Assembly: GCF_027257955.1 (NCBI RefSeq)
Contig: NZ_JANZNQ010000018.1
Location: 1-64,000 of the forward strand
Direction: 5' to 3'
Source of the DNA: Zhongshania aquatica
GTDB lineage: Bacteria > Pseudomonadota > Gammaproteobacteria > Pseudomonadales > Spongiibacteraceae
Length of the DNA stretch: 64,000 bases
Shown here: positions 1 through 64,000 of the stretch, one piece after another
How positions within the stretch are numbered: the first letter of the stretch is position 1
Layout of the letters: every line of letters begins with the position of its first letter
Program-made: the position numbers and the translations under genes
Notes under the pieces: model-generated
What the model saw: only the letters and a program-made list of their open reading frames with translations
Told to the model about the DNA's origin: nothing
The model's database searches: none

Positions 1-126
1 CTCAGGGGCTGTACGAATTGCGCGATGGTTGGATTAAGCTTCACCATTCTCAGTGAAACGCCCTGTGCGGATCCGCATGCAGGGTGTTGTGGGGGCTGAG
101 GGTTAGAGACCCTTGGCTACCCGATT
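1..126 (+). mobile_element. 3' end of a class C group II intron (IEP C-terminus, domains V and VI)
   Basis: Only the 3' part of the intron lies in the window. After the reverse transcriptase stop (54-56) comes a domain-V-like hairpin at about 57-92: AAC..GTT closing pairs, CCCTG/CAGGG lower stem, and an upper stem around GCGGATCCGC. Domain VI at about 93-120 is a GAGGGT/ACCCTT hairpin followed by CTACCCGATT, the typical end of class C introns. The 3' junction is placed near 126 because the flanking bases restore a GTTATGC-type integron core site, matching the known habit of class C-attC introns to enter the bottom strand of attC between GTT and RRRY. The intron reads + while the cassettes read -, the orientation expected for this insertion mode. 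The exact 3' boundary is uncertain by 2-3 nt. Confidence 0.8.
3..56 (+). CDS. Group II intron reverse transcriptase/maturase, C-terminal 17 residues (partial)
   Basis: Frame 3 of the + strand stays open from the window edge to TGA at 54-56. It encodes QGLYELRDGWIKLHHSQ, which resembles the extreme C-terminus of class C group II intron-encoded proteins. Such proteins splice the intron RNA and reverse-transcribe it into target DNA. Everything upstream (RT fingers/palm, maturase X domain) is outside the window, so activity cannot be judged. The match rests on this short tail plus the domain V/VI RNA that follows at once. Confidence 0.7.
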   Translation, partial: QGLYELRDGWIKLHHSQ

Positions 127-454
127 ATGCATTGCTCTGTAGACGGATTTCGTGGACTTGACGCATAAAAGCAATGACACCGGCAACTAAAAAAGCCCCC
201 GCTAATGCAGGTAAAATTTCGATAGCTACCTTAGCCACGTACCAGCTCGCAGCAGGGTGATCTTTTAATGCCGGGATAAATATGAAGAGCGACAGCCCCA
301 TATATAGGAGGCGCTTCTCAAATGATTCCATCTGCCGCCATGCACTAGAAACTATTGGCCAATCTCTTCTGAATTCAAGAGCTGACCAGACTATAAATCC
401 CAAATTTGCCAGCATTATCCCTATCAAAATAATAGATGCTATAAGGTAGCTCAA
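125..454 (-). CDS. Integron cassette-encoded small membrane protein, function unknown
   Basis: 109 residues starting with TTG at 454, seven bases after a strong AAGGAG. Three hydrophobic segments (about residues 4-26, 49-63 and 74-97) predict a small inner-membrane protein; no family recognised. It is the single ORF of a gene cassette that begins at the core site of the attC at 474-534. Its stop TAA lies inside GCATAA, the left core (R'') of the cassette's own attC, and that attC is interrupted there by the group II intron. No promoter is visible, so expression would depend on read-through along the array. Real coding is likely because of the cassette structure and Shine-Dalgarno site; function is not inferable. 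Confidence 0.65.
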   Translation of the reverse strand: MSYLIASIILIGIMLANLGFIVWSALEFRRDWPIVSSAWRQMESFEKRLLYMGLSLFIFIPALKDHPAASWYVAKVAIEILPALAGAFLVAGVIAFMRQVHEIRLQSNA

Positions 455-473
455 AATTCTCTCCTTTTAGACT

Positions 474-534
474 GCATAACGCCTTTAGCAACGGCGCAGC
501 TTTGCTGCGTCCGATTGCCTAAACTTGTTCTGTG
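474..534 (-). repeat. attC recombination site of an integron gene cassette
   Basis: On the - strand the 61-bp site reads R'' CACAGAAC, spacer AAG, left arm TTTAGGCAA-TCGGA-CGCAGC, loop AAA, right arm GCTGCG-CCG-TTGCTAAA, spacer GGC, R' GTTATGC. The arms pair as TTTAG-CAA with TTGCTAAA, CGG with CCG and CGCAGC with GCTGCG. They leave single unpaired G, T and A on one arm, like the extrahelical bases that mark attC. R' fits the GTTRRRY core loosely. The stop codon of the 519-914 ORF falls inside the site, as is common in cassettes. Confidence 0.85.
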
Positions 535-932
535 TTTCCAAGGTAATTCACCTTACTTTGATACGTTTTGGATGCACTAACCAACGAAGCTGCGCAAACA
601 CTACAATAGTGATCGAGCCGACCATGTTTGAACTCGAATACCATTTTTGCTGATTCAATATCTTTTGGCTCGAAACCCTCAGTTACTACCAAACCGTAGA
701 ATGTATCTTTGAGTGTATTCAGTGCCAATCGCAGTGGCTCTATGTGAAGGAACTTTTCTGGGCATGGCTCAGTTTCGGATACATAGATTTCTATAGCATC
801 GAGGCCCGCGTCCTCACAGGCTTGACCGAGATGCGGGTGCACAAAGGAAAGCGCACTCACTGCATGGTGAGCCGTGCTTTGTACAACACTTTTTAGTCGC
901 TTATGAGATGCCATGATTCTCCTGACACAGAA
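480..932 (-). mobile_element. Complete integron gene cassette (453 bp)
   Basis: The cassette runs on the - strand from the recombination point after G933 (GTTCTGTG, 933-926) to G480 of the downstream attC. Its first bases TTCTGTG are exactly complementary to its own R'' (CACAGAAC, 534-527). That is the known signature of an excisable cassette, since circularisation joins these two ends into one attC. It carries one promoterless ORF (519-914) and one attC. No integrase gene is in the window. Confidence 0.8.
519..914 (-). CDS. Integron cassette-encoded hypothetical protein
   Basis: 131 residues, ATG at 914 preceded by AGGAG at proper spacing. No recognised family. It looks soluble, with a C-terminal YCSVCAASL stretch (about residues 102-110) holding a C-x2-C pair that might bind metal, and a helical middle. 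It fills the cassette at 480-932 and ends within the attC. The ORF starts 12 bp inside the cassette's left end, the compact layout usual for cassettes. Cassette ORFs are mostly unique and often encode small stress or interaction proteins, but nothing here supports a specific role. Confidence 0.7.
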   Translation of the reverse strand: MASHKRLKSVVQSTAHHAVSALSFVHPHLGQACEDAGLDAIEIYVSETEPCPEKFLHIEPLRLALNTLKDTFYGLVVTEGFEPKDIESAKMVFEFKHGRLDHYCSVCAASLVSASKTYQSKVNYLGNTEQV

Positions 933-1493
933 CAGTTTTATTATGACGATTTGCGCCTTATATCACTTTGGCCCCCTTATCAAGGAGCGGGCTTTTACGT
1001 TGACTGGAAATTTCTAGGAAATTCAATGAGGTACCGATCTCACTATTAGCAAGCGCCGGTCAAACGAAGACTAATTCCCTTTATTTCTGCCAAACATTCC
1101 TTTCCCCTGATCATATCGCGTTTTTTATAAATTTCAATGAGTTATATCGCGTGCGAAGTAGTTAATGGGAACGACTCTATTGTTCAAGTCGTTTTCGCCA
1201 TAAAAACACGGCAGCAGCTCCTTCCACTGGGATTCATTACGCTGTGTGGTTGGCGGAATGAATGGCATTGAGCGCTGGAAGCCCGTCGATACGCGCTAAA
1301 ATGGCTCAAAACTACTCGCCATATAGTGAATAACCGCAATTCCCTACGCTAACTATCTATGCCTACCTCGGTTATCTCGAATAATCATGACGCCAATGCA
1401 GGAGTAACTTGTCTTACACGTAAGGAGCATTGATTCCATTCGACGCGACGACCAAGCATCGCCAGCCGCCGATAACCAATAGCGAGGCGCAAC
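915..1493. other. Long intergenic region between cassette array and globin gene
   Basis: About 580 bp without a convincing gene. It contains the cassette insertion core (926-933), preceded on the - strand by AATAAAACT, loosely like the end of an attI site. No integrase reading frame accompanies it. A short - strand reading frame (1134-1268) looks protein-like but isolated. An AATTTC/GAAATT inverted repeat lies near 1008-1025. I see no RNA gene. It may be the eroded end of the integron platform. Confidence 0.5.
1134..1268 (-). CDS. Possible 44-residue ORF or decayed gene remnant
   Basis: A - strand frame from ATG 1268 to TGA 1134 encodes a 44-residue peptide with protein-like composition (MPFIPPTTQ at the start, QWKELLPCFYG in the middle, INYFARD near the end). 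The frame stays open upstream of the ATG, and no Shine-Dalgarno is visible, so this may be the tail of a decayed gene. It reads in the same direction as the cassettes. No family recognised. Confidence 0.25.
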   Translation of the reverse strand: MPFIPPTTQRNESQWKELLPCFYGENDLNNRVVPINYFARDITH

Positions 1494-1955
1494 ATGAACC
1501 CGAAACAAATTGCCATCGTGCAATCGCAGTTGCAGGCAGTAAAATCCATCGGCAAGCCGTTTGCCAAAGTATTCTATGCGCGCTTATTTCAACTGGCGCC
1601 AGATTTACGTCCTCTATTCACCTCTGAGGACAACACCAAAGATCGAAAACTCATTAATATGCTATGCACCACAGTGCATTCATTGCAAAACATTGATGGC
1701 CTTAAAGTTGTCGCCCACAACCTTGGCCAGCGATACAGCGATCATGGCGTAAATGAGCGCCACTACGATTTATTCATTCAGGCTATGTTGGAAACACTAG
1801 AGATGGCGCTGGGAGACGAGTTCAGCGGCGACGTGAAGGCGGCATGGGTAAGTTTGATGGCTATGCTGAAAGAGACATTGCTGGAAGCCAGTACCTACCA
1901 CGAAGTTGAACACACGCCATGGGGCCATGAAGTACCGATGGCACTAGTAGGCTAG
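1494..1955 (+). CDS. Single-domain globin with unusual proximal position
   Basis: 153 residues, start ATG 1494 with GAGG upstream. The whole protein is one globin domain of the bacterial (VHb/neuroglobin-like) type: B10 Tyr in FY (27-28), CD1 Phe in RPLF (39-42), and the F-helix/GV motif at 77-86. Relatives read LGxRHxxYGV there, with His as the heme proximal ligand. This protein reads LGQRYSDHGV, so position F8 is Tyr81 and a His84 sits where Tyr normally is. H75 is also near. Globins of this class bind O2 or NO in the cytoplasm. Whether this one binds heme through Tyr81, through His84/His75, or not at all cannot be told. It is monocistronic, between the integron remnant and the convergent thiolase gene. 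Confidence 0.85.
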   Translation: MNPKQIAIVQSQLQAVKSIGKPFAKVFYARLFQLAPDLRPLFTSEDNTKDRKLINMLCTTVHSLQNIDGLKVVAHNLGQRYSDHGVNERHYDLFIQAMLETLEMALGDEFSGDVKAAWVSLMAMLKETLLEASTYHEVEHTPWGHEVPMALVG

Positions 1956-2047
1956 TTGTTGCTTCATCAGCATTTTTTACCCAGTACGCCGAATGTGCCA
2001 ATGTGTGCGCATACAATGGTGAAATACGGTTTTGTTAAAACGCGCTA

Positions 2048-3217
2048 TTATCTTTTATAGACAGTAACGACCGCCGCACCGCCTAAGCCGAGATTATGTT
2101 GCAAGGCCACTTTAGCGCCGTTGACTTGTCTCGCCCCAGCCTCACCGCGCAACTGAGTTGTTAGTTCAAAACACTGGGCTAAGCCGGTTGCACCTATAGG
2201 GTGTCCCTTAGACATCAATCCACCAGATGGATTTACAACAATTTTCCCGCCATACGTATTGTCTCCATCGGCTACGAAACGACTCGCGTCCCCCTCCGGA
2301 CACAGCCCTAAGGCTTCGTAACTAAGCACTTCGTTTGTTGTGAAACAGTCATGAAGTTCAACAACATCTAGATCCTCTGCATTAATATCCGCTTGTGAAT
2401 ACGCTTTAGTTACCGCTTGGCGAGTCATATTTGAACCCACTAAATTCATCGGATCAGTAAAGCTGTCGAGCTTATCTGTGGCCATGCTTTGTCCCGCGAT
2501 GATAACTCCTCTCGTCATGCCATGATGTTTTGCAAAATCTTCACTGCATATGATGGCAGCCGCTGCACCACAGGTTGGCGGACAGCACATAAGCCGAGTG
2601 AGATAGTTCATATAAAGCATCGGCGAGTTCATTACGTCGGCAAGCGAAAGCGGTGTATTAAATAAAGCATAGGGATTATTCACCGCATGATTTCGGGTTT
2701 TCACGGCGACTTGCGCGAACAACTCAGGCTTCGCGTCATAGCGCTCCATATAACTATGGCCGGCGGCGCCAAAACACCGCAATGCCAAGGGGGCGACTGG
2801 GTAAGCTAGCCTGTCTAAAGCTTCGTCAAAAATAGTAAACGGCGATTCTCTGTCATCCCACTGGGATGCAATTGCACCGCTGGGCATTTCTTCAAAACCT
2901 AGGGCCAGAACGCAATCGGCCTCACCGCTGAGAATCGCTTGCCGAGCAAGATAAATCGCGCTCGAACCTGATGAGCAATTATTATTAACATTAACAACTG
3001 GAATACCAGTCATGCCAACATTGTAAAGCGCGCGCTGTCCACTACAACTATCGCCATAAATATAGCCAGCGAATGCCTGTTGAACGTCTGAGTAATTTAG
3101 CCCCGCATCTTTCAATGCGTCGCTCACTGCCTCACTAGCCATCTCTCTGTAGGGAGCCTGCTTTCCGGGTTTGGCAAATTTCACCATGCCCACACCTGCA
3201 ACAAGAACCTGACTCAT
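2048..3217 (-). CDS. SCP-x-type thiolase (3-ketoacyl-CoA thiolase-like)
   Basis: 389 residues, ATG 3217 after AAGGGGGG. Thiolase fold with nucleophile Cys81 in NNNCSSGSS, His289 in HDCFTTNE, and His339 in the GHPIGATG loop. The C-terminus reads HNLGLGG where classical thiolases have a second catalytic Cys. This pattern marks the SCP-x/lipid-transfer-protein thiolase group, which cleaves branched or bulky 3-ketoacyl-CoAs. It is last in the - strand series after the ketone carboxylase, CoA ligase and TonB receptor. It is therefore the obvious candidate to split the beta-ketoacyl-CoA made by that route into acyl-CoA and acetyl-CoA. Substrate inferred from context only. Confidence 0.85.
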   Translation of the reverse strand: MSQVLVAGVGMVKFAKPGKQAPYREMASEAVSDALKDAGLNYSDVQQAFAGYIYGDSCSGQRALYNVGMTGIPVVNVNNNCSSGSSAIYLARQAILSGEADCVLALGFEEMPSGAIASQWDDRESPFTIFDEALDRLAYPVAPLALRCFGAAGHSYMERYDAKPELFAQVAVKTRNHAVNNPYALFNTPLSLADVMNSPMLYMNYLTRLMCCPPTCGAAAAIICSEDFAKHHGMTRGVIIAGQSMATDKLDSFTDPMNLVGSNMTRQAVTKAYSQADINAEDLDVVELHDCFTTNEVLSYEALGLCPEGDASRFVADGDNTYGGKIVVNPSGGLMSKGHPIGATGLAQCFELTTQLRGEAGARQVNGAKVALQHNLGLGGAAVVTVYKR

Positions 3218-3309
3218 TAACCCCCCTTAAAACGCTAGCGAAATAGTGTCTCGAAAAATCGAACGACGACTTTGGAAAAAAAGCCGCGCGAATAGCACGG
3301 CAAAGCAAA

Positions 3310-5775
3310 TTAATCGTATTTATAATCAAACGTGATGCCGTAGGTGCGAGGATCGCTGACGTATCGCGTTACGATATCGCTTACCACCTGAACATGCCCC
3401 GTGGTCGCGTATTCGTTAAATACATTTCGGCCGTATAGGGTCACCATCCATTTGGCATCTGATCGCCCAAAACGCAAACGCGCATTTGTAATAGCAAAAT
3501 CATCATGTGCAAAGAACGGGTCACCATCTAAGGTAGAGTTAGTTTCATCTTTAAAGCTGTAATCTACCCCTAGCCCAGCTTCATATTCGTTGCCAATTGG
3601 TAAGCTGTAATCTGCTAAGATGGTATAACTCAGTTTTGGCGAATAGTTAAATTCACGTCCCGTTAAATCCGCCGGCTGACCTCGGGTATTAAAGGCGTTC
3701 GGAAACTCCTTAACCTCGGTCTCGATATATGCACCTGCTGCAGAAAGGTACAAGCCTTCAAACGGTGATCCAGAGATATCTATTTCAAAGCCTTTAACTT
3801 CGGACGATGGCGCATTTTGTAGCTGCGGTAGCGAGCCGAATAGCGGATCTTGAATACGCGAAAATAGTTGCTTGTCAACGTAGTCATAGTAGAAAGCCGC
3901 GGTATTCAGCTGCAGACGACGATCAAAGAAGTTTAACTTAGCGCCAATTTCATAGGCGTCAACCTGCTCTTGGCGGGCGGGTACATACTGCCCCTGATCG
4001 GTGGTATTGGTGACCGGGAATGAACCTGATTTAAAGCCCCTTGAGCGAGACAAATACATCAGTACATTGTCATTCGGTGTCCAATCCCCAACAAGACGCC
4101 AGGACAGGCTATGTTCTTCAAGATTATCGGTATAGCGATCAAACTGGCCATCTTCGGTAAGCGTGATACATTCACCGGGTGTGGTGACATCTGGAGTGGT
4201 TAATGCAAGCAGCGCGCGCTGCAGTGACAAGGCACTGAACACGAGGTTGACATTGGTATTATTGTCTTTGGCGTCATCGGCTAAACAGCCATTAAAATCC
4301 CGTTCTTCATCGGTGTAACGGGCTCCAGCAGTAACTTTAAGCGTATCGGTGAATTGCCATTCGACGTTGCCGAAGGCAGATTGAGAATGGTATTCCATTT
4401 CCCCATCGCCAATGTAATAGCTTCCCAATAAGCTAATATCTTCAAGTCCTGGTAAGGCACCAACCAGTGGAACAACATAGAAAACACTGTTGTTATCGCT
4501 AGCACCAAACAAACGATAATCCGTTCCAGTTTCATGCGGGGTTGCATGAAGACCAGCGGTCCAAGTGACTGGCCCGTTGAATAGCTCGGTGCTTCCCGTT
4601 AAACGGAATTCAACATCGACATTTTCAATTTCAGAGAAGAGCGTGGTTTCTATATGCCGTTCGGAATAAGACGAGGCCGGAATTTCGCTGCCATCTGCTT
4701 CAAAATTATTATATGAAACTAATAAAATACCTTCGACAGTCTCCGTAAACATCCAAGAAAGACGCAATGCTGCCTGATAGAAGGTTTCATCCTGCGTGAA
4801 ATCATAGGGCTTACCATTTACGTCTACGCAGGAGGAGTGCCCCTTACAAAACTCGGCGGCACGTGGGTCATCAGAATCGGGAATAAACGGATAATTCTGC
4901 ACATTAAGCGACGCCAGCAAATCACTCTGCGGGTTCTGAGCGTTAAAATACACCGGCTGCCCAGCGCGGCTATCACTGCGATCTCGCCACCCGGCCAACA
5001 TCAGCCGCACATTCACGTCGTCGCTTGCGTCCCAATCAAATAAAGATCGAAGCGAGAACTTATCCTGTTCACCAAGTTCACGGTTGCGATCCGTATTACT
5101 GTATTGCCATGGGTCGCCCTGCAAAATATAGCGCCCGGCAAAACGATATCGCAAATCGTCTGACACCGGACCGCTGACATAGGCCTCTAGATCCTTACGA
5201 TCAAATCGACCATAGGAGCCGGTTACGCCCGCCTCAAAATTCTCGGTAGGCTTTTTAGCAATATAGTTAATTGCACCACCAGTAGTGCTCCTGCCAAATA
5301 ATGTGCCTTGGGGACCTTTCAGAATCTCAACACGCTCAATATCAATATTAGGCCCTTTGGACATAATGGAATACGGCATACTCACTTCGTCGATGTATAC
5401 GCCAGTGGTAGGACTCGCAAAGTAGGTAGAGTCAGGAAAGCCAACGCCCCTTAAAGTATAAACTGGCGCACCGTAACCACCTTCTGAGGCGGAGAACCCC
5501 GGTACAACGATATTCAGGTCTCGGGTGTCGGTGACACCTAATATGTCGAGTTGCTCGCCGTTTAAGGCGGTTACCGCGATAGGTACATCATTGAGATTCT
5601 CTTCCCGCCTTTGTGCAGTAACAACCACCTCTTCGAGCAGCGCATTACGTGTACGGGGACGATTTTTTTCGGACTCTGCTTGGGCGCTAACATGTAACGA
5701 ATTTGCGGCCAAAAAAGGCATGCATGCAGAGGCGATTAGTATAGTTAAATATCTCGTTTTTCTCGTAGTAGACAT
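3310..5775 (-). CDS. TonB-dependent outer membrane receptor
   Basis: 821 residues, ATG 5775 after AAGGGTGAG. N-terminal signal peptide (about 1-32, hydrophobic core LTILIASACMPFLAA), then the energy-coupling/plug start EEVVVTAQRREENLNDVPIA typical of the FecA/CirA-like receptors that alphaproteobacteria and marine gammas use for organic substrates. A beta-barrel follows and ends in an aromatic-rich C-terminal strand (YGITFDYKYD). It lies between the CoA ligase and the thiolase in the same orientation, so it probably imports the hydrophobic substrate of the ketone pathway across the outer membrane. A 188-bp gap to the ligase leaves room for a separate promoter. Confidence 0.9.
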   Translation of the reverse strand: MSTTRKTRYLTILIASACMPFLAANSLHVSAQAESEKNRPRTRNALLEEVVVTAQRREENLNDVPIAVTALNGEQLDILGVTDTRDLNIVVPGFSASEGGYGAPVYTLRGVGFPDSTYFASPTTGVYIDEVSMPYSIMSKGPNIDIERVEILKGPQGTLFGRSTTGGAINYIAKKPTENFEAGVTGSYGRFDRKDLEAYVSGPVSDDLRYRFAGRYILQGDPWQYSNTDRNRELGEQDKFSLRSLFDWDASDDVNVRLMLAGWRDRSDSRAGQPVYFNAQNPQSDLLASLNVQNYPFIPDSDDPRAAEFCKGHSSCVDVNGKPYDFTQDETFYQAALRLSWMFTETVEGILLVSYNNFEADGSEIPASSYSERHIETTLFSEIENVDVEFRLTGSTELFNGPVTWTAGLHATPHETGTDYRLFGASDNNSVFYVVPLVGALPGLEDISLLGSYYIGDGEMEYHSQSAFGNVEWQFTDTLKVTAGARYTDEERDFNGCLADDAKDNNTNVNLVFSALSLQRALLALTTPDVTTPGECITLTEDGQFDRYTDNLEEHSLSWRLVGDWTPNDNVLMYLSRSRGFKSGSFPVTNTTDQGQYVPARQEQVDAYEIGAKLNFFDRRLQLNTAAFYYDYVDKQLFSRIQDPLFGSLPQLQNAPSSEVKGFEIDISGSPFEGLYLSAAGAYIETEVKEFPNAFNTRGQPADLTGREFNYSPKLSYTILADYSLPIGNEYEAGLGVDYSFKDETNSTLDGDPFFAHDDFAITNARLRFGRSDAKWMVTLYGRNVFNEYATTGHVQVVSDIVTRYVSDPRTYGITFDYKYD

Positions 5776-5893
5776 TGAATTTATCTCACCCTTATTTTTA
5801 TATTATTCAACTAGTCAAAATTAAGTAAAAATAATTCACTCATTGGGACTTCGAGTAGCCATTGCAGTTTAGGGAGTTTGAGACAATAGATGA

Positions 5894-5901
5894 CACTACC
5901 C
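5894..5901. promoter_or_regulatory. Half-site resembling the 15785-15800 palindrome
   Basis: CACTACCC in the 188-bp gap before the TonB receptor gene repeats the left arm of the palindrome in the divergent carboxylase promoter (also preceded by CA at 15783-15784). The right arm is not preserved (ATTCGTAC). It could be a weak second site for the same regulator or chance. Confidence 0.2.
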
Positions 5902-5963
5902 ATTCGTACAGTTTTACATTTCAGCGCCAATGCGACTTAGTCACAAGACTGCAAAAGAAGTAA

Positions 5964-7958
5964 CTACGCGGTTTTTAATCCTGAGCGTTTTGAAAACTCA
6001 ACATAGAAAGACAAACTTTCAGGATTTTTCATAGAGCCCGGGCTCGCCACACTGACGACATCAGCACCTTTAAGCAACTTTCTCACCGGCACTTCCAACT
6101 TTTTACCCGTCAATGTATAAGGGATATCTGGAGCAACAATGATCTCGTCGGGAACGTGTCGCGGTGAACATTGGGATTTCAAACTGGACTTAATCTCTGA
6201 ACGCATCTCATCGCTGATCTGTGAGCCTTCCGTTAAAGAAACAAATAGTGGCATGTAGAAGCCACCATTCTCCGTTTCAATACATACGATTAAACTATCT
6301 GAAATTCCAGCGATGGATTCAACGGTTCGATATATTTCGGCGGTTCCAATACGAACACCATACCGATTCAAGGTCGCATCAGATCGCCCGTATATATAAC
6401 AGCCGCCACGTTCGTTAATTTTTATAAAATCGCCGTGACGCCAAACACCGGGAATCTCTTCAAAGTAAGACGCGGTATAACGCTCTCCGTCGGCATCATT
6501 TAAGAAATACAAAGGCATCGATGGAAATGGTACATCGCAAATTAACTCACCGACTTGATCAATAACCTCGACTCGCTGGTCATCGAATGCCTTCACCGAC
6601 ATACCCAAGGCCCTTGCCTGAATCTCAGCGGCATATACCGGCTGTGTTGGGGTGGCTGCAACAAAGGCGCTGGCGATTTCTGTACCGCCACTCTGTGACG
6701 TGACCCACATATCGGACTTCACATTTTGGTAAAACCAATCGAAAGTCGATGGCATTGAGGGCGATCCACCCACTAGCACCGTTGATAGACGATCTAGCGC
6801 GAAATGCTCTTTAGGTACAACATGATTACTTTCCATCAACTGAACATAGGTCGGACTCGCGCCAAAGTGGGTCGCGTCGCTCTCGTCGGCTAGTCGCCAC
6901 AATGTGTCCGTCGTTGGATACACAGGACTGCCATCATAAAGTATGACTCCGGCTCCGGTCAGCATCATACCGACGAGTAAATTAAACATCACCCAGCCAG
7001 TAGTCGTATAGAAGAAGCTATTGTCTCCGGATTTTAAGTTCATATGGAGGCTCATAAATTTGAGCATTTCAATGAGCACGCCAATATGCGAATGGGCAAT
7101 GGCTTTGGGGAGACCCGTTGTGCCGGAGGAAAAAACAAACCATAAAGGATGATCACTATCAACACGACTAAACTTAAAGCCGTCTTCGCCAGGATCGTCA
7201 ATACTTACAAGGTCTAACCAATTCAACACATCTATTTTATGAGTAAACGGCCCACAGTTACCCAATACATCGACACGAACAACCTGCTCAACCGACGGTA
7301 ACTCACCCAACAGCTCTGACAAAATTTCTACGCGGTCGAAACGGCTGCCATTAAATTCATAACCGTCGCAAAAAAAGACCAGCTTTGGGCGAACTTGCCC
7401 AAGCCGGTCAAGTATCGCCTGAGTACCAAACTCTGGCGCCGCATTGCTCCATACCGCCCCGATACTTATTGACGCGAGCATCGCTATCACTGTTTCTGGG
7501 CAATTCGGTAGTACCGCGCTGACTCGATCGCCAGCGCAAATTCCCATTGATCTCAGCGAGGTGGCGACACGTCGAACGTGGGCACTTAGTTCGTCCCAAC
7601 TTAGTACACTTAGCGACTTACTTTCAGACATCGCAGATATGGCGGGGTGACTGCCTTTGTGGCGTAAAATATGTTCGGCAAAATTAACTTGGCTACCTTC
7701 AAACCACTTTACGCCAGCCTTCATTTCTCGACTACTCATCACCTGCGAGTAGGGCGCATCTGACACCACCTCGAAATATTGCCACATCGCGGCCCAAAAC
7801 AACTCTGGCGCACTAACCGACCATTGCCAAAGTTGAGTGTAGTTCTCACAACTTACAATGCCCTGCTGATCTAACCAATTTATCAGCGCGGTCATATTGC
7901 TGTCTGCCACAAAGTCTTTAGATGGCGTCCACAAACACTGGCCTTCCGTTACACTCAT
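5964..7958 (-). CDS. Acetoacetyl-CoA synthetase-like beta-keto-acid:CoA ligase
   Basis: 664 residues from ATG 7958, which has GGAGG upstream; the frame stays open to 8081 but that part overlaps the preceding gene. ANL-superfamily ligase: N-terminal LWTPS and WQWSV segments typical of acetoacetyl-CoA synthetases, ATP-binding P-loop FSSGTTGLPKAI (about residue 270), SQSGGTE around 425, and a C-terminal GK motif TLTGKKLEVPVRK. It activates a beta-keto acid with ATP to the CoA thioester. It starts 10 bp after the fifth carboxylase-type gene. In Aromatoleum the equivalent gene after apcABCDE is benzoylacetate-CoA ligase, so its job here is probably to activate the carboxylated ketone. The side chain of the substrate is unknown. 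Confidence 0.85.
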   Translation of the reverse strand: MSVTEGQCLWTPSKDFVADSNMTALINWLDQQGIVSCENYTQLWQWSVSAPELFWAAMWQYFEVVSDAPYSQVMSSREMKAGVKWFEGSQVNFAEHILRHKGSHPAISAMSESKSLSVLSWDELSAHVRRVATSLRSMGICAGDRVSAVLPNCPETVIAMLASISIGAVWSNAAPEFGTQAILDRLGQVRPKLVFFCDGYEFNGSRFDRVEILSELLGELPSVEQVVRVDVLGNCGPFTHKIDVLNWLDLVSIDDPGEDGFKFSRVDSDHPLWFVFSSGTTGLPKAIAHSHIGVLIEMLKFMSLHMNLKSGDNSFFYTTTGWVMFNLLVGMMLTGAGVILYDGSPVYPTTDTLWRLADESDATHFGASPTYVQLMESNHVVPKEHFALDRLSTVLVGGSPSMPSTFDWFYQNVKSDMWVTSQSGGTEIASAFVAATPTQPVYAAEIQARALGMSVKAFDDQRVEVIDQVGELICDVPFPSMPLYFLNDADGERYTASYFEEIPGVWRHGDFIKINERGGCYIYGRSDATLNRYGVRIGTAEIYRTVESIAGISDSLIVCIETENGGFYMPLFVSLTEGSQISDEMRSEIKSSLKSQCSPRHVPDEIIVAPDIPYTLTGKKLEVPVRKLLKGADVVSVASPGSMKNPESLSFYVEFSKRSGLKTA

Positions 7959-7968
7959 GTCGCCTCCG

Positions 7969-8799
7969 TTATTGTGCGCGAAGTAATGCGATATTTGCTC
8001 GCACCACGTCCGGTTCTGAGAAGGCGGGTAGCTCGCTATAAACCCAGTTGGTATTGTGCTGCACTGGTATTTCTGACTCACTTCGCCAAAAGTCTGATGG
8101 CAAAGACACTAAGTCGCTATTGCTGCTACAAGCGTCGTCACCAAGGCAAAAATAATCATGACTAGCAAACGTGGCGGCCACCACAGGTTTTCTAAACGCA
8201 AATTGCCAATGATAATTTGCAGCAACATTTGCCAATGGCAGATAGAGATCAACACAGGCACCCGCCGCTAAATCCGCATCGGAAAGCGTCGTCACGACAC
8301 CGGCAATACCAGCAGGCTTTAACTGACGAACGGTATCTGCCAAATAGACCGACGTTGAATCAATGTCCAACTCGGTTAAGGGTTCAACGCGTGCATTGGG
8401 GTTAGCCAGTACGTGAGCCCACGAAATAAGTGCAGCATTGGAGGGTATTTCCAATACAATTTCCGCATCTACCATCGCGCAACACACTGTCATCCATTCG
8501 GACATATCACTGCGCAATTGCGGATTGGTGAGAAACCGTTTTATCGCAAAACGCACCCGGTTCTTACCGGACATCGTTTGTAGTACATGGGGGTGACGAC
8601 TAATCCAATCATCAAGAAAGCCCATCAATGGCACGCTTAGTCGGTCAGCGTCGAGCATACCCTGTAACTTTTTATACACTTCGGCAAACTCTGTTGGACT
8701 AGACCAGGGCAGCGCTTTGCCACCGCAGAGCACATGCTCAGCAAAGGCATGTGCATTAAACCAAATGGCGGAATTATTTAAATACTTCTCTGCAAGCAT
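7969..8799 (-). CDS. apcE: ApcE-like fifth subunit of an ATP-dependent ketone carboxylase
   Basis: 276 residues (about 31 kDa). I do not recognise a domain from motifs alone. The assignment rests on position and size: fifth gene after two HyuA-like genes, a small zinc protein and a HyuB-like gene, and just before a keto-acid CoA ligase, as ApcE (about 34 kDa) in the acetophenone carboxylase operon. In that system the fifth subunit binds loosely to the core complex but is required for activity. No signal peptide or membrane segment is visible, so it is cytoplasmic. The neighbouring ligase begins 10 bp downstream, and the HyuB-like gene ends 33 bp upstream, consistent with one operon. Confidence 0.6.
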   Translation of the reverse strand: MLAEKYLNNSAIWFNAHAFAEHVLCGGKALPWSSPTEFAEVYKKLQGMLDADRLSVPLMGFLDDWISRHPHVLQTMSGKNRVRFAIKRFLTNPQLRSDMSEWMTVCCAMVDAEIVLEIPSNAALISWAHVLANPNARVEPLTELDIDSTSVYLADTVRQLKPAGIAGVVTTLSDADLAAGACVDLYLPLANVAANYHWQFAFRKPVVAATFASHDYFCLGDDACSSNSDLVSLPSDFWRSESEIPVQHNTNWVYSELPAFSEPDVVRANIALLRAQ

Positions 8800-8832
8800 G
8801 AGTCATTACCTATCAGCTATTATCGACAGCGC

Positions 8833-11082
8833 TTAATTACGCGGGGCTTCTAATGATGCAAGCTTCGCCTTGAGCTGCTGTATTTCAACGTCTTTTGGAT
8901 CAGGCAAAATAATAGGAGGCAATGCCGACGGCAGTGCTTTACCAAACGGCCCGCAATACAATTCTTCAGAATTGTTCCAACTACCAAAAAAGGGCACTGT
9001 CGCTGGTGGCTCTGGCTTCACTCTCGTCGCCATAAACTCATCCCAGCTCACACCCTTGGCCAAACGCCCTTTCAAAATACTTTTACGGCGTTCGACCGTA
9101 GCGGCGTCATCAATAGCGTAGGTATCTGGGTCGTATACAACGCCGTAAAGATCCATCGCGGTTTCTTCGCGAATCAGCCCTTCCTCCAAATCTTTAATCA
9201 CTAAATTTGGATCTCGGTCCAGCACGTCGCCATAGCCGCCACCGCCACCTTGGCTAGTCATAAACAACTCACCCTCGGGATACAGCTCGAAGGCAACCGC
9301 CATTGAATGGCTGCTGTATTCTGCGTCCTCAATTAATCGATCGTTCATGATGCTGGCCATAGATGCCTGAAACAGTTCTGGCGTTTCCTTCATCACCTTG
9401 AACAGATTTTTGCCGCGCACTCGAACCGTGCCGTATGTGGGGCAGGCATAGCCGCCAAAAAGACCAAAGGTAGAAGGGAAATACGAACCTCCGGTAAACG
9501 TCTGAAAGCCAAAAGGTTGCTCACCGTAGCGCATCAAGCCGTATTCATAGGCCGCACCACCACGGAATTTTCCAAAGCCACAATTGCCAGGCCAAATACG
9601 TTTTGATATCGCATATATAAATGGCAATTGTTCTTCAGCTTCTTCGCTTTCACCGATATCGACATTGGCTCCGAAACACGGCGCGATACTGTGCTCACCG
9701 TCCTCATCACATTTTGCGCCACCGGCCATCCCGTTCAAATCACCGCACATATTGCCGCAGGAATCTTGGTGCTGAGTGACGCCGCCGTAAATAATGGCCG
9801 CGGGTTGATTGAACCACCCCGCCTTGGTTTTTCCGTATTTCACTGGTGCGCCGAAATACAGTTTCGCAAACGCCAACTCTGCAGCGGTCATTATTTTGAA
9901 CATGGGCTGTATGCACAGCGCGACCGGCACTTCGTTCGAGCAATCGGCAATAGTTCCCGGATCGGTAATAAATTCGAAGCAATCGATAATCGCCTGCGCA
10001 CAGGGCATATCAGGCCAAATATGGTGAGCAAGTGTTATCGCAACACCAAGCACCTGTGTACTTAGTAGACTGTTAATCGGTCTATTAAATAGTTCGGGGG
10101 AACTACCCCGCAAATCAACGATGACCTTGTCACCTTTTACGGTGAAGCAGTACATGATTTTCATCAACGCGGGTTCGCGCATCGTATCGTCAATATAAAA
10201 TTGCGTGCGCACCGTGCCGTCGGGTAGCTCTGCGATTCTGCGGCGACCTTCATCTCGCATATATTCAACATTACTACGCAGGAAGCCAACGACGGAGTCA
10301 ACGCCATAACGCGCGATATGCTCTTTAGCGCGACGTTCCATTCTGCAACACGCTGCCAAGCGCGCTTTCAAATCCGCCAACATAGTTTGCGGCTCACGGC
10401 AGCTGTTCTGCATAAAGGTAACAAGGTCGGTTTTTAACGCATAATTTTCGACCATTTTAATGGGCGAACCACGCAAGCCTTCATCCCATGGCGACTCAAT
10501 CATCGGCCCCATACCACCGGGAACACGGGCACCAATTTCACCTTCGTGCATCGCACAAACGCACCAGCTAACAATCACGCCGTCATCAAAAATCGGCATA
10601 AACAAATGCTGATCAGGGCTGTGAATACCACCGTAGTGGGCATCATTTAGCAGAAAACCATCACCCTCGTTTATGCCAACAGTTTCGTCGGTTTCAAAGT
10701 ACTTGCGGATAAACCGAATGGGGTAATGCAAGCTAACAGTAAACCCGGCAACACCGCGAGTAGATGCAAGGGAGAGGTCACCGGAAGCGGTAAAATATCC
10801 CGTCGACATATCGGCACATTGGGCAGCAGGTGACGCTACCGTCATCTCTGCGATTTTAAAGGTTTCATCCAGAGACGCGCGTAAACCGGAGCGAATCTCT
10901 GCATACAAATTGCTATCGATGCCAGCGCTTAAAATCTCTTCCTCACGCGATGTGCGCGGGGCAACGTGATGATTACGTTGAATCTCTGGGTCAGGCCCTA
11001 AAAACGCGCGGTTTTTACTTAAAAATCGATCAACCAGCGCCTTTTCGTCAGAGGTATCTGGATTTGCCAAAGTTGTATTCAT
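8833..11082 (-). CDS. apcD: ApcD-like HyuB-family subunit of ketone carboxylase
   Basis: 749 residues from ATG 11082, with GAGG about nine bases upstream; a GTG in frame at 11097 overlaps that Shine-Dalgarno and is unlikely. Hydantoinase B/oxoprolinase family along its full length, with the glycine-rich C-terminal SQGGGGGYGD segment (about 620-630) and the following DLYGV motif. In acetophenone and acetone carboxylases the HyuB-like subunit carries the carboxylation site, while HyuA-like partners use ATP to activate substrate and bicarbonate. Hydantoinases lack the small zinc subunit found here. It lies between the second HyuA-like gene and the ApcE-like gene in the same operon. Confidence 0.8.
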   Translation of the reverse strand: MNTTLANPDTSDEKALVDRFLSKNRAFLGPDPEIQRNHHVAPRTSREEEILSAGIDSNLYAEIRSGLRASLDETFKIAEMTVASPAAQCADMSTGYFTASGDLSLASTRGVAGFTVSLHYPIRFIRKYFETDETVGINEGDGFLLNDAHYGGIHSPDQHLFMPIFDDGVIVSWCVCAMHEGEIGARVPGGMGPMIESPWDEGLRGSPIKMVENYALKTDLVTFMQNSCREPQTMLADLKARLAACCRMERRAKEHIARYGVDSVVGFLRSNVEYMRDEGRRRIAELPDGTVRTQFYIDDTMREPALMKIMYCFTVKGDKVIVDLRGSSPELFNRPINSLLSTQVLGVAITLAHHIWPDMPCAQAIIDCFEFITDPGTIADCSNEVPVALCIQPMFKIMTAAELAFAKLYFGAPVKYGKTKAGWFNQPAAIIYGGVTQHQDSCGNMCGDLNGMAGGAKCDEDGEHSIAPCFGANVDIGESEEAEEQLPFIYAISKRIWPGNCGFGKFRGGAAYEYGLMRYGEQPFGFQTFTGGSYFPSTFGLFGGYACPTYGTVRVRGKNLFKVMKETPELFQASMASIMNDRLIEDAEYSSHSMAVAFELYPEGELFMTSQGGGGGYGDVLDRDPNLVIKDLEEGLIREETAMDLYGVVYDPDTYAIDDAATVERRKSILKGRLAKGVSWDEFMATRVKPEPPATVPFFGSWNNSEELYCGPFGKALPSALPPIILPDPKDVEIQQLKAKLASLEAPRN

Positions 11083-11127
11083 TGTTATTTTCCTCACTCC
11101 CGTATAGGAGAGCTGTGAATTATCTCG

Positions 11128-13272
11128 TTACTGATATTGCGCATTACTTTCATGAAAGAACCAAACTGCTCCCTGAGCGGCAGCAACAAATGTCCAGCCT
11201 GGCTCCACCAAATACGTCGTTTCGCCGGGATTAACTATTGCAGGCCCAGTAATTTCGACACCGGGATTCAAAGCATCTGCACCGTAGATCGGCGTTGAAA
11301 CCGACGCTGAGTTTCCTTGGAAATAGCATTCCCGATAATTCACTGCTTGCGGCGGTGCCACGCGCTCTCGCGGTGGTTCTAGCTCTGAGAATTTGACCGT
11401 ACCCAAATCGACTCTGGATACAACCCTTACTGTAGAAACCCAAACGCCCGACTCCGGCGACACAATTTCCTTGCCATAGCGTTTCCCAAAATCGGCATTC
11501 ATATACTCAATTGCACCCAACACTTCCGCAGGCTTATTCAAGCGGCGATTAGTGAGTTCGATACTGACTTCCATTTTCTGAATGCCATATCGCATGTCTA
11601 ACTCAAGGGTGTATTGAATATCATCCTCACGGAAACCTTGACGCAATAAATCTGCGCGGCCCTTTTCCTCAAGCGATGCAACAAGTGCATTAAATGAATC
11701 GTAGTCAGCGTAAAGTGCACGGGTATGCTTGTTGTAAAAGCCGAGGGAGACGTTCTTCTCATGGATATGCATTTGATCTAAGCCCGCACCGCCACAGGCA
11801 GAGAACACGCTGCTATATGGCGGAGCCAATATCTTTTTAATACCGGCTTTGTCGGCAATACCACAACAGTGCAAGGGGCCATTACCGCCATAGGCTAAGA
11901 ACACAAACTCGCTGGCTTTATAGCCGCCACCATTTAGCTCTCTAACCAAGCCTGCGGCCATTTCGCTATCGGCCATCGACTTAATAAGCAGTGCAGCTTC
12001 CACTTCTGAGATATCCATCTCATCGCAGATATCTTCTAAAGCCTGATAGGTGCGGCGCATATTCAATGGAATAACGCCCTTGGCGTAGTTCTCTGCATCT
12101 AGGTAGCCAAGAATAAGATCGGCATCAGTGACCGTCGGGTTCATACCGCCACGGTCATAGCATGCGGGGCCGGGATCACTGCCCGCGCTCTGCGGCCCAA
12201 CACGGACGGTATTGAAAATTGGATCATAACTCGCAATAGAACCACCGCCTGCGCCCAAGGTAACAAGATGCACCATCGGCAAACTGACACGCCAGCGGTC
12301 AACAACCGGATTAAAGTCGTAGTGCTTAGTACCACCCTCGGTTATTAAACCAATATCAAAAGAAGTGCCGCCCATATCGCCACAGACAATATTGCTAATA
12401 CCGCCCTGCAACGCCAATTGACCGGCGGCATGAATACCTGCCACGGGGCCAGAATGCAGTGTTTTCAGTGCATCTGTAGAATTTAGCTGCGCCATACCTC
12501 CGGAGTTATGCACTAACAACATTGGTCTGTCATAACCGTTTTCACGCAGATTTTGCTCCAGTGCATTCATCGCAAAATACATCGTTGAATGTAAAAAGGC
12601 GTCGATAATCGCCGAGGAGCTGCGCACATATTCGCCCTTACGACCGACCACCTGATGAGACAATACCATCGGAATAGCACCGAGCATGGAGGACGGAAAT
12701 TCCTCTTCGAATATCTCTTGGATACGCAACTCGTGGTCTGGGTTTTCCACCGAGTTAATCAAGGTCACGACGATGGCCTGAACCCCTGTATCGACGAGTT
12801 CCTTGAGCTTTTCACGAACGTCAGCTTCATCTAAGTCCATCAAGACTTTACCGCGATAATCCATGCGCTGTTTTACAGAGCGAATTCTGGATATAGGCAC
12901 AATGGGATCAGGTCGCTTAGCGCGGGACATGTCCCTCGCCTGCTCATCGGGAAGACCATCACCGTAGCCACGGCCGCGAGAAATAGGAATGGTGCTTTCA
13001 AAACCGGTGGTAATAAGCACACCCACTCTTGGTCCTTTTCGCTCGATTAGCGCGTTCGTTCCCAATGTGGTCGCGTAGCGCACTGAATCGACTGATTGCA
13101 ATAACAGCCGCCGCTCTAAACTTAATATGTCGCAGGCTTGATCCAGTGCGTCGTTAAAGCCCAGCGCCAAATTATGATGGGTGGTTAAGGCTTTGGTTTG
13201 AATAAACTGCTCATCCCAGCTGACAAAACAGTCTGTAAAAGTACCGCCAATATCTACCGCTATACGTTTCAT
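11128..13272 (-). CDS. apcC: ApcC-like HyuA-family ATPase subunit of ketone carboxylase
   Basis: 714 residues, ATG 13272 after AGGAG. ASKHA-type (actin/hsp70-like) kinase fold of the hydantoinase A family: phosphate-1 loop DIGGTFTD near residue 8, and a second loop GDMGGTSFD about residue 295. An LHCCG segment around 470 is typical of the family. In ketone carboxylases two different HyuA-like subunits hydrolyse ATP, one to phosphorylate the enol of the ketone and one to make carboxyphosphate. This is the larger of the two HyuA-like genes here, separated from the first by the small zinc protein. That A-small-A-B order matches apcA-B-C-D and not hydantoinase hyuAB or acetone carboxylase acxABC. 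Confidence 0.8.
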   Translation of the reverse strand: MKRIAVDIGGTFTDCFVSWDEQFIQTKALTTHHNLALGFNDALDQACDILSLERRLLLQSVDSVRYATTLGTNALIERKGPRVGVLITTGFESTIPISRGRGYGDGLPDEQARDMSRAKRPDPIVPISRIRSVKQRMDYRGKVLMDLDEADVREKLKELVDTGVQAIVVTLINSVENPDHELRIQEIFEEEFPSSMLGAIPMVLSHQVVGRKGEYVRSSSAIIDAFLHSTMYFAMNALEQNLRENGYDRPMLLVHNSGGMAQLNSTDALKTLHSGPVAGIHAAGQLALQGGISNIVCGDMGGTSFDIGLITEGGTKHYDFNPVVDRWRVSLPMVHLVTLGAGGGSIASYDPIFNTVRVGPQSAGSDPGPACYDRGGMNPTVTDADLILGYLDAENYAKGVIPLNMRRTYQALEDICDEMDISEVEAALLIKSMADSEMAAGLVRELNGGGYKASEFVFLAYGGNGPLHCCGIADKAGIKKILAPPYSSVFSACGGAGLDQMHIHEKNVSLGFYNKHTRALYADYDSFNALVASLEEKGRADLLRQGFREDDIQYTLELDMRYGIQKMEVSIELTNRRLNKPAEVLGAIEYMNADFGKRYGKEIVSPESGVWVSTVRVVSRVDLGTVKFSELEPPRERVAPPQAVNYRECYFQGNSASVSTPIYGADALNPGVEITGPAIVNPGETTYLVEPGWTFVAAAQGAVWFFHESNAQYQ

Positions 13273-13286
13273 TATTACTTCTCCTA

Positions 13287-13673
13287 CTAGGACCGAAACG
13301 CAGCGGTATTCGCTGTACTGTCGTTTTCAACACCCGTCGCACCGCACCACTTTTCCTTGAGTGAGTCGATATCCAGCTCTAAATCATGTAGCGGGGCGTG
13401 CCCCGGCACGGTGTATTCCACGTCCATCATTAATCCGCAATGTGGACAGTAAAATTCGTAAATTACGCAGACCTCAGGATCGGGAGAAAAACAAAACCGA
13501 TAGCGCTCCGGGTCGAGCAATGGGTGGTGAACCTCCCGTGGATTCCGGTCGTGAATCAACAAGAATCGTTTGTAGTTTTCTCGAGCAGGGCCAAGTACGT
13601 GATCGCAGCGATCGCACTCCCACATCTCCTCTTGCAGATCTACTCGTAAATATTCAGTCGCTAAAACTTTCAT
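13287..13673 (-). CDS. apcB: ApcB-like small zinc-binding subunit of ketone carboxylase
   Basis: 128 residues (about 15 kDa), ATG 13673 after AGGGGA. Two C-x2-C pairs (Cys20/Cys23 and Cys76/Cys79, in ECDRCD and YCPHCG) form a likely structural zinc site, as in the small subunits of acetophenone and acetone carboxylases. It is 12 bp from the upstream HyuA-like gene and 14 bp from the downstream one. Its place between two HyuA-like genes is the strongest sign that the cluster is a ketone carboxylase and not a hydantoinase. Cytoplasmic; no catalytic residues of its own expected. Confidence 0.75.
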   Translation of the reverse strand: MKVLATEYLRVDLQEEMWECDRCDHVLGPARENYKRFLLIHDRNPREVHHPLLDPERYRFCFSPDPEVCVIYEFYCPHCGLMMDVEYTVPGHAPLHDLELDIDSLKEKWCGATGVENDSTANTAAFRS

Positions 13674-13685
13674 TATTATTTCCCC

Positions 13686-15629
13686 TTATTCCGACGCGTC
13701 TTGTCGACTTGATATATTCAGTACAATGTCGCGATTTGCCGTAAATTCAAATCCCCAGCCCAGCGGCACACTGCAGGTCCAAAAAGCCTCTTCCAGCACA
13801 GCGGGGCCAGCACCACTAGCACCTGCAATTTGGTCTTCTACTCGAAAAACCGGCACGCGTTGAAATTCGCCTTTAGAATTGGCCAATGCGCGATCGGATG
13901 TTGCTTTTGGCTCGCTGACATTTAGCTCGACTTTGTCGGCCAATTTCGCGTGACTTATGCGATGCACAGCGCGCACGCTCAGCAAAATATCGGCACGCGC
14001 AATATTGGCATCGGCGGGAAGTTTCCCGTCTGCGCTTAGGCTGACATCGTGACGTTCTGATTCCTGTTCATACCACACCTCTAAGTCGCACTGCGCTGCG
14101 CTGTAACCCTCGGTGCTCATGTCTCGTAACACACGATCCCTGAGTCGCTCAAAAACCTCCGATACGGCGTCATTATCTGAGCGAGGAATAGCTTCGGATG
14201 CGAGGTGAGCAATATCACTAAAGCCGATACCGTGGGCGCTAAACACCGCAGATAACCGCGGGATAAGCACCGTCGCAATTCCCGCACTTTTGGCAACAGC
14301 CGCCACCCCCATTGGGCCACCCCCGCCGAATGCCATTAACACGGTATCGTCAGTTATGTCGGTGTAGTCACGGATTCCGTCCGCAATCTTACCCGCCCAA
14401 GCATCCATCATTTGTGTACATGCCTGCGGTAAGGAGAGCGAAAGCGGCTCGGCAACGTGACGAAGAATGGCAGCCTCGGCCTTATCGTATTTAAGCGCTA
14501 ATTTCCCGCCAAAATAGGTCTTAGGATCAAGTAAACCCATCACTAGCAATACATCAGTAATGGTCGCTTTATCGCCTCCCATACCAAAACACGCAGGCCC
14601 CGGTGCACCGCCAACGGATTCTGGTCCAACTTTAATCACGCCGCCTTCAGCGCGGATGATTGAACCACCGCCAACACCGACGCTCACAATCTCTGCGAGG
14701 GGATCGCTGCAGCGAACGCCCTCAATTAATCCCAAGCGGCTGTCGATAATTTTGTTATCTTCAACCAATCCAATATCAGTCGTAGTCCCACCGACATCGA
14801 CGGTAATTACCCGCCTATAGCCGTAATACTGGCTATAGGCTAAGGCCCCTTCTGCACCGCCCCGAGGACCGGAACTGTAAGTTTTAAGGGCGATGGTTTT
14901 TGCAACGCGACCGGAATACCCGTCATTCCGATATACCAAGAGTGGATTACGGGTACGAAAATGACTCAGCTCATTTTCTGTGTTGTATAAAAATCGCTCC
15001 ATTGCCGGATGCAAGAAGGCGTTAAATAGCGCCGTCCACAGTCGTACATTTGGATTGGCATGCCGACACAGCGCGCTGGAATAAAGTACGGGCACTGAAC
15101 CCAGCAAATGACGGGGAAAAGACCGCAACATTGTTTTACGCAATGCGCTTTCTTGGGTGGCAAAGTCGTCATCACAAAAGGCCACGACGATCCGACTCGC
15201 ACCCGCAGCGGAAAGACGCCCGACCGCCTCAGTCAAACATTTTTGGTAGGCTTGCGGCTCTAAATTCATATTGAGCACCGCTACCCGGTCCCCCAACAAA
15301 TCGGCAAATAGAGCCTGCTGATGATCATCCTCGCAGCACCAGTCACTGTCCGTCGTATTGAGAAGCAAGCCGAGAGACGGGCCCTTGCGCTCGACCAGCG
15401 CGTTCGTACCTTGAGTGGTGCTATAGCGAATATGATCCGTAGACTGCAACAAGGCTTTTAAGTCTTCGTGACCATAAATATCTTCAGATATCTTCTTCAA
15501 ACCTTCGAAAAAGCACTTACTTAAGTCAAAGGGCGTTGTAATTGTTTTAGTATGGTAGGACGTGTCACCATCCAACACCCAAATATCAGTCAGCGTGCCG
15601 CCGTTATCAATATTGATAAGTTTTCCCAT
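13686..15629 (-). CDS. apcA: ApcA-like HyuA-family ATPase subunit of ketone carboxylase
   Basis: 647 residues (about 70 kDa), first gene of the operon, ATG 15629. Hydantoinase A-type ASKHA fold with DNGGTLTDIW at residue 8 and VDVGGTTTDIG around 275; a glycine-rich FGGGGPMGV follows about 440. Note DNGGT in place of the more common DxGGTFTD. It is clearly divergent from the second HyuA-like gene downstream, as expected if the two subunits phosphorylate different substrates (ketone versus bicarbonate). The 309-bp gap upstream is a divergent promoter shared with the MDR reductase gene and contains a perfect palindrome. Confidence 0.8.
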   Translation of the reverse strand: MGKLINIDNGGTLTDIWVLDGDTSYHTKTITTPFDLSKCFFEGLKKISEDIYGHEDLKALLQSTDHIRYSTTQGTNALVERKGPSLGLLLNTTDSDWCCEDDHQQALFADLLGDRVAVLNMNLEPQAYQKCLTEAVGRLSAAGASRIVVAFCDDDFATQESALRKTMLRSFPRHLLGSVPVLYSSALCRHANPNVRLWTALFNAFLHPAMERFLYNTENELSHFRTRNPLLVYRNDGYSGRVAKTIALKTYSSGPRGGAEGALAYSQYYGYRRVITVDVGGTTTDIGLVEDNKIIDSRLGLIEGVRCSDPLAEIVSVGVGGGSIIRAEGGVIKVGPESVGGAPGPACFGMGGDKATITDVLLVMGLLDPKTYFGGKLALKYDKAEAAILRHVAEPLSLSLPQACTQMMDAWAGKIADGIRDYTDITDDTVLMAFGGGGPMGVAAVAKSAGIATVLIPRLSAVFSAHGIGFSDIAHLASEAIPRSDNDAVSEVFERLRDRVLRDMSTEGYSAAQCDLEVWYEQESERHDVSLSADGKLPADANIARADILLSVRAVHRISHAKLADKVELNVSEPKATSDRALANSKGEFQRVPVFRVEDQIAGASGAGPAVLEEAFWTCSVPLGWGFEFTANRDIVLNISSRQDASE

Positions 15630-15938
15630 GCCATATCTCTTCTTATCTGATTATGTATTGCATTCTCGCGATCACAGCGCGCTCGGCCAACTACCCAAAT
15701 GAGCAGTTCTTACGTGTACTCTGAATACCCCGGAAACCGCTGTGAATGACGAACATTATGGGCAGGTAAACTAAGCAGAAAGCACTACCCCTATGGGTAG
15801 ATGATTAAGGGGTGGGTTTAAGGTAAAAATAATGCCAGTGTCGAGACTAGAAACCCCATTAGAACGGTACTTAATTAGTGGCTATACACCCACCAGAAAT
15901 AGACACTCATCAATACAAATAAGAAATAGGATTAATTT
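15630..15938. promoter_or_regulatory. Divergent promoter region of the ketone carboxylase operon and the MDR reductase gene
   Basis: 309 bp between two divergent starts with no ORF. It holds the palindrome at 15785-15800 close to its midpoint (about 155 and 138 bp from the two start codons), followed by G-rich AAGGGGTGGG. The reductase start has AGGA eleven bases upstream. I see no sigma-54 type -24/-12 pair. The geometry suits control of both directions by one regulator, plausibly the LuxR protein encoded at 17123-19819. Confidence 0.55.
15785..15800. promoter_or_regulatory. Perfect palindrome CTACCC-N4-GGGTAG, candidate operator
   Basis: CTACCC, spacer CTAT, GGGTAG: a 6+4+6 perfect inverted repeat in the divergent promoter. 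Size and spacing fit a dimeric LuxR-type HTH protein. A LuxR-family regulator is encoded two genes away. Binding is inferred, not shown. Confidence 0.45.
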
Positions 15939-16952
15939 ATGAGCAGCCCCACCCAATGCCAGTATTGGCGCTTTGATATTCGTCCAGAAGTTAATATCAG
16001 CAACGACACTTTCAGCCTTCAGCAGCGAGCGCTAGGCAGTCTTGAGGAGGGTCAAATTCGGGTAAAAAATATCATTCTGTCTATGGATGCTACCAACCGC
16101 CTTTGGCTGGGCGAGCGTGAAGAGCTTTATATGGAGCCAGTAAAGTTAGGCGATAGTATGAAGGGCTTTGGCCTGTGCGAAGTTGTTGAGTCTCGCAGTC
16201 GTTCGTTTAAAGAAGGGCAATTAGTCACCGCCCTGACCGAATGGGCAGAGTATTCAACCCTTGAAGCGAACGCAGCACAAGCCTTTGCGGCACCGGCTGA
16301 TATGCCACTCGATTTGGCATTTGGCGTAATGAGTATTGCTGGCCCAACCGCGTACCACGGCCTGCTCAATATCGGCCTTCCAAAACCAGATGAAACCGTC
16401 GTGGTCACCGCGGCATCCGGTGCCGTGGGCTGTATTGCCGGGCAAATCGCCAAGCTAAGCGGTTGCCGCGTCGTTGGCACCGCTGGCAGCGACGAAAAAT
16501 GCCGCTACTTAGTTGAAGAACTAGGTTTTGATGCGGCGATTAACTATCGCAGCACTAACTATGAACAAGCGCTGGCGGAAGCCTGTCCCCGCGGTATAGA
16601 CATACAGTTTGAGAATGTTGGCGGTAGTATTTTAGATGCCTGCCTAACATTGATGAACAACGGCGGGCGTGTGGTTATTTGCGGTTTGATTTCCATGTAT
16701 AACTCTACAGAGAATGTGCCCGGCCCCTATATGTTCCACAACAGCATTATGAAACGTCTAAAAATTGAGGGTTTTGTCATACTCGATCACGCTGCGGACT
16801 TCCCCCGAATGCAGGAATACTTAGCTCGCTGGCTGCAAGATGGCTCGATAAAATTCAAGTTGGATTGCCACAACGGCATTGAAAACGCGTCAAAGGCTTT
16901 ACAAAGCTTGTACACGGGCGAGAACAACGGCAAAGTACTGGTTAAGATATAA
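15939..16952 (+). CDS. NADP-dependent MDR oxidoreductase (CurA/leukotriene-B4 dehydrogenase-like)
   Basis: 337 residues, ATG 15939. Zinc-free medium-chain dehydrogenase/reductase: N-terminal GroES-like domain with LSMDATNRLWL, then a Rossmann domain with the AASGAVG nucleotide loop (about 155-161), and the C-terminal ENNGKVLVKI typical of the curcumin/alkenal reductase group. These enzymes reduce the C=C bond of alpha,beta-unsaturated ketones with NADPH. It is divergent from the ketone carboxylase operon across a shared promoter, which suggests it prepares a saturated ketone from an enone precursor. A role as quinone or alcohol oxidoreductase cannot be excluded. Confidence 0.8.
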   Translation: MSSPTQCQYWRFDIRPEVNISNDTFSLQQRALGSLEEGQIRVKNIILSMDATNRLWLGEREELYMEPVKLGDSMKGFGLCEVVESRSRSFKEGQLVTALTEWAEYSTLEANAAQAFAAPADMPLDLAFGVMSIAGPTAYHGLLNIGLPKPDETVVVTAASGAVGCIAGQIAKLSGCRVVGTAGSDEKCRYLVEELGFDAAINYRSTNYEQALAEACPRGIDIQFENVGGSILDACLTLMNNGGRVVICGLISMYNSTENVPGPYMFHNSIMKRLKIEGFVILDHAADFPRMQEYLARWLQDGSIKFKLDCHNGIENASKALQSLYTGENNGKVLVKI

Positions 16953-17042
16953 ACAGATCAAAAACCTGATATTTTCTGCAAAGAAATAAACATATAACCA
17001 GAAGCCAAAAAATACAGGGTGCATGCAAGCTTAAAGTAAACC

Positions 17043-17089
17043 AAGTAGACTGACTTAAGTAGACGCGGCATCGCTATCGTTAATGCCGC
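17043..17089. promoter_or_regulatory. Direct repeat and hairpin upstream of the LuxR-type regulator
   Basis: AAGTAGAC occurs at 17043-17050 and 17057-17064 (period 14). An inverted repeat GCGGCAT (17065-17071)/ATGCCGC (17083-17089) with an 11-nt loop follows, ending 33 bp before the regulator start. There is no T-run, so it is not a clear terminator. It may be an operator or leader hairpin. Confidence 0.3.
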
Positions 17090-17122
17090 TATTCACTATA
17101 CGCGGTAGACAAAAATATAATT

Positions 17123-19819
17123 ATGCTGACCAATTCGAGTAGCAAAGCGCCTGGCTTATCGCATCATAAATTCCAAGCACCGCTGGGCGAACAAAAACAA
17201 GTTCTCCGCAGCGAGCTGCTCGCACGTATCAGTCAGTTAGATGCTAGCCAATGTGTTGTTATTCAAGCCCCTGCTGGCCACGGTAAAACCACACTACTAA
17301 AGCAGATTCTGAGTGCGAGTAAATCGGCCGGAAAACTGACCGCGTGGCTAAAAATTGATGAAACTGATAACGATCTTAATCGACTACTATTGCACTTAGA
17401 CAAAATCGTAGGCGACTTAGAGGAAAGCCCACAAGCACAGCAGGGTGCAGTACCGAAAGAAAACTCCCTACCAAAGGGCCGAGCGGAGCGCTTTAATAAT
17501 AGGCTTGCGGAAATTGGTGCCGAGATACACTTATTTATTGATGACTTTCAATTTATTGAAGAACCAGACATTGAAATTCTTTTCAGGCATATTCTGAAAA
17601 ACCTACCTAACTCCGTCAGAATATTTATTGCGTCCCGATCATTGCCAAAGATTGGACTAACAGAGTTGCAAGTTGAGCAACGCTTAGAACTGCTGCGCTT
17701 TGAAGAAATTAAGTTTACCTTGCAGGAAACAAAAGACTTCTTTCATATTGAACATCAGCTGAGTTTAAGCGATGACGATCTATCTGTAATTTACAGTAGA
17801 TCCGAAGGTTGGGCCGCGGCGCTGCAATTATTCAGACTCACCCTGGCGAAGCGCAGTGTCAAAGATTCACTGAACAATCTCGAATCTTACACACCGTTTC
17901 AAATTACCGAGTACCTCGCCAGCAATGTTTTGCAGCAACAAGCCGGAGATACTCAGGACTTTTTACTCTACTGCTCACTTTTACCAAAAATGTGTGCGCC
18001 GCTATGTGAAAAAGTGACCGGTCGTAGAGACGCACAGGAAATTTTAGAGCAACTCGAACATCAAGGTTTATTTTTAAACAATATCGACAATGAAAACTAT
18101 TGGTTCCAGTTCCACAGATTGTTCGCTGACTATTTAAAGGGAGTATTGCGGAAACGCTCACCTACACGCTGCCGACAAATTCATAGCGATGCGGCAACTT
18201 GGTTTTTAGAACACGAGTTATACGAAGATGCTTTATTCCACGCAGTGGAAGCACAAGACTATGAGCTAGCAACACACGCAATGGATATTTGGGCAACGGA
18301 TCAAATAACCAGTGCATGCCTTCACTCAGTTGAGCGCTGGGCTGAAAAGATTCCATTAAGTCATATTTTTGAACGGCCAAGCCTAATCGTTAAAATAACC
18401 TGGGCACTCACATTTTTACGGCGCCGGGCCAAGGTACTACCGTACCTAGATGAACTCAAAAAACTTGGCGAGAAAAAGTTAGATTGGCAATTTTCTATAG
18501 AGCGTCAAATCACGATGGCGGTGGTTGAAATGGCACTTGATCATCTTGATCAAGCATTTGAGAATGTCGCCGACATCAAAACCGAAAACCACGAGGCTAG
18601 AGGATTTTGGGCATTTGAACTTGGCGCCGCCGCAAATATACAGGCCTCCCGTAGAATCGCATATGGTAATTTCTCGGCGGCGCGCTACCACATTGCTGTG
18701 GGTAGAAATCATAATCACGGCGACAGCGCGCCCTTTCTGGCCGGATACAATACCGGCCTAACGATTATCAGTAGCTATCTTCAAGGAAGTATCAACGACG
18801 CCTATGAACGCAGTATTTCTGTTTTAAAAGCTAAGGGGCTGAACATTGAAGAGTCCTACGCCGCCACCGCAGCAGTCTGCTGCACTCTTTTCCCTCTGTA
18901 CGAAAAAAACGACTTCGACACCGCTATTCAAGTGTTTGAACAATATCATCAAGAGATCAATACCGGCCTACTCCCCGATTTTGTTTCTGCAGCCTATCTA
19001 CCGATGATTAGAATTTATGATGCGAAAGGTGAACGAAGCAAAGCCCGAGAGCTACTAGACACATTAGAAGACATCGCGATTAGTGCAAATTGGCCAAGAA
19101 TCCTTCAGCTATGTAGTTGGGAAAATATCCGTCGTGAGCTGTTAAATGACAATAGCCAAAATTGTTCTATCACTATCAACACGCCCGGCAATACAGAACT
19201 GAATTTTGTCGCGCCACCATTTCTGAGCTTTTCAGACGCACTGGAGAATGCAGCCCTTAGTCGCCTTCGTCTTGAGGTACATACATGCCCAAATGATGAA
19301 ACAACCGCGAAGCTCCAAGACGCCATCGCGCAAGCGCAAAGCCATAATCTAATACCGAGGGAGATCAAACTCCACCTGCTCAATGCCATCTTGAATATTA
19401 ATAAAGGAAATACCAATCAGTCCGACAGCGAACTCAAAACCGCTATGACACTGGCCGCCGAATACGGCGTGGTGAGAAGTGTCTTAGACGAGGGACCAAG
19501 GGTGATTCAACTGCTGAAATCGCATCTTAATGGCAGTTGGTCCAGCGTATTGAATCACTACATCAAATTTTTACTTAGTCATTGCGACCAAACAGTAGAC
19601 ATTTTAGAAACAGAAACGGAATTATTAGAAGCACTCACATCGCGAGAAATGCAAATATTGTCACTTCTCGCCAAAGGGGAAACCAATAAGAATATAGCGC
19701 GCAACCTCTTCGTGTCAGAAAACACCGTTAAATTTCATTTAAAAAATATCTTTAACAAGCTCGATGTCAGCACACGCACTCAGGCAATTAGCAGCGCAAC
19801 GCTTTTGGGACTGATTTAA
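17123..19819 (+). CDS. MalT-like LuxR-family (LAL) transcriptional regulator
   Basis: 898 residues. N-terminal STAND-type ATPase: Walker A APAGHGKTT at 49-57 and Walker B-like IHLFIDDFQ about 145; winged-helix and TPR-like helical middle. The C-terminal LuxR HTH (last about 65 residues) starts LTSREMQILSLLAKGETNK and has SENTVKFHLKNIF as recognition helix. MalT and AlkS-type proteins sense a small inducer in the helical domain and activate catabolic operons when ATP-bound. It follows the MDR gene on the same strand and sits next to the ketone carboxylase island, the likely target. It converges with glgA at 22 bp, so a role in glycogen control is possible but less likely. Confidence 0.9.
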   Translation: MLTNSSSKAPGLSHHKFQAPLGEQKQVLRSELLARISQLDASQCVVIQAPAGHGKTTLLKQILSASKSAGKLTAWLKIDETDNDLNRLLLHLDKIVGDLEESPQAQQGAVPKENSLPKGRAERFNNRLAEIGAEIHLFIDDFQFIEEPDIEILFRHILKNLPNSVRIFIASRSLPKIGLTELQVEQRLELLRFEEIKFTLQETKDFFHIEHQLSLSDDDLSVIYSRSEGWAAALQLFRLTLAKRSVKDSLNNLESYTPFQITEYLASNVLQQQAGDTQDFLLYCSLLPKMCAPLCEKVTGRRDAQEILEQLEHQGLFLNNIDNENYWFQFHRLFADYLKGVLRKRSPTRCRQIHSDAATWFLEHELYEDALFHAVEAQDYELATHAMDIWATDQITSACLHSVERWAEKIPLSHIFERPSLIVKITWALTFLRRRAKVLPYLDELKKLGEKKLDWQFSIERQITMAVVEMALDHLDQAFENVADIKTENHEARGFWAFELGAAANIQASRRIAYGNFSAARYHIAVGRNHNHGDSAPFLAGYNTGLTIISSYLQGSINDAYERSISVLKAKGLNIEESYAATAAVCCTLFPLYEKNDFDTAIQVFEQYHQEINTGLLPDFVSAAYLPMIRIYDAKGERSKARELLDTLEDIAISANWPRILQLCSWENIRRELLNDNSQNCSITINTPGNTELNFVAPPFLSFSDALENAALSRLRLEVHTCPNDETTAKLQDAIAQAQSHNLIPREIKLHLLNAILNINKGNTNQSDSELKTAMTLAAEYGVVRSVLDEGPRVIQLLKSHLNGSWSSVLNHYIKFLLSHCDQTVDILETETELLEALTSREMQILSLLAKGETNKNIARNLFVSENTVKFHLKNIFNKLDVSTRTQAISSATLLGLI

Positions 19820-19841
19820 CAATCTCGCTTAATAATCCTAT

Positions 19842-21404
19842 TTAACTATACAGCTGCGATACATAGTCCTTAGCGGCGTTGGACCAAAGAAAACGACTGT
19901 CTTTGGCGCGTTTGCGAATACTATTCCAATCCTCGGGTTTCTGGCTGCGCAAGATAAGAATGTCATCAAAACGCCGAATCATATTCTGCATCTGCTGCAG
20001 CTGATTAGCGCCGCTGAACGCAAATCCATTTTCGCCGTCGATGACGGTGTCAATCAATCCACCCACATGATGAACTAAGCAGGGCTGGCCGGCCCGCATT
20101 GCCAACATCTGGCTGATACCGCAGGGTTCGAAAGAGCTCGGCATTAGAAATAAATCGCCTGAGTCATAAAGTACATCGGTTAGGGTATCCGCATAACCGC
20201 ACAAAAACATGAAGTTCTGGTGCCGTGCGGAAATATCGACCAGTTTTTGTTCGAGTATAGTGTCGCCGCTGCCGAGCAAGATCATCCGCCCTTCTGTGCC
20301 CAAGCGCTCCAATAAATGCTCTAACGCCGGACGACCATCAGGCATATTTTTCAGTAACAATGTAACTTTCTGATCAGTTAGGCGACCTACCGAGGTCATT
20401 AAAAAATTATTGCCCGCACCACCGCCGGTGCGGCGCCAAATATCGGCCCTGCGCAAAGCTAATAAATTACTATTTGTTACTAAGGGCGTTGCGGCAACCC
20501 ACTGCAATAACTGCGTCTCGGCAGCATCTAATAATTGATTTAGGCGATAGCGCGAGGTTTTAGTTTTGGGGTATTCCGCGCCATTGAGGATGCCTTTTAA
20601 ACGTCCTTCAGAGGCCGCCCTACGTAAATCATCTTCCAAGCCCTCTCCACCGACATAACCAGACTCAATATTACTCGGAGCCTGTATTTCCCGCGCATAG
20701 CTTGGTGACACGGCCTGCACTCGGTCGCAGAGGTTAATGCCCATCCGCATAGGGTTTACACATTGTGAATAGCGAGTATCGACAATCTCTTGGGGATAAT
20801 CATGGAGCTGGGGAAACCATGCATGTAAAGACGACTCATCACCTTCAACGGGCCGAACCCCTTGCAGCGAAAGATTATGAATGGTGTAAACCATGCGGTG
20901 TTTGGCTAGGCTCTGATAAGCAGGCATATAGCGCACCAGCAAGGCAATAAATGCAGCGTGCCAATCATGTAAATGAATGACGTCTAGTTTTGGCCAATAC
21001 TGTTCAATACAGGCTTGCGCCACCGCGACGCCGAACAAGGCAAACTTTGATGCATCTGAGGCAAAGGGGCGACCCGGTGGATCATTACAATAAATCTTGC
21101 CACTGCCACAGGGAGCAAACAGGGGATGATCAACAACCCAGCAGCGCACTCCGTCTGTGAGTTTGTCGCTAGTTAATTCAAAAATCTCAAGATGTTCACC
21201 GACGCCTCTGAACGACACATCTACAGCGCCAACACGCTTAGCGCCGGGCAATTTAGAGAAGTGCTGGTAACCGGGAATAACAACATCCACTTGATGTCCT
21301 AACTCAGCCAGCGCAGCGGGAATATCACGAATGACATCGCCGATACCGCCAACCTTACCGCCCGGCAAGACCGCATTTTCTGCGGCTACCATTAAAATTT
21401 TCAT
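19842..21404 (-). CDS. glgA: Glycogen synthase
   Basis: 520 residues, GT5 family. N-terminal ADP-glucose-binding motif KVGGIGDV (about 16-23) replaces the usual KTGGLADV, and the catalytic E-x7-E region reads SSFEPCGISQ around 435. It transfers glucose from ADP-glucose to the non-reducing end of glycogen in the cytoplasm. It is the last gene of the malQ-glgB-glgX-glgP-glgC-glgA operon, 57 bp after glgC. Length is slightly above E. coli GlgA (477). Start ATG 21404 lacks a strong Shine-Dalgarno (GAGGA about 14 bases upstream). Confidence 0.93.
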   Translation of the reverse strand: MKILMVAAENAVLPGGKVGGIGDVIRDIPAALAELGHQVDVVIPGYQHFSKLPGAKRVGAVDVSFRGVGEHLEIFELTSDKLTDGVRCWVVDHPLFAPCGSGKIYCNDPPGRPFASDASKFALFGVAVAQACIEQYWPKLDVIHLHDWHAAFIALLVRYMPAYQSLAKHRMVYTIHNLSLQGVRPVEGDESSLHAWFPQLHDYPQEIVDTRYSQCVNPMRMGINLCDRVQAVSPSYAREIQAPSNIESGYVGGEGLEDDLRRAASEGRLKGILNGAEYPKTKTSRYRLNQLLDAAETQLLQWVAATPLVTNSNLLALRRADIWRRTGGGAGNNFLMTSVGRLTDQKVTLLLKNMPDGRPALEHLLERLGTEGRMILLGSGDTILEQKLVDISARHQNFMFLCGYADTLTDVLYDSGDLFLMPSSFEPCGISQMLAMRAGQPCLVHHVGGLIDTVIDGENGFAFSGANQLQQMQNMIRRFDDILILRSQKPEDWNSIRKRAKDSRFLWSNAAKDYVSQLYS

Positions 21405-21461
21405 CTATTTAACGCAATCCTCGATGAATCAAATTTTTAATACCGACACTGCATAAGCGCT

Positions 21462-22736
21462 CTATAAGAAACCTTCCGGTTGTCCCAGCATGCCCCTTGT
21501 CACCAGCACAACGCCACCCTCGGTGACCCGAAATCCCCGTGCCCGATCTTCTTCGTGATCGTAGCCAATAACCATACCTTCGGGAATCACACAGCTGCGA
21601 TCAATAATACACTTCTTTAACTTCACGTTGCGACCAACTTCCACATTAGGCAGTAATACTGAATGTTCGACTGTCGAATAGGAATGCAGTCTTACGCTGG
21701 AAAAAAGGATAGATCGGCGAACCAAGCTCCCCGACACGATACACCCACCAGAAACCAACGAATCGACCGCCATGCCACGCCGGTTATCATCGTCGAAGAC
21801 AAACTTAGCCGGCGGCAATTGTTCCTGATATGTCCATAAAGGCCAATTAGGGTCGTACAAATCCAATAGCGGCGTTGTTTGAATCATTTCCATATTGGCC
21901 TGCCAATACGAATCTAAGGTACCAACATCCCGCCAATACGCCTCTTGACCTTCAACACTGCTACGAAATGGAACGGCCTTAATATTGCCAAGACGAATTA
22001 GGCGAGGAATGAGGTCATGGCCAAAATCGTGGCTAGACGCTTTGTTTCTGGCGTCCTCATTGAGTGCTTCAAAAAGAAACTCTGTGGTAAAAACGTAGTT
22101 ACCCATCGACGCCAGCACTTTATCACTCTTACCTGGAACCGTAGCGGGCTTTGCGGGCTTCTCTTCAAAGGCGATGACCCGACCAGTATCATCAACTTCC
22201 AGCACCCCAAAACGTCCCGCGGCCTCTTCCACCGAGACTTCAAGACAACTTACGGTCATATCAGCGCCGCTCTCATAGTGCTCTGCCAACAACTCGCCGT
22301 AATCCATTTTGTAAATATGATCACCGGAAAGAATTAATACGTATTTTGGCCGTTCCGCTCTAATAATATCGATGTTTTGCCAAATCGCATCGGCGGTGCC
22401 CAAATACCAATCGTTTGAGTAACGTTGGGAGGCGGGTAATATTTCAACCCCCTCTCCCAGTTCTTTTTTGAAGTGACTCCAACCGCGCACCAAATGCCGA
22501 ACCAGTGAATGGGATTTATATTGCGTCAATACACCTACATTGCGGATGCCGGAATTAATGCAGTTTGAAAGCGGAAAATCGATAATTCGATATTTTCCCG
22601 CAAAATACAGCGCGGGTTTCGCTCGCCACTGTGTCAGCTCATGCAGACGGGAACCACGCCCGCCCGCCAATACCAGTGCCATAGTCGATTTGGTGAGTCG
22701 GCTAACGTAACGTCCATTCAGTTCATTCACGGCCAT
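21462..22736 (-). CDS. glgC: Glucose-1-phosphate adenylyltransferase
   Basis: 424 residues. Nucleotidyltransferase with [13 protein letters not shown] (about 22-34), the [18 protein letters not shown] allosteric/substrate segment, GDHIYKMDY about 140 and a left-handed beta-helix C-terminus. It makes ADP-glucose from ATP and glucose-1-P, the committed step of glycogen synthesis, and is usually activated by glycolytic intermediates. Start choice is ambiguous: ATG 22736 lies only one base after AAGGAG, while GTG 22730 has ideal seven-base spacing and would shorten the protein by two residues. Confidence 0.95.
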
Positions 22737-22929
22737 TCTCCTTGATAATTATATAAGGCGTCCGATACTTAAGCCCCGTCGTCACTTTGCAAAAAAATAG
22801 ATCGCAGGCGTAAACGTCTGGGTCATGTTTCAATTCAGCGACATACAAAAGCGGGCAAAACCTTTCCAACTCAGCCGCGTTGATAAATATCAAGCGCCGC
22901 TAAATACTTAATGCTAAACAAGCAAATTA

Positions 22930-25386
22930 CTAAACATCCCGATACCAAATTTCATCTCGGTATTGCTTGATGGTTCGATCACTAGAAAATTCACCGCTGG
23001 ACGCCGTATTCAATACCGCCATCCTCGCCCACATGGGTTTGTCGGCATAAACATCGCAAACCCGTTGTTGAGCATCAATATAGCTACGAAAGTCTGCCGC
23101 TATCATCCAAGGATCTGTGGGACTGCGGATGGCTTGAGTGATGGGGTCGAAGATACCCTTCTCAAAAAGATTGAACTGACCACTTTCGAGCAAACTCATT
23201 ACCCTGTTTAGATCTGGGTCTGCCGCTATAATCGAGTTTGGATCGTAGTTTGTATGAGCTTGTTCAACCTCTGCGGCGGTCATACCAAAAAGGAAAAAGT
23301 TGTCTGCACCTACGGCATTACGGATCTCGATATTCGCACCATCTAATGTTCCAATCGTCACCGCGCCGTTCATCATAAATTTCATATTGCCGGTGCCCGA
23401 CGCCTCTTTACCCGCGGTGGATATTTGTTCGGAAAGATCGGTACCAGGACAAATGCGTTCCATCGCCGTTACCCGGAAATTTGGAAAGAACGCCACCCGC
23501 AACCAAGGCCGCGCCCGCGCGTCGCGATTAACCACCTCGGCAACACTATTGACCAATTTAATAATGAGCTTGGCAATAAAATAACCGGGGGCAGCTTTGC
23601 CGCCCAGTAATACGCAACGGGGGTACATGCCATTGGTATCGCCGCGAGTAATTCGGTCGTATAGATGAACAATATGCAGTACATTCAACAATTGACGCTT
23701 GTATTCATGGATACGTTTAACCTGCACGTCAAAAATCATATTTGTATCAAAACTGACGCCGCAATCATGTGCCACTAGGGCCGCCAATCTTTCTTTATTG
23801 CTAAGCTTAATCGCCATAAAACGTTCAGCGAAAGCGCTGTCTTCGGCATACACTTTTAGCTTTTCTAGCTCAGATAGGTCTTTAACCCAACCATCACCAA
23901 TCGTTTCAACAAGCAGTGACGCTAAACCACGATTACAATGAGCCAGCCAACGCCGAGGTGTGACACCATTGGTTTTATTATTGAATTTCTCCGGCCACAG
24001 TTCGTAAAAATCACGAAACAAACCTTTCTCCAGTAACTCGGTATGTAAAGCGGCAACACCGTTCACCGAGTAGCTCCCAACGATAGCTAGATAAGCCATA
24101 CGAATATGCCGGTTGTCGCCCTCCCCAACAATCGACATTCGGCGAAGCCGATCAACATCGGCTGGCCATTTCTCTGCAACTTGGGCTAGAAAACGTGCAT
24201 TAATCTCGTAAATAATTTCCAACAGACGGGGCAGCAATTCACCAAACAGCTCCACCGACCATGTCTCTAAGGCCTCTGGCAATAAAGTGTGATTGGTATA
24301 GGCCATGGTTGCCGTGGTAATCGTCCACGCCTGCTCCCATTCCATCCAGTAGTGATCGACAAGCAGACGCATGAGTTCTGCAACCGCGATAGCGGGGTGG
24401 GTATCGTTTAACTGGAACACATTATTCTTGGCAAAATTAGTAAAATCTCTACCGTAGCGACGCTCCCAATTGTGTAGCACATCCTGCAAACTCGCCGACA
24501 CCAAAAAATATTGCTGACGTAGTCGAAGCGCTTTTCCCTGTACGCTAGAGTCATTGGGGTAAAGCACCATGGTAATTAATTCAGCGCGGTTTTTAGCCGC
24601 TACCGCGTCGGTGTAATCCCCCGCATGAAATTCATCAAGATTGAATTCATCCGTCGCTTCCGCATTCCATAGGCGCAAGGTATTTACCGTTTCATTACGA
24701 TATCCGGGAACGGGCATATCGTAGGGAATGGCCAACACATCATTGGTATTGACCCAGTGAACCCGCTTGTGGCCGTGATCGTCATGATAATACTCGGTGC
24801 GCCCGCGAAATTTTACGACGCGGGTATATTCTGGGGTTTCCAACTCCCAAAGATTGCCATGTCGCAACCACATATCTGGGCGTTCTACTTGGTAGCCATT
24901 GCGAATAGTCTGCTGAAACATGCCATAGTGATAACGCAAACCGTAACCTGTAACAGGAATATTTAGGGTTGCGCAGCTGTCTAGAAAACATGCCGCTAAA
25001 CGCCCTAAGCCACCATTACCGAGCCCAGCGTCCACTTCTTCAGATTCAATATCTTCTAGCTCGCAAGCGTGTTCGTGCAAGGCGTCTTTTACCGACTCTT
25101 CAAGATCGAGATTAAGAATCGCGTTCTGCAAGCTGCGTCCGACCAGAAACTCCAGAGACAGATAACTGATCCTAGTTGGATCCTCGTGATGATGGCAGCG
25201 TGTGGCGCGCCAACTGGAGATGAGTCGATCACGAACCGTTTTCCCCAAGGATTTATAAAGGTAATGATGGGAAGTATTAACGTCACAGTTATCCCTGCCC
25301 AAGGTCAAATTTAGATGCCGATCCAAATCCTTGCTCAGCTTTTTACCCGCAGTGTTAGATGAAGACGACATTTGTTTTTTCATCAT
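22930..25386 (-). CDS. glgP: Glycogen phosphorylase
   Basis: 818 residues, GT35 family. PLP-binding lysine in GTGNMKFMMNGAVTIGTLDG (about residue 660); other family blocks such as EVDAGLGNGGLGRLAACFLDS (about 115) and NLWELE are intact. It releases glucose-1-P from glycogen ends. Placed between glgX and glgC, giving one operon for both synthesis and breakdown. Gaps of about 109 bp upstream and 193 bp downstream are the largest inside the operon and could hold secondary promoters. Tandem ATG codons at 25386 and 25383 make the exact start ambiguous by one codon. Confidence 0.95.
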   Translation of the reverse strand: MMKKQMSSSSNTAGKKLSKDLDRHLNLTLGRDNCDVNTSHHYLYKSLGKTVRDRLISSWRATRCHHHEDPTRISYLSLEFLVGRSLQNAILNLDLEESVKDALHEHACELEDIESEEVDAGLGNGGLGRLAACFLDSCATLNIPVTGYGLRYHYGMFQQTIRNGYQVERPDMWLRHGNLWELETPEYTRVVKFRGRTEYYHDDHGHKRVHWVNTNDVLAIPYDMPVPGYRNETVNTLRLWNAEATDEFNLDEFHAGDYTDAVAAKNRAELITMVLYPNDSSVQGKALRLRQQYFLVSASLQDVLHNWERRYGRDFTNFAKNNVFQLNDTHPAIAVAELMRLLVDHYWMEWEQAWTITTATMAYTNHTLLPEALETWSVELFGELLPRLLEIIYEINARFLAQVAEKWPADVDRLRRMSIVGEGDNRHIRMAYLAIVGSYSVNGVAALHTELLEKGLFRDFYELWPEKFNNKTNGVTPRRWLAHCNRGLASLLVETIGDGWVKDLSELEKLKVYAEDSAFAERFMAIKLSNKERLAALVAHDCGVSFDTNMIFDVQVKRIHEYKRQLLNVLHIVHLYDRITRGDTNGMYPRCVLLGGKAAPGYFIAKLIIKLVNSVAEVVNRDARARPWLRVAFFPNFRVTAMERICPGTDLSEQISTAGKEASGTGNMKFMMNGAVTIGTLDGANIEIRNAVGADNFFLFGMTAAEVEQAHTNYDPNSIIAADPDLNRVMSLLESGQFNLFEKGIFDPITQAIRSPTDPWMIAADFRSYIDAQQRVCDVYADKPMWARMAVLNTASSGEFSSDRTIKQYRDEIWYRDV

Positions 25387-25495
25387 GCAATTCCCAATCA
25401 GACACTCATTAATAGGTCATCAAACAGACCGCCCACTAACCAAAAACCTCTTTTTCAAACGCGACGCGATTACCTCGTCGCGATGACGTATCGCC

Positions 25496-27604
25496 TTACA
25501 CATTAAAATCGCGAGGGATGTCGCCGGCAGCAAATATCTGCGTCGAAAACGGCGCTAGCGATATAAGCTCACCACCGCGATCCAATTTATCGTCGCAGAC
25601 ACCGCTCTCTAATACGGTATCAATCAACCGAAGCCAGTGATCAAATTCACAGCTCGGCAGAGTAAAATTTTGCGGCTGATCATGTGCGTTAAATATCACC
25701 AACAGTAATCGCTCAACATCGCCAGGTGGCGAGGAATGCTCCACCAATAGGTAACCTAATAATTGATTATGTGACTCATGCCAGTGCGCTTCTCGCATGA
25801 GCTTGCCATCGCCGTTCAACCACTGAATACCGTCGCCGGCCAGTACGCCGGGATGGTGACGATAGCGATCCGGCTCTAGCACAGAGAACTGCCGACGCAG
25901 AGCAAGCATGCGACGAGTAAACCCGGTTAATTCCTCGGCCTCGCTCGACACCGTCCAGTCAAGCCAATTCATGGCATTGTCTTGGCAGTAGGCATTGTTA
26001 TTGCCCTGCTGGCTGCGATACCGCTCATCACCGGCCAGAATCATTGGCACGCCCTGCGAGACGGCCAATGTGGCAATAAAATTTCGTTGTTGGCGACGTC
26101 GCAAGACTTCGATTTCAGGATTACTACTCTCGCCCTCTTCGCCGTAATTACGACTCAGATTTCCCCGATGACCGTCGTTATTGTCCTCTTGATTCGCTTC
26201 GTTATGACGCTGCTCGTAGCAAACGGTATCCCTTAAGGTGAATCCATCGTGGCTGGTAACATAGTTAATACTGGCATAGGGCTTGTGGCCCGCTTGCTCA
26301 AAAATATCGCCGGAGCCATGAAGGCGACGAGCGAGCTCAGGAAGCACACCTTTATCACCGCGCCAGAAGCGTCGCACTGTGTCTCGATAGCTATCATTCC
26401 ACTGCGCCCAATCCGCGGGGAACCGTCCCAGCTGATAGCCCCCCGGCCCGAGATCCCAAGGTTCGGCGATCATCTTGCGGGTTGATAATATGGGGTCTTG
26501 TGCCATCATCTGGAACAGTGCCGCGTCCTTGCTAAAGCCATTTTCTTGCCGACCCAAGACCGTCGCTAAGTCAAAGCGAAAACCATCCACACACATGTCA
26601 TCGGCCCAAAAACGCAGACTATCCATGACCATTTGGGCGACCCGTGGGTGACGCATATTCAGGGTATTTCCGCAGCCAGTATCATTTACATATAAGCGCT
26701 TATCACCGGGCAATAGGTGGTAATAGGAGGCATTATCTATGCCACGAAAGCTGAGCGTTGGCCCGAGGTGATTCCCTTCGCAACTGTGGTTGTAAACAAC
26801 ATCAAGAATGACCTCCATTCCGGCATCGTGAAAACGATCCACCATCTGCCTAAATTCCATGATGTCGTCGCTGGCAAAATAGGATTGCTGGGCCGTAAAA
26901 AAAGACAGACTGTTGTAGCCCCAATAATTACTGAGCCCCTTCTGATTAAGAAATATTTCGTCGATATGACTATGCACCGGCAATAATTCAATACTGCTAA
27001 TACCCAGTGACTTAAGATACTCAATAATTTTAGGCTGACTTAAACCGGCGAAGGTGCCGCGCAAGGACTCGGGCACATCGCGGTGTCGCATGGTAAAACC
27101 GCGCACATGGGTTTCAAATAAAATGGTCTTATGCCAAGGCACCAGATGGCGGCCAGATCCGCATCGATTTGATACATCGGTGACAACTGCCTTTGGCATC
27201 CAATTAGCATTATCACTGCTATCAAAGGAGAGATCCTCCCGGGGATCTTGGCGGTCGTAGGCAAAATGTGATTCGTGCCACTGAAACTGCCCTTTTAGCT
27301 GTTTCGCGTAGGGGTCGAGCAATAATTTGTGATGATTAAAACGGTGACCGCTAGCCGGATCATAACTGCCATACACGCGGTAGCCATAACACTGGCCCGC
27401 TCTGATACCCGGCAAATAACCGTGCCAGATGTCATTAGTCTTTTCCGCCAACATGATTCGTTCTATTTCTTGCACGCCTTGAGGGTCAAAAAGACAAAGT
27501 TCTACCGCACTCGCATTGGCAGAAAACAAGGCGAAGTTGGTGCCGTCTTCATCAACGGTGGCACCTAAGGGAGAGGCATATCCTGATCTGAGCTCGGTAC
27601 TCAT
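25496..27604 (-). CDS. glgX: Glycogen debranching enzyme (isoamylase type)
   Basis: 702 residues, GH13 subfamily 11: N-terminal CBM48 (GATVDEDGTNFALFSANA), catalytic blocks DVVYNH, DGFRFDLA (nucleophile Asp), IAEPWDLG (Glu acid/base) and TSHDG. It hydrolyses alpha-1,6 branches of phosphorylase-trimmed glycogen. It starts 10 bp after glgB, a tight operon junction. Length and all catalytic residues are normal for GlgX. Confidence 0.95.
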   Translation of the reverse strand: MSTELRSGYASPLGATVDEDGTNFALFSANASAVELCLFDPQGVQEIERIMLAEKTNDIWHGYLPGIRAGQCYGYRVYGSYDPASGHRFNHHKLLLDPYAKQLKGQFQWHESHFAYDRQDPREDLSFDSSDNANWMPKAVVTDVSNRCGSGRHLVPWHKTILFETHVRGFTMRHRDVPESLRGTFAGLSQPKIIEYLKSLGISSIELLPVHSHIDEIFLNQKGLSNYWGYNSLSFFTAQQSYFASDDIMEFRQMVDRFHDAGMEVILDVVYNHSCEGNHLGPTLSFRGIDNASYYHLLPGDKRLYVNDTGCGNTLNMRHPRVAQMVMDSLRFWADDMCVDGFRFDLATVLGRQENGFSKDAALFQMMAQDPILSTRKMIAEPWDLGPGGYQLGRFPADWAQWNDSYRDTVRRFWRGDKGVLPELARRLHGSGDIFEQAGHKPYASINYVTSHDGFTLRDTVCYEQRHNEANQEDNNDGHRGNLSRNYGEEGESSNPEIEVLRRRQQRNFIATLAVSQGVPMILAGDERYRSQQGNNNAYCQDNAMNWLDWTVSSEAEELTGFTRRMLALRRQFSVLEPDRYRHHPGVLAGDGIQWLNGDGKLMREAHWHESHNQLLGYLLVEHSSPPGDVERLLLVIFNAHDQPQNFTLPSCEFDHWLRLIDTVLESGVCDDKLDRGGELISLAPFSTQIFAAGDIPRDFNV

Positions 27605-27614
27605 AAACTCATTC

Positions 27615-29858
27615 TCATGCTATTGGCCCATTCAAGGAGACGTGCTTGTAAAGCAAATACAGCGCCGATAGCGGTGGCAAAGAAACCGCAATGGAGTGGG
27701 GCTGACCATCCCACTCAACTGGCTCGCTAAACACTGAAGTCTGACGAGATGCGCCGCTACCACCGAATTCTGCACTGTCGGTATTCAGTATTTCCTGATA
27801 CTCACCGTGTGAAGGTACACCTACGCGGTAGCCGTCATGGGACTGCGGCGTGAAGTTGACCAATACCACCACAGGGGCATCAAACTCTCCGCCCTTTCTA
27901 AGCCATACCAATATAGAATGTTGATGATTATCTAACTGCAACCACTGGAAACCCGCCGGATCGCAATCTAGCCCATGCAGGGCTGGCCATTGCCGATAGA
28001 GCCTATTTAGCTCGCGCAGCAATGACTGAATACCACGATGTTTGTGTTCGGCAAGTAAATGCCAATCTAAACTTCGGTCGTGATTCCATTCTCGATACTG
28101 GGCAAACTCCCCCCCCATAAATAATAATTTTTTACCGGGGTGCGCCCACATATAAGCAAAAAAGGTTCGAAGATTGGCAAACTTCTGCCAGTCGTCACCG
28201 GGCATTTTGTTAATCAATGAGCCTTTGCCATGCACCACTTCGTCGTGACTTAGTGGCAAAATAAAATTCTCGCTCCACGCATACATAATGCCGAAGGTCA
28301 GTTCGCTTTGATGGTACTGGCGGTAGATAAATTCGCGGCCGATGTATCGCAACGTGTCGTTCATCCAGCCCATATTCCATTTAAAACCAAAACCCAGCCC
28401 GCCGGCATCGACTGGCCGAGAAACACCCGGCCACGCAGTGGATTCCTCTGCGATCATTAAAATGCCAGGATGATTGTTGTACATGCGGCTATTAAGCGTT
28501 TTCAGTAATTCAATCGCCTCAAGATGCTCACGACCACCGTATTGGTTTGGAGACCACTCCCCGTCCTTGCGGCTGTAATCCAGATACAACATTGACGCCA
28601 CAGCATCTACCCGCAATCCGTCAAAATGAAATTCTTCGAGCCAGTAGTTGGCGTTGCTAAGCAGGTAACTGATGACCTCACAACGGCCGTAGTTGTATAT
28701 CAAGGTATTCCAGTCAGGATGAAACCCCTTTTGCAGATCCATGTATTCGTAGAGGCAACTGCCATCGAAATTGGCCAGCCCGTGAATATCGGTGGGGAAA
28801 TGACCGGGCACCCAGTCCAGTAGCACGCCGAGCCCATTGCGGTGGCAGCGGTCGACAAAAAACTTTAACTCGTCTGGATTACCAAAACGAATAGAGGGCG
28901 CGTACAAACCTATCGGTTGATAGCCCCAAGAACCATCAAAGGGATACTCACTGATCGGCATCAACTGAATATGAGTAAAACCGAGATCCAAAACATAGGG
29001 AATTAACTCATCGGCCAGCTCACGATAACTCAGAAAGCGATTATTCTGCTCTGGCACCCGCCGCCAAGAGCCAAGATTAACTTCGTAAATAGTGATCGGG
29101 GCGGCATAGGGATTAGTGGAGGGACGAGCGGCCATCCACTCCCCATCTGACCAATCATACGTCTCATTGAGAATAACGCGGGACGCGGTTTCCGGTGGAT
29201 GTTGCATAGACTGAGCATAAGGATCAGCCTTTAGAGGCAGTAACTGACCGGCAGAGCCCAAAATTTCATATTTATAATGTGCGTAATTATTGATAGCGGG
29301 AATAAAAATTTCCCAAATCCCCGAGGCGGGATATTTACGCATAACATGCTGACGACCATCCCAGCTATTAAAGTCACCCACCACCGCAACTCGTTTTGCA
29401 ACCGGTGCCCAAACCACAAACAGCACCCCCGCCACACCGGCCAATGTTTTGCTGTGCGCCCCCATCCACCGATACGTCTGTTCTTGAGAGCCTTCACCAA
29501 ACAAATAAAGATCGCTGTCGTCTAAACTGGGCAGAAAACGATAGGGGTCATCAATATCGACATCCCCCTGCCAATAGCTCACTCGAAAACGATAATCAAA
29601 ATGATGTTTACGGCGACTAAGCACGACTTCAAATAGGCCGTCATCGTGGACACAATATAAATCAGCCAGTTTTCGTCCACTCTTGCAGTCGATCAGCGCA
29701 ACACCCTGCGCCCTTGGCAACATGACGCGAACAACTAACCCTGACCCACAGGGATTTTGGTGCATACCTAGCACCGCGAAAACATCGTCATATTGGCCGT
29801 GGACGATGGCATCAATATCCAACTGCGTAAGCGTTGCTGTGCTTCTAGGCTTATTCAC
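27615..29858 (-). CDS. glgB: 1,4-alpha-glucan branching enzyme
   Basis: 747 residues, GH13 subfamily 9. Two N-terminal beta-domains (first about 110 residues and CBM48 to about 230), then the barrel with DWVPGHFP, DGLRVDAV (nucleophile Asp), IAEESTAWPG (Glu) and LSHDEVVHG. It forms alpha-1,6 branches in glycogen. Its ATG overlaps the malQ stop by 4 bp (ATGA), which suggests translational coupling. Length matches the long N1-domain GlgB type. Confidence 0.95.
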   Translation of the reverse strand: MNKPRSTATLTQLDIDAIVHGQYDDVFAVLGMHQNPCGSGLVVRVMLPRAQGVALIDCKSGRKLADLYCVHDDGLFEVVLSRRKHHFDYRFRVSYWQGDVDIDDPYRFLPSLDDSDLYLFGEGSQEQTYRWMGAHSKTLAGVAGVLFVVWAPVAKRVAVVGDFNSWDGRQHVMRKYPASGIWEIFIPAINNYAHYKYEILGSAGQLLPLKADPYAQSMQHPPETASRVILNETYDWSDGEWMAARPSTNPYAAPITIYEVNLGSWRRVPEQNNRFLSYRELADELIPYVLDLGFTHIQLMPISEYPFDGSWGYQPIGLYAPSIRFGNPDELKFFVDRCHRNGLGVLLDWVPGHFPTDIHGLANFDGSCLYEYMDLQKGFHPDWNTLIYNYGRCEVISYLLSNANYWLEEFHFDGLRVDAVASMLYLDYSRKDGEWSPNQYGGREHLEAIELLKTLNSRMYNNHPGILMIAEESTAWPGVSRPVDAGGLGFGFKWNMGWMNDTLRYIGREFIYRQYHQSELTFGIMYAWSENFILPLSHDEVVHGKGSLINKMPGDDWQKFANLRTFFAYMWAHPGKKLLFMGGEFAQYREWNHDRSLDWHLLAEHKHRGIQSLLRELNRLYRQWPALHGLDCDPAGFQWLQLDNHQHSILVWLRKGGEFDAPVVVLVNFTPQSHDGYRVGVPSHGEYQEILNTDSAEFGGSGASRQTSVFSEPVEWDGQPHSIAVSLPPLSALYLLYKHVSLNGPIA

Positions 29859-31936
29859 TGCGTCCTTTCCTTATCCACCCCATTCAGCAAATGTGTCGCC
29901 TCAACTCCAGCAAAAATTTCTCGGGTAGTTAATGCCTGCTTGCGCCGCCAATTGGGGTACTGGTGACTGGTTGCCGGAATGTTTATCGGTAATTTAAGAA
30001 GCTGCAAATCTTCTAATTGCAGTAACATAAAGCGCGATGCGCTCCGCCCGCAACCACGGTGAATACTTTCACATAAGGCCATGTCCATCGGCTTACTCAA
30101 TTCCTCAACTTCCCAATTACTGGGCATGAGTTGATTAGATTCTAACCACTGTAACAGATAACGCTTGTCCCGTTTGCGTTCGAGATACAAGGCGTCGAGC
30201 GAGGCTTGATCAGGGATGACGCCAAGTTGGTAACGTCGTTGCAAGTCGTCCTCACTCCACCAGTCAGACAATGTCGGCACATCGTGATTGGTCACCGACA
30301 ACAAGGCATCACGACGCCTTTCAGAGGGCATCCAAAACTGCCCATCATGATGCTGAGTAAAGTAAAACAAATCATTGCCATAGACGCCGCTGCGCAACAT
30401 CAACTCACGAATATCCGCCGGCACCACACCCAAGTCTTCCCCCACAATCACGCAGCGATGACGATGACTCTCTAAACAAAGCAGCGGCAGCAACACCTGC
30501 GTCGGGTAGTAAACATAGACACCTCGGCTCGCCTCACCCGGTTCTCGGGGCAAGCACCACCAAAGGCGTTGCAAGGACATAACATGGTCAATACGCAGTG
30601 CACCCAAGGCCATATTGGCGCGCAAAAGACTGATGAAATGCTGAAAGTGATTGCGCTGCATCGCGACCGGATTCATCACCGGTAGGCCCCAGTCTTGCCC
30701 CTCACTGCTGAACGGATCTGGCGGCGCACCAATGCTGACCGCGGTCACATAGAGTTCGGCGTTCTCCGCTGTTTCGCAGCCCCCGGCGACTGAACCAACG
30801 GCGAGATCGCCCATGATGCCAATACGCATTCCCACGTCACGCGCATGCACCTGACAGCTCGCTAGTTGTTCGCTGGCCAACCATTGCAGATAGGAAAAAA
30901 ATGTAATGTCCTGACGGTGTCGAACTGCATAGCCATTGTGACGGCACTCGTAATCCGAAAATTGCCGCAGGGCATCGCCACCTTCTTGCACAAACTTTGA
31001 GAATTCCCGCCCTCTTTCGGTTCCCAATGCTTCATGATGTTGCAGAAAATAACTGTAGGCCAGTTCTAAGACCTGATACTTGATCTGTAAAACGGCTGAG
31101 TGATTCACCATATCAACAGCGCGCAGGGCAGTCGTTCGCTGCTGAAATAAAGGGGTGCGCAGGTATTGAACAATCGATTCCGCGTCAATACACTCAGGTA
31201 TCTCTTCAACCGCGAGATAGCCGGGATTGAGAAATCGTCGGTCTGATGGACTGTAGGGGCTAACGTCTTCAGTGCCGTCAGTACGCAGGGCATGCAGAGG
31301 GTTAATACCAATCAGGTCTGCGCCCTTCGCGGCGGCTGCCGAGATCAGTTCACGAAGATCGGCAAAGTCACCTATCCCCCAATTACGTTCAGACCTAAGC
31401 GAATACAATTGGCAAGCGATACCCCAAAATTTGCCATCGGTCTCTACATCGAAACAGCGATCAGGACATACCGCCACCTGCGCCGACGCCTGAGCATCAC
31501 CAACCGTTATTCTTAATTGCAGATACCCAAATGAACACAAACCTAGCGCTAAGGACCGAGAAGTGTAGCGAATACCATCGATATAATAATTACCCGTTTC
31601 AGCTAAATCGGCTGGCACCACCGCGCCATTTTTAACACCACCGTCCTCATCAACTAATTGCCAACTCAAGGTTTTGTCTAGGTCGTCCGGGTGACAATAG
31701 ATAGTGACGAGGGCTTCAGCCTGAGTAATGTAAAAAGCGTCTAAGCGCTGCTGCCAGCGCCGAGCATCAAGCTCAAATATCTCGTCGGAAACAGCCTGTG
31801 GCGAATCAATATCGTGTTCAGCCAAACGCAGTAATTGCAATCTATCAGCTTGGGGGACAATACAACGCTGTCCAGAATAATTATCATATTCCGCCGCAAC
31901 ACCGCTAAGATAAAGTAGCTTTTCCAGACTATCCAT
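29855..31936 (-). CDS. malQ: 4-alpha-glucanotransferase (amylomaltase)
   Basis: 693 residues, GH77 family. Long N-terminal extension (about 130 residues) as in E. coli MalQ, then WGIGDFADL (about 205), LRIDHVMSL with nucleophile Asp (about 440), GEDLGVVP with the acid/base Glu (about 490) and TNHDVPTLSDWW (about 540). It transfers maltodextrin segments between chains. It is the first gene of the glycogen operon (ATG 31936, AAGGA upstream); the other five follow on the same strand. The 492-bp gap upstream separates it from divergent gap. Confidence 0.92.
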   Translation of the reverse strand: MDSLEKLLYLSGVAAEYDNYSGQRCIVPQADRLQLLRLAEHDIDSPQAVSDEIFELDARRWQQRLDAFYITQAEALVTIYCHPDDLDKTLSWQLVDEDGGVKNGAVVPADLAETGNYYIDGIRYTSRSLALGLCSFGYLQLRITVGDAQASAQVAVCPDRCFDVETDGKFWGIACQLYSLRSERNWGIGDFADLRELISAAAAKGADLIGINPLHALRTDGTEDVSPYSPSDRRFLNPGYLAVEEIPECIDAESIVQYLRTPLFQQRTTALRAVDMVNHSAVLQIKYQVLELAYSYFLQHHEALGTERGREFSKFVQEGGDALRQFSDYECRHNGYAVRHRQDITFFSYLQWLASEQLASCQVHARDVGMRIGIMGDLAVGSVAGGCETAENAELYVTAVSIGAPPDPFSSEGQDWGLPVMNPVAMQRNHFQHFISLLRANMALGALRIDHVMSLQRLWWCLPREPGEASRGVYVYYPTQVLLPLLCLESHRHRCVIVGEDLGVVPADIRELMLRSGVYGNDLFYFTQHHDGQFWMPSERRRDALLSVTNHDVPTLSDWWSEDDLQRRYQLGVIPDQASLDALYLERKRDKRYLLQWLESNQLMPSNWEVEELSKPMDMALCESIHRGCGRSASRFMLLQLEDLQLLKLPINIPATSHQYPNWRRKQALTTREIFAGVEATHLLNGVDKERTQ

Positions 31937-32428
31937 TCATCCTTACACTCCGCTTGCCAGCAACTTCCATGAAAGGTGCGAGCACTGCCTATTGGATCGG
32001 ATACAACACATACTATGATAATCACAGGCCATTCGTCCGGCGCTATAATCATTCTCTAGTTCAGCAAGGCCTATTCTGCGGGCAAACAAGAAAAACATTC
32101 CCTGCACTCTTCGTCTAGCAACATAGCGGCCAAATTTATAAAGTGCACACCGACTTTAATCTAACATCTATTTTCTAGAAATTTGTGACACAGACCGACA
32201 AATATTTCACCGGCAACTCAATTGCGTTTATATCTTGAAAATGAATGCAGCGCGAAAGTTTGGCGTGGCTACGCCAGTGGATATTTCATACCCTCATTTC
32301 AACACCTTGTATGCAATAGTAATTTGTCATAGGTCAAACTATGTGGTGATACCCATTGATTTATTAACCCAAGAGGTCAACAGTGGGAGTAATGGCTTGT
32401 CATTTACTATCTAGAGTGAGTAATAGCG
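31937..32428. promoter_or_regulatory. Divergent promoter region between glycogen operon and gap
   Basis: 492 bp with no supported ORF. It should hold promoters for malQ-glgBXPCA (-) and gap (+). One clear structure is TGGCGT (32261-32266), loop GGCT, ACGCCA (32271-32276), a perfect 6-bp stem that may be an operator or leader hairpin for gap. I looked for a HexR-type TGTAATTAAATTACA palindrome and did not find a convincing one. Confidence 0.5.
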
Positions 32429-33436
32429 ATGAAGATTGGCATAAACGGTTACGGCAGAATTGGCAGAAATATTGTTCGCGCACTCTTTGAACGCGGTCTG
32501 CAAAATGACATTCAATTGGTGGCCATTAACGATCTTTCCGACCTAGAAGAAAGTGCTCATTTAACCAAGTTTGATACCACCTTTGGGCGCTTTGCTGGGG
32601 ATATCGGCCACAGTGACGGCCACCTTATCATCAATGGTCAAAAAATCACTTACTTCCAGCATCGCAATCCTGCCGATATTCCATGGCGAGAACTCGATGT
32701 GGACATCGTACTTGAATGTGCAGGCAAATTTAAAACCCATGCCGCGCTGCAAAGTCATCTCGACGCCGGCGCTAAAAAAGTGCTGGCGTCCCACCCGGTT
32801 GGCGACGCCGATATCACGGTTGTTTATGGTGTTAACCATGACGCTATTAGCGAACAACACCAGATTATTTCTAATGCTTCGTGCACGACAAACTGTCTCG
32901 CACCGTTAGCGAAAGCGCTGAACGAAGGTGTGGGTATTCTCAACGGCTATATCACCACCATACATGCCTACACCAACGACCAGAATCTGCTCGACAAAGC
33001 CCATGGTGATCTTTACCGAGCAAGGTCGGCAACCATGTCGATGATCCCAACAAAAACCGGAGCGGCTGCGGCGGTGGGTTTGGTACTGCCCGAACTGGCA
33101 GGCAAAATTGACGGTCTCGCTGTACGCGTACCGACGATCAATGTCTCGCTGGTGGACTTTGTGTTTAACGCCGGCCGCGCTACGTCGGTTGATGAAATTA
33201 ACCAAGTAATCAAAGACGCTAGCTCGGCCTTTCCCAAGGACGTATTAGCCTACAATACCTTACCGCTGGTGTCGGTGGACTTTAACCGCGACCCCCGCTC
33301 CTGCACCTTTGACGCGACGCAAACCCGCGTCAGTGGCAGCTTGGTAAAAGTGATGGCTTGGTACGATAATGAGTGGGGGTTTTCTAATCGTATGCTGGAT
33401 GTCGCCTTAAAAATGGCTGCTGTTTCCACAAAATGA
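32429..33436 (+). CDS. gap: Glyceraldehyde-3-phosphate dehydrogenase
   Basis: 335 residues, type I GAPDH. NAD-binding GINGYGRIGR (4-13) with Asp35 after the second strand, favouring NAD; catalytic Cys152 in SNASCTTNCLAP; substrate-side His about 180. It converts glyceraldehyde-3-P to 1,3-bisphosphoglycerate in glycolysis or the reverse. It is divergent from the glycogen operon and convergent with pyk, forming a local carbon-storage/glycolysis block. Confidence 0.96.
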   Translation: MKIGINGYGRIGRNIVRALFERGLQNDIQLVAINDLSDLEESAHLTKFDTTFGRFAGDIGHSDGHLIINGQKITYFQHRNPADIPWRELDVDIVLECAGKFKTHAALQSHLDAGAKKVLASHPVGDADITVVYGVNHDAISEQHQIISNASCTTNCLAPLAKALNEGVGILNGYITTIHAYTNDQNLLDKAHGDLYRARSATMSMIPTKTGAAAAVGLVLPELAGKIDGLAVRVPTINVSLVDFVFNAGRATSVDEINQVIKDASSAFPKDVLAYNTLPLVSVDFNRDPRSCTFDATQTRVSGSLVKVMAWYDNEWGFSNRMLDVALKMAAVSTK

Positions 33437-33479
33437 TTGGGCACAGCACGCCATTTCTGCACTGCGATATGCAAACGGT

Positions 33480-34901
33480 CTAACTCACTCGCACAATCTT
33501 CAATGTATTGGTGTGTCCGTCGACGCCTACTTGGTCACCGGTAGTGCCAATAATCAAATCATCGGCAACGACATGCCCACGTGAGCGAATTGCATCTACG
33601 CAACCTGCGATCTCGATACCGTCTGATGGACTCGCTATTGCGTATACACCTCGGTACAAACTCACCCTGTTACAGGTTGTTGGATTACGACTGAACGCAA
33701 AAATAGGAATACCGGAGGTTAGTCGTGACATTAACAGCACGGTTTTACCCGTTTCAGTCATCGACACAATCGCTTTCACCCCCACTTGATGATTCGCAGC
33801 ATAGACCGCGCTCATCGCCAGTGTTTCTTCCACAGACTCGAATTTTCGCTCTAGACGATAGCTCGATTTCCTCGCAGAAGGATACAGTTCCGCGCCTTCG
33901 CAATTACGCGCCATGGCCTTAACTGTTTCAACTGGGTATAAACCTGAGGCGGTTTCCGCCGACAACATAACGGCATCCGTGCCATCGAGTACGGCATTCG
34001 CCACATCAAAGACTTCCGCGCGGGTTGGGACTGGGCTACTCACCATCGACTCCATCATTTGCGTGGCGGTAATGACGGGTCTATTTAATACCCGAGCACG
34101 CTTAATGATGTGCTTTTGCAGACCGATCAAACTCGCGTCACCTATTTCAACACCCAGGTCTCCCCGCGCCACCATCACCCCATCGCAGGCGCGAATAAGT
34201 GCGTCTAAATGTTCGTCATTCGCAACCGCTTCTGCACGCTCGATCTTGCCGATGATATGCGCAAAACAGCCTGCACTTTCCAACTTCACTCTTGCGTCTT
34301 CAATATCTTCCGCACTGCTGGGGAAGGAAACCGCAATAAAATCGAGGCCAATTTTAGCGGCCAATTTGATATCGTCCATATCTTTGTCGGTTAAGGCTGG
34401 CGCAGATAAACCACCACCTAGGCGATTAATGCCTTTACGAGACTGCAACTTGCCCACGCTCTCAGATCGGCAAAATACCTGTTCACCCTCTACGCGATCC
34501 ACGCTCAAGCGCAAACGACCATCGTCTAGCAGTAATATGTCGCCGGCACTCACTGAACGCGCCAAAGGTTCATAATCAACACCAATATGGCTTGCGTCGC
34601 CTTCACCATCGGCAAGCTGAGTATCCAAAATGAGGGCCGAGCCCTTCTTAAGGTCGATGGGATCTACGGCGAGTTTACGCAAACGAATTTTTGGCCCCTG
34701 CAGATCTCCCAGCAATCCCACATAGCAACCAGCCTCTGCGGCCAACTCTCTAATAAGCAATGCGCGCGCCGCGTGTTCATCGGCAGTGCCGTGGGAAAAA
34801 TTCAATCGAAATACATTCACCCCGGCGCTAATCATCTCGGCTAGGATTTCTCGAGAATCACAAGCGGGTCCGACCGTGGCCACAATCTTAGTTCGACGCA
34901 T
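33480..34901 (-). CDS. pyk: Pyruvate kinase
   Basis: 473 residues, ATG 34901. Standard barrel with RRTKIVATVGPACDS at the N-terminus, LNFSHG (about 35), a B domain from about 70 to 165, and the active-site helix MVARGDLGVEI followed by ITATQMMESM and EVFDVANAVLDGTDA. The catalytic Lys lies in HIIGKIERAEA, about 217. It makes pyruvate and ATP from PEP. Convergent with gap across a 43-bp gap. Confidence 0.95.
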   Translation of the reverse strand: MRRTKIVATVGPACDSREILAEMISAGVNVFRLNFSHGTADEHAARALLIRELAAEAGCYVGLLGDLQGPKIRLRKLAVDPIDLKKGSALILDTQLADGEGDASHIGVDYEPLARSVSAGDILLLDDGRLRLSVDRVEGEQVFCRSESVGKLQSRKGINRLGGGLSAPALTDKDMDDIKLAAKIGLDFIAVSFPSSAEDIEDARVKLESAGCFAHIIGKIERAEAVANDEHLDALIRACDGVMVARGDLGVEIGDASLIGLQKHIIKRARVLNRPVITATQMMESMVSSPVPTRAEVFDVANAVLDGTDAVMLSAETASGLYPVETVKAMARNCEGAELYPSARKSSYRLERKFESVEETLAMSAVYAANHQVGVKAIVSMTETGKTVLLMSRLTSGIPIFAFSRNPTTCNRVSLYRGVYAIASPSDGIEIAGCVDAIRSRGHVVADDLIIGTTGDQVGVDGHTNTLKIVRVS

Positions 34902-35042
34902 GAATACCGCTATCCTTTAAATAAATAGTTAGGAAAAACTCTATGTTACACGTCTCTATGATGCAGGGCGACTAAGCAAAGGAGTAGTTTTTGTGACCTT
35001 AGATTCCATACTCTCTCGAAAAACTCAAATCACAGGCATAAA

Positions 35043-35065
35043 AAAACCCGGATATACCGGGTTTT
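35043..35065 (-). terminator. Rho-independent terminator of the HsaA-like gene
   Basis: Perfect 9-bp stem AAAACCCGG (35043-35051)/CCGGGTTTT (35057-35065) with a 5-nt loop, 25 bp after the stop of the 35091-36275 gene. On the - strand the stem is followed by a T-run into 35040. Very like the terminator at 51791-51812. Confidence 0.85.
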
Positions 35066-35090
35066 AAAACACTACAGCGTTGTCATTTAC

Positions 35091-36275
35091 CTATACAAAG
35101 AAATCGCCGTTATCCATACCCAAGCCTAAACCACCGAGGTTACGAGCAAAGCTGGTCGGGTTATTCGCCACGTGTGCCCGCGCCGTATGGACATCAAGAA
35201 AGCGCTGCTGAATCTCGCTACCCAAGAACACCGACTGCCCACCCGCTACTTCGAACAGAGAGTCGATAATCTGAATGCTTTTAGTGATTACCAGTGAAGC
35301 GTGATAACGGTAACGCACACGATCCTCTACTGGAACAGGTTTTCCGGCCTCAACAAGGGCCATCATATTGTCGAAATTCCGGAACAGCAGCGCTTCCATC
35401 TCATCTATGCCGTTAACCGCTCCGGCAATGCGTTCTTGAACTTGGGTGTCGCCCGCCAATTTAGTCGGATCACCACTCGCCTTATTCAACACCGCATGCT
35501 TATACAACTCAACTGCTGACTTACAGGCTCCAATCGCCGGAGTACATACCACACGAATAAACGTTTGCGCCCAAGGCAATTGATATAGAGGCGCCGTATT
35601 AACCGCCTGACCAGGATTAGTACACGCAAAGCCATCGGTTTGTTTATGGGTCATATAATCTGGAACGTACACGTCGTTCACGGCAATATCGTTACTACCG
35701 GTTCCTTCTAAGCCCATAGACTGCCAAGTATCGATGATCTCGTAATCACCTTTAGGCACGAGAAAAGTTCGATAGCCATCGCCGGGAATAATCGCACCCA
35801 ACAAGGCCCACGTACAGTGATCGCTACCACTAGACCAGCCCCAACGGCCACTCAATTTAAAGCCGCCATCAACCACGGTAACTTTACCCATCGGCGCATA
35901 CGACGACGATACACGGGTATGAATATTGTCGCCCCAAATCGCCTGCTGAGCGCGGTCATCCATAATGGCTATTTGAAAGGCGTGAACGGCAATAATGCCG
36001 CTCGCCCATGCTGTAGACATACAGCCTTCCGCCAGAGCTATTTGCATACGGAAGAAATCCTGCGGGCTCAACTCAAGTCCGCCGTAGCGCTTAGGCTGAA
36101 GGGCTAAGAAAAAGCCAATATCCTGCAATTCGTCGATAGATGCCTGCGGAACTTTACGCAACTGTTTGGTTTCTGCCGCTCGCTCACGCAGACGCGGCTG
36201 CATGTCTTTTATCGCGGCCATCATATCAGCCACTGAATACTCTTTAGTTTCGCTCTTCGCTTGCGCTACGCTCAT
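35091..36275 (-). CDS. HsaA-like flavin-dependent monooxygenase, oxygenase subunit
   Basis: 394 residues, ATG 36275 after AGGAG. Acyl-CoA dehydrogenase fold of the group D flavin monooxygenases (HsaA, HpaB C2 type): helical N-terminus, GRWGWSSGSDHCTW (about 127-140) in the beta domain, and a C-terminal helical bundle with IDSLFEVAGGQSVFLGS. HsaA hydroxylates the phenolic 9,10-seco-steroid using reduced FMN from a partner reductase. Length equals the mycobacterial HsaA. It is third of three - strand genes after a KshA-like Rieske oxygenase and an HsaC-like dioxygenase. No HsaB reductase is present in the window. Other aromatic substrates are possible. Confidence 0.75.
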   Translation of the reverse strand: MSVAQAKSETKEYSVADMMAAIKDMQPRLRERAAETKQLRKVPQASIDELQDIGFFLALQPKRYGGLELSPQDFFRMQIALAEGCMSTAWASGIIAVHAFQIAIMDDRAQQAIWGDNIHTRVSSSYAPMGKVTVVDGGFKLSGRWGWSSGSDHCTWALLGAIIPGDGYRTFLVPKGDYEIIDTWQSMGLEGTGSNDIAVNDVYVPDYMTHKQTDGFACTNPGQAVNTAPLYQLPWAQTFIRVVCTPAIGACKSAVELYKHAVLNKASGDPTKLAGDTQVQERIAGAVNGIDEMEALLFRNFDNMMALVEAGKPVPVEDRVRYRYHASLVITKSIQIIDSLFEVAGGQSVFLGSEIQQRFLDVHTARAHVANNPTSFARNLGGLGLGMDNGDFFV

Positions 36276-36319
36276 CGGACTTCTCCTTTACTCATTCTTA
36301 TTGGCGAGGCGGCAATCTT

Positions 36320-36350
36320 GATGCAAACAGCCTAACCACGATGCAAACAG
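36320..36350. repeat. Direct repeat of an 11-mer, 20-bp period
   Basis: GATGCAAACAG occurs at 36320-36330 and again at 36340-36350 in the 110-bp gap between the HsaC-like and HsaA-like genes. The 20-bp period places both copies on nearly the same DNA face, as for a dimeric regulator or a short tandem duplication. Confidence 0.4.
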
Positions 36351-36385
36351 TGCGGCAGCTAACCGCAATAAAAACCAAACGAGAA

Positions 36386-37297
36386 CTAGGCGTCTGGCAT
36401 ATTAAATTTGTGGCCCCACAAACTTGGCAAGCTCGTTACCGTGGGGGTAAATCCGTCCCAATCCATTTGCAGACCGTCGGTGCCAAATTCCATGGCAAAA
36501 CCCGTCGGCGTTGCCATATAAAAAGACAGCATATTGTCATTTGTATGACGACCCAAAGTGGACACAATAGGAATGCCTGCTTCCTCTACGCGATCTAAGC
36601 AATAACCGACTTCATCGACATCGGTAACTTCTAACATCAAATGCACACAGCCAACGGGATTCGCTTTATCTTCATACAAGGCCAAGCTGTGATGGCGTGG
36701 GTTATTAACGTGCATAAAGTGCAGACCTTGGCCCGGATCATCTGGGTCTGGCGAGAATTTAAAATGCATATAATCGCTGTCGCCAAAGCCCAGCAGGTTC
36801 TTATAGAAATTGTGGGTTTCAGTGAGTTTTGCGGCGGGTAATACCGCATGACCAAAACCCATATCGCCGTTAAAGCCGGTCTCAAACCCTGAGATGCCTT
36901 TAGGCGATATAAATTTAGCGTAATCCAACTCACCGCCCCAAAACAGCTCTAGGCCATTGCCAGACGGATCTTGCAAACGAATCAAGCCACGAACACGGCG
37001 CGCTTTTGCCTCGCTTGCAGACGCTTCGGTAAATGACACGCCAGCTGCCTTCAGTTCGGCTTTGGCGGTGGCGAAACCCGCCTCATCTGCCATTTCCCAA
37101 CCGCAGCAAGCCAAACGATTTTGCTCTGCTTTCACAACCGCAAACCGGTAGGGACGAGTATCCATTTTTAAATAGACATTACCGTCATCCGGCATAGTCG
37201 GTGCAACCATCAGCCCTAAAATATTAGTCCCGTAATCCAGCCACTGTTGCGGCTCCGTCGACTCAATAACTACATAAGCTAAGCTGCGAACTTCCAT
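36386..37297 (-). CDS. HsaC/BphC-like type I extradiol dioxygenase
   Basis: 303 residues from ATG 37297, which has AGGGAG five bases upstream; an in-frame GTG at 37303 overlaps that site. Two-domain vicinal-oxygen-chelate protein. The Fe(II) ligands are probably His150 (GFGHAVLP), His202/203 (RHHSLAL) and Glu270 (FAMEFG), the classic 2-His-1-carboxylate set. It cleaves a catecholic ring next to the hydroxyls; HsaC does so on 3,4-DHSA in steroid degradation and BphC on dihydroxybiphenyl. Length matches HsaC. Neighbours (KshA- and HsaA-like) favour a steroid or similar polycyclic substrate. Confidence 0.85.
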   Translation of the reverse strand: MEVRSLAYVVIESTEPQQWLDYGTNILGLMVAPTMPDDGNVYLKMDTRPYRFAVVKAEQNRLACCGWEMADEAGFATAKAELKAAGVSFTEASASEAKARRVRGLIRLQDPSGNGLELFWGGELDYAKFISPKGISGFETGFNGDMGFGHAVLPAAKLTETHNFYKNLLGFGDSDYMHFKFSPDPDDPGQGLHFMHVNNPRHHSLALYEDKANPVGCVHLMLEVTDVDEVGYCLDRVEEAGIPIVSTLGRHTNDNMLSFYMATPTGFAMEFGTDGLQMDWDGFTPTVTSLPSLWGHKFNMPDA

Positions 37298-37324
37298 TAC
37301 CACTCCCTATTATTATCGTTACGA

Positions 37325-38389
37325 TCAGGTATTACGTATGGCGTAATCCACCACGTATTCACGCTTTTCACTAAATGCTGCTGGCACATCAGCCAAGTCT
37401 AAATAGAATTGGTTATACCACTGGCGAAGACGAGTGATCGGGCCATCTCCATCGCACAACACTGGATTATCTACCCGCGTTTTGGTGTGCCATATATGCA
37501 CATCCTGAAAGAACGCTGTGCGGTTTTGCTCTGTGTACTGACGTGCCATTTCCTCATTCTGCTCGTCTGTCATACCGGCGATTTTTTTCACCGCCACGCC
37601 AAAGCGCAAATCAAAACTGTTGTGGTTGATCGGCACATGGGTCACTAACAAACGTGACGCGACATCCATACCTTCTACCTGACCAGTCATAAAGGTATTC
37701 ATATACGCAGGGCCGTAGTAAGTCGCTTCTGAACTGAGCTCACCGTCTTCGGCCAACAATTCAGACCCGCCAATTAGCTCCTGACGATAGGTATGTTTAT
37801 ACACAATATTTTTGAATTCTTTTATCGGCGCGCCATGGATAGGACCAAAATGTGCAACGTCGGCCATATTATCAATGAGCTCGCGGGCGTTGGTATTGAT
37901 GGTCATCAAATCCATTTGCCAAATTGTCCAATCATCGCTGAATACATCATCAATACGCGGAGGACGCTGATCTTCAATCGGTGGGTTGCCTTCGGGATCA
38001 AACCACATAAACAATAAGTGATTTTCTTCCAACGTAGGGTAGGAACGAATTACCGCTTTAGCGGGAATACGCTTGGCATAGGGTATTTCATCGCACACGC
38101 CATCCGCTCCCCAACGCCACGAGTGGAAAGGACAGCGAATAGAGTTGCCCTCTACACAACCTTCACTAAGGTCTGCGCCCATATGCGGGCAGTAACCGTC
38201 GAGAATATGCATCTCGCCATCTTCGCCGCGATAGGCGACTAAGCGGGTACCAAAGTAATTGAGTTTGACCGGCGTGCTGGTATATTCACTCGCCAAACCG
38301 AGACAGTACCAACCACGGGCATAGCGGTCGGGTAATTCCGCTGCCTCAATAATATGTGGCTGGCGCGGCACTTGCGCTACCTGACTCAT
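37325..38389 (-). CDS. KshA-like Rieske non-heme iron oxygenase
   Basis: 354 residues, ATG 38389 after AAGGAGAA. Rieske [2Fe-2S] ligands Cys67/His69 (CPHMG) and Cys86/His89 (CPFH). The catalytic iron site reads NMADVAHFGPIH, with His180 and His185 as ligands and Asp177 as bridge. Spacing and sequence resemble the oxygenase component of 3-ketosteroid 9-alpha-hydroxylase, which opens ring B. It would need a KshB-type reductase, absent from the window. First gene of the three-gene oxygenase operon; the promoter lies in the 320-bp divergent gap with the sulfotransferase. Confidence 0.8.
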   Translation of the reverse strand: MSQVAQVPRQPHIIEAAELPDRYARGWYCLGLASEYTSTPVKLNYFGTRLVAYRGEDGEMHILDGYCPHMGADLSEGCVEGNSIRCPFHSWRWGADGVCDEIPYAKRIPAKAVIRSYPTLEENHLLFMWFDPEGNPPIEDQRPPRIDDVFSDDWTIWQMDLMTINTNARELIDNMADVAHFGPIHGAPIKEFKNIVYKHTYRQELIGGSELLAEDGELSSEATYYGPAYMNTFMTGQVEGMDVASRLLVTHVPINHNSFDLRFGVAVKKIAGMTDEQNEEMARQYTEQNRTAFFQDVHIWHTKTRVDNPVLCDGDGPITRLRQWYNQFYLDLADVPAAFSEKREYVVDYAIRNT

Positions 38390-38709
38390 TGTTATTCTCC
38401 TTCAGACGCGTTTTTCATAGGGGTTCTGTATGGTGAAAAATTCTCACACATGCCCCCCAGCCACACCATCCTCCGTTTAGACGAGCCACACACAATCAAT
38501 AACACATTGTTTTTATTATGTTTTTTAACATGTAACAGCAAATACAGAAGCCGGCCCGGCGACTTTAAAAATATCTACGGTCCGGTATCGTCCACCATAC
38601 CCAAACGTTACAATGACAAACACACATTTCTAGCAATCACTTATCCGTCGGCACACAACACGCTGGCTTTAGCAGATTTGCAGTCACTACCAAAAGATCA
38701 CGGGCAACA
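38390..38709. promoter_or_regulatory. Divergent promoter region of the oxygenase trio and the TPR-sulfotransferase
   Basis: 320 bp. Holds the AAGGAGAA ribosome site of the KshA-like gene, then AT-rich sequence with an ATGTT (38518-38522)/AACAT (38527-38531) inverted repeat around a T-run that could be a TetR-family operator. A 140-residue + strand reading frame through here has no family features and I treat it as chance. Confidence 0.4.
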
Positions 38710-40269
38710 ATGGCGAGTAAAAAAGCACCGAGCAAGACTCCAGTCGACAAACATGAGCGAAAAGACGTCACGATAAGCCTTCCAGGCCGGCCGGGTAGCA
38801 ACAAAATGCCCGCACATCAGGCACTCAACTTCGCCGCGCAACTCGCCAAAGACGGAAAATCCCCTGTTGTTATTATATTGAGCCGGCAATTACTGGAGCA
38901 GATTCCACAGCTCACTAGAGCATGGTATTTACTATTTAACGCTCTGACCGAAGCTGGCGACTATGCTGGCTTGCTCGCCGCTACAAACCAGTACCTCAGC
39001 AGCAAGCCCCGCGACATTGCAGCCTTGCTTTCCCAAGCCACCGCGCAAAGACTGCTGGGCCAACACGACAACGCACTGCACTCCATAGAAAAGGTTTTAC
39101 GCTTAGCGCCCGCGAATATAAACGCGGTCAATCAACAAGGCGTAACGCTAAAAGAAATCGGGAAAATGCCAGAAGCCCTAGAGAGCTTTAATCGCTGTAT
39201 CCGGCTTTCACCATTAGACGGTTATGCCTACTGGAATAGATCCGACCTACTCAAAGACATCGACGCGGATGAACTCGCAAAAATGGAGTCGATACTCAGT
39301 AAGCCTTCGCTATCTGCACATAACAGGGCGCGCATTCACTTCGCGCTCGCACGCGGTTATGAGTTTTATGGCGATACGCAAAAGCAGTTTTCGCATATCG
39401 AGCAGGGCGCCAAGCTGAAACGGACTTTACTGCAGTACGATCACGCAGAAGAGATGCAGCAAATTCGCGAGATTCCTAAACACTTTAGCGCAGAGGTTTT
39501 GCAGCAAGCACCTCTACCACGGGACGCTGAAACGTCTAATCCCATTTTTATTTGCGGCCTACCACGCAGCGGCACTACCTTAGTCGAGCAGATTATCTCC
39601 AGCCACTCCATGGTCACTGCTGGCGACGAATTAGTCGCACTTACCCGCGCCTCATACGCCGTACTGCAACAAAAGCGCATAGACAAACCATTTCCCCTTT
39701 GGGCGAATGATCTGAACCCAGCGGATTGGAAGGCTATTGGCGACAAGTACCAGTTACTTACGAGTGAACTACACACCACTAAATATTTTACCGATAAATA
39801 TCTGCAAAATTACAAAGCGCTAGGGCTCATTCACTTAGCAAGACCAGAGGCAAAAATCATTTTCTGCCGACGGAATCCAATGGATAATTTGTGGGGATGT
39901 TATCGCCAATACTTTGCAGATGGCCTGCGATTCACTTACGACCAAGAAGAACTAGCCGACACTTACCACGGCGCCGCCGAGCTGTATCGCTACTGGCAGA
40001 CCGTAATTCCAAATAAGGTATTCTTCTTAGAATACGAAACACTTATCAATGACTACGAATCTACCGTCAAAGCACTTCTCGCCTTTCTCGACCTACCATG
40101 GGAAGAAAGTTGCCTGCATTTTTACAACAACCCTCGGGCAGTTAGAACCACTTCGGCAACCCAAGTCAGATCACCGATCAATAACAGTAGAATTGATCAA
40201 TGGAAGAAATTTGAACAGCAGCTTCAGCCAATGTACCAGCGTCTTATTGAACTTGGCGAGATAGAGTAA
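38710..40269 (+). CDS. TPR-domain sulfotransferase
   Basis: 519 residues. N-terminal TPR-like helical repeats (about 40-240, for example ALHSIEKVLRLAPANINAVN), then a PAPS-dependent sulfotransferase domain. Its 5'-phosphosulfate loop is ICGLPRSGTTLVEQIISSH (about 277) and its 3'-phosphate motif IIFCRRNPMDNLWGCY (about 380). Such two-domain proteins are common in marine bacteria and sulfate small molecules or glycans; the substrate is unknown. It stands alone on the + strand next to catabolic oxygenase genes, and a sulfatase is encoded 7 kb away. No signal peptide, so cytoplasmic. Confidence 0.85.
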   Translation: MASKKAPSKTPVDKHERKDVTISLPGRPGSNKMPAHQALNFAAQLAKDGKSPVVIILSRQLLEQIPQLTRAWYLLFNALTEAGDYAGLLAATNQYLSSKPRDIAALLSQATAQRLLGQHDNALHSIEKVLRLAPANINAVNQQGVTLKEIGKMPEALESFNRCIRLSPLDGYAYWNRSDLLKDIDADELAKMESILSKPSLSAHNRARIHFALARGYEFYGDTQKQFSHIEQGAKLKRTLLQYDHAEEMQQIREIPKHFSAEVLQQAPLPRDAETSNPIFICGLPRSGTTLVEQIISSHSMVTAGDELVALTRASYAVLQQKRIDKPFPLWANDLNPADWKAIGDKYQLLTSELHTTKYFTDKYLQNYKALGLIHLARPEAKIIFCRRNPMDNLWGCYRQYFADGLRFTYDQEELADTYHGAAELYRYWQTVIPNKVFFLEYETLINDYESTVKALLAFLDLPWEESCLHFYNNPRAVRTTSATQVRSPINNSRIDQWKKFEQQLQPMYQRLIELGEIE

Positions 40270-40513
40270 GGTCTTGCGAGAAGCTCATAGAATATAAATA
40301 ACATAACGCTTAGCCTGCTACTTTTTAATGCGGCTGCGTTGAAAACTAAAATCGAATTATAAAAAAATAAGCGGTCAGTGAACTACCTATGTATTATTTT
40401 GTGTAAAACCTTGTGTACTATGACGAAAAATAAGTGGTTTATAGATTATCTGTTCACAACGAACAGGCTTAAATAAACACATTCAAAATTCACTTGCGAT
40501 AATAAAATAAACT

Positions 40514-41086
40514 ATGCGAGTACTTAACATTACCGTCACGCTTGGCCTCGGAGTAGCGATCGGCATTTGGTCTGCCAGCCTGATGCTAAAACACCAGCTA
40601 AACTCATCGTCAGTGCACAATGGCCCGTGGCGAACATTATTAACCGCCGGGTCTACCGATGCAGGAATGTATCAACGGTCGGGGATAGCCATCGGTGGTT
40701 TACTGGCCTTATCCAAGCAAGAAACGCTCTACTTCACTGCCTTTGAAGACAGCAGCGGAAACCTATTACAAGAACAATGTAACTACCGCGTTCTAGGTAA
40801 CGACCCTGACGCCCGCTGGTGGAGCCTAACCGCCTACGCGGCCGATCATTATTTACCGCAAAACGACGACAATGCCTTGTCCATCGCCAAAACAACAGTC
40901 GAACGTGACGACGGTGGACATTTTGAGATTATGGTATCGGCAGACCCACAGCCTAAAAACTGGATCTCAAGCCGCGCCGCTGGCGACTACTCCTTAACAC
41001 TGCGTCTCTACAATCCCAGTAGCCGTGTTTATAAAGCACCTGCAGCCGTCAAACTTCCCGACATTCTGCGGGAGGACTGCCAATGA
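40514..41086 (+). CDS. DUF1214-family membrane-anchored protein
   Basis: 190 residues with one N-terminal membrane segment (about 6-25) and a periplasmic domain with the YRVLGNDPDARWWSLTAY block typical of DUF1214. Function not known. Its stop overlaps the ATG of the next gene (ATGA), a coupled pair with the DUF1254-like protein, as seen in other proteobacteria. No clear ribosome site upstream of ATG 40514. Confidence 0.65.
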   Translation: MRVLNITVTLGLGVAIGIWSASLMLKHQLNSSSVHNGPWRTLLTAGSTDAGMYQRSGIAIGGLLALSKQETLYFTAFEDSSGNLLQEQCNYRVLGNDPDARWWSLTAYAADHYLPQNDDNALSIAKTTVERDDGGHFEIMVSADPQPKNWISSRAAGDYSLTLRLYNPSSRVYKAPAAVKLPDILREDCQ

Positions 41087-41643
41087 AACGCGCAGCTCGC
41101 TGGATACTATCAATAGCCGTAATAGCGGCTGTCACTCACTTGGTCGCGATACTCATTTTACCTAGGGCGTTAATGACACTCATTGTGTTCAAAGTCAGCT
41201 CAGAGGCCAACGGCGCAAACCAGCTATACCTACCCGACCGCATTACTTCTAATTCCCGGAAGATTGTTCGCCCGGCACCAGATCTTGCCTATGCAATTTG
41301 CGCCTACGATCTTAGCGATGGCCCCGTAATTGCAACATTGAACGCGTCCGAAACCTACTCATCGCTGTCTGTGTTTGCAAACAATACCGACAACGTTTTC
41401 GCGATCAATGATCGTGCCGTTACAGGAGATTTTTCCTCAGTTTTCCTATCTAGCGAAGACTCTGAGGTGACGCCACCTGCAGATGCCATTGCGGTGAAGG
41501 TCCCAAGCAACAGCGGCTTGATACTTTGGCGGCGAGTCATTACATCGAATGCCGACTGGCCCAGAGCGGATGCTGCGCGTAGAGAAGTTACCTGCACCCC
41601 ATACCACTCAAAGGTATCCCCGGTTTTAGCCCCCGAAAGCTGA
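41083..41643 (+). CDS. DUF1254-like membrane-anchored protein
   Basis: 186 residues, N-terminal membrane segment (about 8-40) and a soluble domain with APDLAYAICAYDLSDGPV, which resembles the DUF1254 core. It overlaps the DUF1214 gene by 4 bp. The pair is probably a periplasmic or membrane complex of unknown role. The following 286 bp before the TonB receptor carry no supported gene. Confidence 0.6.
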   Translation: MKRAARWILSIAVIAAVTHLVAILILPRALMTLIVFKVSSEANGANQLYLPDRITSNSRKIVRPAPDLAYAICAYDLSDGPVIATLNASETYSSLSVFANNTDNVFAINDRAVTGDFSSVFLSSEDSEVTPPADAIAVKVPSNSGLILWRRVITSNADWPRADAARREVTCTPYHSKVSPVLAPES

Positions 41644-41929
41644 GCAACTTGATGTTAGTCACTATTCGCGGCCAACATCTACGCGTTGCACTCAAACCTG
41701 ATCTGCATACTCTCTGCGAGGCGAACGGCTAACCCCGAGTCAAAATACCAGTGGTCATTGCCAAGCAAAGAAGCCAGTGAAGTGAATATCAAAAGACAGC
41801 AACTATTAGCATAAATAGTGTCATTACTTTACTTTTGGCCCTATTGTGATAGCGTGCAGAATAGAAATACCGGTCAATATAAAAATTATAAGCTTCGCGC
41901 GCTTGAGCGCGTCTACCCCGGAACACAAT

Positions 41930-44293
41930 ATGAATAACAATAATTACTCAATTCGCTCAACCGTAAGACCATATATATTTAGTATCAGCGCAGCCGTACT
42001 CGCGCCAGTAGAGTTGACTTATGCCGCACAGCTTGAAGAGGTGATTGTCACAGCACAAAAGCGCGCAGAAGATATGCAGACAGTCCCTGTGTCTGTATCC
42101 GCATTAACAGCGGATCAGCTTGCCGATATTGGTTTTAACGACATTAGCGATATTGCCGCACAGGTCCCATCGCTGATCGTGCTTACCAATATTAGCCCCC
42201 TAGCGACCACTTTCAGAATTCGCAACATTGGCAATGCAGGGAATATCCCAAATTTTGAGCCGGCCACCGGTCTATTTATTGATGGCGCCTTTCGATCCCG
42301 TTCGGGTATCGGGATGGGCGACCTAGTAGACGTGAGTTCCGTAGAGGTTTTGAAAGGCCCGCAAAGTACCTTACACGGCAAAAACGTCACCGCCGGGGTG
42401 ATCAGCGTCGCAACCCAAGGCCCGACAGAAAACGTTGAAGCCATGGCCGAAGTCAGTTTCGGCAGCGACAATTTAAAACAAATTAAAGCCTATATTAGCG
42501 GCCCCTTTACCGATTCAATTGCAGGACGACTAAGCCTTGTCGATACCGGTCGAAGCGAATTAATTGATAATGTCGCGGGACCGAAAAGTGAGGGCCTAAA
42601 TGGCTACGCTATTCGCGGCCAACTGCGAATGGATTTCAGCGAATCACTTTATGCACGCCTTATCGTCGGTTACGCAGACAAAGACATGAACACGACCACC
42701 GGCGATGTATTTTTAAGCGACGCCATGCAGAGAATCTTACGTAACGCGGGTGCAAGTTTAACAATACCAAATGACCCATCAGACCGACTCATCGAATACA
42801 GCGAAGGCAGTGGTTATATTGGTGATTCCAACGATGTCATTTTCACCATGGAATACAGTGGCGATGGCTACTCCCTAACGTCGATCAGTAGTTACGATGA
42901 CTACGACGGCTTAACGTATTTAGACGATGTTGAACAGGCCAGTTTACTATTGGCCGATTTTAAGGATCGCCAAGCAGGTGAATCCTATTCTCAGGAATTC
43001 CGAATAGCCTCAGACACCAGCGGCCCATTCAGCTGGCTCGGCGGGGTGTTTTTATATACCAACGAATTCCGTCGGGGCGACAAATCACTGCCTGAATTCA
43101 TCGCCCAAAAAGATGTTGAAGCCTTTGGCGGCGCCGTCGCCGGAGAATTGGCAAGCAGAGGCCTTCTCCCAATCAATCTAGGCTCACTACCATTACCACT
43201 ACTCGGCGTTGAGGGTGATCGCGGCGACTACTACATCACTCAGAACACAGACAGCTTCGGTATATTTACCAAACTGGATTATGAGTTTAGCGACGCGTGG
43301 AAAGCGGCATTTGGCCTACGCTATTCTTATGAGGATAAAACCGGCGTGGTTAACCAAACCGCGCAGTTGTCCGCGCTTGGATGTATTCCTCCGTTAAATA
43401 CCAATCTAATTTGTCTCGTTACGCCCGACGGCAATAATTTTAATCAATCGAAAAGTTTTGACGCAATCACCGGTTCCTTGTCTACCAGCTATTTCGTCAA
43501 TGAAGACACGATGTTCTACGGGGTAATTTCAACAGGCTTTAAAGCAGGCGGCTTCAGCTTACAAAATGGCACCGCAACCGATGACATGCGTCCCTTCGGT
43601 GAAGAGGAAGTTATCAACTTTGAATTAGGCGCCAAAACCGAATTCCTAGATCGCCGAGCGCGAGTAAACGCCTCTATTTTTCACACCGAGTATAAGAATT
43701 TTCAGAACGCCAGTTTCGCGGGATTAGTATTTATTATAAACAATGCGGACCTAGTGACCGTAGACGGCATAGAAGTCGATTCAACCGTGATCCTCACAGA
43801 GAATCTATCAACGACAATTAACTTTGCCTACATTGATACCGTTTTCGACAGCTATGACGGCGGCCAGTGTTACTACGGGCGAGAACCAGACAACGACCTG
43901 GGGCAATGTCGCTTGGATGGCGAGGAACTGCCCTCGGCAACCAAATTTAAAGGCAACATAGCACTGAATTGGCGCTATCCTTTAGCCAGCGGCGATCTCT
44001 ATTCTCGATTGGACTACGCCTACACTGGCGAGGCGAACGCAAGTTCAGCGCTAGACCCTCGGTTTGATCAACCAGCATCGAACACACTGAACCTTCGTTT
44101 AGGTTGGCGAACAGCGAATATAGATATCGCTTTCTGGGGAAGAAACATCACCGACGAAGTGCATATCGACCAAGTCGCCCCGGCCAATATATTTACCACC
44201 ATTGATTCGCGGGTTAACTCTCCAGTCGGTTCGTATCAGGCATTTACAAACCAGCCGAGGTCGCTTGGTTTAACGGCTCGCTACACCTATTAA
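41930..44293 (+). CDS. TonB-dependent outer membrane receptor
   Basis: 787 residues from ATG 41930; an in-frame GTG at 41846 would put 28 residues before the signal peptide, so it is rejected. Signal peptide about 1-32 (YIFSISAAVLAPVELTYAA), then plug start EEVIVTAQKRAEDMQTVPVS and the long barrel ending in SLGLTARYTY. It probably imports a hydrophobic or complex organic substrate. It stands between the DUF1214/1254 pair and the LysR-controlled oxygenase-sulfatase operon. A CGCGC/GCGCG hairpin lies about 20 bp before the start. Confidence 0.9.
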   Translation: MNNNNYSIRSTVRPYIFSISAAVLAPVELTYAAQLEEVIVTAQKRAEDMQTVPVSVSALTADQLADIGFNDISDIAAQVPSLIVLTNISPLATTFRIRNIGNAGNIPNFEPATGLFIDGAFRSRSGIGMGDLVDVSSVEVLKGPQSTLHGKNVTAGVISVATQGPTENVEAMAEVSFGSDNLKQIKAYISGPFTDSIAGRLSLVDTGRSELIDNVAGPKSEGLNGYAIRGQLRMDFSESLYARLIVGYADKDMNTTTGDVFLSDAMQRILRNAGASLTIPNDPSDRLIEYSEGSGYIGDSNDVIFTMEYSGDGYSLTSISSYDDYDGLTYLDDVEQASLLLADFKDRQAGESYSQEFRIASDTSGPFSWLGGVFLYTNEFRRGDKSLPEFIAQKDVEAFGGAVAGELASRGLLPINLGSLPLPLLGVEGDRGDYYITQNTDSFGIFTKLDYEFSDAWKAAFGLRYSYEDKTGVVNQTAQLSALGCIPPLNTNLICLVTPDGNNFNQSKSFDAITGSLSTSYFVNEDTMFYGVISTGFKAGGFSLQNGTATDDMRPFGEEEVINFELGAKTEFLDRRARVNASIFHTEYKNFQNASFAGLVFIINNADLVTVDGIEVDSTVILTENLSTTINFAYIDTVFDSYDGGQCYYGREPDNDLGQCRLDGEELPSATKFKGNIALNWRYPLASGDLYSRLDYAYTGEANASSALDPRFDQPASNTLNLRLGWRTANIDIAFWGRNITDEVHIDQVAPANIFTTIDSRVNSPVGSYQAFTNQPRSLGLTARYTY

Positions 44294-44325
44294 ACGAGAC
44301 CTAGCGGTGATACTAGAGCCGCCGC

Positions 44326-45234
44326 TTAAACACACTCCATAATCAGCGATTTCAACCAGCGGTGGCCCTTGTCTTGGCTCATCGCCCGGTGCCAAATCAA
44401 ATAAATGGGTAGCGAAGGCAGCCCAAGGGGCAGCTTAAATATTTTCAGCCTGTCTTTGTACAGAAAGAACTCAGCCATTGGCCGCGGAACGATAGCAATG
44501 CCATCGGACTGCATCACCACCGTCGGCACGGCAATATACTGATTCACCTCGGTAAGTATCTTACGGGTGCCGCCCTGCTCCTCCATAAACTGCTGTAGCA
44601 GCTCGCGACGGTCGCTGCCAAAACTCATCACAATGTGTTTTTCTTCAAAAAACTGCTTATTGCTGATCGACGACTTATCGCCCAAACGGGGGTGATCATG
44701 CCGGGCGATAACCACAATTTCTTCTGGCTTAAATTCGCAATAATCTAATCGCTTATCTTGAGGCGAAATAAAGTCGAAGCAGAAATCGATCTTTCCTTCC
44801 TTGAGCGACTCCAAGCCAGTTTCCTGATCATCCAAATGGGAGTAAATACTGATGCCGGTTTTCACCTGATTTACCTTTTCGAGAATACGCGGCAACAGGT
44901 TCAGCTCGCCATATCGGCCAAAGGCAATCTTAAAGACTCTATCTGATTCAGTGGGTTCGAAATGTTTATTGGAATCCAGTGTGTCTTGTATTTTTAGCAG
45001 GACCTCTTGGATTGGACCCGCAATTTCGATGGCCCTAACCGTAGGCTTCATACCATTGCGGGTGCGAATAAAAAGCTCATCGTCAAAGGTCTGGCGCAGA
45101 CGTCTAAGCGCGTGACTGGTGGCCGGTTGAGTCATGTGCAACTGCTCAGCGGCCTTGGACATCTGACCATGGGTCATTATCGCGTCGAAGATGGTGAGTA
45201 AATTAAGATCAACCGATCGTAAATTAAGTTTCAT
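44326..45234 (-). CDS. LysR-family transcriptional regulator
   Basis: 302 residues. N-terminal winged HTH (about 8-67: LRSVDLNLLTIFDAI, then QLHMTQPATSHALRRLR). The effector domain has FDFISPQDKRLDYCEF and resembles the NodD/NahR group that responds to aromatic or hydrophobic inducers. It is divergent from the hydroxylase-BVMO-sulfatase-esterase operon across 87 bp, the classical arrangement for LysR control of that operon. Confidence 0.92.
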   Translation of the reverse strand: MKLNLRSVDLNLLTIFDAIMTHGQMSKAAEQLHMTQPATSHALRRLRQTFDDELFIRTRNGMKPTVRAIEIAGPIQEVLLKIQDTLDSNKHFEPTESDRVFKIAFGRYGELNLLPRILEKVNQVKTGISIYSHLDDQETGLESLKEGKIDFCFDFISPQDKRLDYCEFKPEEIVVIARHDHPRLGDKSSISNKQFFEEKHIVMSFGSDRRELLQQFMEEQGGTRKILTEVNQYIAVPTVVMQSDGIAIVPRPMAEFFLYKDRLKIFKLPLGLPSLPIYLIWHRAMSQDKGHRWLKSLIMECV

Positions 45235-45321
45235 GCATATTACTTATACTATTATTGAATTGTACTAATATTAACAAACTGCGTAAGGTCTCACCATCAC
45301 AAGCTGCGCGCGAGCTGCGAA

Positions 45322-46188
45322 ATGGAGAATGTATCAAACGGCTACACTACTTACTCTCTCGGGGTGATTGCCTTTTTCATCCTGTATGAGTGGGCAAAAG
45401 GCGCAACCAAAGCGGGTAAAAAAACTGGCAAAGACTGGCAGATGCTCGGGATCGCGGTTACTTGGCTACACTTTATAGAAAGACCACTGCTCATACTAAG
45501 CAGCTTTGGCCTGTTCACCTTATTGATGCCAGAGCATGCAGGCGTTTTAGCATGGCTAGACGACCGCCATCTAATAGCTGGCGTTATCGGCTTTATTTTG
45601 ATTGACGAACTTTTGCACGGCTGGGTGCATAATTTCGCCCACGCGCGCACCCCGAATAATCCCATGCTGGCCAAACTACAACGCTGGTATAAAGTTACCC
45701 ACCGAACCCATCATTTACACGGCGGCGCCGACAATCGCGGTGAATTGGGCGTCAGCCAAACCATCGTTGTCGGCTGGGGCTGGGCCTTCACCCTGCCCAA
45801 TTACTGGTTTGGCTATTTGTGTCTTTACCTCGGGCTATTTCATGTGTGGGCCATTGGCACCGCCATAAAAAGCATCTGGGGAATACATACCCACGCCAAT
45901 CTAGACTACGATCTAAAATTACTAAATCACCGCAACCCCGTGGTTTCCAAAACCATGTATGCGCTATGCCATATTTTGACCTTTCCTACCCAGCACCATC
46001 ACCATCATAGCCGCAGCCCAACATCCGCCTGTAACCTTCAAAATATGTTGGCACTGTATGATTGGCTACTGTGGAAAAAGCTTGCGATTGAATTTGAACG
46101 CCCAAAAATTTACGGCTGGCGCAAAAATGAAAAAGAAGAAAATAGTGTGCTCTATCGTTACTTCTACCGGCCACTCAGAAAAAGTTAA
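45322..46188 (+). CDS. Fatty acid hydroxylase/sterol desaturase superfamily membrane protein
   Basis: 288 residues with several membrane helices (about 12-24, 42-70, 85-98, 150-185). Eight-histidine di-iron motifs: H99/H103/H107 in HGWVHNFAH, H127/H130/H131 in HRTHH, then HTHANLDYD and a HHHHH run around 226. The family hydroxylates or desaturates sterols, fatty acids or carotenoids at the membrane using O2. First gene of a + strand operon with BVMO, sulfatase and esterase; with the LysR gene divergent, it is likely induced by the substrate. A weak Shine-Dalgarno makes the start tentative. Confidence 0.8.
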   Translation: MENVSNGYTTYSLGVIAFFILYEWAKGATKAGKKTGKDWQMLGIAVTWLHFIERPLLILSSFGLFTLLMPEHAGVLAWLDDRHLIAGVIGFILIDELLHGWVHNFAHARTPNNPMLAKLQRWYKVTHRTHHLHGGADNRGELGVSQTIVVGWGWAFTLPNYWFGYLCLYLGLFHVWAIGTAIKSIWGIHTHANLDYDLKLLNHRNPVVSKTMYALCHILTFPTQHHHHHSRSPTSACNLQNMLALYDWLLWKKLAIEFERPKIYGWRKNEKEENSVLYRYFYRPLRKS

Positions 46189-46252
46189 TAACAATTAGAC
46201 CGCAAATTATCTTCCCACAATAACGATGCAACGGGCAAAAACCGGAATAAAT

Positions 46253-47734
46253 ATGACATTAAAAACACCCGCAAATACGAGCGAGCAGATTACTTTTCAC
46301 GAGACGATTGTCGTTGGTGCTGGCATTTCCGGAATTTGTGCTGCCATCAAACTAAAGCAGGCGAAAATCGATTTCATTGTGTTAGAAAAGTCCCATGAAG
46401 CGGGCGGTGTATGGCGAGAAAACGTCTACCCCGACTGCGCCTGTGATGTGCCATCTGCTCTTTACTCCTATTCCTTCGCACCAAATCCAGATTGGACACG
46501 TGTCTTCGCGACACAGCAAGAAATAAAGGCTTATACCCATAACACGGTAAAACGCTTTAAGATTGATCAACACATCCACTTCAACCATCAACTTAGCAAA
46601 TGCAATTGGCATGAGTCCGACAAATGCTGGCAGCTCGAAACCAACGGCGGCATCTACCGCGCTCGCTTCGTGATTATGGCCTGCGGGCCTATGCACATAC
46701 CATTGATTCCGCACATCAAAGGCATAGAAACGTTTCCCGGCAAGTCATTCCACTCTGCCACGTGGGATACCGAATATGATCTAAGCGAAAAACGTGTAGC
46801 CGTCATCGGCTCAGGTGGCTCGGCCATTCAATTTTTACCGGCCATCCAAAGAAAGACAAAAAAAATCACGCTTTTTCAACGCACTCCACCGTGGGTATTA
46901 CCAAAGGTAGACACCAAAATATCTGACCGCTGGCGGAAGAATTTCAAGCGTTTTCCGTTTACTCAAAAGCTATTCCGAAAGGTGCTTTTTTTCCAATTTG
47001 AATTTCTCAACCACAATTTAAAAAACAAGTGGTTCTCACAAAAACTGGAAACCGCAGCAATCAAACACATACATCGCGGCGTAAAAGACGAGGCGCTGAG
47101 GGAAAAGCTAAAGCCCGACTACTCCCTTGGCTGCAAACGTATACTGCTGTCGAATAACTGGTACAAAGCACTCGGCAAAGACAATGTTGAGGTATTCCCT
47201 GGCATCGCTGAGATTCAAGGCAACAAACTCATTGCTAGCGATGGTTCGAGCTGCGAAGTCGACGTCATAATTTATGGTACGGGCTTCGAAGTGTCCGACC
47301 CGCCAATCGGTAAGCTCATTTATGGTCGCAATGGTCGGAGCTTGTCTGATCAATGGTCCGGTTCGCCATCAGCTTATTTGGGCACCATGGCCGAAGATTG
47401 CCCTAATTTATTTTTAACCCTCGGCCCAAATCTCTACACCTATACGTCTGCCTTTGTGATTATTGAAGCCCAAGTAAAATATATTTTGAGCGCCATCACC
47501 AAGGCGCGTAAGAGAAATATTGCCACAATAACGGTCAACAAAGAAAAAAGCGAAAAACTCAATAAATCGCTACAAAACGCATTGCAAGGTACGGTTTGGA
47601 ATAGCGGCTGTGCCAGCTATTTTATCGACAAAACCGGTCGCAACAGCGTGAATTGGCCTTGGACAACGATGAAAATGCAGCGCCGCTTGAGCAAAATTAA
47701 ACTTGCCGAATTTCAGATCGAGAAACAGTTATGA
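46253..47734 (+). CDS. Type I Baeyer-Villiger monooxygenase-like flavoprotein
   Basis: 493 residues from ATG 46253 (GGA upstream); an ATG at 46226 without ribosome site adds nine residues. FAD Rossmann GAGISG, then GGVWRENVYPDCACD, then the type I BVMO fingerprint FPGKSFHSATWD, then the NADPH Rossmann GSGGSA. Such enzymes insert oxygen next to a ketone to make an ester or lactone, using NADPH and O2. The product would be a substrate for the esterase encoded two genes downstream. Stop overlaps the sulfatase ATG by 4 bp. Confidence 0.88.
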   Translation: MTLKTPANTSEQITFHETIVVGAGISGICAAIKLKQAKIDFIVLEKSHEAGGVWRENVYPDCACDVPSALYSYSFAPNPDWTRVFATQQEIKAYTHNTVKRFKIDQHIHFNHQLSKCNWHESDKCWQLETNGGIYRARFVIMACGPMHIPLIPHIKGIETFPGKSFHSATWDTEYDLSEKRVAVIGSGGSAIQFLPAIQRKTKKITLFQRTPPWVLPKVDTKISDRWRKNFKRFPFTQKLFRKVLFFQFEFLNHNLKNKWFSQKLETAAIKHIHRGVKDEALREKLKPDYSLGCKRILLSNNWYKALGKDNVEVFPGIAEIQGNKLIASDGSSCEVDVIIYGTGFEVSDPPIGKLIYGRNGRSLSDQWSGSPSAYLGTMAEDCPNLFLTLGPNLYTYTSAFVIIEAQVKYILSAITKARKRNIATITVNKEKSEKLNKSLQNALQGTVWNSGCASYFIDKTGRNSVNWPWTTMKMQRRLSKIKLAEFQIEKQL

Positions 47735-49518
47735 CATTCGCAGCCAAGCACGCAGTACTCATCCTGTCAGCATTTCTCGCAAGCGGCCTAAGCTATTCAC
47801 AGGCGGAACACGTCGATCAACAGGATCGGCAGCCAAACATTGTGCTTATCCTCGCCGACGATTTGGGCTTTAGCGACACTGCGCCCTATGGCAGCGAAGT
47901 AGACACACCGAATATCTCTGCCCTTGCAGACATGGGAGTGCAATTTACCAATTACCATACCGCTGCGACATGCGCACCGTCTCGAGCGATGTTACTCACT
48001 GGCGTAGATAGCCACCGCAACGGTGTACCCAATATTCCGGAAACCATTCCCCCAGAGCAAAAGCGCTTCCCCCACTACCAAGGCACCCTTGATCCGAAAA
48101 TAGATACGGTTGCCAATATACTCAATTCGGTTGGCTACCACACATACATCGCAGGTAAATGGCATCTAGGCAACGCCCCCGAACAATTACCCAGTCAACG
48201 CGGCTTCGATCGCAGCTTTGCCCTAGGTGCTACCGGTGCAGACAATTGGGAGGATAGGCCCTACCTTCCTATTTCCGATCGCGCCGAATGGTTTGCCGAT
48301 GGTAAAGCCGCCAAACTACCTGAAAAGTTTTACTCATCTGAATTTCTGGTGGATAAAACCATTGAATTTATCGACAGTAATGCGCAAGACAAAAAGCCCT
48401 TCTTTGCCTACATTCCGTTTCAAGCGGTTCATATTCCTGTGCAGGCGCCACAGGAATTTATCGATAAATACGACGAGCTGTACCGCGATGGTTGGCAGGC
48501 GCTGCGAGAAACCCGCCAAGCAAAGCTCAAGGCTCTGGGACTAATCCCCAACGACAGCAATATGGTGCGCATGAGCACCATGGGACACTGGGATGCGCAG
48601 ACCGAAGAGCAGAAGCGATATCAAGCAAAAAGGATGGCCGTGTATGCGGGTATGATAGACGCAATGGACTTCCATATTGGCCGTCTGATCACCCACCTAA
48701 AATCCATCGGTGAATTTGACAATACCGTATTTATTTTCACCTCCGACAACGGCAGCGAAGCCACCGGTGAGAATAACGCCCGAGATCTTTACGGCCGCTT
48801 AGTGATGAAATTTCTCGGCTACCGCAACGACTATGAAACCCTTGGTCTCAAAGGTAGCATGAATGTGATTGGCCCCAGCTTCGCCAGCGCAGCTGCCTCA
48901 CCACTAGCCTATTACAAGTTTTATGCCGGTGAGGGCGGAATGCGGGTGCCACTTATTATTGCAGGGAAACCGCTGCAACGTTCTGAGAAAACGGTAAGCA
49001 ATAGCTTTAGCTTTGTTACTGACATAACACCAACCATCATTGACATTGCCGGTGCTGAATTTTCAAGTAAGTCTAAAGAACTCGTGTCTGGACGGAGTTT
49101 ACTACCCGTAGTAAAGGGTGACATTGAGCATACATATGGCCCGAACGACTCAATAGGTTATGAATTAGGAGGCAATGCGGCGCTATTTCGTGGTGACTAC
49201 AAGCTCGTCAAAGTCAGTGGCAAAATTGCTGACGACCAATGGCATTTATATAACATAGTCAATGACCCAGGAGAGACTGTAGACCTGAGGGCAACGTTAC
49301 CCGAGCGCTATGCATTAATGCTAAACGAGTATAAGCAATACGCGAAAGATAACAATGTTCTGGACATGCCCGCGGGCTACGACCATGAACGCCAAGGAAT
49401 CATCAATGGCATCAATACCCGTTTACCCAATCTCCGTTTATACGTGAGTATTATTGGCGGAGTACTAATCCTATTTGCCCTAATCACGATTGTCCGCGCT
49501 CGTCGCAGATATAAGTAA
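47731..49518 (+). CDS. Membrane-anchored type I sulfatase
   Basis: 595 residues. Signal peptide about 1-25, metal ligands ADD (42-44), and the C-x-P-x-R signature CAPSR at 81-85 where Cys81 should become formylglycine; SDNGSEA about 340 is the second metal block. A C-terminal hydrophobic helix (about 568-588) followed by RARRRYK indicates anchoring in the inner membrane with the catalytic domain in the periplasm, unusual for sulfatases. It hydrolyses sulfate esters. It is translationally coupled to the BVMO. Maturation needs a formylglycine-generating enzyme or anSME, not in the window. Confidence 0.88.
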   Translation: MTFAAKHAVLILSAFLASGLSYSQAEHVDQQDRQPNIVLILADDLGFSDTAPYGSEVDTPNISALADMGVQFTNYHTAATCAPSRAMLLTGVDSHRNGVPNIPETIPPEQKRFPHYQGTLDPKIDTVANILNSVGYHTYIAGKWHLGNAPEQLPSQRGFDRSFALGATGADNWEDRPYLPISDRAEWFADGKAAKLPEKFYSSEFLVDKTIEFIDSNAQDKKPFFAYIPFQAVHIPVQAPQEFIDKYDELYRDGWQALRETRQAKLKALGLIPNDSNMVRMSTMGHWDAQTEEQKRYQAKRMAVYAGMIDAMDFHIGRLITHLKSIGEFDNTVFIFTSDNGSEATGENNARDLYGRLVMKFLGYRNDYETLGLKGSMNVIGPSFASAAASPLAYYKFYAGEGGMRVPLIIAGKPLQRSEKTVSNSFSFVTDITPTIIDIAGAEFSSKSKELVSGRSLLPVVKGDIEHTYGPNDSIGYELGGNAALFRGDYKLVKVSGKIADDQWHLYNIVNDPGETVDLRATLPERYALMLNEYKQYAKDNNVLDMPAGYDHERQGIINGINTRLPNLRLYVSIIGGVLILFALITIVRARRRYK

Positions 49519-49554
49519 ACGAATGACAATCACTCATCTTTTAGAGATTTAACT

Positions 49555-50460
49555 ATGAGTTGGCAGAACTTTATTCTCAGCGCCGTCATCCGCCGTCAAC
49601 AAAAAGCAGCGATGAAGCTGAGCCCAGAACACCGATTTAAGCGCCAACGGAAATTCATGGCGATGGAAATCGGCAAAGCCAATAAATCTATTATCTGTCA
49701 GCCCGATGAAATCAACGGCGTAAAGGTCGAATGGCTTATACCCAAGGGAATAAAAAATACAGTCAGTGCACCTGTGTGTGTTTACTACCACGGTGGCGCC
49801 TTCATTATGGGTGGCATGAATAGCCATCGACAAATGTGCAGCGAACTCGCGGCATATGCCAATATAAAAGTGCTAATGGTGGATTACCGCCTTGCCCCCG
49901 AGCATCCTTTCCCAGCGGCCACTGACGATGCCATGACCGTCTATTTAGCTTTAATCGACGCAGGTCATTCAGCAACAAGCATGGTCATTGCCGGAGACAG
50001 CGCTGGCGGAAATCTCGCCCTCACGACATTACAAAAACTGCGCGATGACGGGAAAAAAAGTCCTGCTGCCGCAGTACTATTTTCACCCTGGCTAGATTTA
50101 AGCCACAGCAGTGAGTCGTTTAAAAACAATGCAAGAAAGGACGTACTACTGAATAAAACGCTACTTGATGAAGCGGTTGAGATGTATGCGTCTGCACTTT
50201 CTCGCAACGATCCAAGAGTATCTCCCCTATTCGGCAACGTGGCGGCACTACCGCCAATACTGACTATTGCTAGTCGATCTGAGGTCTTACTAGATGACGC
50301 CTCTCGTTTACACAATGAAATTGAAAAAGCTGGCGGCTGCAGTCGCTACTTAGAATGGAAAAAACCACCACATGCCTTCCCGGTAATGAGCCGATTCCTG
50401 CCAGAAGCGCGAAGCGCTTTACGCCAATCAGCGGCTTTTATCACTGAGTTTCTGCCTTAA
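49555..50460 (+). CDS. Hormone-sensitive-lipase-family esterase
   Basis: 301 residues, alpha/beta hydrolase. Oxyanion motif HGGAFIMGG (79-87, HGGA variant of HGGG), nucleophile Ser149 in GDSAGGN, and catalytic His in PPHAFPVMS near 278. It hydrolyses short-chain or bulky esters in the cytoplasm. It follows the sulfatase by 36 bp and would hydrolyse the ester made by the BVMO. No clear terminator after it. Confidence 0.85.
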   Translation: MSWQNFILSAVIRRQQKAAMKLSPEHRFKRQRKFMAMEIGKANKSIICQPDEINGVKVEWLIPKGIKNTVSAPVCVYYHGGAFIMGGMNSHRQMCSELAAYANIKVLMVDYRLAPEHPFPAATDDAMTVYLALIDAGHSATSMVIAGDSAGGNLALTTLQKLRDDGKKSPAAAVLFSPWLDLSHSSESFKNNARKDVLLNKTLLDEAVEMYASALSRNDPRVSPLFGNVAALPPILTIASRSEVLLDDASRLHNEIEKAGGCSRYLEWKKPPHAFPVMSRFLPEARSALRQSAAFITEFLP

Positions 50461-50517
50461 TCTAGGACGGAGCGACGACCCGACCATACAGTACCGACAG
50501 AAAATACTGCGCCGCAA

Positions 50518-50715
50518 TCAATACGCGTCGTTCTCCGCATATACTCGAATACTCACTCCCTCCTCTTCATCAAAGGAAAGCACAATAGACATCGGTCGAC
50601 AGCAAACCTCGCAATCTTCAATGTACTGATCATCGCCTGCAGACGCGTCCACGAGTAATTCAATGGCCTCACCACAATAGGGACAGCGTTCAGAAATGGA
50701 CTCAATAACATTCAT
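50518..50715 (-). CDS. CPXCG-motif cysteine-rich small protein
   Basis: 65 residues, ATG 50715. Two cysteine pairs, CPYCG (16-20) and CEVCC (36-40), predict a small zinc ribbon. The CPXCG family is widespread in Gammaproteobacteria; function unknown. Monocistronic, divergent from the SDR gene. Confidence 0.8.
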   Translation of the reverse strand: MNVIESISERCPYCGEAIELLVDASAGDDQYIEDCEVCCRPMSIVLSFDEEEGVSIRVYAENDAY

Positions 50716-50856
50716 TAACCTAACTCCGACGTTTTCAGCGTGAACCTACAGTAATATGTGAACAATTAGCATAAGGCAAACATCTACCCTCGATTTATAC
50801 GCTATCACGTCCTAGAATACCCCGATTCATAAAATAACACCGCCGAGGAAAGTTTA

Positions 50857-51771
50857 ATGAGCATTCGTTTTGATGGGAAAGTTGCCATAGTCACTGGCGC
50901 GGGCAACGGTTTAGGCAAAAGCCACGCTCTGGCATTAGCCGCTCGCGGCGCAAAGGTTGTTGTTAACGACCTAGGCGGCAGCAGAGACGGCACCGGCGCC
51001 TCATCCGCAGCAGCACAAGCTGTTGTTGCCGAAATTGAAGCAATGGGCGGCGAAGCCATCTCCCACGGTGCCAACGTTGCTGTCTTCAGCGAAGTAGAAG
51101 ACATGGTGCAGCAAACCATCGCAAAGTGGGGCCGCGTCGACATTCTTATTAACAACGCAGGCATTTTGCGCGACAAAACATTCTCTAAAATGTCACTAGA
51201 CGATTTCAAACTCGTCATGGACGTTCATCTCATGGGCTCGGTCAACTGCTGTAAAGCGGTGTGGGACATCATGAAACAACAGGAATATGGCCGTATTGTG
51301 ATGACTACGTCCTCAAGCGGCTTATACGGCAACTTCGGCCAAAGCAACTATGGCGCAGCCAAAATGGCCGTTGTCGGCTTAATGAATACCCTGGGGATTG
51401 AAGGCGCGAAAAATAATATCCGCGTGAATTCACTAGCGCCGACTGCAGCAACCCGTATGACCGAAGACCTTATGCCCGCAGAAGTCTTAGCCATGTTGAT
51501 TCCCGAAGCGGTTTCCGCAGGCGCGCTGGTACTTTGCCATGACGACGCACCGAGCAGAAATATTCTCTGCGCCGGCGCAGGTGGCTACGCAACAAGCGCT
51601 ATTTTTGAAACCAAAGGTGTCTACCTGTCACCAGATCAGCAAACACCCGAAGCGGTATTCGCCAACTGGGATAAAATCTCTGACAGTTCTGAGCAATCAA
51701 AAATGGAAACGGGTTTTAGTCAATCTGAGAAGTTTTTGCTAAAGGCGCAGTCATACTTAAGCAATAAATAA
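50857..51771 (+). CDS. SDR dehydrogenase, (3R)-hydroxyacyl-CoA dehydrogenase type
   Basis: 304 residues, ATG 50857 after GAGGAAAG. Short-chain dehydrogenase with TGAGNGLG (12-19), NDLGG at the NAD-specificity site, NNAG about 103, and the catalytic Ser/Tyr/Lys set in TSSSGLYGNFGQSNYGAAK (about 150-168). The long NDLGGSRDGTG insert and 300-residue length match the dehydrogenase unit of peroxisomal multifunctional enzyme 2 and steroid ChsB1-like enzymes. It oxidises 3-hydroxyacyl-CoA, often with steroid or branched side chains. Terminates at 51791-51812. Confidence 0.85.
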   Translation: MSIRFDGKVAIVTGAGNGLGKSHALALAARGAKVVVNDLGGSRDGTGASSAAAQAVVAEIEAMGGEAISHGANVAVFSEVEDMVQQTIAKWGRVDILINNAGILRDKTFSKMSLDDFKLVMDVHLMGSVNCCKAVWDIMKQQEYGRIVMTTSSSGLYGNFGQSNYGAAKMAVVGLMNTLGIEGAKNNIRVNSLAPTAATRMTEDLMPAEVLAMLIPEAVSAGALVLCHDDAPSRNILCAGAGGYATSAIFETKGVYLSPDQQTPEAVFANWDKISDSSEQSKMETGFSQSEKFLLKAQSYLSNK

Positions 51772-51790
51772 CATAAGTACTAATATAAAA

Positions 51791-51812
51791 AAAACCCGGA
51801 ATACCGGGTTTT
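51791..51812. terminator. Bidirectional rho-independent terminator
   Basis: Stem AAAACCCGG (51791-51799)/CCGGGTTTT (51804-51812) with loop AATA; A-run on the left and T-run on the right, so it can end both the SDR gene (+) and katG (-). Same stem as the terminator at 35043-35065. Confidence 0.9.
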
Positions 51813-51829
51813 TTATATCTTAAGATAAT

Positions 51830-54034
<2,205 letters not shown>

Positions 54035-54205
54035 TCATAGTTATAGCCCCATGCTAGCGAGCTATCCAACTGTACTTTTCAATCATTACGATAGCTTTTA
54101 ACTCTTGGACTTACATTGAGGCCACGATAGGCTCGGAATGTTCCTTTATCATGAGCTAGGGCCTGTTACTATCTGCGCATAAACCGCAGCACGAGGAAGC
54201 ACACC

Positions 54206-54607
54206 ATGCCCGACGACAAGACAAAGAAAATCAAAGACACCGCAGCCGCGCTGTTCAGCGGCTACGCAAACGAAAAGCCCTATGAATTGTGGCTAAGCTT
54301 CGACAAGAATCTGGCCAAGGAAATGTCCCGCTTTGTGGTGGGGGATATGTATGCGCGGGATGTACTTCCCAAAACCACTCGCCAATTAGTGGCTATTGCC
54401 GCGCTAAGCGCGACGGGCAAACAAGATGAGCTAAAACTCCATATTCACGCGGCCCTGAACGTCGGCTGCACGCCGCGAGAAATTAGCGAATCCATTTTCC
54501 AAATAGGCGTCTATGCGGGTTTTCCGGCCATGAATAATGCGCTGCTTACTCTGCGCAATGTTCTGGAAGAAAACGGCCTTTGGCCGCTTGAGCAACAAGA
54601 GGACTAA
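54206..54607 (+). CDS. Carboxymuconolactone decarboxylase-family protein
   Basis: 133 residues, ATG 54206 after GAGGA. Single CMD domain with RQLVAIAALSATGKQDELKL and HIHAALNVGCTPREI, the PcaC-like pattern with Glu and His and without the AhpD C-x2-C pair. The PcaC type decarboxylates gamma-carboxymuconolactone, but many homologues of this size have other or unknown roles. No pca genes are near. Divergent from katG and convergent with the allophanate hydrolase gene. Confidence 0.75.
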   Translation: MPDDKTKKIKDTAAALFSGYANEKPYELWLSFDKNLAKEMSRFVVGDMYARDVLPKTTRQLVAIAALSATGKQDELKLHIHAALNVGCTPREISESIFQIGVYAGFPAMNNALLTLRNVLEENGLWPLEQQED

Positions 54608-54617
54608 AGATTGCTCC

Positions 54618-54653
54618 CATCTTGGCAGCCATCCATAGATGATCGCCAAGATG
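54618..54653. terminator. Terminator-like inverted repeat between convergent genes
   Basis: CATCTTGGC (54618-54626) and GCCAAGATG (54645-54653) form a perfect 9-bp stem with an 18-nt loop in the 61-bp gap between the CMD gene and the allophanate hydrolase gene. No long T-run follows, so efficiency is uncertain. Confidence 0.5.
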
Positions 54654-54668
54654 AAAACTCGCATGGAT

Positions 54669-56468
54669 TTATTTTGCCGCGAGATATTTCCGCCAAGCGC
54701 CAAAATGACTAATGTCTTCTGCACCGGCCAAGCCGGAGGCTTCGCAGATAAAACCACTTACCTGACTGCCATCTTGCAGTTTGACTTTGCCAATACCGAG
54801 CGGCGCTGGAATGCCCGCAACAAAGCTGCCGAACTCGCTAGCAGGCAACGACCACACTTCGACTTCGATAGCACGGCCTTCGCCCTCTGGCGCAATCACC
54901 ATACCGGGCCTAAACGGTGGGCCACCCGCTAGGGCATACAGTTTATAGTCTGGCGATGACAGGGTTTTAGAAACCAAGGTCGCGCCGCGCTCAATCAACT
55001 GCCAGTTCAGCGGCTGGCCTTGTAAATGGGCGCCACACACCGCCACCGAAATACGCTGTTGGTTTTGAACCGGCGCCGTGCTCAATGCCTGATAGTCAGA
55101 CTGATCCTTACCTAAGGGCAATTTAAACAGTTGCTGTAGACGATTCGCTACCGACAATAGGCGCCGATCAGTAAAGGCTTCACCGACCAAGGTTAAACCA
55201 AAGGGGAAACCGCTATCGGTAAATCCGGTTGGCACCGCGACACCGGCCAAGTCGAATAGGTTCATGTAATTAGTGTAATAGCCCAGATTACTGTTCAGGG
55301 TAATTGGGTCAGCATTTACCGCCTCGATACTATACGGGCTGCCCGCCGTTGGGGTGAGCAAGCAGTCCACGCCGTCTAATACCGCTGTCGCCGCTTTACG
55401 TAGTGCCTTTAGGCGGTATTGTGCTCTAAAGGTATCGACCGCTGATTTATTTTCGCCTGCGCCGATGATAGTACGGGTAACATCCAATAACGCCTCTGGC
55501 TGCTTCTGTATCATTGGTGACGTGGCAATAAACCGTTCCGCCACCCACGGGCCTTCGTACAGCAGCCGTGCCGCTTCGATAAAGGGCGCAAAATCGACTT
55601 CGACTAATTCCACACCACTGCTGGTAATCGCCGCCAGCGACTTTTTATAGCACTGCGCATAATCCTCGCTGCCGAAAAACGATAACTGCTCTGCAGGCAA
55701 TACGCCCATTCGAAGCGGCCCCTGCCACTGGCCATAATGCCGCGCGCCATTAGCGAAGGGATTATTCCGGCTGTAAGCGTCTGTCGCATCTTCACCTTCC
55801 GCAACGGTGAGAATTGCATTGGCGTCATCGCACTGCAGAGCAAAAATGGTAATGCAATCCAAGGATCGGCACGCTGGCAACATGCCACTGGCAGAGAGCA
55901 AACCAATACTGGGTTTCACGCCCACTAAATTATTAAAACAGGCCGGTACTCGGCCCGACCCTGCGGTATCAGTACCCAGCGAAAATGTCGCCATGCCTAA
56001 GGCTACCGACACTGCCGACCCAGCGCTGGAACCGCCGCTAATCATGCTTGGGTCGAAGCTATTTTTACAGGCGCCATAGGGTGAACGTGTTCCCACCAAG
56101 CCCGTCGCAAACTGATCTAAATTCGTTTTACCAACAGGAATCGCACCCGCATCGATCAACCGCTGTACAACAAACGCCGAACGCTCCGGTGTGTATGCAA
56201 AGCTTAGACAAGCCGCCGTTGTCGGTACACCCGCCAAATCAATATTATCTTTGATCGCAAAGGGAATACCGTACAAGGGCAAGGTATCTGGCGAGACAGC
56301 GTCCAAGCGCTTCAAATAAGGTTCTAGCTCAGCTGAGCTTAGCTGATGAATCCAAATATTATGATCCTGATATTCTTTGCAGCGCTCTGCAATAGCGGCC
56401 ATAAGCTCACGAGGTGTCACAGTGGCCGCCGCATAAGCGGCACGTAATTCAGTCAATGAAAGATTCAT
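54669..56468 (-). CDS. atzF: Allophanate hydrolase
   Basis: 599 residues. Amidase-signature domain (about 1-440) with Lys in IPFAIKDNIDLAG (about 89) and Ser-Ser-Ser in GGSSAGSAVSVALG (about 144) plus TDTAGSGRVP. A C-terminal domain (about 450-599, GPPFRPGMVIAPEGEG) is typical of AtzF/DUR1 allophanate hydrolases. It converts allophanate to 2 NH3 and 2 CO2. It overlaps the carboxylase gene by 4 bp and is last in the guanidine cluster. Confidence 0.93.
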   Translation of the reverse strand: MNLSLTELRAAYAAATVTPRELMAAIAERCKEYQDHNIWIHQLSSAELEPYLKRLDAVSPDTLPLYGIPFAIKDNIDLAGVPTTAACLSFAYTPERSAFVVQRLIDAGAIPVGKTNLDQFATGLVGTRSPYGACKNSFDPSMISGGSSAGSAVSVALGMATFSLGTDTAGSGRVPACFNNLVGVKPSIGLLSASGMLPACRSLDCITIFALQCDDANAILTVAEGEDATDAYSRNNPFANGARHYGQWQGPLRMGVLPAEQLSFFGSEDYAQCYKKSLAAITSSGVELVEVDFAPFIEAARLLYEGPWVAERFIATSPMIQKQPEALLDVTRTIIGAGENKSAVDTFRAQYRLKALRKAATAVLDGVDCLLTPTAGSPYSIEAVNADPITLNSNLGYYTNYMNLFDLAGVAVPTGFTDSGFPFGLTLVGEAFTDRRLLSVANRLQQLFKLPLGKDQSDYQALSTAPVQNQQRISVAVCGAHLQGQPLNWQLIERGATLVSKTLSSPDYKLYALAGGPPFRPGMVIAPEGEGRAIEVEVWSLPASEFGSFVAGIPAPLGIGKVKLQDGSQVSGFICEASGLAGAEDISHFGAWRKYLAAK

Positions 56469-59400
56469 GACAACTCCTCCAAAATAAGTACAGACTGGCC
56501 GGCACTCACCCGCGCGCCCTCGCGTAATAGTTGTTTTTTAACCCGTCCCGCCTGCGGCGCAAATACAGCAATTTCCATTTTCATCGACTCCAGCAACAGC
56601 AGCGGTTGGCCAAGCTCAACCACATCGCCCTCCTTCACCAGCAACTGCCAAACACTACCCGCAACAGAACTATCAACGGGAATTTCGCCTTCTTGCAAAC
56701 TCACAATGTCGGCGGCGGCGTCAATCTCCGGCGCTTCATAATGGAATTGTCCGTCGGCATGCCAACGCGCCAATTCTTCGGCAAAGGCTTGCTCGCGCTT
56801 CTCGGTGTGGGTATTAATTTCAGTAGAATTATCTGCCAGCATTTGCTGATAATCCGCGAGCGAAAATTCGCCCTCCTCGATCCGTAATGAATATTTACCT
56901 AAGGGGAAATCGTCACGGATTTGCAGCAACTCTTCTTGGCTAACTTCGTAGAAACGAATTTGATCAAAGAAGCGCAGTAAATAAGGTTCGGTAAACTCCG
57001 TGGTACGGCGATAACGATTCCACATCTGCAGGGTTCTACCAATAAACTGGTAGCCACCCGGCCCTTCCATACCGTACACACAGAGATAGGAACCGCCGAT
57101 ACCCACCGAGTTTTCAGCTGTCCACGTCCGCGCCGGATTGTATTTTGTGGTCACCAAACGATGACGAGGATCAACCGGCGTCGCCACCGGCGCACCCAAA
57201 TACACATCGCCCAAACCCATAACAAGATAGGCGGCATCAAAGACGATATCCTTCACCGCATCGATACTTTCAAGACCATTGATACGACGAATAAACTCAA
57301 GATTGCTCGGACACCAGGGCGCATTCTCGCGCACCGATTGCTGATATTTCGCAATGGCTTGGCGGCAGGCATCGTCGTCCCAGCTCAGCGGTAAATACAC
57401 TGTACGAGACGGCACATTTAACTGTTCTAACTGTGTGGAAAGGTGTTTTTCTGCCGAGCTTAATACCGCGAGTAATCCCGCCAAAGAAATAGTTTGGGAA
57501 TCGTAATGCAATTGCAAAGAGCGAATGCCCGGTGTCATTTCACGCACACCAGTCACTGGATTGTTCTGCAAATATTGCATTAATGCGTGTGCTCTAAAAC
57601 GAAGGCGAATATCTAATTCCTGCGGGCCATACTCCACTAGCAAAAAGTGATCGCCAGCAACACGGTAAACCACATCATCGCCAACGTCATCAGAACTAAG
57701 GCGCTGAACAATAGGCGATGGCAACTCGCTCAAAGGAGCAACAACTGGCGTTTCACCGGACAGTGCGTCAATAGTACTCCGCTGCGCGCGCTCGGCGGCG
57801 ACCGCGTCATCTACGGTTACCGCAACGAATTTAATTTTATCTCCTGCCCGCAACTGACCAAGCTTCCACAAATCCGCAGTAATGACTGTTGCGGGGCAGA
57901 CGAACCCACCAAGGGACGGCCCATCGGGGCCAAGAATCACCGGCATATCACCGGTGAAATCTACGGTGCCAAAGGCATAGGCGTTGTCGTGAATATTCGA
58001 TGGATGCATGCCCGCTTCACCACCGCTATCCCTCGCCCATGTAGGTTTAGGGCCAATCAAACGCACACCAGTGCGGCTGGAGTTGTAATGCACTTCCCAG
58101 TTCGCCGCAAAAAACGCCTCTATGTCTGGATCGGTGAAAAAATCGGGCGCACCGTGCGGCCCGTAGATCACGCGCAGACGCCAATCGTTGCTAATCTCTG
58201 GTTTGAGCTGTGCTGGAAGCTCCTGCGCTTGCGCGACAGTATCAAGCAACGACAACACATCACCCACTCGCAGGGCGCGGCCGCTATGGCCGCCAAATTG
58301 CCCTAGGGTGAAGGTTGAACGCGACCCTAAATATTCCGGACATTGAATACCACCCGCCACCGCCAAGTAACTTCTAGCGCCTTCACTGATACGGCCTAAA
58401 TTTAGTGTCTGGCCAGCTTCGATGTGAATCACTTGCCACAATGCCAGGGTTTGCCCGTCTGGCCCCAAAGAACCACCAAACAAAGTCGCGGGAATGTTTG
58501 CGCCGCCGATCACCACATCGGTAGCCTCGCTAAACTGCAGGCTTGGCCCTTGCAAAGTAATCTCTAAACCCGCCGCACTATCGTCATTTCCCAATAGCCG
58601 ATTCGCTAAACGAAAAGAATAATTATCGAAGGGGCCAGATGGCGGTACACCGACATCCCAATAGCCGCTACGGCCGGGATAATCTTGAATGGTTGTTTGC
58701 GTACCCGCCTGCAACACGTCAATACGGTGTGGCTGCCAAATAAAATCATTCAGGTAGCGGGTGGTGATCAATCCCTCTTTCAACAGAGGATCATTGAGCA
58801 AGGCCCGCAAGTAATCACGGTTACTCACAATGCCATAAAGTTCAGTGGCGTTCAGCGCCGCTGCGACACCTTTAAGCGCTGCTTTACGCTCTGGGGCATG
58901 GAAAATAATTTTAGCCAGCATGGGATCGAAATACGGCGATACTTCAATACCACTGTCGAGCCAGTGATCTATACGCAAACCCTCGGCCTGAGGAAATGAG
59001 ACCTTGCTGAGCAAACCTGCGCATGGCTGGAACTGCCGGTAAGGGTCTTCAGCATAAACTCGCACTTGCACTGCATGGCCTTTTGGAACTAGATTTTTCC
59101 GCAACTCAGACAGCTCTGGCAAGTCGCCGCTGGCCAGCATTAGCATCCACGCAACAAGGTCGATACCCCACACCACTTCGGTAACGCCATGCTCCACTTG
59201 CAGGCGGGTATTTACTTCTAAAAAGTAAAATTCGCGACTGTCTTGATCGTAAATAAACTCGACGGTGCCGGCGTTGCGGTAGTTCACCGCCGACAATAAA
59301 TCTTCCGCTTGGGTATACAATAAATGACGCACGGAGTCAGGTAAGTTAGGCGCTGGACATTCTTCAACGACCTTTTGATTCCGACGCTGTGCTGAACAGT

Positions 59401-60079
59401 CACGCTCGCCGATGGCGACTACTTGGCCATAACCGTCGCCAAATACTTGAACTTCTATATGCCGAGCGCGGGCGATAAATTTCTCAAGAAAAACACCGTC
59501 GTTTGAAAAATTATTGCCGCCTAATTTTTTAACTTTTTCGAAACCGCTGCGCAAATCCGCCTCATCGTGGCAAACCTGCATACCGATACCACCGCCACCT
59601 GCGGTGCTCTTAAGCATGATTGGATAACCTATGCCAGCAGCTTGACTCACCGCACTTTCCAAGTCGCTTAATAAACCGGTGCCCGGTGGCAATGGCACGC
59701 CGACGGATTCTGCAATTTCCCGCGCCTTATGCTTCAAACCAAAATCGATCATATGCTGGGCGGTAGGCCCAATGAAGGCAATGCCCGCGGCTTCGCAGTC
59801 GCTAACGAAGGCGGCGTTTTCGCTGAGGAACCCGTAACCGGGATGAATCGCCTCCGCGCCACAGCGCTTGGCAATATCGAGGATTTTTTCAACATTTAAA
59901 TAGGTATCCGCAGCACCGCCGTCACCCAAGCTATAGGCTTCATCGGCATTGCGCACATGCAAGCTGCGTGCATCGGCTTCGGCGTAGACAGACACTGCGG
60001 TGATATTAAATTGTTTAAGGGTGCGAATAATCCGCGTTGCGATAGCACCACGGTTGGCAATCAATACTTTCTGGAACAT
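56465..60079 (-). CDS. Biotin-dependent guanidine (urea-type) carboxylase
   Basis: 1204 residues. Biotin carboxylase domain (about 1-450: KVLIANRGAIATRI, GGGGIGMQV, FLEVNTRLQVEHGVTE); KipA/KipI-like carboxyltransferase domains (about 465-1080: TTIQDYPGRSGYWDVGVPPSGPF begins them); C-terminal biotin carrier with Lys in ESMKMEI (about 1170). Such proteins are usually annotated urea carboxylase. Most bacterial homologues next to DUF1989 genes act on guanidine, giving carboxyguanidine. The adjoining DUF1989 pair and the guanidine-II riboswitch at 60090-60133, ten bases before the start, make guanidine the likely substrate here. ATG 60079. Confidence 0.9.
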   Translation of the reverse strand: MFQKVLIANRGAIATRIIRTLKQFNITAVSVYAEADARSLHVRNADEAYSLGDGGAADTYLNVEKILDIAKRCGAEAIHPGYGFLSENAAFVSDCEAAGIAFIGPTAQHMIDFGLKHKAREIAESVGVPLPPGTGLLSDLESAVSQAAGIGYPIMLKSTAGGGGIGMQVCHDEADLRSGFEKVKKLGGNNFSNDGVFLEKFIARARHIEVQVFGDGYGQVVAIGERDCSAQRRNQKVVEECPAPNLPDSVRHLLYTQAEDLLSAVNYRNAGTVEFIYDQDSREFYFLEVNTRLQVEHGVTEVVWGIDLVAWMLMLASGDLPELSELRKNLVPKGHAVQVRVYAEDPYRQFQPCAGLLSKVSFPQAEGLRIDHWLDSGIEVSPYFDPMLAKIIFHAPERKAALKGVAAALNATELYGIVSNRDYLRALLNDPLLKEGLITTRYLNDFIWQPHRIDVLQAGTQTTIQDYPGRSGYWDVGVPPSGPFDNYSFRLANRLLGNDDSAAGLEITLQGPSLQFSEATDVVIGGANIPATLFGGSLGPDGQTLALWQVIHIEAGQTLNLGRISEGARSYLAVAGGIQCPEYLGSRSTFTLGQFGGHSGRALRVGDVLSLLDTVAQAQELPAQLKPEISNDWRLRVIYGPHGAPDFFTDPDIEAFFAANWEVHYNSSRTGVRLIGPKPTWARDSGGEAGMHPSNIHDNAYAFGTVDFTGDMPVILGPDGPSLGGFVCPATVITADLWKLGQLRAGDKIKFVAVTVDDAVAAERAQRSTIDALSGETPVVAPLSELPSPIVQRLSSDDVGDDVVYRVAGDHFLLVEYGPQELDIRLRFRAHALMQYLQNNPVTGVREMTPGIRSLQLHYDSQTISLAGLLAVLSSAEKHLSTQLEQLNVPSRTVYLPLSWDDDACRQAIAKYQQSVRENAPWCPSNLEFIRRINGLESIDAVKDIVFDAAYLVMGLGDVYLGAPVATPVDPRHRLVTTKYNPARTWTAENSVGIGGSYLCVYGMEGPGGYQFIGRTLQMWNRYRRTTEFTEPYLLRFFDQIRFYEVSQEELLQIRDDFPLGKYSLRIEEGEFSLADYQQMLADNSTEINTHTEKREQAFAEELARWHADGQFHYEAPEIDAAADIVSLQEGEIPVDSSVAGSVWQLLVKEGDVVELGQPLLLLESMKMEIAVFAPQAGRVKKQLLREGARVSAGQSVLILEELS

Positions 60080-60089
60080 AGCAATCCGG

Positions 60090-60133
60090 TAACGGGCCGT
60101 CCCGTTATGTCATACGACAGTGGCCGTCCACTG
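60090..60133 (-). promoter_or_regulatory. Guanidine-II (mini-ykkC) riboswitch
   Basis: Read on the - strand: hairpin P1 CAGTGG-ACGG-CCACTG (60133-60118), a 10-nt linker, then hairpin P2 TAACGGG-ACGG-CCCGTTA (60107-60090), then ten bases (with CGGA) to the carboxylase ATG. Two short perfect hairpins with ACGR tetraloops are the defining features of the mini-ykkC motif. Its two loops dimerise by CG contacts and bind guanidine, generally turning on translation by freeing the ribosome site next to P2. Confidence 0.93.
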
Positions 60134-60150
60134 AAGATGATTTAAATTAG

Positions 60151-60176
60151 TCAGACGTCGGGGGTCAGGCGTCTGA
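60151..60176 (-). terminator. Hairpin between the second DUF1989 gene and the riboswitch
   Basis: TCAGACG (60151-60157) and CGTCTGA (60170-60176) form a perfect 7-bp stem with a 12-nt loop, nine bases after the stop of the 60185-60826 gene. No T-run, so it may be a weak terminator or an mRNA-processing or stabilising hairpin that separates the transporter/deiminase part from the riboswitch-controlled part. Confidence 0.45.
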
Positions 60177-60184
60177 GGATCCCT

Positions 60185-60826
60185 TTACGCATCCCACACC
60201 AGGTATTCAATCGGTGTTGGATTATAGGCATTACAGGGATTGTTTAACTGAGGACAATTGGAGATCAAAACGTACACATCTACCAAAGCCTTTAATTCAA
60301 CATATTTACCCGCGCCGGAAATTCCGTCTGCAAAACTCAAACCTCCGTCTTCGGTCACCGGCACATTCATAAAGAAATTAATATTGTGGCTTATGTCGCG
60401 CTTGCTCAAACCGTATTCAGGTTTTTCAGCAATCGCTAACATCCAACTATCTCGACACGCGTGCATACAGCGTTTTTCCAGATCGTAACGCACGGTATTA
60501 CTCTCCGTGGCACAAGCACCACCGAGGGTGTCATGACGACCGCAGGTGTCGGCTACAATCTCTAGCATGGCGCGATTTTCATTGCTGCGTAGCAGCGACC
60601 CGGCCGTTAAATACACATTGTGTTGTTCGCGAATGGTATCGGTGGCGCTGTATCGCTCAGCTGGATTATCAGCACAAAAAAACAGGGTATCCGCTGCCTG
60701 ATTGCCCTCTAAATCGAGAATACGAAAAGTTTGTCCCGCGCTCACTTTGCCTAGGTAATAATCACCCGCCCAAACCACTTCGCGAAACACGGCAGTATCA
60801 ATTGATAAATTACTTTCCTTAATCAT
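60185..60826 (-). CDS. DUF1989 protein, carboxyguanidine deiminase subunit
   Basis: 213 residues, ATG 60826 after GGAGG. DUF1989 (urea carboxylase-associated) fold with [16 protein letters not shown] (about 37-52), [16 protein letters not shown] near the C-terminus (cysteine- and Asn-rich) and GGACATESN about 113. With the adjacent 236-residue paralogue it probably forms the heteromeric deiminase CgdAB, which turns carboxyguanidine into allophanate and ammonia. 18 bp after its partner. Which of the two is CgdA and which CgdB I cannot assign. Confidence 0.8.
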
Positions 60827-60844
60827 AAAGCAGTCCTCCCTCCC

Positions 60845-61555
60845 TCAGCAGCCCAAATAATACAGCGCGTTATTTTTAAAACCGCGACGATTTTCGTCAC
60901 AGTGATTAAGGCATATATCGTCTTCTGTCATCGGCGCCGCGATACTCAGTTCAACACCAATGCGATGACGGGGATACGCCTCCGCTTTTTGCAACGGATG
61001 CGGGCAGGCATGGATCAATACCAATGTATCCATTTCTATTCGCAGGGTCACACTGCTACCGGCAGTGCTCGTATTAGATGCCAAGGACATATTGCCTTCG
61101 GCATCGGTCGTCACTTTGCTAAACCAGTTAATGTTTGCCGCCATATCAGCGGCGCCTAAACCGTACTTTGCCAATTCCGTTAGAAAGGCGTCGTAACCAT
61201 TTTGATGCCAGTCATTGCGATCATTTTGATAATCCCGCGCGCCCCACCGATCAGCAACATGGCTAGCGTGACTATTGCCGCAGACAGTGTCATGCCAACC
61301 GTTATCATCAGCGATAACAGACGCAAAAATACGGCCCATATCTGAATACAGGCAATGGCCTTTGGTCAGCTTAAAGGTGTGCTGGCATTTAAGAGTATCT
61401 GGCGCGTTATAGCGCTCTAGCAAATTACGTGGGTTGTAAAAAAGCATTCCCGCATTGCCGTCGCCATCCAGATCACGCAGGGTGATCTGTGTGCCACGCC
61501 GCAGTTCGATAGACCAGTGGCCACCGGCAGGTATTTCAGTTTGATATTCTTGCAT
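60845..61555 (-). CDS. DUF1989 protein, carboxyguanidine deiminase subunit
   Basis: 236 residues, ATG 61555, two bases after the ABC ATPase stop. DUF1989 family with TLRDLDGDGNAGMLFYN (about 26-42), VCGNSHASHV about 110 and ACPHPLQKAEAYP about 185. Paralogous to the next gene (shared LxDLxGxxxA and CP..PL blocks), with which it probably forms one metal-dependent deiminase. Older databases call the pair urea amidolyase-associated proteins 1 and 2. Confidence 0.8.
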   Translation of the reverse strand: MQEYQTEIPAGGHWSIELRRGTQITLRDLDGDGNAGMLFYNPRNLLERYNAPDTLKCQHTFKLTKGHCLYSDMGRIFASVIADDNGWHDTVCGNSHASHVADRWGARDYQNDRNDWHQNGYDAFLTELAKYGLGAADMAANINWFSKVTTDAEGNMSLASNTSTAGSSVTLRIEMDTLVLIHACPHPLQKAEAYPRHRIGVELSIAAPMTEDDICLNHCDENRRGFKNNALYYLGC

Positions 61556-61557
61556 TG

Positions 61558-62334
61558 TTAGACTTGCTCCGTCTGTCTGCCAAGGGCCAGACTTTCATCA
61601 ATTTCATCTAATATTTCTTGCTCACAAACACCCACCGGCAAATCATAGGTAATCCCTGCTCCGTAGGCATTGGGTGCGTGCGCATCCACTCGACGCTTAT
61701 CAAATACCCACAGCCGTGTACCCAAATGAAACCCCTCTTTTAAGTCGTGGGTCACCATAAAGACGGTGAGCTTATGCTTGCGCCATAGATCCAATACCAG
61801 CTCATGCATGTCTGCACGAATACCCGGATCTAGCGCACCAAAGGGTTCGTCTAATAATAAAATTCGAGGTTTTAAAATTAAGGCCTGCGCGATGGCTAAA
61901 CGCTGACGCATACCACCGGACAGCTCATCTGGGTAACGATGCTGCATATGGGTAAGTCCGACAATGTTTAGTAATTCGGCGGCCTCCTGACGAGCGGCCC
62001 TTTTTGCCCCGCCGGATAAAAAACCTAAGCGCGTTTTCTCAAAGGCACGGGCGATCACTACATTTTCTAATACGCTTAAGTGGGGAAATACCGAATACTG
62101 CTGGAAAACCACACCGCGATTTGCATCCGGCTCCGACGGTATAGGCTTGCCATCTAATAAAATACTACCCTGCGACGGGGTTTCTGTACCCAGGAGCATT
62201 TTCAAAAAAGTGCTTTTCCCGCAACCGGAAGCCCCGACCAAGGTAATAAACTCGCCTTCTTTTACCGTGGCGGAAATGTTTTCCAAAATGACATTGTCAC
62301 CGTAGCGCTTCCAAATATTTTTAATTTCAATCAT
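61558..62334 (-). CDS. ABC transporter ATP-binding protein (guanidine-type, NitT/TauT family)
   Basis: 258 residues. Walker A GASGCGKSTF (37-46), Q-loop FQQYSVFPH, signature LSGGMRQRLAIAQAL (about 137) and Walker B ILLLDEPFGALD (about 162). ATPase of an importer of the nitrate/taurine group. Its start overlaps the permease stop by 4 bp. With a permease and a binding protein in front and guanidine-degrading enzymes behind, it probably imports guanidine. Confidence 0.9.
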   Translation of the reverse strand: MIEIKNIWKRYGDNVILENISATVKEGEFITLVGASGCGKSTFLKMLLGTETPSQGSILLDGKPIPSEPDANRGVVFQQYSVFPHLSVLENVVIARAFEKTRLGFLSGGAKRAARQEAAELLNIVGLTHMQHRYPDELSGGMRQRLAIAQALILKPRILLLDEPFGALDPGIRADMHELVLDLWRKHKLTVFMVTHDLKEGFHLGTRLWVFDKRRVDAHAPNAYGAGITYDLPVGVCEQEILDEIDESLALGRQTEQV

Positions 62335-63155
62335 GACTTACCCTCCTGCTGTGCATGCCAGGGAAAGGCAAAGCGGCTTAGTTGGGCGAGTAAATAATCG
62401 ATCGTAAATGCCAAGACAGTGACCCACGCTACGTAGGGCAAAATGACATCCATAGACAAGTAACGGCGAACTAAAAACACGCGATAGCCCAAACCGTCAG
62501 TTGAGGCAATTGCTTCGGCTGCGATTAAGAACAACCACGCCGAACCAAGTGACAAGCGCACTGCATCGATAAGCCTAGGCATCAATTGCGGAATCAAAAC
62601 CCGCAAGATAATTTGTCCACTATTGGCACCCAAGGTTTGGGCTTTAACCAATTGTTCTCGGGGAATTTCCAAGGTCCGCTTTTGAATATCTCGGGCAATG
62701 AAAGGTGTAACACCAATGGCAATTAGCGCGACCTTTGACACTTCACCCAAACCAAACACAATAAACAAAACCGGCAAAAGGGCCATCGGCGGCACCAGCG
62801 ACACCACGGTAAGCAAGGGCGCGAAGCTGGCATTTAAAACTGGTAATGCGCCCGTCATTAATCCAAAGAACATACCCAGCGATGCTGCTATTAGCATGCC
62901 CAGCCCCAAGCGACGGAGGCTACTCACGGTATCCTGCCAAAACAGGTAATCGCCACTGCGCTTACTCGGTTCAAACGCGAGACGCTGAATAGCGTCGCCC
63001 ATTTGCGAGAAACTAGGGAGCAACTTATCGGCAGCGTTTTCAGCCAGCCGCGCATCTGACGCTGAAATATACAGCAGAATAATTGCCGCGAATGGCAGCA
63101 GAGCTAAGCCGATTCGCCATATTCTCGAGGGTGTAAAATTAATAAGTCGCTTCAT
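62331..63155 (-). CDS. ABC transporter permease (NitT/TauT family)
   Basis: 274 residues with about six membrane helices and the permease coupling loop around EIPREQLVKAQTLGANSGQI (about 165-184). Inner-membrane subunit of the same importer as the ATPase and the binding protein. ATG 63155 is 103 bp downstream of the binding-protein stop, and its stop is coupled to the ATPase start. Confidence 0.9.
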   Translation of the reverse strand: MKRLINFTPSRIWRIGLALLPFAAIILLYISASDARLAENAADKLLPSFSQMGDAIQRLAFEPSKRSGDYLFWQDTVSSLRRLGLGMLIAASLGMFFGLMTGALPVLNASFAPLLTVVSLVPPMALLPVLFIVFGLGEVSKVALIAIGVTPFIARDIQKRTLEIPREQLVKAQTLGANSGQIILRVLIPQLMPRLIDAVRLSLGSAWLFLIAAEAIASTDGLGYRVFLVRRYLSMDVILPYVAWVTVLAFTIDYLLAQLSRFAFPWHAQQEGKS

Positions 63156-63257
63156 AGGTTTCTTGCCTTGTTGACTGTAATTCTTGTGTAAGCTGCTTTG
63201 CTCATTTGCGCGGCGATTTCGCCTTGCTCATCGCCGCACAAAGGCCGATCTTCAGCC

Positions 63258-64000
63258 TTACAACTTACCGTCTGCGGCCATTTGCATATAACTAGGATCA
63301 AAGCGGAATTTAATATTTTCGCTATTACCGTATACGCCAGCGGGAGTTTCGATACCGATAAATCCTGCATCCGGCGCCCCTTCACCCAATAGACCGTGGG
63401 CAAAAGAGAACTCGGCAACATTTTTCATGGTGGTTTTTAGCGCCGTGCTGTTAGTAAATTCAACCGCGCTGGCTGGGGTGTAAAACATTTTCGTACTGGC
63501 TAGCTGCGCTTCATAACCAGCCAAATCGGTTCCCGACGCAGTACCCATTTCAGTTCTTGCGGCAACGCCGGCTTTACCTGAATCACTCATGGTAGCCATG
63601 ATTTCATACCACGCACCGGTTAAGGCCTTACCTAGGTTTGGATTGGCTTTTAGCACGTCGGTGTTAATCACTAGCAGGTCGATGATTTCACCTGGGATTT
63701 GCGAAGAATCGAATACTTTATTCGAACCCGGCATCGTCAAGATTTCACTTAACAACGGATTCCAAGTTGCTACCGATGTCACGCCGGCAGTTGGGAATAC
63801 CGCAACCATATCGGCGTCAGATGTGTTTACCACAGTGACGTCAGACTCGCTCATACCGACGCTTTCTAGGCCTCGCGCTAGCAGGTAATGAGACACACTG
63901 AGTTCGACCAAATTAACTTTCTGGCCTTTGATGTCTTTTAGGTCTTTATAACCTTTCAACACCACGCCGTCGTTGCCGTTAGAGAAGTCACCCACAATCA
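63258..64000 (-). CDS. ABC transporter periplasmic binding protein (partial, N-terminus beyond window)
   Basis: At least 247 residues; the frame is open through the window edge, so the signal peptide and start are missing. Family pattern of taurine/nitrate-type binding proteins seen with urea carboxylase clusters: IVGDFSNGND, LVELSVSHYLLARGLE, and DLLVINTDVLKANPNLGKAL. It captures the substrate in the periplasm. First visible gene of the cluster; the operon promoter, and any ykkC-I riboswitch, would lie beyond 64000. Confidence 0.88.
   Translation of the reverse strand, partial: IVGDFSNGNDGVVLKGYKDLKDIKGQKVNLVELSVSHYLLARGLESVGMSESDVTVVNTSDADMVAVFPTAGVTSVATWNPLLSEILTMPGSNKVFDSSQIPGEIIDLLVINTDVLKANPNLGKALTGAWYEIMATMSDSGKAGVAARTEMGTASGTDLAGYEAQLASTKMFYTPASAVEFTNSTALKTTMKNVAEFSFAHGLLGEGAPDAGFIGIETPAGVYGNSENIKFRFDPSYMQMAADGKL

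Follow-up and report, generated by a model that had tools for sequence, protein, structure and literature searches.

The two-riboswitch layout of guanidine operons is already in print. In Klebsiella, Raoultella, and Erwinia, a guanidine-I riboswitch precedes the importer and deiminase genes, and a guanidine-II (mini-ykkC) riboswitch precedes the genes for the carboxylase and allophanate hydrolase (PMC12186494). The carboxylases of such operons can be told from urea carboxylases by a single residue, which is Asp in guanidine carboxylases and Asn in urea carboxylases (PMC12186494). In Vreelandella (Halomonas) boliviensis, guanidine-II is located between cgdB and the guanidine carboxylase gene gca, with the ABC transporter and deiminase genes and a leading guanidine-I upstream, and in-line probing yielded a KD of 44 µM for guanidine-I and KDs of 93 µM (guanidine) and 83 µM (methylguanidine) for guanidine-II, which does not discriminate between these two compounds (PMC12508155). 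The guanidine-II element of Escherichia coli gdx (sugE), which controls export, has ACGA and ACGG loops and a 13-nt linker that is proposed to mask the Shine-Dalgarno sequence (PMC9300104). The E. coli aptamer and mutants derived from it bind guanidine with KDs of 59, 133, 165, and 264 µM when the fourth letters of the two loops are AA, AG, GA, and GG, respectively; the double-ACGG form is thus the weakest binder, yet it still binds guanidine, and double-G forms are rare in nature (PMC9300104).

The element described here adds another case and extends the layout to Zhongshania. We analyzed a 64,000-nucleotide stretch of the Zhongshania aquatica genome (hereafter the window), at the end of which an operon is read from the minus strand. 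It is headed by a guanidine-I riboswitch (RF00442, 85.4 bits against a gathering score of 63) at contig positions 64363-64491 (C17; L001:10364-10492), just outside the window and 28 nt before the ATG of a gene for an ABC substrate-binding protein (TIGR03427, "putative urea" in NCBIfam; 63258..64000 and on to contig position 64334). Then follow an ABC transporter permease (62331..63155) and an ATP-binding protein (61558..62334), neither of which has a specific NCBIfam model over cut-off (for the latter, among the 25 listed), and the genes matching the NCBIfam families UAAP1 (TIGR03425; 60845..61555) and UAAP2 (TIGR03424; 60185..60826), which probably encode the two subunits of a carboxyguanidine deiminase. 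We take UAAP1 and UAAP2 to be these subunits by comparison with the published operons (PMC12186494, PMC12508155). The inner element comes next, directly before the carboxylase gene (56465..60079), whose stop is overlapped by the allophanate hydrolase gene atzF (54669..56468; NCBIfam). A guanidine-I element is also present upstream in all eight named relatives that were scanned for it.

The order of the two switches is the same as in Klebsiella, Raoultella, and Erwinia, which are different organisms and are likened to Zhongshania by layout rather than by structure. The position of guanidine-II and the genes upstream of it are also as in Vreelandella, where, however, mgdH and mgdL stand between gca and atzF, and where ligand binding has been measured, whereas the Zhongshania element is known from its sequence. 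With guanidine-I in front of the transporter and deiminase genes, the entire operon is probably guanidine-controlled, with the inner guanidine-II as a second layer. The original prediction had placed a riboswitch in mid-cluster, downstream of the transporter and deiminase genes, and this placement stands, but its corollary that guanidine could raise the carboxylase independently of import was too strong, because those genes are themselves led by guanidine-I. A terminator scan around guanidine-I (L001 10300-10720) found none, so this leading element may act on translation rather than through the usual terminator. A literature search combining Zhongshania with guanidine listed one paper that, by its title, concerns blue-light sensing.

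The gene downstream of the inner element is annotated as a urea carboxylase (TIGR02712), but most likely encodes a guanidine carboxylase, because Asp replaces the Asn of the yeast urea carboxylase. In an alignment with Kluyveromyces lactis urea amidolyase (5i8i), Asp707 falls on Asn1330, which is presumably the position meant by the Asp/Asn rule, and Asp is found at this specificity position in 36 of 36 relatives' loci. The eight named relatives that lack the double hairpin also carry Asp, and the residue alone therefore does not predict the riboswitch. For this marine gammaproteobacterial genus, an operon annotated by its "urea carboxylase" would accordingly be reassigned to guanidine assimilation.

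The inner element consists of two hairpins on the minus strand, a strand that the original prediction had left unstated. P1 (60118..60133) has six base pairs and an ACGG loop (CAGUGG-ACGG-CCACUG), P2 (60090..60107) has seven base pairs and an ACGG loop (UAACGGG-ACGG-CCCGUUA), and all pairs in both stems are Watson-Crick. A 10-nt linker (60108..60117) connects the two, and a further 10 nt (60080..60089), the presumed translation-initiation region with a weak Shine-Dalgarno-like GGA, separate the end of P2 from the carboxylase ATG at 60079; the predicted hairpins and spacings were thus accurate to the base. This double hairpin occurs once in the window and in none of 100 shuffles, and a looser pattern, allowing ACGR loops, is matched once in the 4.49-Mb genome, where its reverse has no match. 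Folding energy alone is unexceptional (76 nt, z -1.23). Two GC-rich, ACGR-capped hairpins with GG/CC closing pairs, a short linker, and a position directly before the start codon are features shared with the E. coli gdx element, from which the Zhongshania element differs in having two ACGG loops and a linker of only 10 nt with no detectable anti-Shine-Dalgarno sequence, and in that it would control degradation.

The scan with the Rfam mini-ykkC model proposed in the original prediction gave a divided answer. RF01068 matched the element significantly in a 501-nt search (E 0.0011; E 0.041 in a search of 19 kb), but its 27.9 bits fall below the gathering score of 32, the curator's threshold, seemingly because of the ACGG loops and the short linker. 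The element is consequently absent from a window-wide Rfam scan at the gathering score, and a whole-genome RF01068 search at E ≤ 0.001 does not list it either (0 of 1). Homologous elements before the same gene behave variably: eight of eight loci from the genus match at E ≤ 1, only one of them passing 32 bits, and scores above the threshold were obtained for L078 (40.2; a genus member) and L009 (33.9), while L072, in which both loops are ACGA and all else is the same, reaches 31.6.

Because the Rfam score fell below gathering, we derived R1, an independent model, from 35 carboxylase-linked elements of other genera of the order, with Zhongshania excluded. R1 matches the window at 60136-60090 (43.4 bits, E 1.1e-10), where its second-best match has an E value of 0.58, and in the whole genome the element is the only match at E ≤ 0.001 (E 7.5e-9). 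The underlying alignment, A1, was derived from 56 carboxylase rows of the order, assigned to this gene by blastp, by removing six with a stem shorter than 4 bp (50 of 56 had stems of at least 4 bp) and two exact duplicates, and by picking 35 of the remaining 48 by eye so that near-copies were thinned. In the 35 sequences thus selected for stems, 96.1% of the cells pair, compared with 25-52% in slid controls, and both sides of the pair have changed in 82 cells, where shuffles give 24.7 and none of 500 reaches 82; as the search pattern fixes the innermost two pairs of P1 and three pairs of P2, the evidence from covariation rests on the outer pairs. The hairpins and their loops, the match to a model from which the genus was excluded, the covariation of the stems, and an Asp-type carboxylase 10 nt downstream all support the predicted guanidine-II class, and we are highly confident that the element is a guanidine-II riboswitch that lies within a guanidine-assimilation operon and acts on the carboxylase.

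The carboxylase gene was found in 17 of the 18 Zhongshania genomes searched and, with the same cut-off, in none of three genomes of the sister genus, and all 17 carry the two hairpins directly before it (16 by script; L079 escaped the script and was read separately, and L077, which has a G-U pair in P2, escaped the pattern used for the order-wide tallies but is one of the 16). The loops, the inner stems, and the spacing persist down to a carboxylase identity of 74%, and P2 has undergone changes that preserve its pairs (UAACGGG/CCCGUUA, UAGCGGG/CCCGCUA, and CUGCGGG/CCCGCAG). The closest named genomes are Zhongshania, at 90-92% carboxylase identity. Among 19 named relatives (the long matches L003-L021 of 33 loci, with L022-L035 set aside), the hairpins are present in 11, including Zhongshania, Marinimicrobium, Haliea, Thiotrichaceae, and Catenovulum, and absent in eight, which comprise cyanobacterial, Fibrobacter, acidobacterial, Hyphomicrobium, and Opitutaceae records. 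L181 and L183 gave no row under the stricter pattern, and L182 does not enter the tallies. A class-wide scan with a looser pattern matched at least 108 of 369 genomes, and was not used for counts because the reversed-pattern control was also frequently positive in GC-rich genomes.

By analogy with the known class, from which ligand, ON direction, and translational level are all taken, the operon would work in two layers. Guanidine-I at the head would control the mRNA that encodes the transporter and the carboxyguanidine deiminase, and guanidine-II would act directly at the ribosome-binding site of the carboxylase gene: as guanidine rises, it would be bound by the two ACGG loops, which would also bind one another, and more carboxylase would be translated, probably together with more allophanate hydrolase from the overlapping gene. 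A translational ON switch is the most likely mode, given the element's position on the initiation region and the lack of any terminator-like site in a promoter and terminator scan around it; the same scan produced one promoter-like site, on the opposite strand and at chance level.

A role of the linker as an anti-Shine-Dalgarno sequence, which is the model proposed for E. coli and not strictly a class-defining feature, finds no support here: pairing of the linker with the start region is no better than in swapped or shuffled controls. The case is weakest in the genus itself (n = 16), with -2.81 kcal/mol compared to -2.98 kcal/mol for swapped partners and 155 of 200 controls as good. When the comparison is widened to the carboxylase-linked elements of the order (n = 50), controls do as well in 28 of 200 cases with swapped partners and in 62 of 200 with shuffled ones, and for exporter-linked elements (n = 12) there was no clear excess either (122 of 200 and 18 of 200). 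The downstream-gene labels are rough, the script having named 12 genes exporter (SMR)-like and 27 "other", 10 of which by eye begin like SMR proteins; the carboxylase label of the 56 rows comes from blastp and is unaffected by this. These results call the model of a linker that masks the Shine-Dalgarno sequence into question for carboxylase-linked elements.

Both loops of the window element are ACGG, which is its less usual feature. The fourth loop letters of its 17 carboxylase-linked elements are GG in 12, AG in three, and AA in two, compared with 47 AA, 39 AG, seven GA, and five GG among 98 motif matches in the order outside this set, which include two exporter-linked elements of the genus and some probable chance matches (for example L117, with stems of 2 and 3 bp), one of the five GG matches being probably such a case. 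With carboxylase-linked elements alone, GG is found in 12 of 16 from the genus and 2 of 56 from the order (p 9.5e-9, a statistic that ignores relatedness), and the distribution of GG over the carboxylase tree requires four changes, with 4 of 500 shuffles as low. L072, from a sister species, groups with six GG members with good support. From three bases upstream of P1 to the end of the ATG, a span of 60 nt, it differs from the window solely in the fourth letter of both loops, which is A in place of G, and the two elements are thus a natural minimal pair. This pair suggested that the loop letters of P1 and P2 might change together as a general rule; no such association exists across the 98 matches of the order (Fisher p = 1.0).

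One may speculate that the fourth loop letter is a naturally varied affinity setting in the genus, with GG as the standard and one species having switched both loops to ACGA, and that the low affinity of GG delays the carboxylase until guanidine is abundant, after guanidine-I has turned on import and deimination, which would make this a two-threshold operon. We offer this tentatively and consider it rather unlikely as a whole. The role of the fourth letter in setting a threshold rests so far on in vitro work with mutants of the E. coli aptamer (PMC9300104), and the window and L072 elements could serve to test in cells whether this letter sets the switching threshold.

The same low affinity could also be read as drift, with the element being a guanidine-II riboswitch that no longer responds at physiological guanidine, so that in practice guanidine-I alone controls the carboxylase. 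That no loop combination measured in E. coli binds more weakly than ACGG/ACGG (PMC9300104) and that pairing between the linker and the start is unsupported would fit such an element; double-ACGG aptamers nevertheless still bound guanidine (PMC9300104), and the conservation of loops, inner stems, and spacing across the genus, together with the pair-preserving changes in P2, is unlike decay, which makes this reading improbable. It is very improbable, too, that the element mainly senses another guanidino compound in this genus, for example methylguanidine. Guanidine-II aptamers do bind methylguanidine and aminoguanidine as well, and the Vreelandella element does not discriminate (PMC12508155), but the leading element of the Zhongshania operon is a guanidine-I, and no methylguanidine-processing gene was seen between the carboxylase gene and atzF, which overlap. 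Chance hairpins or an unrelated inverted repeat, to which a folding energy within 1.3 sd of shuffles and a sub-gathering Rfam score might point, are hardly credible for a motif that is unique in its genome and matched by R1 at E 1e-10, and are refuted by the covariation and by the conserved position in 17 of 17 genomes of the genus.

Besides the carboxylase-linked guanidine-II riboswitch, similar elements were observed before other genes. In two genomes of the genus, an SMR exporter-like gene is preceded by a further guanidine-II element (L176, G375:C2:95376-96571; L177, G388:C2:321523-322720), with the linker CACCNCUC, which, unlike the linkers of the carboxylase-linked elements, could be an anti-Shine-Dalgarno sequence. 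Guanidine-II-like pairs also precede a gene for a short membrane protein (beginning MRTTKDRIRQ... or MRTPKDRIRQ...) at L150, L151, and L153; these proteins resemble PACE-family efflux proteins. At L125, L127, L178, and L180, such pairs stand before genes for related larger membrane proteins, possibly transporters, in place of the carboxylase. Elsewhere in the window, positions 56-125 of the plus strand match a Group II intron domain (RF00029, 49.5 bits). Finally, a degenerate heptamer repeat (TCAGACG/CCTGACC/CCCGACG/TCTGA) that is capable of forming a hairpin lies on the minus strand at 60151-60176, between UAAP2 and the riboswitch. It has eight matches in its own genome at up to three mismatches, against none for the reversed pattern, and, judged by eye, is present before the carboxylase gene in some members of the genus and absent in others.
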